DNA from: Chitinophagaceae bacterium
GTDB taxonomy: Bacteria > Bacteroidota > Bacteroidia > Chitinophagales > Chitinophagaceae
Direction of reading: 5' to 3'
Length of the DNA stretch: 47,616 nucleotides
Assembly (NCBI GenBank): GCA_947456825.1
Contig: CANGTM010000005.1
Location: 1 to 47,616 of the forward strand
Below the pieces are notes generated by a model. It was not told the DNA's origin and searched no databases. It was given only the letters and a program-made list of their open reading frames with translations. A program made the translations under genes and the position numbers. Below are positions 1 to 47,616 of this stretch, piece by piece (within the stretch, counting starts at the first letter, position 1; every line of letters starts with the position of its first letter).

Positions 1-1
1 C

Positions 2-1507
2 AGTGATTATAAGGCGATTCACTTGTTAACACACCACACCTCTTTTCAGCTGGACGAAAACAGCAAACAACAGATCGATGCCATAGAAAAAGAGGGAAGA
101 TTCAATGCGACCAAAACACAAGCCGAAGAGATCTTACAGCGCTATGCGCGTATTCGGCAGGTTATGCAACAAGCCGTATCGGAGCCCGATCCGTTGCAAA
201 AAACCCTGCGCACCGAAAAGCTCGACGCGTTGTTGCTTCATCGCCGCTGGGGATATTTGATCTTGCTCACTGTTTTGTTTTTACTTTTTCAAAGTGTATT
301 CTTATTGGCCCAGTATCCAATGGATTGGATCGAAATGGGTTTTGGACAAATAGGGGGATGGTTATCAACAAATTTGCCCGCCGGTAAAGGAACCGATCTG
401 CTGGTCAATGGCGTGCTCGCCGGATTGGGGGGAATCTTGGTCTTTGTTCCACAGATCATGATCTTATTTGGCATCATCACCCCGCTCGAAGATTCGGGTT
501 ACATGGCGCGCATCAGTTTTTTATCGGACAGATTAATGCGCAGCGTTGGGCTCAATGGAAAAAGTGTAATGCCCATGATCAGCGGCTTTGCCTGTGCAGT
601 GCCGGCCATCATGAGTGCACGCAATATCGAAAACAGAAAAGAACGGTTACTCACAATTCTGATTACCCCTCTCATGAGTTGCTCCGCTCGGTTACCGGTT
701 TACACGACCATCACCAGCTTGGTCATTCCCAATAACTATATATGGGGATTCCTTAGCCTGCAGGGGCTGGTACTGTTGGCTATGTATATGTTAGGCATTG
801 TTATGGCCATGCTGGTCTCTTATATCGCCAACCTCTTTATTAAAATTCAAGAAAAGAGTTTTTTTATTCTGGAGCTTCCCGCTTACCGATCTCCTCGCTG
901 GGCTAACCTGGTGCCGACCATGCTGAGTAAGGCCAAGATCTTTGTACTCGATGCCGGAAAGGTTATTATGATCATTTCGCTAGTACTATGGGGGCTCAGC
1001 TCCTATGGTCCCGAAGCGGGCATGCTAACCGCACAACAACAGTTCGAAGAAGCCAAACAAAGTGGGCTTTCTGTAGTGGATGCGGAAAGACAATACCAGA
1101 CCGCTAAACTAGAGAACTCGTATGCCGGATTATTGGGAAAAACAATAGAGCCTGTCATCGCACCGCTCGGATTTGACTGGAAGATCGGCGTGGCCCTTAT
1201 TACTTCCTTTGCGGCGCGCGAAGTGTTTGTGGGTACCATGGCCACGCTCTATAGTGTAGGAGATGAAAGCAGCCAGTTGCTAAACGAAAAGATGAAAGCA
1301 GCGCTTCGGCCCGACGGAACCCCCGTGTTTACCTTGGCCACAGGGCTTTCGCTGATGATATTCTATGTATTTGCCATGCAATGCATGAGCACGCTGGCTG
1401 TTGTAAAAAGAGAAACCAAGTCGTGGAAGTGGCCCGCTATTCAGTTGATCTATATGACGGGATTGGCCTATTTGCTTAGTTGGGCCTGTTACTTGCTTTT
1501 TCGTTGA
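2..1507 (+). CDS. feoB: FeoB ferrous iron transporter, C-terminal part (5' end outside window)
   Basis: This is the membrane part of the Fe(II) uptake protein FeoB. The reading frame is open from base 2 with no stop, so the N-terminal GTPase domain lies before the window; a TTG at 23 is unlikely to be the real start. About 501 residues are visible. They hold a linker helix followed by the two Gate domains and the FeoB core, with recognisable family motifs: VFVPQIMILF, LEDSGYMAR, GFACAVPAIMSARNI and the Cys-bearing SCSARLPVY. Hydrophobic membrane segments follow to the C terminus. The gene ends tail to tail with the leftward serine hydrolase, overlapping it by 32 bp. The partner gene feoA is not adjacent but sits at 5.6-5.9 kb on the other strand. 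The family call is firm; completeness of the protein cannot be judged. Confidence 0.95.
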   Translation, partial: SDYKAIHLLTHHTSFQLDENSKQQIDAIEKEGRFNATKTQAEEILQRYARIRQVMQQAVSEPDPLQKTLRTEKLDALLLHRRWGYLILLTVLFLLFQSVFLLAQYPMDWIEMGFGQIGGWLSTNLPAGKGTDLLVNGVLAGLGGILVFVPQIMILFGIITPLEDSGYMARISFLSDRLMRSVGLNGKSVMPMISGFACAVPAIMSARNIENRKERLLTILITPLMSCSARLPVYTTITSLVIPNNYIWGFLSLQGLVLLAMYMLGIVMAMLVSYIANLFIKIQEKSFFILELPAYRSPRWANLVPTMLSKAKIFVLDAGKVIMIISLVLWGLSSYGPEAGMLTAQQQFEEAKQSGLSVVDAERQYQTAKLENSYAGLLGKTIEPVIAPLGFDWKIGVALITSFAAREVFVGTMATLYSVGDESSQLLNEKMKAALRPDGTPVFTLATGLSLMIFYVFAMQCMSTLAVVKRETKSWKWPAIQLIYMTGLAYLLSWACYLLFR

Positions 1508-2399
1508 TCGGTGGAGTCCATGTGTCGGTGGGCTCAAAATAATCCCACAAAAGAGTAGCTACAGATCGTGCCAACGTCCAAGCCTCGTTATCGTGGGTCC
1601 ATCGTTGATCTTGGTTGTTCTTGGTAAAAATGCAAAACACAAAAGGCCTGTTGGGTGCATTAACGATCATGGCTTCGCTTCGAGAGGCGTTCACACATCC
1701 ATTCTTACTAAATACCTCTATGTAGGGGGGAAAACTACCCAGCGATTCATCCTCGTCCCAAAAATTTCGGCTCATGGCCCTTAACATCTTTTCGCTGGCA
1801 TAAGGAGAAATGATCTCTCTGCGATATATCTTTTCAAATAGTCGGCCCATTTCTGCGGGCGTGGTTTGCCCCCATCCGTACTGAGCGCGATTGGCTTCGC
1901 GTCCTGGTGTTCTGGAGTTAACAAAGGTGTTCGAGAGCCCCTGTTGGGTAAGCAATTCATTGATGCGCCTTCCGCCTCCGGCCAGCGATTGTAACCACAA
2001 GCTGGCCGTGTTGTCGCTGGTGGTCATCATCAACATAATAATTTTTTTGAGGGCAATTTTTTCGCCGTCCTTGAAAGAGCCCAAAATATCTTCTCCCGCG
2101 TAGAGCAACGAATCGCGATAAACATGATTGCTATCGTAGGCCAGTTGCCCGTTTTCTACCGCTGCGGTAACCCCCAACAAGATGGGCACCTTTACGATGC
2201 TGGCCGTAGGAAAAACCGTATCGGCATTATATAATGAAACGCGGCCACTGCGAAGATCCTTTACATAGATACCCACCTCTCCTTTGAACCCCTGCACCCG
2301 CTCGGCGATCTTTGCTTCGAGTTTTTTATCGTGCTGCTGCGCTTCTACCAGCGTTGTTGCAACGAAGAGCAATAGATGTAAAAAAATAAGTTTTTGCAT
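1476..2399 (-). CDS. Exported class A beta-lactamase-like serine hydrolase
   Basis: A 307-residue protein of the class A beta-lactamase / serine hydrolase fold, probably periplasmic. The ATG at 2399 is preferred over a longer frame because it gives a signal peptide (MQKLIFLHLLLFVATTLVEA). The active site is visible: SIVK (Ser67, Lys70) and SDN (128-130). The third motif reads KNG (232-234) instead of KTG, and no clear ExxLN omega-loop motif is present, although GREAN near 168 lies in the right place. It could be a true beta-lactamase or a relative acting on other amides or esters; resistance cannot be inferred. Its start lies 4 bp after the stop of the M20 amidohydrolase, so the two are probably co-transcribed. 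Confidence 0.85.
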   Translation of the reverse strand: MQKLIFLHLLLFVATTLVEAQQHDKKLEAKIAERVQGFKGEVGIYVKDLRSGRVSLYNADTVFPTASIVKVPILLGVTAAVENGQLAYDSNHVYRDSLLYAGEDILGSFKDGEKIALKKIIMLMMTTSDNTASLWLQSLAGGGRRINELLTQQGLSNTFVNSRTPGREANRAQYGWGQTTPAEMGRLFEKIYRREIISPYASEKMLRAMSRNFWDEDESLGSFPPYIEVFSKNGCVNASRSEAMIVNAPNRPFVFCIFTKNNQDQRWTHDNEAWTLARSVATLLWDYFEPTDTWTPPINEKASNRPN

Positions 2400-2403
2400 C
2401 AAC

Positions 2404-3711
2404 TTACTTTTTTGCCATTCGCATATAATCGAGCACCAGCGCACAGAATGTTTTAACGCCGGCGGGCATACCACTGTTATCTACATAAAAATCGGGGGTA
2501 TGATGCGGGGGTGCTTTCGTGGGGTCGTTCCCCTTTGGCATACCGCCGAGCGAGAAAAAGAACGAAGGCGCCTTGGTACCGTAATACGAAAAATCCTCTG
2601 CGCCGGTAACCCAGTTAGTGTCGCCCACGTTTGCTGCACCCAACGTGCGTTCTAAGGTGGGCACCATCTGCTTGACCAATTCGGGCGTATTATAGGTAAC
2701 CAATGTTTTTGTCTCTATCATTACCTCTGCCGTTGCGCCACTGGCGGCAGCGATCATGGTAGCGGTTTGTTTTATTTTTTCGTGAACGATCTTTTGCATC
2801 TCGCTGTCGAGTGTGCGGATCGTTCCCTGCATGGTGCAGGTTTCCGAAATAATATTTTGTCGCACCCCTCCATTGATCATCCCAACGGTAATAACGACCG
2901 GCGCCTTGGTCAGTTCCATTTGACGACTGACGATGCTTTGTAACCCATCTATAATTTGTGCCGAGATCTGAATAGGGTCAACACCTCGCCAAGGTTGTGA
3001 TCCGTGGCTCCCCTTTCCTTTTACTTTTATAGAGAACCAGTCGGCCGCTGCCATAAATGCGCCGGGCTTGTAGGTTACTTTGCCCGCCTCTAACTCCGAT
3101 GATATGTGCATCCCGAATATCACATCGACCTTAGGGTTGTCCATTACTCCTTCTTTGACCATTAGCGGCGCTCCACCCTCTTCACCCTCGGGGGCTCCTT
3201 CTTCGGCGGGTTGAAAAATAAATTTAACGCTGCCCTGCAATTGATCTTTCATCGAAGACAACACTTCGGCCGCAGCCATCAACATGGCCACGTGTGTATC
3301 ATGGCCGCAAGCATGCATCACCCCTACTTCGCTACCATTATATATAGCTCGCTCTTTTGACGCAAACGAAAGAGGCACGCGCTCCGTAATAGGAAGGGCG
3401 TCCATATCGGCACGCAGACCAATGCAAGGACCGGGCTTAGCTCCACGCAAAAGACCCACTACTCCTGTTTTTGCAACCCCCTCGGTTACCTCCATGCCCA
3501 GCGACCGAAGATGGTCGGCTACAAGGCGTGCTGTTTTTACCTCGCGGTTGCCCAATTCGGGGTAGCGATGGATGCGCTCCCTCCACTCATTGGTCTTTTG
3601 CTGAATGGCGTCGGCTTTGGCAAAAGCAATGGGCATGGGGTCGGTGGGTTTTTGCGCTTGGCCAGTGTTGGTGGCCAACAAGAAACAAATAACCGGAATT
3701 AACTTCTTCAC
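2404..3711 (-). CDS. Exported M20 family amidohydrolase (metal-dependent deacylase/peptidase)
   Basis: A 435-residue M20 (AmaA/HipO-like) amidohydrolase that hydrolyses N-acyl amino acids or short peptides; the substrate is unknown. A GTG start at 3711 is chosen because it begins a signal peptide (VKKLIPVICFLLATNTGQAQ); the frame continues upstream to 3783 with sequence unlike a signal. Metal-site motifs are in order: ADMDALP (101-107), HACGHDTH (133-140), QPAEEG and the dimerisation-domain segment around GSHGSQPW. It is the first gene of a leftward pair with the beta-lactamase-like enzyme, and both are predicted to act outside the cytoplasm, perhaps on peptide or cell-wall fragments (inference). 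It is divergent from chrA across a gap of 105 bp. Confidence 0.9.
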   Translation of the reverse strand: MKKLIPVICFLLATNTGQAQKPTDPMPIAFAKADAIQQKTNEWRERIHRYPELGNREVKTARLVADHLRSLGMEVTEGVAKTGVVGLLRGAKPGPCIGLRADMDALPITERVPLSFASKERAIYNGSEVGVMHACGHDTHVAMLMAAAEVLSSMKDQLQGSVKFIFQPAEEGAPEGEEGGAPLMVKEGVMDNPKVDVIFGMHISSELEAGKVTYKPGAFMAAADWFSIKVKGKGSHGSQPWRGVDPIQISAQIIDGLQSIVSRQMELTKAPVVITVGMINGGVRQNIISETCTMQGTIRTLDSEMQKIVHEKIKQTATMIAAASGATAEVMIETKTLVTYNTPELVKQMVPTLERTLGAANVGDTNWVTGAEDFSYYGTKAPSFFFSLGGMPKGNDPTKAPPHHTPDFYVDNSGMPAGVKTFCALVLDYMRMAKK

Positions 3712-3816
3712 AGGCTTAGTATTTACTGTGAAAATACGGCAATCGTTCCTTTTGTATTTAGAGATCCTCCGAGGGTCGGCCAAACCCCGCAGAATATTTT
3801 ATATTTTTAAGGTACC

Positions 3817-5055
3817 ATGCTGCTTCGACATCTTCCCTTTTTGCGAGCTGTGTTCTGGCATAGCATAACCGCTTTTGGCGGACCGCAAGCCCATTTGGGA
3901 ATGATGCTAAAAACCTTTGTGCAAAAAACTCCCTATGTTACCGAAGAGGAGCTAATGGAGTACAATGCTTTTTGTCAGCTGCTGCCCGGAGCCTCCTCTA
4001 CGCAAACCCTTGCCCTGATCGGATACAAAAGAGGTGGGGTGCTTTTGGCCTCACTCACCCTTTTAATCTGGATCTTACCGGCGAGCATACTTATGGGTGC
4101 CCTTTCGTTTTTGCTGGTCGGTCTCGAAGATCATCCTCAACTATCGGCGATCTTTCGGTTTATCCCTCCCATGGCGGCCGGGTTTTTAGGATTTGCCATA
4201 CTCAGGATCTTTCCACTATCCATTAAAAATCCGATCACATGGGTCATAATGCTGGTAAGTGCCGCAGCCACCGGTCTATTATTTGGTAGACCCTGGCTGG
4301 TGCCGTTACTGATCGTCGCAGGCGGAATTGCCACCAACTTTAGTATTAAAAGGATTCCGCAAGAGGCCGACAAACCCAAGGCTGTGCGCTGGTGGAACTT
4401 TTGGTTGTTTGGAATCATTTTTATTGCTGCAGGATTACTGAGCGAAGCGGCCAGAACAAACAACTGGAACGAGCGAAAGCCCATCAATCTTTTTGAGAAC
4501 ACGTATCGAATGGGAAGTTTCGTTTTCGGAGGAGGACAAGTGTTGTTGCCAATGATGTACGAGCAGTGGAGTGTTCGACCAAACAACGTAAAAGAAAATA
4601 ATCCCAATGCCATTAAGATCGATCAAGATAAATTATACACAGGTATGGGTATTGTGCAGGCGGTGCCGGGTCCGGTTTTTTCGTTTGCTTCCTTTACGGG
4701 CGGATTGGCATTAAAAGACCAGGGCCCCTCTATGCAGTTGTTGGGCTGTTTGATCGGTACCGTTGCCATTTTTTTACCAAGCGCCCTATTGGTACTTTTC
4801 TTTTTTCCAGTTTGGAACAACCTAAAAAAATATGCTGTCGTCTATCGGTCGCTCGAGGGAATCAATGCGGCCGTTGTTGGAATCATGATCGCCTCTACGC
4901 TTTATATCTCGCGCGACATCTCTCTTATAGATGGAAATGTTATCAGTAGTCTCAATTTGTTCGTGATCGTAGCGACCCTATTGTTGTTACGATTCACTAA
5001 GGTTTTTTCGGCGCTGATCGTCGTGCTTTGTCTGGCGCTGGGCTACTTCTTATAA
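3817..5055 (+). CDS. chrA: Chromate transporter family protein (two CHR domains)
   Basis: A 412-residue inner-membrane protein of the CHR family. Both homologous halves are present in one chain. The N-terminal half has [11 protein letters not shown] followed by [13 protein letters not shown]; the C-terminal half has [17 protein letters not shown] followed by [19 protein letters not shown]. The length matches long-chain ChrA proteins. The family exports chromate in characterised members, but many homologues are untested, so the substrate is inferred. The ATG at 3817 follows an AT-rich stretch. The last 13 bp overlap the 3' end of the leftward nadD gene. No chrB-type regulator is next to it. 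Confidence 0.9.
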
Positions 5056-5615
5056 TAGCCGCCTCTTTCAATTTCTTCTATCACCGCTTCGGGTAACATA
5101 TAGCGAATGGATTTTCCTTGCGCAATACAAGCTCGTATATACGTAGAAGAAAGTTGAAGTAATGGCGCATCGATCATCGTGGCTTTTGCGCCAAGCGGAT
5201 TAAGGGTATCATACCCTGGGCGAGGATATACCAGAATTTCATACTCCTTGATGAGGGATTGATAGTTTTTCCAGCGAGATAGATTTTGAAAACTATCGGC
5301 GCCCATAATAACGCAAAACTCGTGTTGCGGATATTTTTCTTTTAAATACAATAACGTGTCGATGGTGTACGAGGGCTTCGGCAGCGCAAACTCTATATCA
5401 GAGGGTTTGATACGTGTATCATGCTCGGTGGCTAGTGTGGCCAGGTGTAGTCGGTGGTATTCATTGAGCAGCGTGTTCTCTTTTTTCAGCGGATTTTGGG
5501 GTGATACCACCAGCCAGACCTTTTCGACATCGGTTTCGTTCAAGATATAGTTGGCAACGATCAGGTGCCCGTTGTGGATGGGGTTAAAGGAACCGAAATA
5601 AAGCCCGATTTTCAT
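5043..5615 (-). CDS. nadD: Nicotinate-nucleotide adenylyltransferase
   Basis: NadD transfers AMP from ATP to nicotinate mononucleotide, giving deamido-NAD in the NAD synthesis pathway. The 190-residue protein begins with the nucleotidyltransferase signature [10 protein letters not shown] (residues 8-17) and carries the C-terminal [15 protein letters not shown] motif (ISSTxIR type) expected for this family. The length is normal. It lies 16 bp downstream of feoA in the same direction and is probably read from the feoA promoter. It ends against the convergent chrA gene. The NAD gene nadA is also in this window, at 15.2 kb, but is not linked. Confidence 0.95.
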
Positions 5616-5631
5616 TATATTTTGTTGAAAA

Positions 5632-5862
5632 TCAATTGTTTAGCTCGATAAGAATGGCGTCTGCCTCATTTAACCTAAGACTCAAATGATACCCCGAAAC
5701 TGACACAGAAAGCGGATCTCCCAGCGGAGCTATCTGCTCTACCAAAATAGTTTCTCCGGGTACACAGCCCATTTCCATCAATTTTAAAAAAATCTCATTG
5801 TTCTGAAACTCTTTTATTACTCCTGCCTGGCCTGGCTTTAACTCAGATAGACGAAGAACCAT
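5632..5862 (-). CDS. feoA: FeoA, small ferrous-iron transport protein
   Basis: A 76-residue protein with an SH3-like FeoA fold. It shows the usual pattern LSELKPGQAGVI at the N terminus, the central LKLMEMGCVPGETI segment and a C-terminal beta strand ending in IELNN. FeoA is thought to support or regulate FeoB at the cytoplasmic membrane face. Here it stands alone before nadD, about 4 kb from the feoB gene end and on the opposite strand, which is not the usual feoA-feoB operon. A good promoter element (TAGCTTTG) lies 18 bp upstream. Whether the feoB gene also has its own feoA partner before the window cannot be seen. Confidence 0.9.
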   Translation of the reverse strand: MVLRLSELKPGQAGVIKEFQNNEIFLKLMEMGCVPGETILVEQIAPLGDPLSVSVSGYHLSLRLNEADAILIELNN

Positions 5863-5880
5863 GTTCTACATATTATTTTG

Positions 5881-5888
5881 CAAAGCTA
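5881..5888 (-). promoter_or_regulatory. -7 promoter element of feoA-nadD
   Basis: On the minus strand this reads TAGCTTTG, an exact match to the Bacteroidota -7 consensus TAnnTTTG, ending 18 bp before the feoA ATG. No convincing -33 TTG was found at the expected distance. Confidence 0.6.
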
Positions 5889-5924
5889 CCCTTGTTAGGT
5901 GGTATTTCTTTACGATTTTTGAGA

Positions 5925-6359
5925 ATGATCCGTTCAGAATCAAAAGTTTATTTCTTTTTCGAAAAAAAGGGCTTCTCGCTAGAAAACAGGAGCGTGCTTA
6001 AGAATTTCATTTGCTCGTTGTTTAAAAAGGAAAAGACCGCCCTGGAGTCCATTAACTACATCTTTTGCTCCGACAAAAAGCTACTTGAGATCAATAAAAC
6101 CTATCTAAAGCACGACTTTTATACAGATATCATCAGCTTTGACCTATCGCCGGGTCCCCAAAAGGTGGCCGAGATCTATATTAGTATAGATCGCGTGCGC
6201 GAAAACGCCAAAGAACTAGGCGTTTCTTTTAAGAACGAATTACACCGGGTTATTTTTCACGGTGCCCTGCATATTTGTGGTTACAAAGACAAAAACAAGA
6301 AAGATCGGGAGACTATGCGTGCTAAGGAAAATATATACCTATCAGCATTTGGGGCTTAA
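5925..6359 (+). CDS. ybeY: YbeY endoribonuclease / rRNA maturation factor
   Basis: A 144-residue YbeY (UPF0054) protein, a metal-dependent RNase for 16S rRNA 3' end maturation and ribosome quality control. The start is set at ATG 5925 (MIRSESKVYFFF); the frame also opens upstream at a TTG, but that extension is not family-like. The conserved core is seen: NKTYLKHDFYTDIISFDLS, and the metal motif HGALHICGYKDKNKKDRE with two His. The third ligand position is replaced by K/D-rich sequence, as I recall is common in Bacteroidota homologues. It is divergent from feoA and upstream of the first parS site. Confidence 0.92.
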   Translation: MIRSESKVYFFFEKKGFSLENRSVLKNFICSLFKKEKTALESINYIFCSDKKLLEINKTYLKHDFYTDIISFDLSPGPQKVAEIYISIDRVRENAKELGVSFKNELHRVIFHGALHICGYKDKNKKDRETMRAKENIYLSAFGA

Positions 6360-6389
6360 TTGATTAAGTGCCTCCCATATACCCCTTTT

Positions 6390-6405
6390 TGTTCCACGTG
6401 AAACC
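6390..6405. promoter_or_regulatory. parS-like ParB binding site 1
   Basis: The 16-mer TGTTCCACGTGAAACC differs at one base from the known parS consensus TGTTNCACGTGAAACA. It lies between ybeY and the VOC gene, outside coding sequence. A second, better site lies 462 bp downstream. ParB/Spo0J binds such sites near the replication origin to organise and segregate chromosomes. Confidence 0.8.
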
Positions 6406-6423
6406 TTTTAATCGAAAATCAAG

Positions 6424-6822
6424 ATGTCGAGACGGGCTTTTTTTCAAATCACACTTCTTGTCAGAGACTATGACGAGGCAATTGATTTTTACACTAAAAC
6501 ATTAGATTTTAAGCTTTTAGGAGACACTAAGCTCACAGATACCAAGCGTTGGGTGGTGGTGGCTCCCCCAGGGGGTACGGGAGGACAACTTTTACTTGCA
6601 AAAGCCACCGGAGAGGCCCAAATTAATCGAATTGGAGATCAAACAGGAGGGCGTGTATTTCTGTTTATGCATACCGACAACCTGCAAGAAGATCTTGTGC
6701 GCCTCAAAAAGCATGGGGTTAAAATTGTAAGGGGTCCTGTAAAAGAGACTTTTGGGGATGTTTTGGTATTTGAAGACCTGTATGGGAACCTTTGGGATTT
6801 GATCGAAAAGAACAACATCTAA
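6424..6822 (+). CDS. VOC family (glyoxalase/bleomycin resistance-like) protein
   Basis: A 132-residue protein of the vicinal oxygen chelate superfamily. It has the two beta-alpha-beta-beta-beta modules: FFQITLLVRDYDEAIDFYTK starts the first, and the second runs through VFLFMHTDNLQEDLVRLKKH to VFEDLYGNLWDLIE, whose Glu/Asp residues are typical of the metal-site strand. The exact substrate cannot be called: members include glyoxalases, dioxygenases and antibiotic-binding proteins, and here it is not next to a pathway. It sits between two parS sites and upstream of mnmG. The ATG at 6424 is the only good start. Confidence 0.85.
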   Translation: MSRRAFFQITLLVRDYDEAIDFYTKTLDFKLLGDTKLTDTKRWVVVAPPGGTGGQLLLAKATGEAQINRIGDQTGGRVFLFMHTDNLQEDLVRLKKHGVKIVRGPVKETFGDVLVFEDLYGNLWDLIEKNNI

Positions 6823-6851
6823 AAGAGAGCCCCCGCAATTACTATTGGAGT

Positions 6852-6867
6852 AGTTTCACGTGAAACA
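6852..6867. promoter_or_regulatory. parS-like ParB binding site 2
   Basis: The 16-mer AGTTTCACGTGAAACA contains a perfect 14-base palindrome, GTTTCACGTGAAAC, and differs from canonical TGTTTCACGTGAAACA only at the first base. It lies in the intergenic region 5' of mnmG. With the first site it brackets the VOC gene. Confidence 0.9.
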
Positions 6868-6910
6868 ACTATTTTGGCCCATAATTCCCGGATTTGCTCT
6901 CAATTACCGC

Positions 6911-6944
6911 CTGGCTAATTCAAAATCAGCCAAATTAGGGCCAG
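6911..6944. repeat. Inverted repeat in the mnmG promoter region
   Basis: CTGGCTAATT (6911-6920) faces AATTA-gg-GCCAG (6933-6944), a ten-base inverted repeat interrupted by two bases. An alternative smaller stem TGGCT/AGCCA also forms. It ends about 18 bp before the mnmG -7 element, where RNA polymerase or a regulator would contact. Function is unknown. Confidence 0.35.
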
Positions 6945-6962
6945 CTATCTAATCCATAACTA

Positions 6963-6970
6963 TATCTTTG
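6963..6970 (+). promoter_or_regulatory. -7 promoter element of mnmG
   Basis: TATCTTTG matches the TAnnTTTG consensus exactly. Its last base is only 6 bp before the mnmG ATG, so the transcript would start at or almost at the start codon. Confidence 0.6.
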
Positions 6971-6976
6971 CAGCGC

Positions 6977-8839
6977 ATGTTCAAAGAATACGATGTGATT
7001 GTGGTGGGGGCCGGCCACGCCGGTTGCGAAGCAGCGGCCGCTGCGGCCAATATGGGCTCCTCTACCTTGCTGATTACCATGAATATGCAAACTATTGCCC
7101 AGATGAGCTGCAACCCCGCCATGGGTGGCATTGCTAAGGGTCAAATTGTAAGGGAGATCGACGCCCTTGGCGGCTATTCGGGGATTGTAACAGACCTTTC
7201 GACCATTCAATTCAGAATGCTTAACCGCAGTAAGGGCCCCGCTATGTGGAGCCCGCGTGCGCAGAATGACCGCATGCTTTTTCATCTTAAATGGAGGGAA
7301 ATGCTTGAGAACACCCATGGTCTTGACTTTTATCAAGACATGGTGGTGGGTCTGCTGCTAAAAGGCTCTGTCTGTTACGGCGTAAAAACAGGCCTGGGGC
7401 ATGAAATAAAAGCAAAATCGGTCGTTTTAACGAATGGCACCTTTTTAAACGGTATCGTTCACATTGGTGAAAAGAACTTTGGTGGGGGCAGGATGGCAGA
7501 AAAGGCGGCTACCGGAATAACAGAACAGCTTGTAAATCATGGGTTTGAAAGCGACAGGCTTAAAACAGGCACCCCTCCCCGCATTGATGGCAGAAGCCTT
7601 GATTACACAAAGATGGAGGAGCAACCCGGCGATGAATTGGTTTCGGGATTCTCCTATACTAACACCCCAAAGCCGACCCAGCAGAGAAGTTGTTGGATCG
7701 CATATACTAATGGAGAGGTGCACGAAACCCTAAAGTCTGGCTTTGACAGGAGCCCTATGTTCGCTGGTAGAATTGATGGGGTTGGTCCTCGCTATTGCCC
7801 CAGCATAGAAGACAAAATAAACCGTTTTGCCGAAAGAGATCGACACCAACTCTTTGTGGAACCGGAGGGATGGAATACGGTAGAAATTTATGTGAACGGA
7901 TTTTCAACTTCACTTCCGGAAGAAGTTCAGTACGATGCCCTTCGTAAAATATCTGGTTTTGAAAACGTTAAAATGTTCAGGCCGGGTTATGCGATAGAAT
8001 ATGACTTTTTTCCTCCAACCCAGCTAGACTATTCGCTTGAAACAAAAATAATAAAGCATCTTTTTTTTGCTGGGCAGATCAATGGAACAACCGGATACGA
8101 AGAAGCAGCCTGTCAGGGCCTGATGGCCGGTATCAACGCCCACCTGGCTGCTAAAGGCCGAGAGCCGGTTGTCTTAAAAAGGAGTGAGGCCTACATTGGC
8201 GTGCTTATCGACGACCTTATCAGTAAGGGAACACAAGAACCTTATCGCATGTTTACGTCGAGAGCAGAATTCAGAACCTTACTTCGACAAGACAATGCTG
8301 ACTTGCGTTTAACAGAACTAAGCTATGGCTGGGGTCTGGCAACTTCGGAAAGAAACGACACCGTAAAAGAAAAGAAAAAAGAAGTAGAAGAAATAAAAAA
8401 ACTACTCGCCACTCTTTCGCTAGAACCGCAAGAAGTAAACGGTTGGCTTGCCTCGCTGAACGCGGCGCCAATACCAGAAAAACAAAAGGCTCAAAAGATC
8501 TTGTTGCGTCCCGATGTATCATTACAAGATTTTGCGCGCGCCGTAGAGAAGGTGGGGGGCGCTCTAGAAAAATTTGGAGCGGAAAGTATCGAGCAGGCTT
8601 CCATACAAATTAAGTACGAGGTGTACATAGAAAAAGAGCGGGAGCTGGTGCAACGAATGGCACAATTAGAAGAACTTGAAATTCCTGCCAGTTTCGATTA
8701 TCAAAAACTTTCATCGCTTGGAAACGAAGCCCGCGAGAAGCTAATAAAAATAAAACCTCGAACCCTGGGACAGGCTAGCCGTATTTCGGGCATCAACCCT
8801 AGTGATGTACAGATATTAATGGTCTACATGGGGCGCTGA
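6977..8839 (+). CDS. mnmG: MnmG (GidA) tRNA uridine 5-carboxymethylaminomethyl modification enzyme
   Basis: The FAD-dependent subunit of the MnmEG complex, which modifies the wobble uridine of several tRNAs. The 620-residue protein has the dinucleotide-binding motif GAGHAGCE (residues 11-18), the family signature MSCNPAMGGIAKGQIVREID, RKISG-type segments, and the C-terminal helical domain ending near RISGINPSDVQILMVYM. The length is typical. The ATG at 6977 is used; an in-frame TTG nine bases earlier lies inside the -7 element and is rejected. In many bacteria mnmG lies near the replication origin, in keeping with the parS sites just upstream. It ends 10 bp from the convergent ATP-grasp-SET gene. 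Confidence 0.97.
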   Translation: MFKEYDVIVVGAGHAGCEAAAAAANMGSSTLLITMNMQTIAQMSCNPAMGGIAKGQIVREIDALGGYSGIVTDLSTIQFRMLNRSKGPAMWSPRAQNDRMLFHLKWREMLENTHGLDFYQDMVVGLLLKGSVCYGVKTGLGHEIKAKSVVLTNGTFLNGIVHIGEKNFGGGRMAEKAATGITEQLVNHGFESDRLKTGTPPRIDGRSLDYTKMEEQPGDELVSGFSYTNTPKPTQQRSCWIAYTNGEVHETLKSGFDRSPMFAGRIDGVGPRYCPSIEDKINRFAERDRHQLFVEPEGWNTVEIYVNGFSTSLPEEVQYDALRKISGFENVKMFRPGYAIEYDFFPPTQLDYSLETKIIKHLFFAGQINGTTGYEEAACQGLMAGINAHLAAKGREPVVLKRSEAYIGVLIDDLISKGTQEPYRMFTSRAEFRTLLRQDNADLRLTELSYGWGLATSERNDTVKEKKKEVEEIKKLLATLSLEPQEVNGWLASLNAAPIPEKQKAQKILLRPDVSLQDFARAVEKVGGALEKFGAESIEQASIQIKYEVYIEKERELVQRMAQLEELEIPASFDYQKLSSLGNEAREKLIKIKPRTLGQASRISGINPSDVQILMVYMGR

Positions 8840-8849
8840 CCCCTTCTAC

Positions 8850-10280
8850 CTATTTTTTTCTTAACTGCTGCTCTCTTTTTGTAAGCGTGTTTCCTTCGGG
8901 TCCGCTGATGGTGCCGCGGCAATGCGCGCTTCCGCACTTACAGTCAAAAGGTTCCATGCGGGGGTCCAGAAAAGTTGCATAATCGAGCGTTAGCTCCTCG
9001 TGTTGAAAAATCGCACGTGTGGTACACACGTTCAAGCCGTTAAAGGCTGTATTTGCAGAGCAGCTGTGGTTTTGAGGTGCCCACGAGGTAGGGTCCTCGT
9101 CCCAAAGCGCAAAAACCTCTTCGCTCAATGGGTAGGCGTAACGGCGAAACTGTAATTGCTGGTGTGGATTCCAATGGTTGTCGATATAGCGTTTGGTGAC
9201 CAACCGTTGTGCTCGTTCTTCTCCGAAATAAATGGTTTCGCCAGCTGCCAAGTCTCTTGCCGCATAAATTCCGTATCCCGCAATAGAATCTCCTTTAACG
9301 TAGAAAGATTTTTGTTTACGCTGGTAACGGGCAATACCCTCATTGATGATCTGTTCTAAAAACCCTCGCTTGCCGGCAGGATCATACTTTAAGATATAAT
9401 CGGCGGAGCCCTCATAGCCGTCTTCATAAAAAACAGAGCAGGTGAAATTCATCTCTAAAAAATAAACCTCTCCGCTTTTGTTAACCCTAAAATCTAATCG
9501 GCCATATCCGATACAGCCACCTGATATAAAAATTTTTTCGCTTGCCTCGCGGAGGGCCCGTTCGAGAGATGGGTCGTTACAGGGAATGTTAGCGGTGGGG
9601 TGAAGCGCCGAAGTCTTTAGTGCGTATGTTTTAAAGGAATCACCTTCGGGAAAAATATACTCTACAGGCTTATACGTAACACAAGTTCCGGGGGTGGGCC
9701 CTGCAGATACCAACACAGTGAACTCGCGACCCTCGATATACTCCTCTACCAACACCTGGTCGAATTCGAAAAGCAACTCCCTACATTTTTTTTCTAACTC
9801 TTCTTTGTTGTGTGCAAGGGAGTCTCGGCTAATACCCAAACTATCTCCGGCGTGGGCCGGCTTAATAAAAAGAGGAAATCGAAGCGCAGAACAACCATTT
9901 TCGATATCTGAAAAACTGGTAACGATCCTGTAGGCGGGTGTAAGCACTCCTTCGCAAAACGAAACGTATTTCATTACCTCTTTAGGAAAATCATAAACGC
10001 GCGACGTGGGGCCGGTAAAAGGAAGGTTGAGTGTTTCAAGCGCATAGATCACGTCTATTCCCGGAACTTCCCAATCGGCATATCCCTCGCAGAGGTTCAC
10101 AAAAATGTCATACTTCTTTTTTGCAAGAGATCGTAATTGCTTATGGGTGGTCAGTTTATTCAAAAAAACATGGTCAACCGTGGCTTGAGGTAAAAGCGCT
10201 GAAAGGTTGCGGGGCGGATCGTAGTTTTTATAATCCACCCCGGTTGTAGAATAATCGGGTTGCAACACACACACTTTCAC
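8850..10280 (-). CDS. Fused ATP-grasp (D-Ala-D-Ala ligase-like) and SET-domain protein
   Basis: A 476-residue two-domain protein. Residues 1-320 form an ATP-grasp ligase of the D-Ala-D-Ala ligase type: FIKPAHAGDSLGI with Lys140, EEYIEGREF with Glu180, and the metal-binding strands RLDFR (Asp263) and LEMN (Glu276, Asn278). Residues 325-460 form a SET domain: GDSIAGYGIYAARDL at the S-adenosylmethionine site, NHSC (404-407), TLDY with the likely catalytic Tyr434, and a post-SET Cys cluster CKCGSAHCRG (Cys447, 449, 454). Families therefore suggest ATP-dependent peptide bond formation plus lysine methylation in one chain; substrates are unknown. The start is GTG, overlapping the upstream ATP-grasp stop as TAGTG. 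It is the last gene of the cassette. It is not a normal Ddl, which carries no SET domain. Confidence 0.9.
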   Translation of the reverse strand: MKVCVLQPDYSTTGVDYKNYDPPRNLSALLPQATVDHVFLNKLTTHKQLRSLAKKKYDIFVNLCEGYADWEVPGIDVIYALETLNLPFTGPTSRVYDFPKEVMKYVSFCEGVLTPAYRIVTSFSDIENGCSALRFPLFIKPAHAGDSLGISRDSLAHNKEELEKKCRELLFEFDQVLVEEYIEGREFTVLVSAGPTPGTCVTYKPVEYIFPEGDSFKTYALKTSALHPTANIPCNDPSLERALREASEKIFISGGCIGYGRLDFRVNKSGEVYFLEMNFTCSVFYEDGYEGSADYILKYDPAGKRGFLEQIINEGIARYQRKQKSFYVKGDSIAGYGIYAARDLAAGETIYFGEERAQRLVTKRYIDNHWNPHQQLQFRRYAYPLSEEVFALWDEDPTSWAPQNHSCSANTAFNGLNVCTTRAIFQHEELTLDYATFLDPRMEPFDCKCGSAHCRGTISGPEGNTLTKREQQLRKK

Positions 10281-11416
10281 TAGACTGCTTTTGCTTTTTT
10301 GATGTTGTGCGACCGTGGTGTCTCCGCTCTGGTTATAGCGTCGAATAAAATGGCCTCGATCACTTTGCTGTATTTGATCTTTGAGGCCTTGATGATAGCA
10401 CCGATGGATGTATAGTTTTCGTCTTCACTAAGTCCGCACTGTGCATTTGCCTCTAGCACATAGAGTATGCCCGTGTCCTCATCTTGTCTTATGTCTATCC
10501 TTGTGTACCCCTTTCCGCCGAGTGCTACATAGGCTTCGAGGCTAAGTTTTTGTAGTTTTTTTCGTAGCGCCGCGGCAACGGGACCGTACTCGTAAAAATT
10601 TTCGTTTTGGGGCATTGGGCTCTCGTCCTCGTAAATTTCCCAAAGACGATCGAACGACAAAAACCGTTCGTTGTCGGGTAATGAGGGATGAAAAAGTCTT
10701 TCAACCGGTTCGTATACATGGCAACGATCAAGATGAGTAGAAGAGCCGGTAATAAAAGTGGTAAACTCGGGACCCTTTATATATTTCTCTACAAAAAGCC
10801 CGTCGGCCAGCAGATTCCAACCCCTATAGCCTTCTGCCAGCTCTTTTACCCGGTGTTGCAATTCGGCCTCGTTGTTAACCACATTCTTCACTGAAACACC
10901 CATGCTACCGCCAGATACCGCAGGTTTAATGATCATGGGGGTGCCCACTGCTGAGCAGACCCCTTTTAAAGAAGAGGGTCGACCACTGACCAGCTTCCAG
11001 GGGGCTGTTGAAACACCCGCCTTGTCAAAAGCCCTCTTCATGGGTATTTTTGAGGTGGTGATGGTATAAAAGTTTTGATCAGATCCGGTGTAGACCAGGC
11101 CGGCCTCTTGTAGGGCATCTATAACCGAAACGCCGGGAACGCCATTTACTTCATCTCCGTCGCAAAGATTAAGCACCAGGGGGGTGTATCCGTTTTGGGT
11201 TTTTGCAATTCGGGCAATCGTAGAACGGATGTTTTTTAGTGTAATTGGTGTCCAGGTCCAACCAATACCAAGCTCAGCAAAAACAACCTTATACTCTTGA
11301 ATACTATGTGTAAAGTCGTAGTAGTGTGAAAGGTTGGGGTCGTTTGTTTCAAGTTCGGGGGCTAAAACCCAAATGTGATACCCAGACAGATTGGGGGTGG
11401 GGGTGATGCGCTTCAT
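10280..11416 (-). CDS. Stand-alone ATP-grasp ligase, D-Ala-D-Ala ligase-like
   Basis: A 378-residue ATP-grasp protein distantly like D-Ala-D-Ala ligase. Visible motifs are LNLCDGDEVNGVPGV (like the Ddl N-terminal region), GLVYTGSD, the ATP lysine loop MIIKPAVSGGSMGVSV (Lys164), FVEKYIKGPEFT (Glu210), and the metal strands TRIDIR (Asp308) and LEANAQCG (Glu322, Asn324). It should couple ATP hydrolysis to amide bond formation through an acyl phosphate; substrates are unknown. It lies between the small SET gene (4 bp gap) and the ATP-grasp-SET fusion (1 bp overlap), so translation is probably coupled. It is not surrounded by mur genes, which argues against a peptidoglycan Ddl role. Confidence 0.88.
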   Translation of the reverse strand: MKRITPTPNLSGYHIWVLAPELETNDPNLSHYYDFTHSIQEYKVVFAELGIGWTWTPITLKNIRSTIARIAKTQNGYTPLVLNLCDGDEVNGVPGVSVIDALQEAGLVYTGSDQNFYTITTSKIPMKRAFDKAGVSTAPWKLVSGRPSSLKGVCSAVGTPMIIKPAVSGGSMGVSVKNVVNNEAELQHRVKELAEGYRGWNLLADGLFVEKYIKGPEFTTFITGSSTHLDRCHVYEPVERLFHPSLPDNERFLSFDRLWEIYEDESPMPQNENFYEYGPVAAALRKKLQKLSLEAYVALGGKGYTRIDIRQDEDTGILYVLEANAQCGLSEDENYTSIGAIIKASKIKYSKVIEAILFDAITRAETPRSHNIKKAKAV

Positions 11417-11420
11417 GCGG

Positions 11421-11927
11421 TCAGGCCACTTTTTTTCTGGCTTTTCTGGTGAGGCGCTGCACGATGTAATCGGTGAAACGATAGTGTGCTACTTGCTCGC
11501 GATTTAGAAATGCGGCCCCTTTTATCTCTCCGATACAAGAGGGGGTTCCGCAAAAACAGCGAAACGGCTGTTGCATCTCCCACTCTGTCGATGGATAAAA
11601 AAATCCAAGTTCCTCCCCATCGGCAATATCGGCCAGGGCAATTATTTTCATAGAGCTCGTATCAAAAAAACAATTCGGCTCGCAGCTGTGATTTATATAT
11701 TGTAAATAGGGGGGCTGCAACATGATGTGCTTGTTGGTTCCCACTTGCACGGTTAAATAGGTGGGGGTAGAAGAGATGCTGCCGGAAGCGAATGAAGCGA
11801 TCTCCTCTCCTTTTTTAAAAGCACGCTTGGTAAAAAAACAAAACTGTTGATTGCTTTCGTTCACTCTGGTTTCTGCAAAACCGTGGTCGGCTACCGTGCG
11901 GTAGCTCGTTGTGGTGGGGGCTGTCAT
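11421..11927 (-). CDS. Small SET-domain protein (lysine methyltransferase-like)
   Basis: A 168-residue protein made of little more than a SET domain with a post-SET Cys cluster. Seen are INHSCEPNCFF (NHSC at 79-82), DGEELGFFY with the likely catalytic Tyr111, and CFCGTPSC (Cys124, 126, 131), which with Cys82 could bind zinc. The basic C terminus (RLTRKARKKVA) might contact an acidic partner. SET enzymes transfer methyl groups from S-adenosylmethionine to lysines; the target here is unknown. It is first in the cassette, 84 bp after the DUF2480 gene. A TATCTTTC element at 11945-11952 (minus) is one base off the -7 consensus and could start the cassette transcript. Confidence 0.88.
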   Translation of the reverse strand: MTAPTTTSYRTVADHGFAETRVNESNQQFCFFTKRAFKKGEEIASFASGSISSTPTYLTVQVGTNKHIMLQPPYLQYINHSCEPNCFFDTSSMKIIALADIADGEELGFFYPSTEWEMQQPFRCFCGTPSCIGEIKGAAFLNREQVAHYRFTDYIVQRLTRKARKKVA

Positions 11928-12011
11928 GGGTTAGTAATCTATAGGAAAGATAGACAGCGATCTTCTAGTTTTACTCGTTGCTATAACAATGTGAATAAGT
12001 CAACAATAACC

Positions 12012-12521
12012 TTAGCGGGGTTTTTTATAGACCGGCACCGTACTGCAGGGCTCGCCATACATCAAGGTCTTTACAACAGGAAGCAATCTTTTGGTTATGG
12101 CCATGTAGGCAAACTCACCAATGGGGGTATCTCCACACCCCTTTACGATGACCCGTTGGTCTTGGTAAGGAGAAAGGTCGGCCGATTCGATATTGCTTAA
12201 AAAAAGATGCTTTACCAGCTCTTGTTCCGATCCAACATACGCTTCGGAGCAAACCGGTTGCAGGTAGCTGGCGACCAACATATAAGCCCAAACAGGGATA
12301 ATGGCGTCCACAGAGCAGGTAACAGCAACGGCCTTGTCTTTATATACTGCCCAATCTGTTTGCTTAAGGGATTCTCGAAACTCCTTTTCCTTTACGATCA
12401 TCCCCATAAACAAGTGGTCCTTTATGTCGAACCGGGCAATAGATTGCTTAGGATACCACTGCTCGAGGTCTAGTGAAATAAGACCGCTTTCTGCAACCTT
12501 GTTGACAATCCCGTCGGCCAT
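12012..12521 (-). CDS. DUF2480 family protein
   Basis: A 169-residue cytoplasmic protein (no signal peptide or membrane segment) of the DUF2480 family, which is common in Bacteroidota and of unknown function. Recognisable stretches are LISLDLEQWYP, FDIKDHLFMGMIVKEKEFRE, DAIIPVWAYMLVAS and VIVKGCGDTPIGEFAYMAITK. It starts 10 bp after the stop of the PpiD-like gene and is probably in its operon. The downstream SET gene is 84 bp away, so a link to the ATP-grasp/SET cassette is possible but unproven. Confidence 0.8.
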   Translation of the reverse strand: MADGIVNKVAESGLISLDLEQWYPKQSIARFDIKDHLFMGMIVKEKEFRESLKQTDWAVYKDKAVAVTCSVDAIIPVWAYMLVASYLQPVCSEAYVGSEQELVKHLFLSNIESADLSPYQDQRVIVKGCGDTPIGEFAYMAITKRLLPVVKTLMYGEPCSTVPVYKKPR

Positions 12522-12531
12522 GATAGGGATG

Positions 12532-14652
12532 TTAGTAGCGAGCCTGCCGTTTGTCTTTAATTGTGGCGGCTGCGCGCAATATAGAAATAGGGTTGTTGGG
12601 ACTATACTGATTACTAAACGCCTGGATGGCTTGTTGATACCTGTTTTGGCGTATTGCGTTGATATCCTCGGCTAACACGGGAGTTGTTCCTTGGTTCTCT
12701 ACCCGTACTACAAAAACACCACTCAACCCTTCTATGGGTCCAACCACGGCTTTTCCTTTGTTGGCGGGATTAAAAGCTGCTCCCGTTACCCTGGGTTCAT
12801 ACCCGAAGCTTCCGGTAAGCGCACCAGCCATTCTGATACTGTCGGCCACCTCAATGGGTTTTCCTCCAAGGCTGGTCGCTGCCGCTTCGAGCGTAGCGGG
12901 ATTTCCAATTTTTTTAGCGATCAACGCCGCCTTCTTTTTATTTCTTAGCACCGGATCCACTGAGCCTCTGACCGAGTTTACGGATGCTGTACCCTCTTTT
13001 ATGATATCGTATACGGCCGCCACAATATAGTTGTTGTCGATTCGCTCGGGTTTTAAAACATCCCCTTTGTCTGCTTCGTAAATAGCACGCACAAAAGAAC
13101 GAGACGCCCCAACACCTCTTACCTCAAAGGCAACCGGTGTAATATCCGAAGCGGTTCCTTTGGTAATTCCCTGGTTCTTTAATTTTTGCTCGTAGTTCTT
13201 TTCAAAGGAAGCAAGGTCTTTGCTATCGCCGGCAAAGGCATTAGCCTTGTTAAGGGCTGCGTTGTCGGTTTCTTGACTTACTACGATCTCTCTGGGCAAA
13301 TAAGCCACCTTATAGGCTGGGCCGGAACCCTTTTGTGATAATACCTCTATATAATGAAAACCAAACTCGGTCTTTACGATTCCTTTGGAGCCGGTAGAGC
13401 GCAAAAAGATAAAGTCGTTAAAGGGGCCTACCATTTGCCCGGAAGGAATATTTTCGTATTTACCTCCCGTTGCTTTGCTACCGTTATCGTCTGAATACTT
13501 AGCCACGAGTGAATCGAAAATAGCGCCTGCGGCGACCGCTTTTTGAATACTGTCACATAGGTTGAAGGCGGTTGCAGAGTCACGGCTTTGGGTGCTGATC
13601 AAGATGTGTCTAAGGCTTACCGTGTCGGGTATGTTTACTTTACCCACCATGCGGGCCAGCGCATACGTTCCGGCATCTAAATAGGGACCATACACCTCTC
13701 CTGTGGCTAGTTTAAAGATCGAGTCCTTCATAGGTTGTTGGATCGACTTGGCGCTAACATATCCGTTGTAGTATTGTGCACCCTCTCCGGCCAAGAACTG
13801 CTCGAGGTTTTCGGCAGTCCTAAATCTTTCTTTCAGGTTTTCAACTTCGCTGCGCGTGGTAGCGCTGTCTTGAGTAGAAGGGGCGGCGCTAAAGGATACA
13901 TAATATATACTGCGACTCTCTTGTTGTTTGAACTGGTTCTTATACTTATTGATATACTCTTCAATTTCAGCATCCGTTACAGTAACTGAAGAATCGGGGA
14001 TATTGGTGTAGAGCTCTCTAACTAGGGAAATGCGAGCCAATTGACTGTTTTCAGCGTTTTGTTTTTCTACGATCCATCGGGGATAATTGGTGCTGTTGGA
14101 AAAAAGAGAATTATATTTTTCTGACATACGCAGATTGGCCAGCGCGTTTATAAAATTGCCAATGCTTGTCTTTTGCTCGGGTGTACCTGTTTTTAATAAC
14201 TGATCGATATTTTGTTTGGCTAGTGTACCATTATAGAGGCCGGTTTTTGGATCTCTAAACTGGTTTTGAAGATCTTGGGGGGCGTTTACTCCATATAGAA
14301 TATCACCAAGCTCTTTCTTACCTACCTCAATACCTAAAATATCTAACTCTTCGCGTAACAGTGTTTCGGATACTTTTTGACCCCATGCTTGTTCTAGGGC
14401 TTGTTGGGTCATGGCGGCGTTCTGGGGATATCCCTGAGCCTTCATATTCTCTTCTGCCTGTACCACCATTGCATTGAACTCGTCAAACGAAATTTCTCTT
14501 CCGTTTACGGTACCAACCGAGGTCGCTGTCTGCCCGGCCATGCGGCTTTTACCGGCAAAATAATCGGTCAAAATAAAACCTACCAACGCAAGCGTAACCA
14601 ACACGACCGTAACTTTTGCGTACTTGTCTCTGATATCCTGAATAATAGACAT
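12532..14652 (-). CDS. PpiD-like membrane-anchored peptidyl-prolyl isomerase (SurA_N plus parvulin)
   Basis: A 706-residue periplasmic foldase anchored by an N-terminal membrane helix (about residues 13-31, VTVVLVTLALVGFILTDYF). A SurA-type N-terminal chaperone region follows (VNGREISFDEFNAMVVQAE onward), then a parvulin domain beginning SLRHILISTQ and continuing through YSDDNGSKATGGKYENIPSGQMV to FGFHYIEVLSQ. The remaining C-terminal part resembles PpiD. Such proteins help fold outer-membrane proteins after export. Its promoter carries an exact -7 element, TATTTTTG, and overlaps a DnaA-box-like 9-mer. It heads the leftward group that includes DUF2480 and the ATP-grasp/SET cassette. Confidence 0.9.
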   Translation of the reverse strand: MSIIQDIRDKYAKVTVVLVTLALVGFILTDYFAGKSRMAGQTATSVGTVNGREISFDEFNAMVVQAEENMKAQGYPQNAAMTQQALEQAWGQKVSETLLREELDILGIEVGKKELGDILYGVNAPQDLQNQFRDPKTGLYNGTLAKQNIDQLLKTGTPEQKTSIGNFINALANLRMSEKYNSLFSNSTNYPRWIVEKQNAENSQLARISLVRELYTNIPDSSVTVTDAEIEEYINKYKNQFKQQESRSIYYVSFSAAPSTQDSATTRSEVENLKERFRTAENLEQFLAGEGAQYYNGYVSAKSIQQPMKDSIFKLATGEVYGPYLDAGTYALARMVGKVNIPDTVSLRHILISTQSRDSATAFNLCDSIQKAVAAGAIFDSLVAKYSDDNGSKATGGKYENIPSGQMVGPFNDFIFLRSTGSKGIVKTEFGFHYIEVLSQKGSGPAYKVAYLPREIVVSQETDNAALNKANAFAGDSKDLASFEKNYEQKLKNQGITKGTASDITPVAFEVRGVGASRSFVRAIYEADKGDVLKPERIDNNYIVAAVYDIIKEGTASVNSVRGSVDPVLRNKKKAALIAKKIGNPATLEAAATSLGGKPIEVADSIRMAGALTGSFGYEPRVTGAAFNPANKGKAVVGPIEGLSGVFVVRVENQGTTPVLAEDINAIRQNRYQQAIQAFSNQYSPNNPISILRAAATIKDKRQARY

Positions 14653-15213
14653 AATATATAGTGATTAAAGGATGGCAAAAATAGGGGAAAAACTGTGGAA
14701 AAACGAGGGTTAAGAGTGCTTCTCTGTCACACATTTTGTAGCCGTGACCACCAACCCCGGGCACGCCTTTTTTTTAACAAGGTCTGTTAATTTGTATTGT
14801 TTTTCTGTGGAAAACCTAATGTGAAACGTGGGGGTGAAACAGTATAACTGGATGGTTTTTTACACCCCTTTCAATATCATAGCGATTAGTGTTTACAAAA
14901 AGCTAGAAATCCACATAATATAAACAACTGTTTTTTTACCATATAGCCCTGCATACTAATAAAAAAGTTGTTCTATTTAATAGAAAAATCTTTTAAACAG
15001 TTATTTATCAATATTTTATAATAATTATTATTTGATATTATTTTTTTAATTCCATCCTTTTTTAATGGAGGATGAGCAGATTATTAACATATACACACCT
15101 GTAATAGTAATAGATATTTATAAATAAAATAGATAGTATTAGTATTACAATGTTAGTATCAAAAGAGGTTTTTTGTTTTTGAAAAATACAATTCAAAAAG
15201 TGAATATTGCGGC
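14653..15213. other. AT-rich intergenic region, candidate replication origin
   Basis: A 561-bp gap between divergently transcribed genes with no credible ORF. It holds two TGTGGAAAA 9-mers (14694-14702 and 14806-14814, each one mismatch from the DnaA box complement TGTGGATAA) and AAATCCACA at 14907-14915 (two mismatches). These are followed by about 280 bp of extremely AT-rich sequence (14920-15200) with runs of A and T that could serve as an unwinding element. Nearby parS sites and mnmG fit an origin neighbourhood. No perfect TTATCCACA and no dnaA gene are seen, so the call is tentative; the region also must contain the promoters of the PpiD-like gene and nadA. Confidence 0.35.
14676..14683 (-). 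promoter_or_regulatory. -7 promoter element of the PpiD-like gene
   Basis: Minus-strand TATTTTTG, an exact TAnnTTTG match, ends 23 bp before the ATG. A DnaA-box-like TTTTCCACA (14694-14702, minus) lies just upstream, within the region RNA polymerase would occupy. Confidence 0.55.
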
Positions 15214-16200
15214 ATGGAAAAAAATTTAAAGGATGGATGGCTTGATATACCGGTTGATCCCACACTTGATCTTTTTGAGGAGATCGCTAAGCTTAAGTTA
15301 GAAAAAAATGCCATTATTCTCGCACACTACTACCAAGATGCGGATATCCAGGAAATAGCCGATTATACAGGCGATAGTCTGGGATTATCCAGAAAAGCAG
15401 AGCAAACAAAGGCAGATATGATCGTTTTTGCTGGCGTTCATTTTATGGCCGAAACAGCAAAAATCCTAAATCCGAATAAAAAGGTTGTAATCCCAGACGT
15501 GCTAGCCGGCTGTTCCCTTAGCGATAGTTGTCCCCCCTCTCTTTTTAAAAAATTCAAGGAAAAAAATCCAGAACATAAAGTAGTCAGCTATATCAACTGT
15601 AGCGCTGAGATAAAAGCATTAAGCGATGTTATTTGCACCAGCTCTAATGCTGTATCAATCGTTAATAGTTTTTCAAAAGATCAACCACTCATTTTTGCTC
15701 CCGATAAAAACCTGGGTCACTACGTTAGTAAAAAAACAGGAAGAGAAATGTTATTATGGGATGGAGCATGCATGGTTCATGAGATATTCAGCCAAGAAAA
15801 AATAATTAAACTCAAACACCGGTACCCAGCCGCAAAAATAATAGCACATCCAGAGTGCGAGGAGGATATATTAGAATTAGCTGATATGATAGGCTCCACC
15901 ACAGAATTACTAAAATATAGTCAACAAGATACATCTCAAGAATTTATAGTGGCTACAGAGTCTGGTATATTACACCAAATGATAAAAAACTCTCCACATA
16001 AAACATTTATTCCCGCTCCTCCTACTAATAATTGCGCATGTAACGAGTGTCCACATATGAAGAGAAATACACTTGAAAAAATTTACACCTGCATGAAATA
16101 TGAGATACCCGCTATTGAAATTGAAGAAGAACTAAGGATAGCCGCTAAGAAGCCTATCGATAGAATGCTCGAAATAAGCAACAGGGCAGGAATACAATAA
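15214..16200 (+). CDS. nadA: Quinolinate synthase A
   Basis: NadA condenses iminoaspartate with dihydroxyacetone phosphate to quinolinate, using a [4Fe-4S] cluster, in de novo NAD synthesis. The 328-residue protein has the family motifs [33 protein letters not shown] (Cys100), [26 protein letters not shown] and the C-terminal CACNECPHM. The ATG at 15214 is the clear start. nadB and nadC are not adjacent. Codon choice is visibly richer in A and T than in flanking genes, matching the AT-rich upstream region; transfer is possible but not shown. No consensus -7 element was found. Confidence 0.96.
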
Positions 16201-16266
16201 AAAAATAAGCTCTCATAATCATCCACCGGTTGACCTACGTCAGTAGTTATGATAATTCGACAACAC

Positions 16267-16274
16267 TATATTTG
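16267..16274 (+). promoter_or_regulatory. -7 promoter element of a candidate small RNA
   Basis: TATATTTG matches TAnnTTTG exactly and lies 66 bp after the nadA stop. No ORF follows it; a structured stretch and a terminator do. Initiation would be near 16280. Confidence 0.5.
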
Positions 16275-16280
16275 TTCTAT

Positions 16281-16491
16281 GATGCTTCTTTGATAGGTCG
16301 GTCAGCAAAAAATCAGAAATATCGGTTTAAAAGACCGTAAACTGATTGGCCGGTTGGCAGCAAAAAAAGGCTGCGCCTGACCAAGACGATCTTCGATGCA
16401 GACAGATTGTTGCAGAATAACCGCTTTAAAAAGCGATACACTGTAACGGTTGCAGGCAGGGCTGAGTTTAACAATTCGGCCCTGCTTTTTT
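16281..16491 (+). ncRNA. Candidate structured small RNA of about 210 nt
   Basis: This noncoding stretch has a promoter-like element just before it and an intrinsic terminator at its end. Inside it are several stems: a nested arm in which AATCAG pairs with CTGATT around a CGGT-loop-ACCG hairpin, preceded by CGGTC that can pair with GGCCG; a hairpin GGCAGC with GCTGCgCC; and CGCTTT with AAAGCG, bracketed by AACCG/CGGTT. No tmRNA, RNase P or SRP RNA signature was found. A 6S-like RNA is possible but not recognised. The exact 5' end is a guess from the -7 element. Its 3' end overlaps the tail of the convergent ATPase gene. Confidence 0.5.
16456..16491 (+). terminator. Rho-independent terminator, small RNA 3' end
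   Basis: GCAGGGC (16456-16462) pairs with GCCCTGC (16479-16485) across a 16-base loop and is followed by six T. The stop codon and last codons of the convergent ATPase gene lie inside the hairpin. Confidence 0.75.
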
Positions 16492-18942
16492 ATTTCCTAC
16501 CCTCTTAATAACCTCTATTAGTGTAAGAAAAAGAATCGATGATAGCATAACACAACCCGCCACCTTCCAAGGAAGCCAGGAAATTAAAAAGAGATCGCGA
16601 AAAAAGGGTAAAGAAAAAACAAGCAGCAACAAAAATGTGGCCAGCGATAAAAAGAAAACAGCCACCCGATTACTTGTTACTGAAGAAAAAAACGGTTGTG
16701 AAAACGAAAGTAACGACGAGATCAAAAAGACATTACCCACCACAAGAGTAGCAAACGCCCCCCCGCGTATTACCCTACTATCCAGACCCCACAACAAACA
16801 AAACCAATACACCAACAAAACAAACCCCAATAATAACAACCCCAAAAAAAGACTTTTTCTAAAAAGCCGTCCCGAAAAAAACGCCGCATTACCAGACCTG
16901 GGCGGCCGGCGCATCACCCCAGACTCGCCCGGCTGTGATTCGAACGCCACAGAGCAGACAGGATCGATTATTAGTTCCAAGAACACGATCTGTACCGGCA
17001 GCATGATTATAGGAAGACCCGGCCCAAAAGCGGGCACCAGCACGAGACCCACAATTGGAACATGAATTGAAAGAATATATAGCAGCGCCTTTTGCAGATT
17101 ATCATAAATCCGTCTTCCCAGAGCGATGGCTCGTACCACAGAAAAGAAGTTATCATCCAATAAAACCAGATCCGCCGCTTCTCGAGCTACATCGGTTCCT
17201 CGCTTGCCCATGGCGATACCAATATCCGCCTCCTTAAGTGCCGGCGCATCGTTTACCCCATCCCCCATCATGGCTACCACCTCTCCGTTTTTATGAAAGG
17301 CCCGCACCAACCGCAGTTTTTGTTCAGGTAAAAATCTGGCAAAAACCCTTTCTGTTTTAACCAACTCCGCTAAAGCACCATCATTCATAACAGACACTTC
17401 GTTTCCGGTAATCACCCGGCCATCACCTAGTCCAATTTGTAACGCCACCTGTCTTGCTGTTGTGGGGTGGTCACCAGTTATCATTACCACTTTTAACCCC
17501 GCGCGAAGACAGCTATTCATAGCCTCGTTCATTTCGGGTCGTACCGGGTCTTCAAACCCTATCAATCCCAAAAAAGAAAATGTAAACGAAGAGGGATGAT
17601 CTGGAAAATCACCCTTTATTAAAGAAGCGCTTGCCACCCCCAACACCCGTAAACCATGTTCTCCCATTTTATGAAGGGCTAAATAGTGTTTTCTCTCTGC
17701 TTCTTTATCCATGGAGCATAACCGAAAAATAGTTTCGGGGGCTCCTTTGGTTGCCACCAATAGATCATTTTCAGTGTCTCCGCCCCACACGCGTGTAACA
17801 GCCAACAGGTCGTCTCGCAAGGGATACTCTTTTAGAAGCGAAAGACCCACCCCTTCATCTCCCCACCGATCACAAAAACTTATAACAGCTAAGTCCATTG
17901 GGTCGACCGAGCGGGATTCGGAGGCTTTTCGTGCCACACGAACCAAGCGATCAAAAGACTCAACCCCACCTACCGGGTCCGCCCCATTCCACCACCCCTC
18001 CCCATTATATAACCAGACCACCTCCATTTTATTTTGGGTAATGGTGCCCGTTTTGTCGGCACACAAAACAGTGGCAGCGCCCAGCGTTTCAATAGCAGAG
18101 GGGTTTCTGGTAAGCACATTGTTTTGTGCGATACGCCAAGCGCCCACTGCCAAAAAAACGGTCATTACAACCGGAAACTCTTCTGGTAGAATAGCCATCG
18201 AAGCTGATAACCCGCTTAGCAGCGCCGATATAAAATTTCCCCTGCTCATGTAAAAAGCCACCACCACCACCACACTCACAAAAAATCCGATACCCAATAG
18301 TTTTTTTGTCAGTTGTGCCGAAGCCCTTTGTAGCCCCGTTTTTTTTGGTAACACCTCTTGCACTGTTTGACCGATTTGACCCAACCGCGAGCGCACTCCG
18401 GTTGCGACTACTACTGCCACACCTTTGCCAGAAACGATAAGAGAACCCGAAAAAAGATCTTTATCTCCATCAAGCTCTTTGTGAACCGATGCGGACTCTC
18501 CCGACAAAAGTGACTCGTCTGCATACAAGCCTTGTGACTCTAAGAGAGTAGCATCAGCGGCTACTCGGTCGCCCGCCGAAACAATCAACCAATCTCCCGG
18601 CACCACTTCTTTGCCGGCAATTCGCACCGGCTGATTATCCCGAAGAACCAACGCCCTTGGAGAAGAGAGTTTTTTTAATTCTGCCAAAGCCCGCGATGAT
18701 CTTTGCTTTTGAAAAAAAGTAATGGCAATTATCAGCACCATCGCCAACGACAACACCAACCCCTCCTTATAATTTCCAAGTAACACATACAAGGAGGCGG
18801 CACCGAGCAGCAAAAAGAACATCGGCTCACCGGCCACCAGTTTTATAAAACGCAAAACCCCGTTTTCTTTCTTTTCTTCCAACTCATTATAACCCACCGA
18901 AGCCAAGATCCGGCGCGCCTCCTCGTTTGACAATCCACCCAT
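16468..18942 (-). CDS. P2-type cation-transporting ATPase
   Basis: An 824-residue P-type ATPase of the calcium-pump-like class. In order: cation ATPase N-terminal segment (GLSNEEARRILASVGYNEL), first membrane pair, actuator domain with LLSGESASV (TGES type), the fourth membrane helix with ILPEEFPVVM in place of the more usual PEGLP, phosphorylation motif CADKTGTITQNKM, nucleotide domain, hinge motif MMGDGVNDAPALKEADIGIA, and C-terminal membrane helices (VFLELIIDPVCSVAFE). The ion cannot be assigned with certainty; Ca2+, Mn2+ or another divalent cation is possible. The ATG at 18942 is chosen over an in-frame TTG at 18966 because the family starts there. The 3' end overlaps the small RNA terminator. 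Confidence 0.93.
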   Translation of the reverse strand: MGGLSNEEARRILASVGYNELEEKKENGVLRFIKLVAGEPMFFLLLGAASLYVLLGNYKEGLVLSLAMVLIIAITFFQKQRSSRALAELKKLSSPRALVLRDNQPVRIAGKEVVPGDWLIVSAGDRVAADATLLESQGLYADESLLSGESASVHKELDGDKDLFSGSLIVSGKGVAVVVATGVRSRLGQIGQTVQEVLPKKTGLQRASAQLTKKLLGIGFFVSVVVVVAFYMSRGNFISALLSGLSASMAILPEEFPVVMTVFLAVGAWRIAQNNVLTRNPSAIETLGAATVLCADKTGTITQNKMEVVWLYNGEGWWNGADPVGGVESFDRLVRVARKASESRSVDPMDLAVISFCDRWGDEGVGLSLLKEYPLRDDLLAVTRVWGGDTENDLLVATKGAPETIFRLCSMDKEAERKHYLALHKMGEHGLRVLGVASASLIKGDFPDHPSSFTFSFLGLIGFEDPVRPEMNEAMNSCLRAGLKVVMITGDHPTTARQVALQIGLGDGRVITGNEVSVMNDGALAELVKTERVFARFLPEQKLRLVRAFHKNGEVVAMMGDGVNDAPALKEADIGIAMGKRGTDVAREAADLVLLDDNFFSVVRAIALGRRIYDNLQKALLYILSIHVPIVGLVLVPAFGPGLPIIMLPVQIVFLELIIDPVCSVAFESQPGESGVMRRPPRSGNAAFFSGRLFRKSLFLGLLLLGFVLLVYWFCLLWGLDSRVIRGGAFATLVVGNVFLISSLLSFSQPFFSSVTSNRVAVFFLSLATFLLLLVFSLPFFRDLFLISWLPWKVAGCVMLSSILFLTLIEVIKRVGNKKAGPNC

Positions 18943-19013
18943 AAGGACAAAGTAGGCAGGCCTCAAAAAAAAACCTACATTGTATCGTCATTGCCCCACT
19001 AATTCTAATAACT

Positions 19014-19523
19014 ATGAAGAAGACCTTGGTTGTTGTTTTATTAACCCTCTGTTTACACCAAACCCATGCACAGGGCGGCGGTTTTGCTCCCACCAATCTG
19101 GGTGGGCCCGCCATGAAGTACCAAGGGCTAAGAGATACCGACCTGGTACCCGATGCTGCCCAACGAGAAAAGGGGCTCAAAGAGTGGACAAACAAACGAG
19201 ACACTACGCTTGCAAAAGCAAAAAAACTGCTAGACGAAAAAAACTATACCGCGGTCAACCAACTGCTGTTTCCGTACGACCACCTAGAACCCGAGGATGC
19301 CGTCTTTTATGACTATCTAGGAAAAAGCTATTTCTATGCGGGCCTACATCAACCAGCCCTCGATTGTTTCGTGATCTCAAACGATCAAAAAAAACAAACC
19401 GAGCTATTGTTTTTTATAGGGCAGTGTCATGAAAAGATGGGAAACGAAAAAGAGGCCATGAAATTTTACAAGAAAGGCGCCAAAGAGGGGAGTGTTGAGT
19501 GTAAGGCCAAGCTGGCCGAGTAA
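19014..19523 (+). CDS. Small exported TPR-like protein
   Basis: A 169-residue protein with a signal peptide (MKKTLVVVLLTLCLHQTHAQ). The mature part is helical and TPR-like: repeats of the form AKKLLDEKNYTAVNQLL, DAVFYDYLGKSYFYAGLHQPA and LFFIGQCHEKMGNEKEAMKFY can be seen. TPR proteins act as binding scaffolds; the partner is unknown. It is followed 87 bp downstream by the large BNR-repeat exported protein in the same direction, so a shared role in the periplasm is conceivable. Confidence 0.7.
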   Translation: MKKTLVVVLLTLCLHQTHAQGGGFAPTNLGGPAMKYQGLRDTDLVPDAAQREKGLKEWTNKRDTTLAKAKKLLDEKNYTAVNQLLFPYDHLEPEDAVFYDYLGKSYFYAGLHQPALDCFVISNDQKKQTELLFFIGQCHEKMGNEKEAMKFYKKGAKEGSVECKAKLAE

Positions 19524-19610
19524 GCGGTTTTCAACAAAAAGACTCCTCGTTGGCATTGTCTACCCAAGGATCAAACGAAATATTGATATTTGAATCTTAA
19601 TTGCAGCCCC

Positions 19611-22600
19611 ATGAAAAAAATCAGCCTTCTTTTTATTGCTTTTGTATGCGCGTACGCCGCACTTTCGCAATCTAAAAAACCTATTACCCCCGCTTTGCCC
19701 GAGCGCATCAACAGCTCGCTGCTCGAAGCGGTAAAATATCGCCTGATAGGCCCCTTTAGAGGGGGGCGCAGCGCTGCGGTCACCGCCAGCTATAAAACAC
19801 GCAACACATTTTATTTCGGAGCCACCGGCGGTGGCGTTTGGAAAACGACAGACGCCGGAGCTACCTGGAAAAACTGTAGCGATAAATACTTTGGCGGCAC
19901 CATCGGCGCCGTTGAGGTCGCGCCATCAAACGAGAATATTGTCTATGTGGGAGAGGGAGAGAACACCATGCGTGGAAACGTTTCTGAGGGGTTGGGCGGT
20001 ATGTGGAAGAGTACGGATGCGGGAAAAACCTGGAAGAATATCGGACTAAACGACGGAAGACATATTACCAACATCATCATTCACCCTACCGATCCGCAAA
20101 CAGTATGGGTCGGTGTGATGGGACACCTGTTTGGTCCCAATACCGAGCGCGGGGTGTACAAGACCACCGACGGGGGGCAAACCTGGAAAAGAACATTATA
20201 TATAAACGACCAAACCGGCTGCAGCGACCTGGTTATGGAGCCCGGAAATCCATCTGTGTTTTATGCTGGAACCTGGCGCGTGATTCGAACCCCCCATAGC
20301 CTGGAGAGCGGTGGAGAAGGAAGTGGTCTGTGGAAGAGCACCGACGGAGGAGATACCTGGGCGAACATTACAACAGCAAAAGGGTTGCCCAGAGGCGTGT
20401 GGGGTATTGTGGGTGTGGCGGTAGCCCCCTCTAATACCGATAAACTATATGCCATTGTGGAAAACGAAAAGGGCGGCCTTTTTGTAAGTGCAGATGCAGG
20501 CCAAACTTGGTCGCTTCAAAGCAACGATAACAATATTCGTCAGCGAGCCTGGTACTATACAAAAGTTTTTGTGGACCCTAAGAACGAAAACATTGTCTAT
20601 TGCCCCAATGTCAACTTTATGAAAAGCCGTGATGGAGGTAAAACCTTTCAATCGGTGCGAACCCCGCATGGTGACCACCACGACCTGTGGATCGATCCGG
20701 AAGACGGCAAAAGAATGATAGTAGCGGATGATGGCGGTGCACAGGTAAGTTTTGATGAAGGAAATACCTGGAGTACCTACATGAATCAGCCTACCGCCCA
20801 ACTATATCGCGTAAGCACCGATAATGCGTTTCCCTATCGCGTGTTGGTAGCTCAGCAAGACAATTCAACACTTCGTATTCGCTCCTCTACCTATGGCGCT
20901 TACATTAGTGAGCAAGATTGGGAAGCCACTGCCGGGTCGGAGAGTGGTTATGTTGTTGCCGATCCCACCAATCCTAACATCGTGTATGGAGGAAACTACG
21001 GGGGCTATCTTTCTCGTTACGATCATACCACAGGAGAAAACCGGGCTATCACCGTATGGCCCGATAATCCCATGGGCGCAGGTGCCGATGGTCTTAGATA
21101 TCGTTTTCAGTGGAACTTTCCCATCTTTTTCTCTCCGCACAACCCCAAGAAGTTATACTGTGCAGGAAACGCATTATTTGTTACCGAAAACGAAGGCGCT
21201 AGCTGGACTCAACTTTCACCCGATCTAACTACCAACGATAAGGCAAAGCAAATTTCTAGCGGCGGCCCTATTACCAAAGACAACACCTCGGTAGAATATT
21301 ATTGCACCATCTTTACGGCAACCGAAAGCCCCTTCGAAAAAGATCATATCTGGACAGGCAGCGATGATGGGCTTGTCTACCTGAGCCGAGATGGCGGAAA
21401 AAACTGGAACAATGTAACCCCCGCCAACGCCCCCACGTTGATGATGTGGAACGCCATCGAAATGGACCCCTTTAAAAAAGGAGCCGCCTACATTACCGGA
21501 ACGCGATATAAGCTGGACGATTACACGCCTTACATCTACAAGACCGAAGATTATGGTAAGACGTGGAAGCTTATCACCAGCGGCATCGATAAAATGCATT
21601 TTACCCGCGTAGCGCGTGCCGATCAAAAAAGGCAGGGCTTGTTGTACGCCGGTACCGAATACGGCATGTATATCAGTTATGATGATGGTGCCAACTGGCA
21701 ACGGTTTCAACAGAACCTTCCCATTACCCCCATCACGGATCTTACTATTAAAAATAACGATCTGGTCGTGGCCACACAGGGTCGCTCTGTTTGGATCATC
21801 GATGACCTCTCCATGGTACAGCAGTACGACAACAAGATCCCCAACCAAAAACTACACGTTTATCAACCCAATCCAACCTACCGGGTAGCACCTATCCAAA
21901 ACCGATGGGGGGGCTCCCTTTCAATGCCGGCGACCGCTGCCGCCAACCCACCCAAAGGGGCTGTGATAAATTTTTTCAGTAATAGCATTACCGATTCTAG
22001 CAAAGCTGCTGTGGCCATTTATGATGCTGCCGGAAAAGAGATCACTCGCGTTACACCCGAATCAAAAGCCAATCCTTTAAAACTCGACAACGGCCATAAT
22101 CGCTTTACCTGGGATTTACAGTATCCGGCCGCCGAGAAAATAGACGATTTGATATTATGGAATGGCGTGCCCGGAACAATCACAGCCCCTCCCGGAAACT
22201 ATTTTGCCGTCGTCTCTATCGATAATGATTCGGTTCGTGTTCCCATCCAATTGTTAGCAGACCCCAACTATCACTGTACACAGGCAGATTACGATGCACA
22301 ATTCGCTTTCTTGCAACAAGTACAAGGCACCTTTAACGAGACCATGAAGGCCATCAAACAAATCCGTCAGGCACGCACCCAGCTAAAAGAATTCGTACAG
22401 CGCCAGGGAAAAGATTGCCCCAAAGAACTCAGCAAGCTGTCCGATAGTTTGGTAAAAGCTATTACCCTGATCGAAGAGCGACTGCACCAGACCAAGGCAA
22501 AAAGCGGACAAGACGTTCTCAATTACCCCATTCGTTTAGATGACAAACTAAGTGGTGTATTCGATATGGCCAGCAGTGGAAATATGGCACCGCCTAAGCA

Positions 22601-22739
22601 AGCCCGTGACGTATATGCGGTGCTTGCCGAGCAAACCGAAATGGCTACGCGCCAACTAAAACAACTGCTTGAAGATGGAATAATGTCGTTTAACGCAATG
22701 GTAAAAGAAAAAGGATTACCAGTTATCGTGTTGCAGTAA
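19611..22739 (+). CDS. Large exported BNR/Asp-box repeat protein (sortilin/VPS10-like)
   Basis: A 1042-residue secreted or periplasmic protein. The ATG at 19611 gives a signal peptide (MKKISLLFIAFVCAYAALSQ); the frame also opens at a TTG upstream. The body is a beta propeller with about eleven Asp-box/BNR-like repeats, for example WKTTDAGATW, WKSTDAGKTW, YKTTDGGQTW, WKSTDGGDTW and LSRDGGKNW. A C-terminal region of about 300 residues has a beta-rich part followed by a helical segment. Bacteroidota carry many such proteins annotated as WD40/YVTN/BNR-like or sortilin-like; enzymatic activity has not been shown from sequence. Glycosidase activity is not implied, since no sialidase active site was recognised. 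Confidence 0.85.
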   Translation: MKKISLLFIAFVCAYAALSQSKKPITPALPERINSSLLEAVKYRLIGPFRGGRSAAVTASYKTRNTFYFGATGGGVWKTTDAGATWKNCSDKYFGGTIGAVEVAPSNENIVYVGEGENTMRGNVSEGLGGMWKSTDAGKTWKNIGLNDGRHITNIIIHPTDPQTVWVGVMGHLFGPNTERGVYKTTDGGQTWKRTLYINDQTGCSDLVMEPGNPSVFYAGTWRVIRTPHSLESGGEGSGLWKSTDGGDTWANITTAKGLPRGVWGIVGVAVAPSNTDKLYAIVENEKGGLFVSADAGQTWSLQSNDNNIRQRAWYYTKVFVDPKNENIVYCPNVNFMKSRDGGKTFQSVRTPHGDHHDLWIDPEDGKRMIVADDGGAQVSFDEGNTWSTYMNQPTAQLYRVSTDNAFPYRVLVAQQDNSTLRIRSSTYGAYISEQDWEATAGSESGYVVADPTNPNIVYGGNYGGYLSRYDHTTGENRAITVWPDNPMGAGADGLRYRFQWNFPIFFSPHNPKKLYCAGNALFVTENEGASWTQLSPDLTTNDKAKQISSGGPITKDNTSVEYYCTIFTATESPFEKDHIWTGSDDGLVYLSRDGGKNWNNVTPANAPTLMMWNAIEMDPFKKGAAYITGTRYKLDDYTPYIYKTEDYGKTWKLITSGIDKMHFTRVARADQKRQGLLYAGTEYGMYISYDDGANWQRFQQNLPITPITDLTIKNNDLVVATQGRSVWIIDDLSMVQQYDNKIPNQKLHVYQPNPTYRVAPIQNRWGGSLSMPATAAANPPKGAVINFFSNSITDSSKAAVAIYDAAGKEITRVTPESKANPLKLDNGHNRFTWDLQYPAAEKIDDLILWNGVPGTITAPPGNYFAVVSIDNDSVRVPIQLLADPNYHCTQADYDAQFAFLQQVQGTFNETMKAIKQIRQARTQLKEFVQRQGKDCPKELSKLSDSLVKAITLIEERLHQTKAKSGQDVLNYPIRLDDKLSGVFDMASSGNMAPPKQARDVYAVLAEQTEMATRQLKQLLEDGIMSFNAMVKEKGLPVIVLQ

Positions 22740-22751
22740 TGTATACAACCG

Positions 22752-22768
22752 ACCAGCCACTTGCTGGT
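22752..22768. repeat. Short hairpin after the BNR gene
   Basis: ACCAGC (22752-22757) and GCTGGT (22763-22768) form a six-base stem with a five-base loop between the convergent BNR and transporter genes. There is no T run, so termination is uncertain. Confidence 0.3.
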
Positions 22769-22783
22769 GAGCGAACCAACGGC

Positions 22784-23749
22784 TTATTGTACCAATAAGT
22801 AGTACAAAGGAAAACCGATCGTAATATTGAGCGGAAAGGTAACGCCTAGTGCCATTGGTATATAGAGGCCCGGATCGGAGTCGGGAGCTGCAAGACGCAT
22901 GGCTGCCGGCACAGCAATATAAGAAGCACTGGCTGCGAGAATGGCGAAGATGAACCGGGTTCCCGCCACATCGCTGATGTAATGGCTTAACATCGCCACC
23001 ATACAGCCATTAAACAAGGGAATTAGTATCGCAAAGAAGAACACAAAGAGACCGTGTTTTTTGAAACTTGAAAAGCGCCTGACGGTGATCATTCCCATTT
23101 CAAGTAAGAAGATGGCCAAAAACCCCTTAAAGATGTCCGTGGTAAACGGTTTAATACCCTCGGCCTGCTTCGAATCGGCTACAATTCCTATTATCAAGCT
23201 GCCCACGATCATCAGCACGCTGCCATTTGATATGGCGTGCTTCAATATGGAACCCAGATTTACCGATCGATCTCGCGTCTTATCGTACTTGTTGATCAGC
23301 ACAAAACCCATGATGATGGCCGGAAACTCCATCAAGGCCATCACGGCGATCATATGTCCGCCAAAGGGTTGCCCTTGAATTTCCAAGAAACTCACCGCCG
23401 AGACAAATGTCACCGCGCTGACCGAGCCATATGAAGCGGCAATGGCACCAGCATTGCTTATGCCTACTTTGTTTTTTAGAATATAAAAAGAATAAACAGG
23501 AATTAGCATGGCGATCATGGTTCCAAAAAGAATCGAATTCCAGATCTCTGCAGTTGCCTCGCTGTGTTCGAGTTCTTGCCCCCCCTTAAACCCGATAGAA
23601 AAAAGCAGATAAAGAGAAATAAACCGAATGGAGGTGGCGGGTATTTCCAGATCGCTTTTTAACAGTGCGGCCACAATGCCCAACACAAAAAACAACAAGG
23701 TGGGGTTGGTCAGGTTAGAGACCAGTACCTGAAAGCTGTTAGTATCCAT
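22784..23749 (-). CDS. SbtA-like sodium-dependent bicarbonate transporter family permease
   Basis: A 321-residue inner-membrane protein with about ten hydrophobic segments, matching the SbtA/DUF897 permease family (start LTNPTLLFFVLGIVAALLKS; LYLLFSIGFKGGQEL; AASYGSVSAVTFVSAVSFLE; end GVTFPLNITIGFPLYYLL). Cyanobacterial SbtA imports bicarbonate with sodium; the same activity here is an inference. It starts 10 bp after dihydroorotase, so the two are likely co-transcribed. Bicarbonate is a substrate for carbamoyl phosphate synthesis, which feeds pyrimidine synthesis, a possible reason for the pairing. Confidence 0.85.
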   Translation of the reverse strand: MDTNSFQVLVSNLTNPTLLFFVLGIVAALLKSDLEIPATSIRFISLYLLFSIGFKGGQELEHSEATAEIWNSILFGTMIAMLIPVYSFYILKNKVGISNAGAIAASYGSVSAVTFVSAVSFLEIQGQPFGGHMIAVMALMEFPAIIMGFVLINKYDKTRDRSVNLGSILKHAISNGSVLMIVGSLIIGIVADSKQAEGIKPFTTDIFKGFLAIFLLEMGMITVRRFSSFKKHGLFVFFFAILIPLFNGCMVAMLSHYISDVAGTRFIFAILAASASYIAVPAAMRLAAPDSDPGLYIPMALGVTFPLNITIGFPLYYLLVQ

Positions 23750-23759
23750 CGCAAGAAGT

Positions 23760-25112
23760 TTATCGAATTTTACTAAACGTCATTCTCATTCCTCTTGAAT
23801 CGCCCCTACTATCGGCTCCGTCAAAAACAACCACCCCATTAACCAACGTGTTTTTAATCTTGCTTCTCACCCGGTTGCCAACCAACGGAGACCAACCGCA
23901 TTTATAGCGAAGATTCTCTGCTGTAATTTGCCAAGGGTTATCCAGTTCTACCAGCACCAGGTCCGCAAAATACCCTTCTTTGATATAACCACGCTCTTTT
24001 ATTTTATATACATCGGCCACACGGTGACTGGTTTTGGCTACAATCTGCTGAAGGGTCAGTTTTTTATCATGAAAAAACTCCAGCAGCATGACCAGCGAGT
24101 GTTGGATCATCGGCCCACCGGGTTTTACGTGATCGTACAGTCCCTGCTTCTCTTCCCAGCTATGTGGGGCGTGGTCGGTGGCTACCATGTCAAGATGATC
24201 ATCTACCAGTGCTTTCAACAAAACCGATGGATTATTGTGTGGTTTTACAGATGGATTCCACTTGATCTTATTACCAAGCCGTTCGTAGTCATCGGTAGAG
24301 AATACAAGGTGGTGTACACAAACCTCAGAGGTGATTCTTTTTTCGGCAGCAGCGCGTGATTCAAATAGAAGCGCCTCAGCTCCGGTAGATACGTGTAAAA
24401 CGTGTAAACGATTATTAAAGCGACCAGCCAGCTCCACCAGCTTTTGGGTGGATGATAAACAAGCGCGCTCGTCGCGGATAATACTATGGTAGTGTGGGGG
24501 AATGGCCTCTCCATGGGCTTCTCGAGCCTTCTTGTAGTTTTCGGCCATGATGGCTTCATCTTCCGAGTGTAAAGCAACCAGGTGCCCTGTTCTGGAAAAA
24601 AGTTTTTCGAGATAGGGATGATTGTTACAAAGCAGCGAATGATTTTCGTCGAAGTATAATCCATCGTCGGTCAGACCACACACATCCTCGGTTCCTACTT
24701 TGAGCGCTTCTTCTAGATTATCGCGAGTAAGTCCCATAAAAAAAGAATAGTTCGCTACCGATGTCTGTGCCGCCTGCTTATACTTGTCTTCTAGCGCTTC
24801 TACGGTTACTGTGTTTGGGATGGTATTCGGCATATCCATAAAAGAGGTAACGCCGCCCGCGACGGCCGCCCTTGATTCAGAAGCGATATCACCCTTATAG
24901 GTTAAGCCCGGATCTCGAAAGTGTACATGGGCGTCAATGACCCCCGGCATCAGTACAGCCCCCTCCGCATCAATTTCTTGATAGCGCAACTGAGAAGACA
25001 GACCAATCTGTCGATCTATCTTATGGATACGCTGATCTTGTATGTGCACATCGCCGAAGAAATCCTGTTCTTCGTTAATGATGCGCGCGTTCTTTATAAG
25101 TATATGGCTCAT
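23760..25112 (-). CDS. pyrC: Dihydroorotase family amidohydrolase with altered lysine motif
   Basis: A 450-residue cyclic amidohydrolase of the dihydroorotase type, which would close carbamoyl-aspartate to dihydroorotate in pyrimidine synthesis. Metal-site motifs present are DAHVHFRDPG (His62, His64), FMDMPNT, LHSEDE, LHVLHVST and ATDHAPH. The segment that normally carries the metal-bridging carbamylated lysine (family pattern GxKxFxGSSTGNML) here reads CGLTDDGLYFDENHSLLCNN (145-164) with no lysine. The codons around it look ordinary and neither other frame restores the motif. Activity as a true PyrC is therefore uncertain; a variant that uses another ligand is possible. Two bases separate its start from the DUF6671 gene stop. 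Confidence 0.85.
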   Translation of the reverse strand: MSHILIKNARIINEEQDFFGDVHIQDQRIHKIDRQIGLSSQLRYQEIDAEGAVLMPGVIDAHVHFRDPGLTYKGDIASESRAAVAGGVTSFMDMPNTIPNTVTVEALEDKYKQAAQTSVANYSFFMGLTRDNLEEALKVGTEDVCGLTDDGLYFDENHSLLCNNHPYLEKLFSRTGHLVALHSEDEAIMAENYKKAREAHGEAIPPHYHSIIRDERACLSSTQKLVELAGRFNNRLHVLHVSTGAEALLFESRAAAEKRITSEVCVHHLVFSTDDYERLGNKIKWNPSVKPHNNPSVLLKALVDDHLDMVATDHAPHSWEEKQGLYDHVKPGGPMIQHSLVMLLEFFHDKKLTLQQIVAKTSHRVADVYKIKERGYIKEGYFADLVLVELDNPWQITAENLRYKCGWSPLVGNRVRSKIKNTLVNGVVVFDGADSRGDSRGMRMTFSKIR

Positions 25113-25114
25113 AG

Positions 25115-25951
25115 TTATGGATTACAAATATCGCAGTACATAGGATCTTCCGTTTGTTTACCTTTTGGAAACACTTCTTTTTTTTCAAACCCGCAGCGTT
25201 GACATTGATAAAGATGGCTTAGCGTAGACCGGGTGGGCGACCCGCATAATTGACAGGGGAGGCCGGGATCGGCCTTAGTAACCGAGAAGCCCGGGCAGCC
25301 ACATGCCGGGCAGCAAGAGGCGACCTTTTCGATCAGCCTATTAGCTGCTTGTTCGATCACTTTCATCCGCGATGGGTTGTACAGGGCCCTCATATCCGTT
25401 TCAACAAAGGCGGTTCCTTGTTTTTCAATGAGATCGCTTACACAACGTTCAAGTTGTGGCCAACTTGTTATAGCTTTTGTAATGTTCGAATTATCTTTTT
25501 CTGCCGCACGAACGATCAGCGCATGCGACGGAAATTGCACCCTTCTTGCAAACTCCTTCAACTCATCGATAGTTGAAACCACCGTACCGCCAAAGTTTGT
25601 TTCGGTGCTTATGGCTCGCCCGATGATCTCGATGTTGTTTTTTTTATCGACCAGTAGAATGATTTCGTCATTTCCGGGTACGAAAACTAGCGATGGATGC
25701 GCACCAAAAGAACCTTCGGAGGCCACCACCAAATCGCATCCGGTTAACGCCATTCCCCATTCGCATTTTTTTCGAGCGGTTGTCAGTGGGTCATCTATTC
25801 GTTCCTTTTCTCCGGAAAAAGTGCCTAAAAGGTCGGTATCAAGTCGGTCATCTATAAAACAACGAACCCCAAGTGCTGTTTCTAGGAGTGGAGACAGCAC
25901 CATCTCTTTTTTGTGTTTGGTAGCGATCAGGAGTCTGCGACCCGTAAACAA
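25115..25951 (-). CDS. DUF6671 family protein with C-terminal zinc-ribbon-like Cys motifs
   Basis: A 278-residue cytoplasmic protein that resembles the DUF6671 family (GRRLLIATKHKKE near the N terminus, ASEGSFGAHPSLVFVPGNDE, ETNFGGTVV). The C-terminal third carries paired Cys: CCPACGCPGF, CQLCG, CQRCGF and CDIC, suggesting zinc binding. The start appears to be TTG at 25951, since no in-frame ATG or GTG lies nearby. Function is unknown. It precedes dihydroorotase by 2 bp in what looks like an operon of three genes. Confidence 0.7.
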   Translation of the reverse strand: MFTGRRLLIATKHKKEMVLSPLLETALGVRCFIDDRLDTDLLGTFSGEKERIDDPLTTARKKCEWGMALTGCDLVVASEGSFGAHPSLVFVPGNDEIILLVDKKNNIEIIGRAISTETNFGGTVVSTIDELKEFARRVQFPSHALIVRAAEKDNSNITKAITSWPQLERCVSDLIEKQGTAFVETDMRALYNPSRMKVIEQAANRLIEKVASCCPACGCPGFSVTKADPGLPCQLCGSPTRSTLSHLYQCQRCGFEKKEVFPKGKQTEDPMYCDICNP

Positions 25952-26010
25952 GGTGACATAAAATTTTATAGCGGAAAGATCGAAGTACTCCTGTAAAGGT
26001 ACAAAATTCC

Positions 26011-28479
26011 TTAGCGCCTATGCCGCCTCAGTTTTTGATAATCTAGAAAATAGATCAGCCGCGCCGTCAACTCTTTCCCTTGTGGGATTCGAAAGACCTC
26101 CAACAGGTTTTGACCGTATTTATTAAAACGAAGACCTTCAATGGTTCGATCCAGCGGCATCCAGTTTTTCCAGCCAACGATCAGGCGGCTGCCATACATG
26201 AAGTCCCAGGTATAGAAAAGATCGAGATTGTAGGCGTTGTAGTTGTTGTCATTTCCGGCAATAAAGGCCCGATCGATCCAATAACCCTTGGCATCTACGT
26301 TAAAATATTTTTCGTAGCGAACACTACTCCAATAGTGTCTGGCCCTGAGTGTCAGGAACATGCGAGGTGTAAAATTATATAGGCCCGATACCAGCGTTGT
26401 AAACTGCTTTACGTCTCGCCATCCTACGATCGGATCTCCGTTGGCTTCTCTTCGAAAGGCATATCCTACGTTACCGTTATCGTTGCTTCCCGACCCGGAC
26501 CATTCGATGCTTAACCTATCATTAAAGCGAAAACGTAACGAGAGTTCATAATTGATGTACTCCGCATCTTTGAATGAAGGGGTTTGTCCAAGACCCGCCT
26601 CAACACTCACATACAACCTTTTTCTGCTATCCGTACTCCCGTTGAGGCCCACGTAGTGCCAAGGCATCATTCTTATCATGCGTCCAGGCGTGCGCAATTC
26701 AAAATAATCATGTTGCCACACCGGTTTAGATTCGTAGTTGATCGATAGATCCCAGAAGTTCTTAAAGAAATGAAAAACAGAAGCCCCCATTTGTACCTCT
26801 TGCCATACGTAGGGTTTATAGAGTTGACGGTTGGTGAACCGAAGTGAATACCGGTAGCTGAGAAAGTTCTTAGTAGGGGTAAATTGATTATAGCTTATCT
26901 GCGCTGCCGTCGTAACCTCGTTAGGCGCTTGTAAAAAGCCCAGGTCATTGGGATCGTAGCGATCCGATTCGATATTGTTGCTAACGTTAAACTGTACCTT
27001 ACCACTTACTTTTCGAAGACTCAGTGTTGTATTGAAGCCATTGTACGGGTTTGTTCCCATGATCTGGCTGTACCGACCGGTACCTACTATGCCATAATTA
27101 TTTTTCTTATCATACAGGGCAAAATCGAGCGCCGAAACATTAGCATCACGGGCACGACCGCTTCTTGTAACGTTCGTATTCGTAAAGGTAACCGACGATC
27201 TTCCCTTCAGCGCCTGGTCAACGACCAGTAAACTATAATTAGTAAGCGGCTCTGTTTCTACGGACTCTGTTATGCCTGTGGTCTTGTTTAAGATAGAGGC
27301 CGTCATAGGAGCGCTCACGGCGTTAAAAACACCGATGCCTAGATTTTTTTTATTTCTTCCCGAGAATTTAGAGGCATTGATCAGCTGTGTAACGCCCGGA
27401 TTTTTGATGATCTCTAAATTCGGATCATTGGCCACCCGATTTTTTACCTGCCAATATCCGGCAGGCGTCAGGCCGATCCTTCTGCTATAAAAAAGCCCCG
27501 CTTTATTAAACAGCTCGGTTCCTTCTGTAAAAAACGGCCGGTTCTCCTGAAAACGCACTTCGAAGGGAGAGAGATTCAGAATTACATTATCAGAGATTAC
27601 TTGTCCAAAGTCTGGCACCAGGGTAGCGTCGAACGTAAAGCTTTCGTTGACGCCCCATTTAACATCCATGCCTCCGTTGCGAAGCCATTCTTTTACTACT
27701 CCGCGGTTGGTGGGGGTATTTCTGAATCCGGTTGTAACGTAGGGCAAAAACGAAAGGCGTAGAGCGGGCTCTATATTATTAACGCCCAATAAGTCTCCAA
27801 ACTGATTGACGAATCCGGCCACATTGGGATCCACGGCATTCCAAAAACTACTCTCATTTAATTTTCTGCTAAAGCGTTGAAAGTTGATCCCCCATTGTTG
27901 TTGCTCGCTTTTAGAGAAACGAAGCGAGATATAGGGTATTCGCATTTCCAGTGTCCAACCATCGGCGGTAAAAGCTACATTACTCTCCCAGACCGCATCC
28001 CAACTATAATCGCTCGGTAATCCAAACATCGATTGAATGGCTGGCGAGATTCTGGCGTCGGATTGCACATTACGGCTGGTGACCACGAACTGAAATCCAT
28101 TCTGGTCATCATTATAAGTATCCAGAAAAATTGAAAAATAATCTACGTCTTGTCGCTGTTCCCCATCGCGAGCCGTCAGCTGTTTACGAATCGTCTTAGG
28201 ATCATCATAGTTTTTAGCGGCCACATATAGGGCTTCGTCGTCGTACAACAGCCAAACCTCTGTCCGCAACGTGGCTGGCTTTCCAAAGTCGGGCGAATTG
28301 ATAATAAATCCCGAAACAGGGGTTGCTTGTAGCCAAACACTGTCTTTAAGTAGCCCGTCTATTTTGGGAGCCAGAGTAGTACGAACAGCCGACACGGTTT
28401 TAAGGGAAGACGCAGCAGGGGCTTGCGCACGGGCGCAACACGAAATCACCAGTAAAAGAACACACAGTAAACGCTTCAT
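26011..28479 (-). CDS. DUF5916 exported protein with CBM9-like N-terminal domain
   Basis: An 822-residue protein with signal peptide MKRLLCVLLLVISCCARAQA. Residues about 40-210 are like a carbohydrate-binding family 9 domain (KIDGLLKDSVWLQATPV; DYFSIFLDTYNDDQNGFQF). The rest, rich in alternating hydrophobic and aromatic residues and ending in a long beta-strand series, fits the DUF5916 family and suggests an outer-membrane beta barrel. Function is unknown; binding of a glycan-like ligand is a family-based guess. Its upstream region contains GAATTTTG, one base off the -7 consensus. The gene stands alone. Confidence 0.85.
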   Translation of the reverse strand: MKRLLCVLLLVISCCARAQAPAASSLKTVSAVRTTLAPKIDGLLKDSVWLQATPVSGFIINSPDFGKPATLRTEVWLLYDDEALYVAAKNYDDPKTIRKQLTARDGEQRQDVDYFSIFLDTYNDDQNGFQFVVTSRNVQSDARISPAIQSMFGLPSDYSWDAVWESNVAFTADGWTLEMRIPYISLRFSKSEQQQWGINFQRFSRKLNESSFWNAVDPNVAGFVNQFGDLLGVNNIEPALRLSFLPYVTTGFRNTPTNRGVVKEWLRNGGMDVKWGVNESFTFDATLVPDFGQVISDNVILNLSPFEVRFQENRPFFTEGTELFNKAGLFYSRRIGLTPAGYWQVKNRVANDPNLEIIKNPGVTQLINASKFSGRNKKNLGIGVFNAVSAPMTASILNKTTGITESVETEPLTNYSLLVVDQALKGRSSVTFTNTNVTRSGRARDANVSALDFALYDKKNNYGIVGTGRYSQIMGTNPYNGFNTTLSLRKVSGKVQFNVSNNIESDRYDPNDLGFLQAPNEVTTAAQISYNQFTPTKNFLSYRYSLRFTNRQLYKPYVWQEVQMGASVFHFFKNFWDLSINYESKPVWQHDYFELRTPGRMIRMMPWHYVGLNGSTDSRKRLYVSVEAGLGQTPSFKDAEYINYELSLRFRFNDRLSIEWSGSGSNDNGNVGYAFRREANGDPIVGWRDVKQFTTLVSGLYNFTPRMFLTLRARHYWSSVRYEKYFNVDAKGYWIDRAFIAGNDNNYNAYNLDLFYTWDFMYGSRLIVGWKNWMPLDRTIEGLRFNKYGQNLLEVFRIPQGKELTARLIYFLDYQKLRRHRR

Positions 28480-28576
28480 GGCAGGCGCAAAATTCAGCTA
28501 ATCTGTCGTAACTAGCTAATGTTTCTATCAATTCTATAGTAATGGCCTGGTAAGCGGTTCAGTGGTGAGCGCAAGA

Positions 28577-30463
28577 TTACCAACCAATCCCATAATCTTC
28601 TCCATGATTGCTGGATCCGCCCCATAGCGTTCCATTCTTCCAATCAAAAAAGATCGCATTGATGGGCCCCGAAGTACGGTCATCAAAACTGAGCGTATAG
28701 CCCATTTTGATAAGTGCGTTTCGCACAGACTCGGGCGTTTTGTCGTGCAGTAAAATATTGCCGGGCTTAGGTTTTCTGTCTTTTATCTTGTTGCCCCCCA
28801 GCGACAACCAGAGTTGATTACTGTTAATATTGGCCGCTTCGCAGGCTTGTTGAACCGTCATATTGAATTCGACCATATTCAAAAAAAACTGCAGCAGGTT
28901 TTGATCTTGTGTATCGCCACCTTGTACAGCAAACGAAAGAAAGGGCTTTCCGTCTTTAAGCGCGAGCGAAGGGGTAAGTGTAACACGCGGTCTTTTTCCG
29001 GGCGCAATCACATTGAAAGGGTTGATCGTAGAGTCTAAAACAAAGCTTTGTAGTCGCTGACTCATTCCAACCCCGGTATTCCCCGCAATGGCTGCCGGAA
29101 TCCAACCACCACTGGGGGTAATAGACACGATCCAACCCTCTTTATCGGCTGCTTCTACCGTAGTTGTGCCACGCCATAGCCGGTCTTGATATTCGATATT
29201 TGCTATGGCAATAGCTCCGCTATCGTGAGCGGGAACGAAATTGCGTCCGGTGCTATCGCTACGATCAAAAGCTCGTTTCTTCAACAATTCCGTAAATGGA
29301 TTTTGTTCTTGTTGAAAAGGATAGGGGTCTCCGGGCTCGATTGATCTATCATTTCCGGCGCTACTCAGTTGTGCAGCTCGCAGCTTTGCGTAGTCTTTAC
29401 TCAATAACCCCCGCATGGGCTCGGCCGGGGCTACTAATGGATCGCCGTAATAAAAATCACGATCGGCAAAGGCCATGCTCATAGCTTGATAAACCGTATG
29501 GATATATGCTGTACTGTTATATCCCATCTTTTTAAGATCGAAATTTTCTAAGATGTTGAGCGCTTGCAGTAGAGCGGGGCCCTGTGTCCATTGTTGTAAT
29601 TTATATACCTCTACTCCCTTGTAATTGACCATGAGCGGTTCTTCCCAGCGGGGTTTCCAATTGGCCAGATCACTTTTGGTAATCAACCCACCTTGCTCTT
29701 GGCATCCTCTTACAAATTCATCGGCAATATCTCCTTTATAAAACCGATCGTAAGCGGCCATGATCGCTTCTTTTCTTGAGGCCCCTTTCTTTAATGCCGT
29801 TTGTTCACTTTCTATCATTTTGGTGAGCGTCTTAAGCAGATCCTGCTGAATAAAGATCTCTCCTGCTTGCGGAGCTTCTCTAGACTCACCCAAATGTGGA
29901 AGCAATACCTTTTTACTGTAGGGCCATTCTTTAATTCGCTGTTTATTTCTTTCGATACTGTTGGCTGTTTGAGCATCGATAGGGTAGCCAGCTGCTAAGT
30001 CCAAGGCCGGAGCAAGTACCTCTTTTAAACTTTTAGTACCATACTCGGCCAGCATATAGCAGATGCCGCCGGGCGTTCCGGGCGTTGTTGCCGCCAAGGG
30101 TCCGTACTCGGGAGGAAACTCATACCCCTTTGCTTTAAAAAACTCAACAGTCGCCCCCGAAGGTGCAATGCCCATCGCGTTTAATGCAATTACTTTTTTT
30201 GTTTTGGGATTATAAAGCAACGCCTGTGTTTCACCGCCCCAACTAAGTACATCCCACATGGTACAGGTAGCCGCCAACATAGCGCAGGCTGCATCTACCG
30301 CATTACCACCTTGCTGAAAAAGCGTCGCCCCTGCAGTAGCCGCTAACGGTTTTCCGGTAATGGCCATCCAGTTTTTGGCATGCAGCGGCGGTTTTTGTGT
30401 TTGTTGTGCTAGTGCAGTACAGGCTGTTGCACAAAGCGTACAGAGGATTAAAAATTTTTTCAT
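28577..30463 (-). CDS. Gamma-glutamyltransferase family protein
   Basis: A 628-residue exported enzyme of the Ntn-hydrolase gamma-glutamyltransferase family, which cleaves gamma-glutamyl bonds such as that of glutathione. The ATG at 30463 is followed by a signal peptide (MKKFLILCTLCATACTALAQ). The large-subunit motif GGNAVDAACAM is clear. The autoprocessing site is GTTTVEAADKEG: the nucleophile Thr (about residue 433) is kept, but the usual TTHxSVVD pattern is changed. Further family sequence is NPFNVIAPGKRPRVTLTPSL. It may act on another acylated substrate. The promoter element TACATTTG lies 21 bp upstream; the divergent NamZ-like gene begins only 54 bp away. Confidence 0.92.
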   Translation of the reverse strand: MKKFLILCTLCATACTALAQQTQKPPLHAKNWMAITGKPLAATAGATLFQQGGNAVDAACAMLAATCTMWDVLSWGGETQALLYNPKTKKVIALNAMGIAPSGATVEFFKAKGYEFPPEYGPLAATTPGTPGGICYMLAEYGTKSLKEVLAPALDLAAGYPIDAQTANSIERNKQRIKEWPYSKKVLLPHLGESREAPQAGEIFIQQDLLKTLTKMIESEQTALKKGASRKEAIMAAYDRFYKGDIADEFVRGCQEQGGLITKSDLANWKPRWEEPLMVNYKGVEVYKLQQWTQGPALLQALNILENFDLKKMGYNSTAYIHTVYQAMSMAFADRDFYYGDPLVAPAEPMRGLLSKDYAKLRAAQLSSAGNDRSIEPGDPYPFQQEQNPFTELLKKRAFDRSDSTGRNFVPAHDSGAIAIANIEYQDRLWRGTTTVEAADKEGWIVSITPSGGWIPAAIAGNTGVGMSQRLQSFVLDSTINPFNVIAPGKRPRVTLTPSLALKDGKPFLSFAVQGGDTQDQNLLQFFLNMVEFNMTVQQACEAANINSNQLWLSLGGNKIKDRKPKPGNILLHDKTPESVRNALIKMGYTLSFDDRTSGPINAIFFDWKNGTLWGGSSNHGEDYGIGW

Positions 30464-30484
30464 CGTCTTTATCTTATCTATATT

Positions 30485-30492
30485 CAAATGTA
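30485..30492 (-). promoter_or_regulatory. -7 promoter element of the gamma-glutamyltransferase gene
   Basis: Minus-strand TACATTTG, an exact TAnnTTTG match, 21 bp before the ATG, in the 54-bp gap shared with the divergent DUF1343 gene. Confidence 0.6.
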
Positions 30493-30517
30493 ATATCTAT
30501 TATGCGTATAATATAGT

Positions 30518-31690
30518 ATGGTCAAAGCTGGCATTGATATTGTTTTACAGAAACTTCCTGAGTGGAAGGTGCAGCGCATTGGGTTGATAACGAACGATGC
30601 AGCACTTACGTGTCAGGGACATTTTTCCCGTACCGCGCTTTTGAACAATGGGTTTAATCTGGTCAAGATCTTTTCTCCCGAACACGGTATTTCGGCTGCC
30701 GGTGCCGACGGAGCCCCTATGCAAGATCAACTTGATCCACTTACCAGGTTGCCCGTTGTTAGTTTGTATGGCGAAAAGTTGGCTCCCTCTGCTAATGATC
30801 TTTTAGATGTTGATCTTCTTCTATTTGACGTTCCCGATGCCGGAACTCGTTTCTATACGTATTTGTGGACACTTTCGTATTGCCTGGAGGTCTGCGCAAA
30901 GAGCCGTACACCGCTCATCGTCCTGGACCGTCCCAATCCCATATCAGGTTTATTATCCTTGGCAAGCGGTCCTTTTTTAGACGAAAGTAGCTGTAGTTCG
31001 TTCATTGGCAGATGGAGTATTCCTATTCGGCATAGCTGTACATTGGGAGAATTGGCCTTGTATTTTAATAGCGAAAAAAAACTCAATTGCTCTCTTCAGA
31101 TAATTTCTTGTGAGGGCTGGGAGCGTCATTGGTTTTATTTCGATACACAATGGAAGTTTGTGGCTCCTTCTCCTGCCTTACAGCAGTTCGAAAATATGCT
31201 ACTTTATCCCGGTACTTGTTTGCTAGAAGCCACCAATCTTCACGAAGGGCGGGGTACTGATCTGGCCTTTGCTTTGGTAGCTGCTCCGTGGTTAGATGCG
31301 GTACTATTGCAGAAATATTTAGCGTTGTACGGTGTTGTCGGTGTAGACTATAAGGTCTCTCAATTCGTATCTACCTCGGTTCGCTATACTGGTCAGGTGT
31401 GTAATGCACTTACTTTTTTCGTACGCGACCCGAAAGCCTTTGATGCGGTTTTGTTTGGCTTTTTGCTGATAAAGTGCGTTAAAGACTTTTTTCCCCTCTT
31501 TACTTGGGATACCTATCCTACGGCTGTGAATCCGACCGGGCAACACCATCTCGATCGCTTATCCGGTGTTACCAATAGTCAAGACTGGTTCGATCTTTCT
31601 ATCGATGAATTTAAAATACTGATACGCGATCGGTGCGCTACTTCAACTGCTTGGAGCGGCAAAATAAACCCATACCTTCTATATAAGTAA
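30518..31690 (+). CDS. namZ: NamZ-like exo-beta-N-acetylmuramidase (DUF1343)
   Basis: A 390-residue DUF1343 protein. NamZ enzymes release N-acetylmuramic acid from the non-reducing end of peptidoglycan fragments. Family features seen are QRIGLITNDAAL, FSPEHGISAAGADGAPM, LPVVSLYG, LLLFDVPDAGTRFYTYLWTL, VLDRPNPISG, LHEGRGTDLAFALV and TAVNPTGQHHLDRL. The N terminus starts directly with the domain (MVKAGIDIVLQK) and has no signal peptide or lipobox, so this copy seems cytoplasmic unless exported another way. It is divergent from the gamma-glutamyltransferase gene. The start ATG at 30518 is well placed; no upstream in-frame signal sequence was seen. Confidence 0.88.
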   Translation: MVKAGIDIVLQKLPEWKVQRIGLITNDAALTCQGHFSRTALLNNGFNLVKIFSPEHGISAAGADGAPMQDQLDPLTRLPVVSLYGEKLAPSANDLLDVDLLLFDVPDAGTRFYTYLWTLSYCLEVCAKSRTPLIVLDRPNPISGLLSLASGPFLDESSCSSFIGRWSIPIRHSCTLGELALYFNSEKKLNCSLQIISCEGWERHWFYFDTQWKFVAPSPALQQFENMLLYPGTCLLEATNLHEGRGTDLAFALVAAPWLDAVLLQKYLALYGVVGVDYKVSQFVSTSVRYTGQVCNALTFFVRDPKAFDAVLFGFLLIKCVKDFFPLFTWDTYPTAVNPTGQHHLDRLSGVTNSQDWFDLSIDEFKILIRDRCATSTAWSGKINPYLLYK

Positions 31691-31716
31691 TTGCCAGCGC
31701 AGCATAGATGTACGAC

Positions 31717-31968
31717 CTATCTGCCAGTTTCGGTTAACCACGAAAACACCCACTCTCCAGCTTTATACGAGGTGCCAAGCAGCATCGGATAAGCAAAAAA
31801 CAGCCACACATAATCTATGATCCGTAATGTACTGAGTGCATGTGAGCCCTTTTGAATAAGCAGATTGATAAAGTCATACCAGCCGATTATGCCCCATTTG
31901 GAGATAAGCCCATTTAGCAAAATTGCGGCCAGTAAGATGATCCATCCAATTAAAAAGAGTTTTATCAT
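31717..31968 (-). CDS. Small membrane protein of unknown function
   Basis: An 83-residue protein with a hydrophobic N-terminal helix (IKLFLIGWIILLAAILLNGLI) and a second near residues 50-66 (YVWLFFAYPMLLGTSYK), ending in a short polar tail. I do not recognise the family with confidence. It lies 35 bp after the DUF2256 gene in the same direction and probably belongs to the TspO-like/DUF2256 operon. Confidence 0.6.
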   Translation of the reverse strand: MIKLFLIGWIILLAAILLNGLISKWGIIGWYDFINLLIQKGSHALSTLRIIDYVWLFFAYPMLLGTSYKAGEWVFSWLTETGR

Positions 31969-32003
31969 GGCTAGTAAGGTTATTCAGGTATTTATGATCT
32001 GGA

Positions 32004-32162
32004 CTAAGACTCAGCCTTTTTATTCTTATTCATTCTACAGCGGTCGCTACAATATCGAACCTCGTCCCAGTTCTTCTCCCATTTTTTTCGCCAGGTAAAG
32101 GGGCGCTTGCATACCGCACAAATCTTTTGGGGCAAGTTTTCTTTTTTGACCGATTTTTTCAC
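32004..32162 (-). CDS. DUF2256 small Cys-rich protein
   Basis: A 52-residue protein read from a GTG at 32162. It matches the DUF2256 family: [20 protein letters not shown], then [12 protein letters not shown]. Four Cys (15, 18, 38, 42) form two CxxC/CxxxC pairs, likely binding zinc. Its length and motif are strong evidence although it is very short. It starts 13 bp after the stop of the TspO-like gene and is in the same operon. As I recall, DUF2256 genes in other bacteria often lie near photolyase/cryptochrome genes; none is seen here. Confidence 0.85.
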
Positions 32163-32175
32163 GCAGTGATCTTTT

Positions 32176-32919
32176 TTAGGTCTGTATTTTTCGAACGCCA
32201 GGCCGTATCGAAAAGATACCGATCGAGAGCAGTACTAGCACGCCCATGCCTAGCGCTGTATAGGCAATTTCCGACACATCTGCCATTCGCTTTACATATA
32301 TACCATAAAAAGCCCAGACAACAGCAATTGCCAGAAACGGATTGGCTAGCATCTTCATAATCCAGGCGACAATAATGGCAGCGACGATTAAAATGGCCAG
32401 CGTAATAAAGACTTGTATCGAGAAGGGTATAGTAAGTTTGAAGGAGACGAGCCAGGTGGTTATGTTAGCAATTGTTGCAATACAGATCCATCCAAGATAA
32501 ACGCCAAAGACGATTTTTGGCAGTAGTAGCTTTTCTGCATCGGCTTGTTGATTGATGATCGCAAGCGTTGCCAATAGTGCAAACATAATGAGCAGCGACA
32601 AACCGATATATTCTAGTTGCCAAGCCACGATCCAGGCACCGTTCAATAAACAACTGATAAAAAAATGGTAGCTATTAAAAAAGCGAGTGCTCTTGTAGCT
32701 AGGCAGAAATTGAGCGATCAAAAAGATAAAGACCAGTGTATAGATCAGGCTCCATATAGCAAAAGTTTGATTGGAGGGTGTAAAAAGGTTGGCGTATTTG
32801 TCCGAAAGCTCCCGAATGGATCTCCCTCCGAGTTGAGTAACTACGGATAGATAATTAACATATAGGGCTGCCAAAAAGCCAGCAATATTCAGTAGTTTAA
32901 TCAGAATTTCCTTTTTCAT
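32176..32919 (-). CDS. TspO-related multi-span membrane protein
   Basis: A 247-residue inner-membrane protein with about seven hydrophobic segments. The stretch [20 protein letters not shown] and the later [20 protein letters not shown] resemble the TspO/tryptophan-rich sensory protein family, although it is longer than classical TspO (about 160 residues) and has more spans. TspO proteins bind porphyrins or related ligands; that role is an inference. The ATG at 32919 ([15 protein letters not shown]) is preferred to an upstream in-frame codon. It heads the operon with DUF2256 and a small membrane protein, and is divergent from the DUF2490 gene. Confidence 0.7.
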
Positions 32920-32962
32920 AGTACGGTAATTGTCTATGTAAAAGTATACGATAAAATTCAAG

Positions 32963-32970
32963 TAATTTTG
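32963..32970 (+). promoter_or_regulatory. -7 promoter element of the DUF2490 gene
   Basis: TAATTTTG fits TAnnTTTG exactly and lies 45 bp before the ATG, giving a leader of roughly 40 nt. Confidence 0.45.
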
Positions 32971-33015
32971 AAGACACATCTACTTTTACTACAGCTTGTG
33001 ATCGAGTCTACTAGA

Positions 33016-33750
33016 ATGATATCTTTTTTAAGCCGGCGCGTAATTTTTTTTGCGGCCGCAGTAGCTTATAGTTCTGTTGTATCCGCCCAATACAAAGACC
33101 TGGGGAGCTGGAATATTTTAAATATTCGGTATGCGCCAAATGATCGGTTGAGCTTTTTTGGAGAAGCCCAATTGCGCTCTTTGCGGTTTTACGACCATTT
33201 TCACTATTATGAATACAAGGGGGGTGCTAATTTCAAGGTTAATAAAGGACTACAATTTAGCCTAGGAATGGGTAGTTATCAAACCTACCGAGAGGGAGGA
33301 GATTTTGTCTTGCCTAAAAACAATAACGAATTCAGGCTTTGGCCACAGGTCGTCTTATCGCAGCAGGTGCTTGGAGTCAAGATCGAACAACGCTACAGGG
33401 CAGAGATGCGCTGGACCAGTAATGGATATAGAAATCGTTTTCGCTACCGCTTAGGAACTTTTTATCCGTTTGGAAAGGAGCGCCAAGGATATAGGCCTTA
33501 TCAGCTAAGTGCCAGTAACGAGTTGTTCTTTACAGACCGAGAACCCTACTTTGAGCGAAACAGATTGCAATTTGCTTTCAATTATAAGCCGAGCCGCAAT
33601 ACCACCTTGCAAATAGGATACTTGCACCAGTTCGATTACCGGATCAACGATGAGATCGGCCGCGATTTTTTGGTGTTGGGCTATTATATTGAGCTTTATA
33701 AACGAGCCGGTGTTCGAAAAGTGGCTGACCCCGGTATAAGAGAAGATTAA
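33016..33750 (+). CDS. DUF2490 outer-membrane-type protein
   Basis: A 244-residue exported protein of the DUF2490 family, predicted as a small beta barrel. The ATG at 33016 gives a signal peptide (MISFLSRRVIFFAAAVAYSS, cleaved after SAQ). The mature part is a run of amphipathic strands rich in Tyr, Phe and Arg (DRLSFFGEAQLRSLRFYDHF; QRYRAEMRWTSNGYRNRFRY) and closes with a strand before the C terminus. Function is unknown. It ends 9 bp before the convergent cytochrome c gene. Confidence 0.8.
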   Translation: MISFLSRRVIFFAAAVAYSSVVSAQYKDLGSWNILNIRYAPNDRLSFFGEAQLRSLRFYDHFHYYEYKGGANFKVNKGLQFSLGMGSYQTYREGGDFVLPKNNNEFRLWPQVVLSQQVLGVKIEQRYRAEMRWTSNGYRNRFRYRLGTFYPFGKERQGYRPYQLSASNELFFTDREPYFERNRLQFAFNYKPSRNTTLQIGYLHQFDYRINDEIGRDFLVLGYYIELYKRAGVRKVADPGIRED

Positions 33751-33759
33751 GCCTTTGCC

Positions 33760-34104
33760 TCAGGATTTTTGTTTTTTGCTCTTTTTTAGCGAGAGCATAT
33801 AATCTGCTACCTGCTCAATTTGCTTTTCGTTCAGCATATTTTCCCAAGCCATCATAGAGGTGTTGGGGACTCCCTTTTTGATGGTTTGAATAATCGCTTT
33901 TTTAGAATCGCCGTGTTTCCATTTTGTGGTCAGCAGCGAAGGGGCTTGACCGCCCTCGAGTTTTTTTCCATGACAGGCACTGCAATAGTTCATGTAAACA
34001 ATACTCCCGGGAGAATTATCGGTTTGCGCCGATAAGTTGAAGATCGAACCAACGGCCAAGATGGCTAGGAGTAAAAATCGCTTTGTATTTTTCATTTGAT
34101 TCAT
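33760..34104 (-). CDS. Small c-type cytochrome of the molybdenum hydroxylase operon
   Basis: A 114-residue periplasmic cytochrome c with signal peptide (KRFLLLAILAVGSIFNLSAQ), one heme-binding motif CSACH and a downstream Met (TSMMAWEN) able to be the sixth ligand. The start ATG overlaps the TGA stop of the molybdopterin subunit gene (ATGA), indicating translational coupling. It most likely takes electrons from the hydroxylase in the periplasm and passes them to the respiratory chain. The coupling is seen in sequence; the electron route is inferred. Confidence 0.9.
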   Translation of the reverse strand: MNQMKNTKRFLLLAILAVGSIFNLSAQTDNSPGSIVYMNYCSACHGKKLEGGQAPSLLTTKWKHGDSKKAIIQTIKKGVPNTSMMAWENMLNEKQIEQVADYMLSLKKSKKQKS

Positions 34105-36320
34105 TTGCCTTTGAATCCCAGTTTTTTCGGGGTTATCGGTAGATCGCGTACTCTTTTTCCGGTAGCATTATATATGGCATTAGAGATAGCGGCTGCCAGT
34201 CCGATGAGTGCAATCTCTCCTAGTCCTTTGGCTCCGATGGGATTGATGATCGGATCGGGTTTATTGACAAACCATACGGTGGTCTTGGGAATATCGGTAT
34301 GTAGGGGAACGCGGTATCCGGCAAAACTGGCATTTATGATCTGTCCGGTGCTGTGATCAAATGTAAGCTCCTCTTTTAATGCCATTCCTATTCCGCCTAC
34401 CACGCCGCCTAGCATCTGACTACGCGCCGTGTTTTCACTGATGATCTTACCAGCATCCGCAGTGGTGACGACCTCTTTGATCTTTATCTCCATCGTCTTG
34501 GGATGTACATGCACTTTTACAAAGTGACAAGAGAAAGAGTTGGTCGCATGTTTCAATTCTTGTGCACTAGTTCCTTGCGAGTCTTTGGTAATCTCTATCG
34601 AAGGCTTTTGTGCCTTTTTCATTAGCTCGGCAACGGCCACATTGATACCTCCTGAAACAATCGATACATTCTTTATCTCAATGTTTTTGACTTCTACATT
34701 TTTGAATTCTTCGAGATGTAGCTGCGCTAACTCTTGCAGCGATTTCTTCAATGCTTCGCAAACAAGATGTACAGCCGTACCGAGCGTAGAGGTGGTGGTT
34801 GAACCCCCTTGCGTTGGGCCCGGAGGCAGATCGGAATCACCCAGGGTAAATTTAATTCTATCTACGGGCCATTGCAGATTCTCTGCCGCTATCTTTATCA
34901 TGGCAGTAGTGGTACCCGGCCCCATATCACTCACGGCGCTTTGTAAAATGAGCGTTCCATTTTCTTGCAAAATAGCTCGCACAGAGGCTTGTCCCCTGCT
35001 GGCGCCGAATACTCCATTGGCCATGCCATATCCCACCAGCATGCCTTCCTCTTTTTTGCTGCCGGGTGTTTGCGGTCTGTTACTCCAACCAATCAACTCT
35101 TTCCCCTTTTCATAGCAATCTTTCAGGTAATTTGAAGACCAGGGTAATTTTGATTCCGGATTTACTTCCGGAAAATTCTTAAGTCGTATGGCAACCGGAT
35201 CCATTTTTAATTGATATGCCAGGTCGTCGATGCTACTCTCGAGCGCAAAGCAACCGGTAGCCTCTCCGGGTCCGCGCATCCAGGTGGGTACACTTACATC
35301 CAATGGTAGTAACCTATAGCTGGTCTGAACATTATCACAAGCATATAAGAAGCGAGAAGCATTAACGATTCCCTCTCTAAAATCCTCATAGCGAGCGGTC
35401 ATGCTGATGGCATTGTGAACAATGCTTGTAAATTTTCCATCGGGGGCAGCCCCAATTTTTATTTCTTGCCAAGACTGTGGTCGGTAACCGGTAAGATTGA
35501 ACATTTGGGGCCTAGTGAGTACGACCTTTACCGGGCGCTTTAATTTTTTAGCGGCAATGCAGGCTGCTGGTACATTGTGCCAACCGCGCAGCGCATTTCC
35601 AAAGGCACCCCCAACATAATTGACAATAACCCTTACGTTTTTATCAGGAATGGCAAAGAGTCTCGCCAAGGTTCCCTGCATCGATTTAGGCCCTTGGGTT
35701 TTGTCGTAGACGGTCAGTTTATCATCTCCCTCCCAGACCGCAATGGTGGCTTGCAATTCCATGGGGCTATGTACCTCTACAGGAATAGTATATTCACCTT
35801 CAACTTTTACAAGCGCCTCCTCTATGGCATTGGCCTTACCTCTGGAATAATTTCCACTGGGCTTGAGTTTTGTAGCGTCTTTTCTTAAGGTATTAAAATC
35901 AGTTTCAAAAGCTTCGGCCTGGTATTGAATGCTGAGTAGCTGAGCTGCTGCATTAGCATTTTCGAGAGAGTCCGCTACCACAAGGGCAACAGGCTGCCCA
36001 TAAAAACGTACTATATTATCATGTAAAACCTTGAGACCCCACCATTGTTTGGGATTTTTGCTACCATCGGTCAATAAAGGTTCGTAGCCAGGGGTAGTAG
36101 GACAATTTTTATATGAAATTATATCCAGTACGCCCTCGGCCGCTCGCGCCGGTCCCTCTTCTATCGAGAGCACCGTTCCTTTCGCGATCGTGCTGCACAC
36201 AAATACACCGTATGCAATGTTATCGACGCGATGTTCGGCCGCATACTTAGCACGACCGGTTACTTTTTCGACCGCATCGGCACGGGGACTGTCATTTTCG
36301 ATTCCTATTATTTTTTCCAT
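34101..36320 (-). CDS. Molybdopterin-binding subunit of a xanthine dehydrogenase/aldehyde oxidase family enzyme
   Basis: A 739-residue large subunit of the molybdenum hydroxylase family, oxidising aldehydes or aromatic heterocycles with water as oxygen source. Visible are the N-terminal domain (RADAVEKVTGRAKYAAEH), cofactor-binding motifs YVGGAFGNALRGW and WMRGPGEATGCFALESSIDDL, and the C-terminal GAKGLGEIALIG with the catalytic Glu. It has no signal peptide, so export would depend on piggy-backing on the Tat-exported iron-sulfur subunit encoded 23 bp upstream. No gene for an FAD subunit is in the operon. The substrate is unknown; PaoC-like aldehyde oxidation is one option. Confidence 0.92.
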   Translation of the reverse strand: MEKIIGIENDSPRADAVEKVTGRAKYAAEHRVDNIAYGVFVCSTIAKGTVLSIEEGPARAAEGVLDIISYKNCPTTPGYEPLLTDGSKNPKQWWGLKVLHDNIVRFYGQPVALVVADSLENANAAAQLLSIQYQAEAFETDFNTLRKDATKLKPSGNYSRGKANAIEEALVKVEGEYTIPVEVHSPMELQATIAVWEGDDKLTVYDKTQGPKSMQGTLARLFAIPDKNVRVIVNYVGGAFGNALRGWHNVPAACIAAKKLKRPVKVVLTRPQMFNLTGYRPQSWQEIKIGAAPDGKFTSIVHNAISMTARYEDFREGIVNASRFLYACDNVQTSYRLLPLDVSVPTWMRGPGEATGCFALESSIDDLAYQLKMDPVAIRLKNFPEVNPESKLPWSSNYLKDCYEKGKELIGWSNRPQTPGSKKEEGMLVGYGMANGVFGASRGQASVRAILQENGTLILQSAVSDMGPGTTTAMIKIAAENLQWPVDRIKFTLGDSDLPPGPTQGGSTTTSTLGTAVHLVCEALKKSLQELAQLHLEEFKNVEVKNIEIKNVSIVSGGINVAVAELMKKAQKPSIEITKDSQGTSAQELKHATNSFSCHFVKVHVHPKTMEIKIKEVVTTADAGKIISENTARSQMLGGVVGGIGMALKEELTFDHSTGQIINASFAGYRVPLHTDIPKTTVWFVNKPDPIINPIGAKGLGEIALIGLAAAISNAIYNATGKRVRDLPITPKKLGFKGK

Positions 36321-36343
36321 GATTAGCTGTTAGAGCAATGAGA

Positions 36344-36949
36344 TTAGACGGGTTTTCCGGAAGCTTGTACAGATGCGATCGCATCTACGATATTTTGATA
36401 GGCGCCGCAACGGCAAATATTGCCAGACATATAGCGCTGAATGTCTTCGCGACTGCCGGCCTTCTTTTCACGAATGCAAGCAATACCAGACATGATCTGT
36501 CCGGGCGTGCAATACCCACACTGCATGGCATCATTGACCACAAAGGCCTCTTGCAGGGGGTGCAGTTCATCGCCGTTGGCCAACCCTTCTATGGTCGTGA
36601 CCGTTTTTCCATTGTTGAATAAGGCCAAAGACAGACAGCTGTTCATTCGTTTTCCATCAATATGAACAATGCAAGCTCCGCATTGACCCATGGCACACCC
36701 CTTTTTTGTACCGGTCAGCCCCAGTTGTTCCCGTAAGAAGTCGAGCAGGGTTGACCGACTGTCTACTTCGGCCGTGCGCTCCACTCCGTTGACGATCAGC
36801 TTGATCTTTTCTTTGGGCGCCGGCATTGGAATTACACTTTCTAGCGGAAGGGCCTTTACCAACACGGTGGGGGCCAAGTAAAAAGCCGCCAGCGTTCCAG
36901 ACTTTCTAAGAAAATCGCGACGACTATTTTGGTAACAGTATTTTTCCAT
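36344..36949 (-). CDS. Tat-exported [2Fe-2S] subunit of a molybdenum hydroxylase
   Basis: A 201-residue iron-sulfur subunit. The N terminus carries a twin-arginine signal (SRRDFLRKSG at 9-18) and a hydrophobic stretch. A plant-ferredoxin-like domain follows with Cys85, Cys90, Cys93 and Cys105 for the first cluster, then an all-helical domain with CGYC (144, 147) and CRC (179, 181) for the second. It shuttles electrons from the molybdenum cofactor to the acceptor. The layout is that of PaoA-type periplasmic enzymes. It heads the operon iron-sulfur subunit, molybdopterin subunit, cytochrome c. Confidence 0.93.
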   Translation of the reverse strand: MEKYCYQNSRRDFLRKSGTLAAFYLAPTVLVKALPLESVIPMPAPKEKIKLIVNGVERTAEVDSRSTLLDFLREQLGLTGTKKGCAMGQCGACIVHIDGKRMNSCLSLALFNNGKTVTTIEGLANGDELHPLQEAFVVNDAMQCGYCTPGQIMSGIACIREKKAGSREDIQRYMSGNICRCGAYQNIVDAIASVQASGKPV

Positions 36950-37057
36950 GGCTGAATGTTGCTATGAAGGTAGCAAAAATCAGACCCGAAGAAGCTGTCC
37001 CCTTTCAAATTTTGTTGTAGATTTAAAGTAGTATTCACAGCACCAAAATCAACAATT

Positions 37058-37408
37058 ATGTCTTCTTCTGTACCCTACTTTAAAAATGAACCGATCATGG
37101 TCTTACTGCTCGGTTTTCTTACCTGCGGTCTTTATTTGATATACTGGAATATTAAGGCCGCACAGGTACTTAACGCGGTGGCCGACAAGGAGGTCATTTC
37201 ACAGCCTATTGCCATTTTTGCGGGCTGCTGTATGCCCGTCAATCTTTATTTCTACTATCTGGCAGGCAAAGAAGCCCTTCCCACGCTTTACGAAAAAGTG
37301 GGTGCCAATAAAAAAGACGAGACCATATTGTTAATGATACTCGGATTGGTTTTTCCGATGGTGGCCGCAATGATCGTTCAAGGTGATATCAATAAGCTTT
37401 ATAACTAA
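37058..37408 (+). CDS. Small membrane protein, DUF4234-like
   Basis: A 116-residue protein with three or so hydrophobic helices (PIMVLLLGFLTCGLYLIYWN; PIAIFAGCCMPVNLYFYYLAG; ETILLMILGLVFPMVAAMIV). The GLYLIYWN motif near the first helix is typical of DUF4234 proteins, of unknown function. Its 3' end overlaps the start of the DUF2752 gene by 26 bp, so the two are probably expressed together. Confidence 0.65.
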   Translation: MSSSVPYFKNEPIMVLLLGFLTCGLYLIYWNIKAAQVLNAVADKEVISQPIAIFAGCCMPVNLYFYYLAGKEALPTLYEKVGANKKDETILLMILGLVFPMVAAMIVQGDINKLYN

Positions 37409-37841
37409 GCGCGAACAGAAAAAACTGTTAGGCATTGCCGCTGCGGTACTTACCTTGCTGGTGCCGTACCTGATTCATGTTTTCGATCATGGCGACATAG
37501 AGCAGGCTCAATCGCTTTGTGTATTTAAAATGCTGACCGGACTTCCTTGTCCGGGTTGTGGCATTACAAAATCATTGATCTTTCTATATCAAGGAGACCT
37601 CGATAAGAGCCTTCGTTACCACCTATTCGGTTTACCACTGGTCTTATCTTGTTTGTTTTTTATTGTACTATTTTTCGTTGAACTCGTTACAAAGCGAACC
37701 TATTTTAGAACTGTTTTTTATAGCCGTCCATTAGCGTATGCATTAGCGTCGATTCTTGGGGCTTATCATCTGGTAAGACTTGTTTATTTTCTATCGAACA
37801 CCTCATTTTACGATGTTCTGAAAGAATCTATTTGGCAGTAG
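37383..37841 (+). CDS. DUF2752 membrane protein
   Basis: A 152-residue protein of the DUF2752 family. The signature CVFKMLTGLPCPGCGITKS with its CPGCG motif is clear, followed by the conserved GDLDKSLRYHLFGLP and two or three membrane segments. The start is taken as GTG at 37383, overlapping the end of the preceding gene. Function is unknown; in this phylum such genes often follow small DUF4234/TM2-like membrane proteins. Confidence 0.85.
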   Translation: MISISFITKREQKKLLGIAAAVLTLLVPYLIHVFDHGDIEQAQSLCVFKMLTGLPCPGCGITKSLIFLYQGDLDKSLRYHLFGLPLVLSCLFFIVLFFVELVTKRTYFRTVFYSRPLAYALASILGAYHLVRLVYFLSNTSFYDVLKESIWQ

Positions 37842-37847
37842 GGTAAG

Positions 37848-38249
37848 CTAGTAGAAGAAAAAGAAAAAATAAAGTGCCGCTTCTATACGTCGCACGCCTT
37901 CGAAGTAGCCAATGGTCGATCCGGACGATGACTTGACTCTTCCGTCCTCTATATATCCGATCGTTGATCCGCTGCTATTCTTGACCCTACCGTCCTCAAA
38001 ATATCCAATGGTGGACCCGCTACTATTTCGAATTCGCTCCATATCGAAGTAGCCGATCGTTGACCCACTACCATTCTTGACGCGTCCGTCTTCAATATAG
38101 CCGATGGTCGACCCACTACTATTTTTTACCCTCCCGTTCTCTATATACCCAATGGTCGAACCGCTGCTATTTTTTAGTCGCTGGGCATTCGTTGTTGTGC
38201 TCGCCAACGTTAGCATGCAACCGAGCAGCACAAGTTTAGTTAGTTGCAT
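37848..38249 (-). CDS. Exported tandem-repeat protein (5-fold beta-flower type)
   Basis: A 133-residue protein with a signal peptide (MQLTKLVLLGCMLTLASTTT) and six near-identical 16-residue repeats, residues 24-119, of the form RVKNSSGSTIGYIEDG. Each should give a pair of beta strands; the pattern matches what is called a 5-fold beta-flower protein in Bacteroidota. The tail RRIEAALYFFFFFY is very hydrophobic and aromatic, perhaps a membrane or export signal. The start overlaps the stop of the DinB-family gene by 14 bp. Function is unknown. Confidence 0.8.
   Translation of the reverse strand: MQLTKLVLLGCMLTLASTTTNAQRLKNSSGSTIGYIENGRVKNSSGSTIGYIEDGRVKNGSGSTIGYFDMERIRNSSGSTIGYFEDGRVKNSSGSTIGYIEDGRVKSSSGSTIGYFEGVRRIEAALYFFFFFY
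37893..38180 (-). repeat. Six tandem 48-bp repeats within the beta-flower gene
   Basis: Six in-frame 48-bp units encode the 16-residue repeats. The third and sixth are the most diverged at their ends. Synonymous differences between units suggest selection on the protein rather than very recent duplication. Confidence 0.9.
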
Positions 38250-38757
38250 AGTTTCTTATTATTTGCATGGCGTGATGCTTACCATGCCATGCATAGATTA
38301 AAAGCATATTCCAAAGTGTAAGGGTTCGTTGCTGTTCAGGATGATATAAAGTGCGCAGGTAATCTTCTTGTGTTAACGAAACCAGTAATTTATACCATCG
38401 ACGGTGTAAGGCATGCAGTAGGGTGATCGATACGTTGATGGGCATATCTGCTACATCGATCGTATTAGCCCATAATTTTTCGTTATATGGCTTTATGGTA
38501 GGTTGCTCTTCGGTCACCGCTAGTTTAAACCTAATAAAAGCATTCATGTGAGAATCGGCCAAGTGATGCACGATTTGATTAGGCGTCCAACCCCCTTCGC
38601 GATAGGGGGTATGCAGTTGTACCTCATCCAAGTGTTGCACTGCTGCCTCTAATAACGAGGGCAGCTGTTCAATGTCACTAAGACAGCGAAGCCTTACCGA
38701 CTCGCTATATTCTACAAATTCTACCCTTCCGATCGGGTAACGAATATCTTTTTCCAT
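38236..38757 (-). CDS. YfiT-type DinB family (bacillithiol transferase-like) protein
   Basis: A 173-residue four-helix protein of the DinB/YfiT family. The N-terminal RYPIGRVEF motif and the three metal-binding His positions (NQIVHHLADSHMN and YAWHGKHHAMQI) are present. Family members are thiol S-transferases; bacillithiol use has been shown in Firmicutes and is proposed in Bacteroidota. The true thiol here is unknown. It is first of a pair with the repeat protein. Confidence 0.88.
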   Translation of the reverse strand: MEKDIRYPIGRVEFVEYSESVRLRCLSDIEQLPSLLEAAVQHLDEVQLHTPYREGGWTPNQIVHHLADSHMNAFIRFKLAVTEEQPTIKPYNEKLWANTIDVADMPINVSITLLHALHRRWYKLLVSLTQEDYLRTLYHPEQQRTLTLWNMLLIYAWHGKHHAMQIIRNYATN

Positions 38758-38813
38758 AGACCCATTTGTAGCAATTTACTATATAAATAGTAATCGTTTA
38801 TGGGGCAAGCTGT

Positions 38814-41054
38814 TTATAGCTGATTTTTGAGCGTTATAAACCAAGACCGTCCATCTGCGGGCATGGCACCGGGTCCAGGGTAGCCCGAAGCACGTCTGGT
38901 AAAATACACTTCATCAAGCAGATTGTTAACACCCATTGATAGAGACCATTGTTTGTCGATGGGCGCAGAGAGCGTAATGTCTACAATCGAATAAGCCGGA
39001 ATCCACCCATTTTGCGCATTGCTCGTGGGCAGTATCGTATTGTTGGCATCACTGAACGATCCGCTGGTATGGCTTAATTGTCCGGTTAGTTTTATTTGTT
39101 TGTAAAGCAATGATGTTCCGGTTCGTAGCGTATGTCTGGGCGCATTCTCTACCCGATTGTTCTTGAGGTTTTCTTTAATTATTTGATTGTTTAGTATTCG
39201 AGTAAAGTAAAAATTTCCATAACGGGCATCGTTATAGCTGTAAGAAATGTACTGACTCCACCGCCATGGTGTATTTTGAGCTTTAGCAAGACGTCCTTGG
39301 TATTCTGCCACAAATTCTATTCCCTTTGCGACACTTTCGCCAATATTAGTACGAAGGTTGTAACGATTGCCGGTCATGTCCTCTTGTAGTAGTGAGCCAA
39401 TTCGGTTTCCGTAACGTAAATAATAAATGCTTGCGTCGATGTAGAGTTGGTTTTTTATTTTGCCCCTGACTCCAATGTCAGCATTATACCCGCGGGCATC
39501 TCGAATGGCAGGGTCTATCAGATCAGATCCGGGTGGGTTACTCAGATCTGCAAACAAAACGGGCCGATAGGCTTCGGTAATGTTGGCGTAGCCTTCGAGT
39601 GATGTTAAGAAGTGGTATTCTACGCCAATACCCCCCAAAAAAAAGCCCCTTTGCTTTTCTTGGGGAACCAGACCAATGGGATTTCCATTTGTGATGGTGT
39701 GTTGCCCCGAAGCTGTGCCCCCCAGCCATTCATATCGAAATCCGGGGATAATGAGTAATCGATTTCCAACTCTAAGAACATTTTCAGCGAACATAGCATA
39801 GTTGATGCTGCTAAAGTCAATATCTCGTATCCAGGTGTTATTTTCTATTTGAAGAGTATAGTCAACACCCGTATCTCCTTTACCATCGGTCACCAGCCTG
39901 TTGGTATAGCCCGTAAAACGGCGTATTCCTATGGATAAGGTGTTATTGCTTTTTTTAATTGCATAGTCGGTGATCCACCTCCACTCTCCCCCCCAATTGC
40001 GGTAACGGTCAATGTTTACATTGCGTGGGCTGTATGCTCCTGTCGCGGAATTGATGGTATCTGGTACTAGTATGCCTGCTGCGGGTAAGAAACCCACACT
40101 GTTTCGATCACCAATTAGCCCGAAGAGCTTTAGTTCCATTCGCGATGTTGCATTTAGCTCCCAACGCGAGCGCCAAGCCATAGTAGACCACTCGATATCC
40201 ATAAAGTTTCGGTGTCTGAGGCTTTGGCGATTATCGTTTACCAGAGCGGAGTCGTGTAAGCCGCCCGGTTGCTGGCTTCGGATATGAGAACGCATTATTT
40301 CCAGGGTGGACGATAATTTTTTTAACGGTCGATAGGTAAGCGATATAAAGCCGGCATTTGTAAAGTAATTGCTATTTGCACGATACCCATCGGCTTGTCG
40401 GCGATCAAAAAAGCCGTAGTAATTCCATTTTCCCGCTTGCCCACCGGCTCCTGCGTAAATATTAACGAGCCCAAAACTACCTACCGTGTGTTGTGTTTCT
40501 ACCTGAAAGGGTTTTTTAAACTCGCTCCCATCACGTAAAATGTAGTTGATCATTCCCCCAAATTGCGAGCCATATTGAAGAGCCCCGTGACCACGAATAA
40601 CCTCTATGCGCTGAACAGCCTGTAACTGTGGATTATAGTAAGCCTCAGGATATCCGTAAGGATCAGCTGAAATATCATATCCGTTCTGACGAACGTTAAA
40701 TTCCCAACTTCTGTTCGGGCTCAGCCCCCTTGTTGCAATGCCAATTTGAATTCCACTGCCATCGTTTTCCCATATATGAATGCCCGGAATTTTTGCCATC
40801 ACCTGTCTCATTACATTGGTAGTGACGTTACCCTCCACATTTTTTAAAACCAGTAAACTGGATTTTTTACCGGCATAAATCGATGTTCCCACTATTTCAG
40901 GAATTTGTTGCAAATCCGATCGATTCGTTCTTCCTACCAGGGTTATCTCTGATAAATATTTAATATGTGAACTGTCGGTTTGATCGGATTCTTGGGCCAG
41001 AAGCCAGAGCGGTACTATGAACATGAATACAAGACCCTTAATTTTCATTTTCAT
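38814..41054 (-). CDS. TonB-dependent receptor, FecA-like
   Basis: A 746-residue outer-membrane receptor. The ATG at 41054 gives a signal peptide (KIKGLVFMFIVPLWLLAQ). The plug domain includes EITLVGRTNRSD, MAKIPGIHIWENDGSGIQ, IATRGLSPNRSWEFNVRQNG and RIEVIRGHGALQYGSQFGG; the barrel runs to the terminal strand SWFITLKNQL. The plug sequence resembles FecA/iron-chelate receptors; the ligand is not proven. It is divergent from a second receptor gene followed by hmuY. Its -7 element ends only 5 bp before the ATG; ATG 41048 (two codons later) could also be used. Confidence 0.9.
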   Translation of the reverse strand: MKMKIKGLVFMFIVPLWLLAQESDQTDSSHIKYLSEITLVGRTNRSDLQQIPEIVGTSIYAGKKSSLLVLKNVEGNVTTNVMRQVMAKIPGIHIWENDGSGIQIGIATRGLSPNRSWEFNVRQNGYDISADPYGYPEAYYNPQLQAVQRIEVIRGHGALQYGSQFGGMINYILRDGSEFKKPFQVETQHTVGSFGLVNIYAGAGGQAGKWNYYGFFDRRQADGYRANSNYFTNAGFISLTYRPLKKLSSTLEIMRSHIRSQQPGGLHDSALVNDNRQSLRHRNFMDIEWSTMAWRSRWELNATSRMELKLFGLIGDRNSVGFLPAAGILVPDTINSATGAYSPRNVNIDRYRNWGGEWRWITDYAIKKSNNTLSIGIRRFTGYTNRLVTDGKGDTGVDYTLQIENNTWIRDIDFSSINYAMFAENVLRVGNRLLIIPGFRYEWLGGTASGQHTITNGNPIGLVPQEKQRGFFLGGIGVEYHFLTSLEGYANITEAYRPVLFADLSNPPGSDLIDPAIRDARGYNADIGVRGKIKNQLYIDASIYYLRYGNRIGSLLQEDMTGNRYNLRTNIGESVAKGIEFVAEYQGRLAKAQNTPWRWSQYISYSYNDARYGNFYFTRILNNQIIKENLKNNRVENAPRHTLRTGTSLLYKQIKLTGQLSHTSGSFSDANNTILPTSNAQNGWIPAYSIVDITLSAPIDKQWSLSMGVNNLLDEVYFTRRASGYPGPGAMPADGRSWFITLKNQL

Positions 41055-41059
41055 CGCCG

Positions 41060-41067
41060 CAAAGCTA
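41060..41067 (-). promoter_or_regulatory. -7 promoter element of the FecA-like receptor
   Basis: Minus-strand TAGCTTTG, an exact TAnnTTTG match, ends 5 bp before the ATG at 41054, which would make the mRNA leaderless or nearly so. Confidence 0.5.
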
Positions 41068-41186
41068 ACGCACAACTTTTTTTAAGGGTCACGATCTTGT
41101 CATGTAAATGTAAATTCTAAAAATCGTTTACTTGTTTTACAAATCCATGATGTATTTATTTGCGAGTATTTGCACCTTGCGCCTTG

Positions 41187-43316
41187 ATGCGATTTTATTT
41201 CTTTCTTTTCTTTCTTGCTACCCCCCTTCTTTCTTTGTTTGCTCAAGGGGACACGCTTCAATTTCTTAACGAGGTGGTGATTACTGCTACAAGACAGGAA
41301 AGGCGTTTAGGTAATGTAGCCATCCCGGTTCAACTTATTCAACGCAAGCAGATTCAACAAGCTGGCTCTATGCGTTTGCGCGATATTTTACAAGAACAGT
41401 CGGGTCTTCAATTAGTGGCAGGATTTGGAGCCGGACTTCAAATGCAGGGACTTAACCCGGAGCACACACTGATCTTGTTGGATGGACAGCCACTGATCGG
41501 CCGAACATCCGGTGTTTTAGATCTGAGTCGCATTTCTCTTGCCGGCATTAAACGAATCGAGATCATCAAAGGGCCATCTTCGAGCCTGTATGGCTCTGAA
41601 GCTATGGCGGGCGTTATTAATTTAATTACGGATAACGGAAATAAACCTGTAATGGAGGCTTCGCTGCGATACGGGGTCGCTGACACCAAGCGAGGTTGGG
41701 GCGTTCCCTTTTCTTCACAAAATCTAGAGCACACCGAAGCGGATGTTCATTTTTCTTTTAAGTTAAAAAAGTGGGTCGTTAAACAAAGCACTAATTATTT
41801 ATATGCTGACGGCATTAGTTATCGCCCGTTTTCTCAAGACCGTATTCCGCGGCCCATTTCTCGTTTTACCAGTCAAACTATCCTACAGGGTCCCGTTGGT
41901 AAAAAGGTTGATCTTCGAATATTGACGCGAGCAAATCAGGATCAGTTTCGGCAACAATTTGCAGTTCAAAACAACGGTGTAACCACGGCATCATTCGGAA
42001 CGGAGCTCAATAACGAGTTGGTATTTCAACCTACTGTAACATACAGGCCTTCAGCAAATCTGGTTCTATCTACAAAAGCGTATATCACGCAGTATGTAGG
42101 CGATCAGCAATTACGCTTCTCGACTCCGGTAGATAGTATCTATAAAGACAGATTCGAACAACGGATGTATCGAATAGAAAATCAGGTTGACATAAAAAAG
42201 GGAACTACCACTTTTGTGGCCGGAGCAGGTATTCAACTCGAACAAGCTAACTCCACCCGCTATGACGCCTTTACCAGTAAAAAAGAAAACTCCGTTCTCT
42301 ATGCTTTTGCCCAGTGGGATGTAAAGTTGGGCGATAAGTGGATAAGCGTTATTGGTGCCCGATTCGATCACCACACACTTTTTTCGGCGGCTCTAACGCC
42401 CAAGTGGGCGATTCGGTATCAGCCGAACAGCCGTCTTTCTTTTAAAGGGTCAGTTGGGCAAGGCTTTAAAGCACCCGACTTTAGACAGCTTTTTTTAAAT
42501 TTTACCAATAGCGCAGCAGGAGGATATTCTGTGTTTGGCGCTAATCAGGCAGCTTCCGTCATTGATAATTTGAATCGACTGGGTCAAATTGCGGAATTAA
42601 AACCAGACTTTTCGAAGCTGAGTCAATTGCGTCCGGAATTTTCTACGGGTTATAATATTGAGGTCAATTACAATTTTACGGCCTCCCTACGAGCCCAAGC
42701 ATCTCTTTTTAGAAATGATATTAACTCACTAATCGATGTTCGACAAGTGGCTACACGAATAGACGGGTCACAGTTATTCAGCTATCTTAACGTTAATCGT
42801 GCCTATACGCAAGGAGGGGAAATTGGTGTACAGTGGCAGTTGCATAAGGCCTGGTCCGTGAATTTTGGTTATCAGTACTTGCAAACAGCTGATAAGGATG
42901 AACGCGGCCGTATACTTCAGCAAAAAGAGTACATACGCGATGTTTCGGGGTCTACTCGCATCATGAAAATCGTAGATTATGTAGGTCTACCCAACAGAAA
43001 CAAGCATCAAGCACAGTTCAAACTTACTTACGAATCGAGCGCTGATCGATTTGTTCACTTCCGTGTTTTATATCGCAGCCGCTGGACCATTGCTAATAAT
43101 AATGGTAACACCGTTCACGATAGTCAAGATGAGTTTGCCCAAGGATTTGTTCAGGTCAATCTTAGTGCCGGATTACCGATCAATTCTTTCTTGGCATTTC
43201 AATTTGGTATAGACAATCTGCTTAACTATCAAGATCTTTTTTATCAACCTAATTTACAACCGCGTACCGTTTTTATAGTAGCTAGACTAAAAATTCCCTC
43301 CAAACAACACCCATAA
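41187..43316 (+). CDS. TonB-dependent receptor, HmuR-like
   Basis: A 709-residue outer-membrane receptor, start ATG 41187 (MRFYFFLFFLATPLLSLFAQ signal); an in-frame TTG upstream is rejected. It shows a TonB-box-like segment (EVVITATRQERR), the plug motifs LRDILQEQSGLQLV and RIEIIKGPSSSLYGSEAMAG, and a barrel ending in a final aromatic strand (VFIVARLKI). The plug is of the HmuR/BtuB sort. It is followed 23 bp later by hmuY, which argues for heme as ligand. The adjacent divergent FecA-like receptor may share regulation. Confidence 0.92.
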   Translation: MRFYFFLFFLATPLLSLFAQGDTLQFLNEVVITATRQERRLGNVAIPVQLIQRKQIQQAGSMRLRDILQEQSGLQLVAGFGAGLQMQGLNPEHTLILLDGQPLIGRTSGVLDLSRISLAGIKRIEIIKGPSSSLYGSEAMAGVINLITDNGNKPVMEASLRYGVADTKRGWGVPFSSQNLEHTEADVHFSFKLKKWVVKQSTNYLYADGISYRPFSQDRIPRPISRFTSQTILQGPVGKKVDLRILTRANQDQFRQQFAVQNNGVTTASFGTELNNELVFQPTVTYRPSANLVLSTKAYITQYVGDQQLRFSTPVDSIYKDRFEQRMYRIENQVDIKKGTTTFVAGAGIQLEQANSTRYDAFTSKKENSVLYAFAQWDVKLGDKWISVIGARFDHHTLFSAALTPKWAIRYQPNSRLSFKGSVGQGFKAPDFRQLFLNFTNSAAGGYSVFGANQAASVIDNLNRLGQIAELKPDFSKLSQLRPEFSTGYNIEVNYNFTASLRAQASLFRNDINSLIDVRQVATRIDGSQLFSYLNVNRAYTQGGEIGVQWQLHKAWSVNFGYQYLQTADKDERGRILQQKEYIRDVSGSTRIMKIVDYVGLPNRNKHQAQFKLTYESSADRFVHFRVLYRSRWTIANNNGNTVHDSQDEFAQGFVQVNLSAGLPINSFLAFQFGIDNLLNYQDLFYQPNLQPRTVFIVARLKIPSKQHP

Positions 43317-43339
43317 ATTAATAATTAAATCCCTCTACC

Positions 43340-43999
43340 ATGCGTATTATCTTAGTTATCGTCACAACCGTTGTTTTTTGTTTTGGATGTACGAAAGACA
43401 AATTACCTATTGTTGTCGACAGCAGAAGCTTTGACATTCAAAGTAGCGGAAACGTTACAACGGTAAGGAATCTTCCTGCCGATACTATCATTGGAGTAAA
43501 TTCAATCGGGCAGCCTGTTGGATCGGGGCGATACAGCTTTTTTAGTCTAGAAAGAGGCCAGTGGGTCCCTCAAGCCGATTCAGCCACTAATCGCTGGGAT
43601 CTCGCTTTTGCCGGAACAACGATTCGTGTTAATAACCAGACCAGCGGTCCCGGTTTGGGAGGTGCTTTTGTTCAAGTAGGCACCTTTGCGACACTAACAG
43701 CTATTTCAGCTGATTCTGTTTTTAGAATCGATAACCATCCGGTATCGTATGCAATTCCCAGAGGTTCAGGCCGCGCATGGTACACGTACGACGGTCCTAC
43801 CAATTTGTTAACCCCTATTCCTGGTCGCGTACTGGTCATTCGCACCGCAACCGGTAAATTCGCTAAGGTAGAGATCCTTAATTATTACAGAGGTGGTGTT
43901 ACCCCATCCGCAACGGCTCCAGATAGTATTAAAATAAAGGATCAGCGTTTTCTACACTTTCGATATGTGTTTCAGCCAAATGGGTCGGGGCAATTTTAA
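43340..43999 (+). CDS. hmuY: HmuY-like heme-binding lipoprotein
   Basis: A 219-residue lipoprotein with a signal ending in the lipobox-like FCFGC (Cys17). The mature region matches the HmuY family, all-beta proteins that capture heme at the cell surface and pass it to the HmuR receptor. Visible family sequence is FFSLERGQWV, SATNRWDLAFAGTTIRVN and a C-terminal region GKFAKVEILNYYRG. It is 23 bp from the upstream receptor gene, so one transcript is expected. Heme ligands (His or Met) were not pinpointed. Confidence 0.85.
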   Translation: MRIILVIVTTVVFCFGCTKDKLPIVVDSRSFDIQSSGNVTTVRNLPADTIIGVNSIGQPVGSGRYSFFSLERGQWVPQADSATNRWDLAFAGTTIRVNNQTSGPGLGGAFVQVGTFATLTAISADSVFRIDNHPVSYAIPRGSGRAWYTYDGPTNLLTPIPGRVLVIRTATGKFAKVEILNYYRGGVTPSATAPDSIKIKDQRFLHFRYVFQPNGSGQF

Positions 44000-44054
44000 C
44001 GTCAAGCGGGATGCTGAGTTTACTTTTTCTCTTTGATAGTGGTAAGATCTACGT

Positions 44055-44327
44055 CTAGCGCTTGCTTATTTTGTTATGCGTTATTTGTCGTTGTCGGCTA
44101 CATTTGAAACGATCGATCTCAGGGTTACGTTTTTTCAGGTGTTTTTGGCTAACGCCGCTATTGACCCTCTTTCTCCAAAGTCGAAAACTACTCGGTTTAA
44201 GATGTTGACGCATCAGTTCGATCACCTCGGCTTCGGAGAGGCCAAATTGAAAAAGGATGGCTTCAAAGGGCGTTCGATCTTCCCAGGCCATTTCGATGAT
44301 ACGGTCTTTGTCTACAAGGGAGAGCAT
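44055..44327 (-). CDS. DUF2805 (TIGR03643) family protein
   Basis: A 90-residue cytoplasmic protein. The family core is clear: DKDRIIEMAWEDRTPFEAIL, LSEAEVIELMRQHLKPSSF and RLWRKRVNSG. The C terminus is basic. It resembles a helix-turn-helix-type DNA-binding protein. Function is unknown. As I recall, members are often encoded near photolyase and DUF2256 genes; a DUF2256 gene is 12 kb upstream in this window. Confidence 0.85.
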   Translation of the reverse strand: MLSLVDKDRIIEMAWEDRTPFEAILFQFGLSEAEVIELMRQHLKPSSFRLWRKRVNSGVSQKHLKKRNPEIDRFKCSRQRQITHNKISKR

Positions 44328-44407
44328 AAGGGCGTTAACAAACGCTAAAAGAAAAGGTTGATGCCTGTCTTGCCCGTGTAAAATTGTATAGAAAAATGGC
44401 TACTTCT

Positions 44408-45640
44408 TTAGACACGGTTTATTTTCTGGATGGCCAGACGCTTGGTCGTCTGTAAATTATTGGTTTTAATAGGTGCCGTAGACTTTGTAACCAGCGGCTC
44501 TTCTTGTTGTGTACCGACCCAGCGCTTGACCGGAATTGATTTTTTGATAAGTTTTTCGATGTCTTTCAAATAGCTTCTTTCTTCACTGCTGCAAAAAGAC
44601 AAAGCAATACCTGATGCACCCGCTCTTCCGGTTCGGCCTATTCGGTGAACATAGGTCTCGGGAACATTCGGAAGTTCGTAATTCAGTACGTGTGACAGTT
44701 GGTCAATGTCAATACCTCTTGCAGCAATATCCGTCGCAACTAACACCCTTACTTTTTTACTCTTGAAGTTTTCTAGCGCTGTTTGCCTAGCGTTCTGCGA
44801 TTTATTACCATGTATGGCCGCAGCATTAATGCCTGCTGCATTCAATCGTTTGGAGAGCTTGTCTGCCGCATGCTTCATTTGTGTAAAAACCAATAAGGAT
44901 TCTATGGACCTGTCCTTTAGGATATCGATCAAAAGACCTTGCTTATCATTTTTTTCAATAAAGTAAACCGCCTGTTGAATCATCTCTGCGGTAGATGAAA
45001 TAGGCGTAACCTCTACTTTGACAGGGTTCTTAAGCAACATATCCGCAAGCTGGCTGATCTCAGGAGGCATAGTGGCTGAGAAGAAAAGAGATTGTCTCTT
45101 TACAGGAAGCTTTGCGATAATTTTTTTAACGTCATGAATAAATCCCATATCAAGCATTCTGTCGGCTTCATCCAGCACGAAAAACTTGATATTCGAAAGA
45201 CTGATAAATCCCTGTTGCATTAAGTCTAACAACCTTCCCGGTGTGGCTACTAATATGTCTATGCCATTTCGAATGCTATTAACCTGCGCGTGTTGTGATA
45301 CGCCACCAAAAATAACCAGGTGCTTCAATCTAAGGTGTCTGCCATACGCGGCAATGCTCTCGCCAATCTGTATCGCCAACTCACGCGTTGGTGTGAGTAT
45401 GAGCACCTCTATATTTCGCGTTCGACTGTTGTTAGCTTCTCGTTGTTCTTGCAAGAGTTGAAGAATCGGTATTGTAAAGGCAGCCGTCTTTCCCGTACCT
45501 GTTTGAGCACAGCCTAAAATATCTTTATGTTCTAAGATAGGTATGATTGATTTTTGTTGGATCTGCGTCGGCGTTTCATAGCCTTCTTCATCCAATGCCT
45601 TTAATATAGGCTCAATGAGTCTTAAGTTTTTAAATGACAC
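44408..45640 (-). CDS. rhlE: DEAD-box RNA helicase, RhlE type
   Basis: A 410-residue ATP-dependent RNA helicase. Motifs in order: the Q motif TPTQIQ (about 23-28), motif I AQTGTGKT (45-52), PTRELA (Ia), TPGR (Ib), DEAD, SAT, then in the second RecA domain the box [11 protein letters not shown] short basic tail follows the core, typical of RhlE proteins acting in ribosome assembly or mRNA decay, often cold-induced. The start is GTG at 45640. An exact -7 element at 45776-45783 implies a leader of about 130 nt with a hairpin, which may matter for regulation. Confidence 0.93.
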
Positions 45641-45666
45641 GTTATTAATTATTAAATGATAAATGT

Positions 45667-45700
45667 GATAAGGCCACCGCTAAAAGTTCGGTGCTTTATC
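45667..45700 (-). promoter_or_regulatory. Hairpin in the rhlE leader
   Basis: A stem with arms GATAA and CACCG on one side and CGGTG and TTATC on the other (minor bulges) flanks a 9-base loop. It lies 27 bp upstream of the rhlE start inside the predicted leader. Its role is unknown; leader structures control several cold-shock helicases. Confidence 0.4.
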
Positions 45701-45775
45701 TGCCTTACGTTAGAACAGCAGCATATTTGAGAAGAAAATCCGCACAAACACAAAGAGCAATAACATGAAGAATTG

Positions 45776-45783
45776 CAAATGTA
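45776..45783 (-). promoter_or_regulatory. -7 promoter element of rhlE
   Basis: Minus-strand TACATTTG, an exact TAnnTTTG match, 135 bp before the rhlE start. Confidence 0.5.
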
Positions 45784-45840
45784 CGAAAAATAGTGGTAAT
45801 CAGCTCAGCGTATCAAAAACAAAACGCAGGGGAGTTGATT

Positions 45841-45869
45841 CGTGTAAAAATCGAATATGATTTTACACG
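45841..45869. promoter_or_regulatory. Inverted repeat next to a promoter (possible operator)
   Basis: CGTGTAAAA (45841-45849) and TTTTACACG (45861-45869) are perfect 9-base inverted arms with an 11-base spacer. The right arm ends 3 bp before the -7 element of the following small gene, a position where a dimeric regulator could block or aid RNA polymerase. Confidence 0.5.
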
Positions 45870-45872
45870 TCA

Positions 45873-45880
45873 TATCTTTG
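45873..45880 (+). promoter_or_regulatory. -7 promoter element of a small secreted-protein gene
   Basis: TATCTTTG fits TAnnTTTG exactly and ends 18 bp before the ATG at 45899. Confidence 0.6.
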
Positions 45881-45898
45881 CGAAGAAATAGGTAAACA

Positions 45899-46165
45899 AT
45901 GTACATCTTGATACTTATATTCTTACTCATCTCCAATTTTTGTTTTTCGCAACAAAAATTTCCATTGCCTAAAAAAGCAATCGTTACATCTTCTATGTGC
46001 TCCGTTGCAGCTAAACGGCCAACTGCCTCTATAAGAGCAGACTTAGCTAGTATAAGGCAGGGGTATATTTGCAGGCAAGAATGGAAATTTGAAAAGAAAA
46101 CAAGGGTACCACTTAGACTTAGGCTCGGCTCTCTAGACTACGTGAACAAACTGGAAAAAAAGTAA
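45899..46165 (+). CDS. Small exported basic protein of unknown function
   Basis: An 88-residue protein with a clear signal peptide ([18 protein letters not shown]). The mature part is basic and has two Cys (34 and 58), which might form a disulfide. No family is recognised. Support for it being real comes from the signal peptide, an exact -7 element 18 bp upstream and the adjoining inverted repeat. Confidence 0.6.
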
Positions 46166-46265
46166 TTAATTGATCACTCATAAAGGTGTGCATTTTTCTT
46201 TGTGTCTTTTGTTCGGTTAGGCTGGATAGCAATAGCTCTAATACCTTTTAGGCCTGGATCAGTGT

Positions 46266-46292
46266 AAGTAAAGGGAGGGGCATCCTTTACTT
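46266..46292. promoter_or_regulatory. Inverted repeat upstream of the HTH gene (possible operator)
   Basis: AAGTAAAGG (46266-46274) and CCTTTACTT (46284-46292) are perfect 9-base arms with a 9-base spacer, about 90 bp before the HTH gene. A smaller hairpin GCGTC/GACGC follows at 46304-46318. Self-regulation by the HTH protein is possible but unproven. Confidence 0.4.
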
Positions 46293-46382
46293 TCAACCAA
46301 ATTGCGTCTGAGTGACGCTTAGATGACGTAAAGGTGTCGTTTTTTCATAATAAATTCATAATCATATTTGTATCTCAATTTT

Positions 46383-46754
46383 ATGATAGGCATAAAAGAA
46401 CGTAGGATCAAAAAGGGTATGACCCAACAACAACTTGCTGATGATTGTGGCATCACGTTAAGGACCATACAAAGAATTGAGAACGGTGAAGTAAAACCGA
46501 GCCTTCATTCTTTAAACACTATAAGTAAGGTGCTTGAAGCGGATCTTTCTTCTTTAAGTCAAAATTTACCCCCCAAGCCCTATGAATTCAATGTCAACTT
46601 TAAAATCAACGATATGAATCAATTTTTAACCGATCTGAAAATCTTGGTAAAAAGCCATTGGAAGGTGATCGTCCTCATCGTATTAGCATTCTGGCTCGCA
46701 TCTAGTTATACCGATATTAAAGCCGGTATTATGGACGGGTGGAATGGGAAATGA
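46383..46754 (+). CDS. XRE-family HTH protein with a C-terminal membrane helix
   Basis: A 123-residue protein with an N-terminal Cro/C1-type helix-turn-helix (residues 3-55, GMTQQQLADDCGITLRTIQR then IENGEVKPSLHSLN). A linker and a single hydrophobic helix near the C terminus follow (HWKVIVLIVLAFWLASSY). It may thus be a membrane-tethered DNA-binding protein. The ATG at 46383 is chosen over an in-frame TTG at 46368, which falls in the promoter-like CATATTTG (one base off the -7 consensus). Target genes are unknown. Confidence 0.8.
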   Translation: MIGIKERRIKKGMTQQQLADDCGITLRTIQRIENGEVKPSLHSLNTISKVLEADLSSLSQNLPPKPYEFNVNFKINDMNQFLTDLKILVKSHWKVIVLIVLAFWLASSYTDIKAGIMDGWNGK

Positions 46755-46839
46755 CCATTTATACCATATTTATACCAATTGTACTATTCTATAGTTTAGA
46801 GGTAGTGCTTAATCTAGCTTTACTTTCAAATAATATTTT

Positions 46840-47370
46840 ATGAGCAAGTCAATCATTATTCGCCTGATCTTGATTTTATGTCCGTTCGCAGCAATGTCAC
46901 AGGAAACTAAAATCCAATTAACGGAGAATGTTACTGTTGTGTTTCCTGAGAAACCAATCTCTCGTAATATGCAGGATGTAGGCGTGCAACATACCCTCAA
47001 ATTAGCTGATAGTACAGCCAATTTTTACGCATTGGCAACCAATCTTGAAAAAAGCAGTGGTATGACGGCTGATGTACTAGAAGCTGCTCAACAAGAATCA
47101 GCTTTTTGGCAACAACTTGAACAAAGTTTTGTTGCTCAGGTTAGTAGCGACGCCTCAGTCTTATCTTCTGAGGTCAAACAAATTAGTGGGAGGCAAGTGC
47201 TGCATCTCATTATAAGTGGAACGAGGAATGGAAAAAAATTAGAAATCACCGTATATATTTTTATTGATGGTGTTCATACAGTTAATATCGTTCATCAGAA
47301 ACGTTCCGAAGAGGCTTCAGCTGATTTGAAAAATAATTACTTTGCTTCTCTACAAATAGGGAATAAGTAA
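46840..47370 (+). CDS. Exported protein of unknown function
   Basis: A 176-residue protein with a signal peptide (MSKSIIIRLILILCPFAAMS, cleaved near SQ). The mature sequence alternates short beta strands and helices (VTVVFPEKPISRNM; TANFYALATNLEKSSGMTAD; KLEITVYIFIDGVHTVNIVH) and resembles small Bacteroidota periplasmic proteins, but no family is named. The ATG is well placed after an AT-rich stretch. It lies downstream of the HTH gene in the same direction. Confidence 0.65.
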   Translation: MSKSIIIRLILILCPFAAMSQETKIQLTENVTVVFPEKPISRNMQDVGVQHTLKLADSTANFYALATNLEKSSGMTADVLEAAQQESAFWQQLEQSFVAQVSSDASVLSSEVKQISGRQVLHLIISGTRNGKKLEITVYIFIDGVHTVNIVHQKRSEEASADLKNNYFASLQIGNK

Positions 47371-47431
47371 TAGGCTGTAAGGTCAGCGGCTCCCCAAAAA
47401 ACTGCGCACCTTTCTGTGCACCCCAAAAAGA

Positions 47432-47464
47432 AAACCCTTGTAAGTATTTAATTTACAAGGGTTT
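47432..47464 (-). terminator. Terminator after tRNA-Phe
   Basis: AAACCCTTGTAA and TTACAAGGGTTT form a perfect 12-base stem with a 9-base loop. Read on the minus strand it is followed by TTTTCTTTTT-like sequence, ending the tRNA transcript; it may also work for the rightward gene. Confidence 0.75.
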
Positions 47465-47478
47465 ATCAATTTTTGAAG

Positions 47479-47551
47479 TGGTGTGGGGCGGGATCGAACC
47501 GCCGACACAAGGATTTTCAGTCCTTTGCTCTACCGACTGAGCTACCGCACC
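47479..47551 (-). tRNA. tRNA-Phe (anticodon GAA)
   Basis: A 73-nt cloverleaf on the minus strand with D-arm GCTCAGTCGGTAGAGC, anticodon stem AAGGA/TCCTT around CTGAAAA (anticodon GAA at 47516-47518), and T-arm GGCGG-TTCGATC-CCGCC. The 3' CCA is not encoded. The acceptor stem has one C-A mismatch at pair 5-68, otherwise all pairs form. Confidence 0.95.
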
Positions 47552-47616
47552 ATCCGGGCTCCTTCGCAGGAGCGGATTGCAAATATAGGCTTGAAAATCA
47601 TACCAAGCAAGCTTAA

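Follow-up and report, generated by a model that had tools for sequence, protein, structure and literature searches.

Protein-lysine methyltransferases make up the majority of the SET enzymes characterised so far, and ATP-grasp amidoligases were reportedly the subject of a survey published in 2009. The Ddl/VanA group has the ATP-grasp fold and the ATP/Mg residues in common with the ligases described here, while one of its loops reads ExNxxP instead of ExNxxC. In the synthesis of N-acetylglutaminylglutamine amide (NAGGN), a ligase fused to a GNAT acetyltransferase makes a small peptide-like metabolite; this arrangement (ligase plus group-transfer domain) is like our fusion protein in its way of working only, with a GNAT domain where the fusion has a SET domain. 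BurB is a SET-domain methionine S-methyltransferase which acts on free methionine in the biosynthesis of DMSP and malleicyprol (PMC12542666; PDB 9l4t, 9l4v). According to the accessible part of its description, the human pseudo-enzyme TTLL12 combines SET-like and TTL/ATP-grasp-like domains in one protein, as the fusion does. Its SET-like part is however N-terminal and nearest to SETD3/4/6, its ligase is of the TTL type, and it lacks critical residues and is inactive in vitro, whereas the fusion has the reversed domain order and intact motifs (PMC3520985). No description of the cassette or of an ATP-grasp/SET pathway was found in the literature searched, which left most subscription papers outside, and a term search of a review on bacterial SET proteins (PMC3980110) gave neither "ligase" nor "fusion". 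The initial annotation knew of no characterised pathway with this pairing, which holds for that literature, with the qualification that TTLL12 also pairs SET-like and ATP-grasp-like domains.

Organisation of the cassette

The window is the whole stretch of DNA that was analysed, 47,616 nucleotides from a Chitinophagaceae bacterium (contig CANGTM010000005.1). Its open reading frames confirm the three-gene arrangement originally proposed, with all genes and their parts on the minus strand. The SET gene (11421..11927) encodes a small stand-alone protein of 168 aa, a methyltransferase by its domain, and is followed after a gap of 4 bp (11417..11420) by the gene of a Ddl-like ATP-grasp ligase of 378 aa (10280..11416). 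The TAG stop of the latter and the GTG start of the ATP-grasp-SET fusion gene (8850..10280, 476 aa) overlap by one base at position 10280 (TAGTG). The ATP-grasp part of the fusion corresponds to residues ~1-322 (9315..10280; boundaries estimated) and carries the signature NLCEG and EMNFTC, while the SET part covers residues ~323-462 (8895..9314) and contains NHSC, Tyr434 and Cys447/449/454. All Pfam assignments are above the curated cut-offs, namely SET for the small protein (E = 1.9e-12), Dala_Dala_lig_C for the ligase (6.2e-16), and both Dala_Dala_lig_C (1.4e-20) and SET (1.2e-06) for the fusion. The neighbours tested by Pfam in the window are mnmG, DUF2480, a SurA/PPIase-type gene and nadA. 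Compared with locus L096, dN/dS is 0.038 for the SET gene, 0.039 for the ligase and 0.059 for the fusion, so that the cassette genes are under purifying selection like mnmG (0.043) and DUF2480 (0.062).

Conservation of the gene order

Amongst the 80 best related loci, 60 have all three genes in order and a further 17 have the ligase-fusion pair without an adjacent SET gene; six of these 17 are cut by the contig start, and 11 of the 80 remain once they are removed. This is in line with the proposal that the genes are very likely co-translated and keep their order. In loci L004-L033, inspected by eye and including the window's own locus as well as one that stops within the ligase (L016), the ligase adjoins the fusion in 30 of 30, and a SET gene precedes the ligase in 29 of 30; in L011 the SET match is partial and weak (E = 1.7e-9), and its genome, G003, has no SET match at 1e-12. 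Considering these counts together with the 60 complete loci, the grouping is not due to chance.

The SET gene can relocate away from the ligase-fusion pair. In 8 of 13 genomes where the fusion locus lacks a SET gene, a close small SET is found elsewhere (E <= 1.1e-53), one of the eight with an in-frame stop, and the small SET is absent altogether from the other five, all of which are MAG or bin records. In one of the eight, the genome of L140, and likewise in G303, the SET and ligase genes lie together, apart from fusion and c7 (the membrane-domain gene described below). Of the 34 genomes labelled as own or same genus (G000-G033), counted by hand, 28 have a complete or partial fusion; a SET match at 1e-12 is present in 26 of these 28 and in none of the six others, one of which (G014) was found to carry a fusion remnant. 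In a set of 395 genomes from the phylum, 15 of the 17 that carry the fusion also have a close small SET (E <= 1e-20), versus 1 of the 378 that do not carry it (Fisher 4e-24, kinship ignored). Further exceptions to joint occurrence are nine Chlorobiaceae-like (f38) genomes which have the fusion and miss the dedicated ligase, and two genomes (G302 and G430) with a fusion and no close small SET. The cassette is patchy in its presence, and its parts are inherited jointly. Independent occurrence of the genes in related genomes would have spoken against a cassette; the loci largely do not show it, and where a locus is split, the part that it lacks is often found elsewhere in the genome.

Named strains carrying the cassette include Sediminibacterium goheungense DSM 28323, S. 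soli and Terrimonas species. Next to c7 (37 loci), the other neighbour families recurring in 79 loci, named by eye or by their homologue in the window, include a helicase-like gene (36 loci), mnmG (29, opposite strand), ybeY (24), a single-strand-binding-protein-like gene (23) and nadD (21), which we take as the mark of a shared chromosomal position. In a single locus, L133, the fusion is followed by an aminotransferase-like gene. A search of plasmids with the fusion gave 37 matching records, none at 80% cover; among the 30 matches listed of these 37, the named features are single ligase-type genes or none, and the three records opened list no SET gene alongside. Relatives of the small SET occur in nine plasmid records, eight of which name them protein-lysine N-methyltransferase, and the surroundings differ from the cassette in the five that were opened.

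Exporter linkage and search for a precursor

In 37 of the 80 best loci, the fusion has downstream of it, in the same orientation, a stand-alone gene for an ABC-exporter membrane domain, c7, two examples of which match PF13748. Of 97 relatives, 20 have c7; 19 of them have the fusion and the 20th has a fusion remnant. A Chlorobiaceae-like version of the cassette carries a complete ABC exporter. In L076 and L077, a full ABC exporter separates the fusion from a further small SET. c7 is a frequent fourth gene of the cassette, missing in the genome of the window (no match at E 1e-20). The initial annotation had left the choice between a secreted peptide-like metabolite and a protein tag, and since exporter genes adjoin the cassette, the former is favoured, while no positive evidence emerged here for the latter. 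The small gaps inside the cassette leave little room for an additional gene, and no conserved precursor was found among 456 small intergenic ORFs (18-75 aa, within 600 bp of the 80 loci), where no family occurs in more than six loci.

The ATP-grasp domains

Both ATP-grasp proteins score above the gathering cut-off of PF07478 (74.1 and 59 bits, cut-off 24), and the ATP/Mg ligands are kept, with RxD and ExN invariant in 12 fusion and 16 ligase rows, which bears out their assignment as ATP-grasp ligases. In the 16-row alignment of the ligase, K164, E210, E217, R306, D308, E322 and N324 are invariant, and its signature is NLCDG with EANAQC. The pattern N[LIV]C[DE][GA] with ExNxxC is present in every member of both families (73/73 and 79/79, together 152/152), whereas three Ddl-like relatives on plasmids have NLAEG or NLAAG with ExNxxP.

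The best named families for the cassette ligases are D-alanine--D-alanine ligases, and the best fold matches of the fusion are Ddl. Their scores are however far below the family cut-offs, both for TIGR01205 (fusion 82.5 and ligase 79 bits, cut-off 245.65) and for NF002378 (80.9 and 89.7 bits, cut-off 243). Glu15, Ser150 and Tyr216 (E. coli DdlB numbering), the active-site residues of D-alanine--D-alanine ligase, are not retained where they could be aligned. In HMMER alignments Ser150 is replaced by Gly in the ligase and by Asp in the fusion consensus (Asp, Ala or Ser across the fusion rows, with Ser in 2 of 12), and the Tyr216 position is Thr in the fusion (Thr or Trp across its rows) and lies at the alignment edge in the ligase, Glu15 being unaligned. 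Both ligases can be described as Ddl-like, resembling the ligases of free amino acids.

The SET domains and BurB

With 48 and 29.3 bits in PF00856 (gathering cut-off 22.4) and an invariant NHxC motif and catalytic Tyr, both SET domains belong to the SET family. In the small SET, the SAM motif N79-H80-x-C82, Tyr111 and Cys124/126/131 (post-SET type) are invariant in 16 rows. The model of the fusion is weaker in its SET part, where 12 of 13 ten-residue blocks from residue 351 on have a mean pLDDT of 42 to 79.

Of the solved structures, BurB is the closest to the small SET, according to sequence search (53 bits versus 32 for the next), profile search (72 versus 40) and fold (Z 14.6, rmsd 3.5, 129 aligned residues, versus Z 11.4, rmsd 2.5, 120 aligned). 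Both are small stand-alone bacterial SET proteins of ~170 aa, with 26-29% identity in the fold matches, and by alignment count the small SET also has a Tyr at the position of BurB Tyr124, followed by S-x-E in both. The general statement that SET domains methylate lysines finds no specific support here. Histone and KMT-type methyltransferases also match the small SET in sequence, profile and fold, and the SET of the fusion is about equally close to BurB (54 bits) and KMT2D (52 bits). For a SET domain, sequence and fold do not distinguish a small-molecule substrate from a protein one. The decarboxylase, aminotransferase and aldehyde dehydrogenase of the DMSP route are absent among the window neighbours tested, and no BurI/BurD/BurE-type genes were found among those neighbours or, by eye, in the 28 commonest families of the 79 loci. 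In a tree of SET domains, where long rows make the deeper placements unsure and BurB itself was not included, the Eleftheria bur-like SET falls outside the small-SET clade. A recent duplication of one cassette SET into the other was considered and rejected, since the 16 small and 12 fusion SETs form two separately supported groups.

Proposed function

The gene order, co-occurrence, purifying selection, catalytic motifs and, in relatives, exporter linkage are observed features of the cassette. We give about even chances to its being a small non-ribosomal biosynthetic unit in which amino acids are ligated and the product is methylated and, in many lineages, exported; the product is probably an undescribed small methylated molecule. 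We infer the substrates, the order of steps, the number of bonds and methyl groups and the fate of the product as follows. The two Ddl-like enzymes would use ATP to form acyl phosphates of amino-acid-like substrates and then one or two amide bonds. The small SET would use SAM to methylate either a free amino acid or the conjugate as it grows, as BurB does with methionine, and the SET of the fusion would add a second methyl group to the product passed on from the ligase domain of the same protein. An ABC system (c7, or the complete exporter of the Chlorobiaceae-like version) would let the product out in many lineages. The window's genome, a small one, has no c7 match, so there the product would stay inside or use another pump.

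The same components could instead modify proteins, with the ligases adding amino acids to a protein or protein-bound group and the SETs methylating a nearby lysine. The usual activity of SET enzymes, the naming of eight of the nine plasmid relatives and the matches of the small SET to histone methyltransferases all agree with this, as does TTLL12, which the accessible part of its description (PMC3520985) places in a protein-modifying family. We nevertheless regard it as unlikely, given that BurB acts on free methionine, that both ligases are similar to free-amino-acid ligases, that exporter genes are linked to the cassette, and that the 28 neighbour families found most often in the 79 loci, read by eye, include no dedicated acceptor protein. 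A role in methylated polyamine or amino-acid amide metabolism, where the ligases would join amino acids to a polyamine whose amine the SETs methylate, is quite unlikely. It is suggested by L080, where a SET-SpeD-SpeE fusion adjoins another SET protein whose C-terminal part is ATP-grasp-like (read by eye, with no Pfam match), and by L186, with a SET relative, an asparagine-synthase-related gene and a SAM decarboxylase; the SETs of both loci however belong to neither the small-SET nor the fusion-SET clade, and the 28 families, seen by eye, include no polyamine gene.

That the ligases are spare D-Ala-D-Ala ligases of ordinary wall or housekeeping metabolism, by chance beside unrelated SET genes, would account for their best named families and for the folds matched by the fusion. 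It is very improbable and poorly compatible with the scores far below the cut-offs, the altered active-site residues, the patchy presence and joint inheritance of the parts, and the presence in the genome of another gene that is a strong Ddl candidate (G000:C4, with 8.7e-47 in PF07478). The expectation of a metabolite role as opposed to a housekeeping one was upheld. Least probable is the maturation of a graspetide-like RiPP, in which the ATP-grasp enzymes would cyclise and the SETs methylate a genome-encoded precursor. ATP-grasp ligases do form the linkages of graspetides, according to the accessible part of PMC8939145, but no small-ORF family recurs in more than six loci, the cassette has little room for such a gene, and its ligases are of the Ddl type.

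Returning to the biosynthetic unit, we consider it rather unlikely, as a joint reading, that the SETs belong to a peptide-assembly line and methylate small molecules. An amino acid such as S-methylmethionine, carrying a sulfonium or an N-methyl group, would then be made by the small SET. The cysteine-marked ligase and the fusion would incorporate it into a short peptide, which would undergo a further methylation and be secreted by a dedicated ABC exporter. If true, this would be a class of metabolites made by a SET-ligase fusion enzyme across Chitinophagaceae and Chlorobiaceae-like bacteria. The routine name for bacterial SET proteins is "protein-lysine N-methyltransferase"; the conserved linkage of these SETs to amino-acid-type ligases, to one of which a SET is fused, and in many loci to exporters as well, suggests that some members of the family are involved in small-molecule biosynthesis, like BurB.

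Conservation and genomic context of the cassette

The three genes lie on the minus strand, with the small SET gene at 11421–11927, the ATP-grasp ligase gene at 10280–11416 and the ATP-grasp-SET fusion gene, which starts with GTG, at 8850–10280; the initial annotation had these coordinates, the gap and the overlap right. The GTG start is supported since the alignment of the relatives begins at the same residue. The cassette is flanked by a DUF2480 gene upstream and by a convergent mnmG. Compared with the nearest relative, the cassette genes have a dN/dS of 0.04–0.06, and mnmG is alike. Chitinophagaceae is the label of the nearest named relative; the next two are labelled Sphingomonadales, which is at odds with the near-identity of their gene neighbourhood.

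In all 30 near-relative loci, read by eye and including that of the window (one, L016, is truncated at the end of its contig), the ligase gene directly precedes the fusion gene on the same strand. A SET gene stands ahead of the ligase in 29, though the match in L011 is only weak and partial. Scanning the fusion alignment against one genome per species (84,980 species) gave at least 578 relatives, the best 80 of which were used. Most are labelled Chitinophagaceae, one of its genera (Sediminibacterium, Ferruginibacter, Terrimonas, Hydrotalea) or unplaced Bacteroidetes; a few carry the labels Cyclobacteriaceae, Saprospiraceae or Lewinella. Among these best 80, the order SET-ligase-fusion is complete in 60 loci, 6 have the ligase and fusion at a contig start with the SET position beyond view, and 11 have them without an adjacent SET. 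In the other 3, no ligase adjoins the fusion (L140), the ligase overlaps the frame of the fusion and SET is absent (L149), or the ligase lies about 1 kb from the fusion (L174). Gaps between the genes are mostly short, overlaps of 4 and 1 bp among them. The arrangement is more than chance. The ligase of L100, from a single MAG, is in two frames (272 + 112 aa), and single stops occur inside two fusion matches (G051:C1:57366-58769 and G303:C31:40112-41521); both observations may reflect sequencing error or decay.

Thirteen genomes have a fusion locus without adjacent SET despite at least 749 bp upstream (the 11 loci, L140 and L149). The SET profile matched in 12 of the 13, in four through the fusion alone; a close small SET lies elsewhere in 8 (E no higher than 1.1e-53; in one of them it is interrupted by an in-frame stop), and none was found anywhere in the 5 others, all MAG or bin records. 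In the genome of L140, the missing ligase adjoins the distant SET. Among 34 genomes labelled as the window's own or same genus, SET was matched in 26 of 28 with a fusion or a piece of one and in none of the other six (hand count), one of which, G014, turned out to carry a fusion remnant. Of 395 genomes drawn evenly from the phylum, 17 have the fusion; a close small SET is present in 15 of these versus 1 of the 378 without it (Fisher p 4e-24, kinship ignored), and a dedicated ligase (at least 358 bits) in 6 of the 17 and in 0 of 12 further genomes tested. SET genes of any kind are far commoner (177/395), and the window's genome, a 1.82 Mb draft, carries a third on a different contig, so that the cassette represents a special subset. 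One genome lacking the fusion (G350:C25) has a small SET relative at L083:8071-8520 (minus strand; 34% identical, E 7.6e-22), whose neighbour clusters with the window gene at 28577–30487 (gamma-glutamyltransferase-like by our own reading).

Ligase and SET domains

The closest sequences of both the ligase and the fusion are D-alanine–D-alanine ligases (Ddl), which are also the closest folds of the fusion, the only one compared by fold. Both keep the ATP/Mg residues and score about a third of the Ddl family cut-offs. At what we take to be the active-site Ser of Ddl, the ligase has Gly and 12 aligned fusions have Asp (8), Ala (2) or Ser (2); at the presumed active-site Tyr, the same fusions have Thr (8) or Trp (4), all read by eye. 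The motifs N[LIV]C[DE][GA] and ExNxxC are common to both enzymes (73/73 ligases and 79/79 fusions passing the length and score limits), and differ in three Ddl-like plasmid relatives (NLAEG, NLAEG and NLAAG, with Pro replacing the second Cys); the cassette ligases therefore look like sisters in one cysteine-marked subfamily. Judging from the Ddl layout, both cysteines would be at the active site.

The small SETs and the fusion SETs form two separate groups in the tree (support 100/99 and 100/100), and both keep what we assume to be the SAM motif, catalytic Tyr and post-SET Cys. The small SET has a good model (pLDDT 93.6), and BurB is its nearest solved protein in four comparisons: phmmer gives 53 bits against 32 for the runner-up, the profile search 72 against 40, Foldseek places BurB at ranks 1–3, and VIA-align gives Z 14.6 (rmsd 3.5 over 129), where the next protein has 11.4 (rmsd 2.5 over 120). 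BurB converts free methionine to S-methylmethionine, and it loses nearly all activity when its Tyr124 is replaced by Ala, though not when it is replaced by Phe (PMC12542666). By our count on the phmmer alignment, Tyr124 aligns with the invariant Tyr111 of the small SET. Nine plasmid records carry small-SET relatives, and the surroundings in the five examined are mostly amino-acid enzymes: a bur-like PKS cluster (Eleftheria), genes named GHMP kinase, PLP and alanine racemase (Tabrizicola), a gene named diaminopimelate decarboxylase (Sphingomonas), a SAM decarboxylase with an asparagine-synthase-related gene (Rhizobium), and a Streptomyces record with no clear link to amino-acid enzymes. The kinship with BurB and the amino-acid-enzyme surroundings favour a small substrate for the small SET; methionine itself would be only a lead. 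Another SET-small-molecule linkage is the pair in L080 (G294:C65), where a 617-aa protein has SET ahead of SAM decarboxylase and spermidine synthase (8465–10318, minus) and adjoins a second SET protein (6989–8440, minus), with no Pfam match beyond SET and a C-terminal part that we read as ATP-grasp-like.

Exporter genes and a version without the ligase

A membrane protein of 289–357 aa (c7) is coded after the fusion on the same strand in 37 of the best 80 of at least 578 loci, a count which includes one whose ORF was called too long and so overlaps the frame of the fusion, over a denominator that keeps loci truncated shortly downstream of the fusion. PF13748 (ABC_membrane_3) is matched by two examples at 148 bits, with no ATPase domain matched in Pfam. 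The c7 gene occurs in 20 of 97 relatives, 19 with the fusion and the twentieth (G014) with a remnant of the fusion close by, where the contig ends, and is absent from the window's genome at E 1e-20. In that twentieth genome (L189:8248-12139, G014:C1), two unrelated genes, apparently an insertion, separate c7 from the 3' remnant.

L076 and L077 share another arrangement: SET, fusion, complete ABC exporter and short SET. The exporter in L076 hits families of peptide and lipid exporters, below their cut-offs in each case. L076, which carries bchD and bchI (both above cut-off) and belongs to a genome of 2.5 Mb, is probably Chlorobiaceae-like, its phylum being taken to include Chlorobia. This version has no separate ligase, an indication that the fusion may serve as the cassette's only bond-forming enzyme, and that the separate ligase extends or alters the product. 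A retron Eco8-effector-like gene lies nearby (L076:13693-15450, minus; 52 bits, cut-off 250). In L079 (G302:C3), ATP-grasp-like, MATCAP-family and N-formylglutamate-amidohydrolase-like genes lie beside the fusion, and a gamma-glutamyltransferase-like one on its other side (4041–7872 and 10294–12099, both minus), all but MATCAP named from sequence.

Possible product of the cassette

We give about an even chance to the product being a short non-ribosomal, methylated, amide-linked metabolite, because the cassette combines two ligases of the free-amino-acid type with two SAM methyltransferases, and many relatives have an exporter. Further grounds are that no precursor peptide was found beside the cassette in the 80 loci, and that the commonest neighbours in 79 loci include no other recurring enzyme for which we saw a link to such a biosynthetic pathway. 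The remaining probability is split between modification of a protein, polyamine chemistry, a RiPP, a housekeeping role and explanations we have not thought of. Our literature search found neither the cassette nor a SET-ligase fusion with intact motifs described. The sole published SET/ATP-grasp-like pairing it returned is TTLL12, which is apparently inactive, eukaryotic and of other subfamilies, unlike the cassette fusion with its intact motifs. Each kind of component is already known, and the cassette would represent ATP-grasp peptide-ligase biosynthesis with unusual tailoring.
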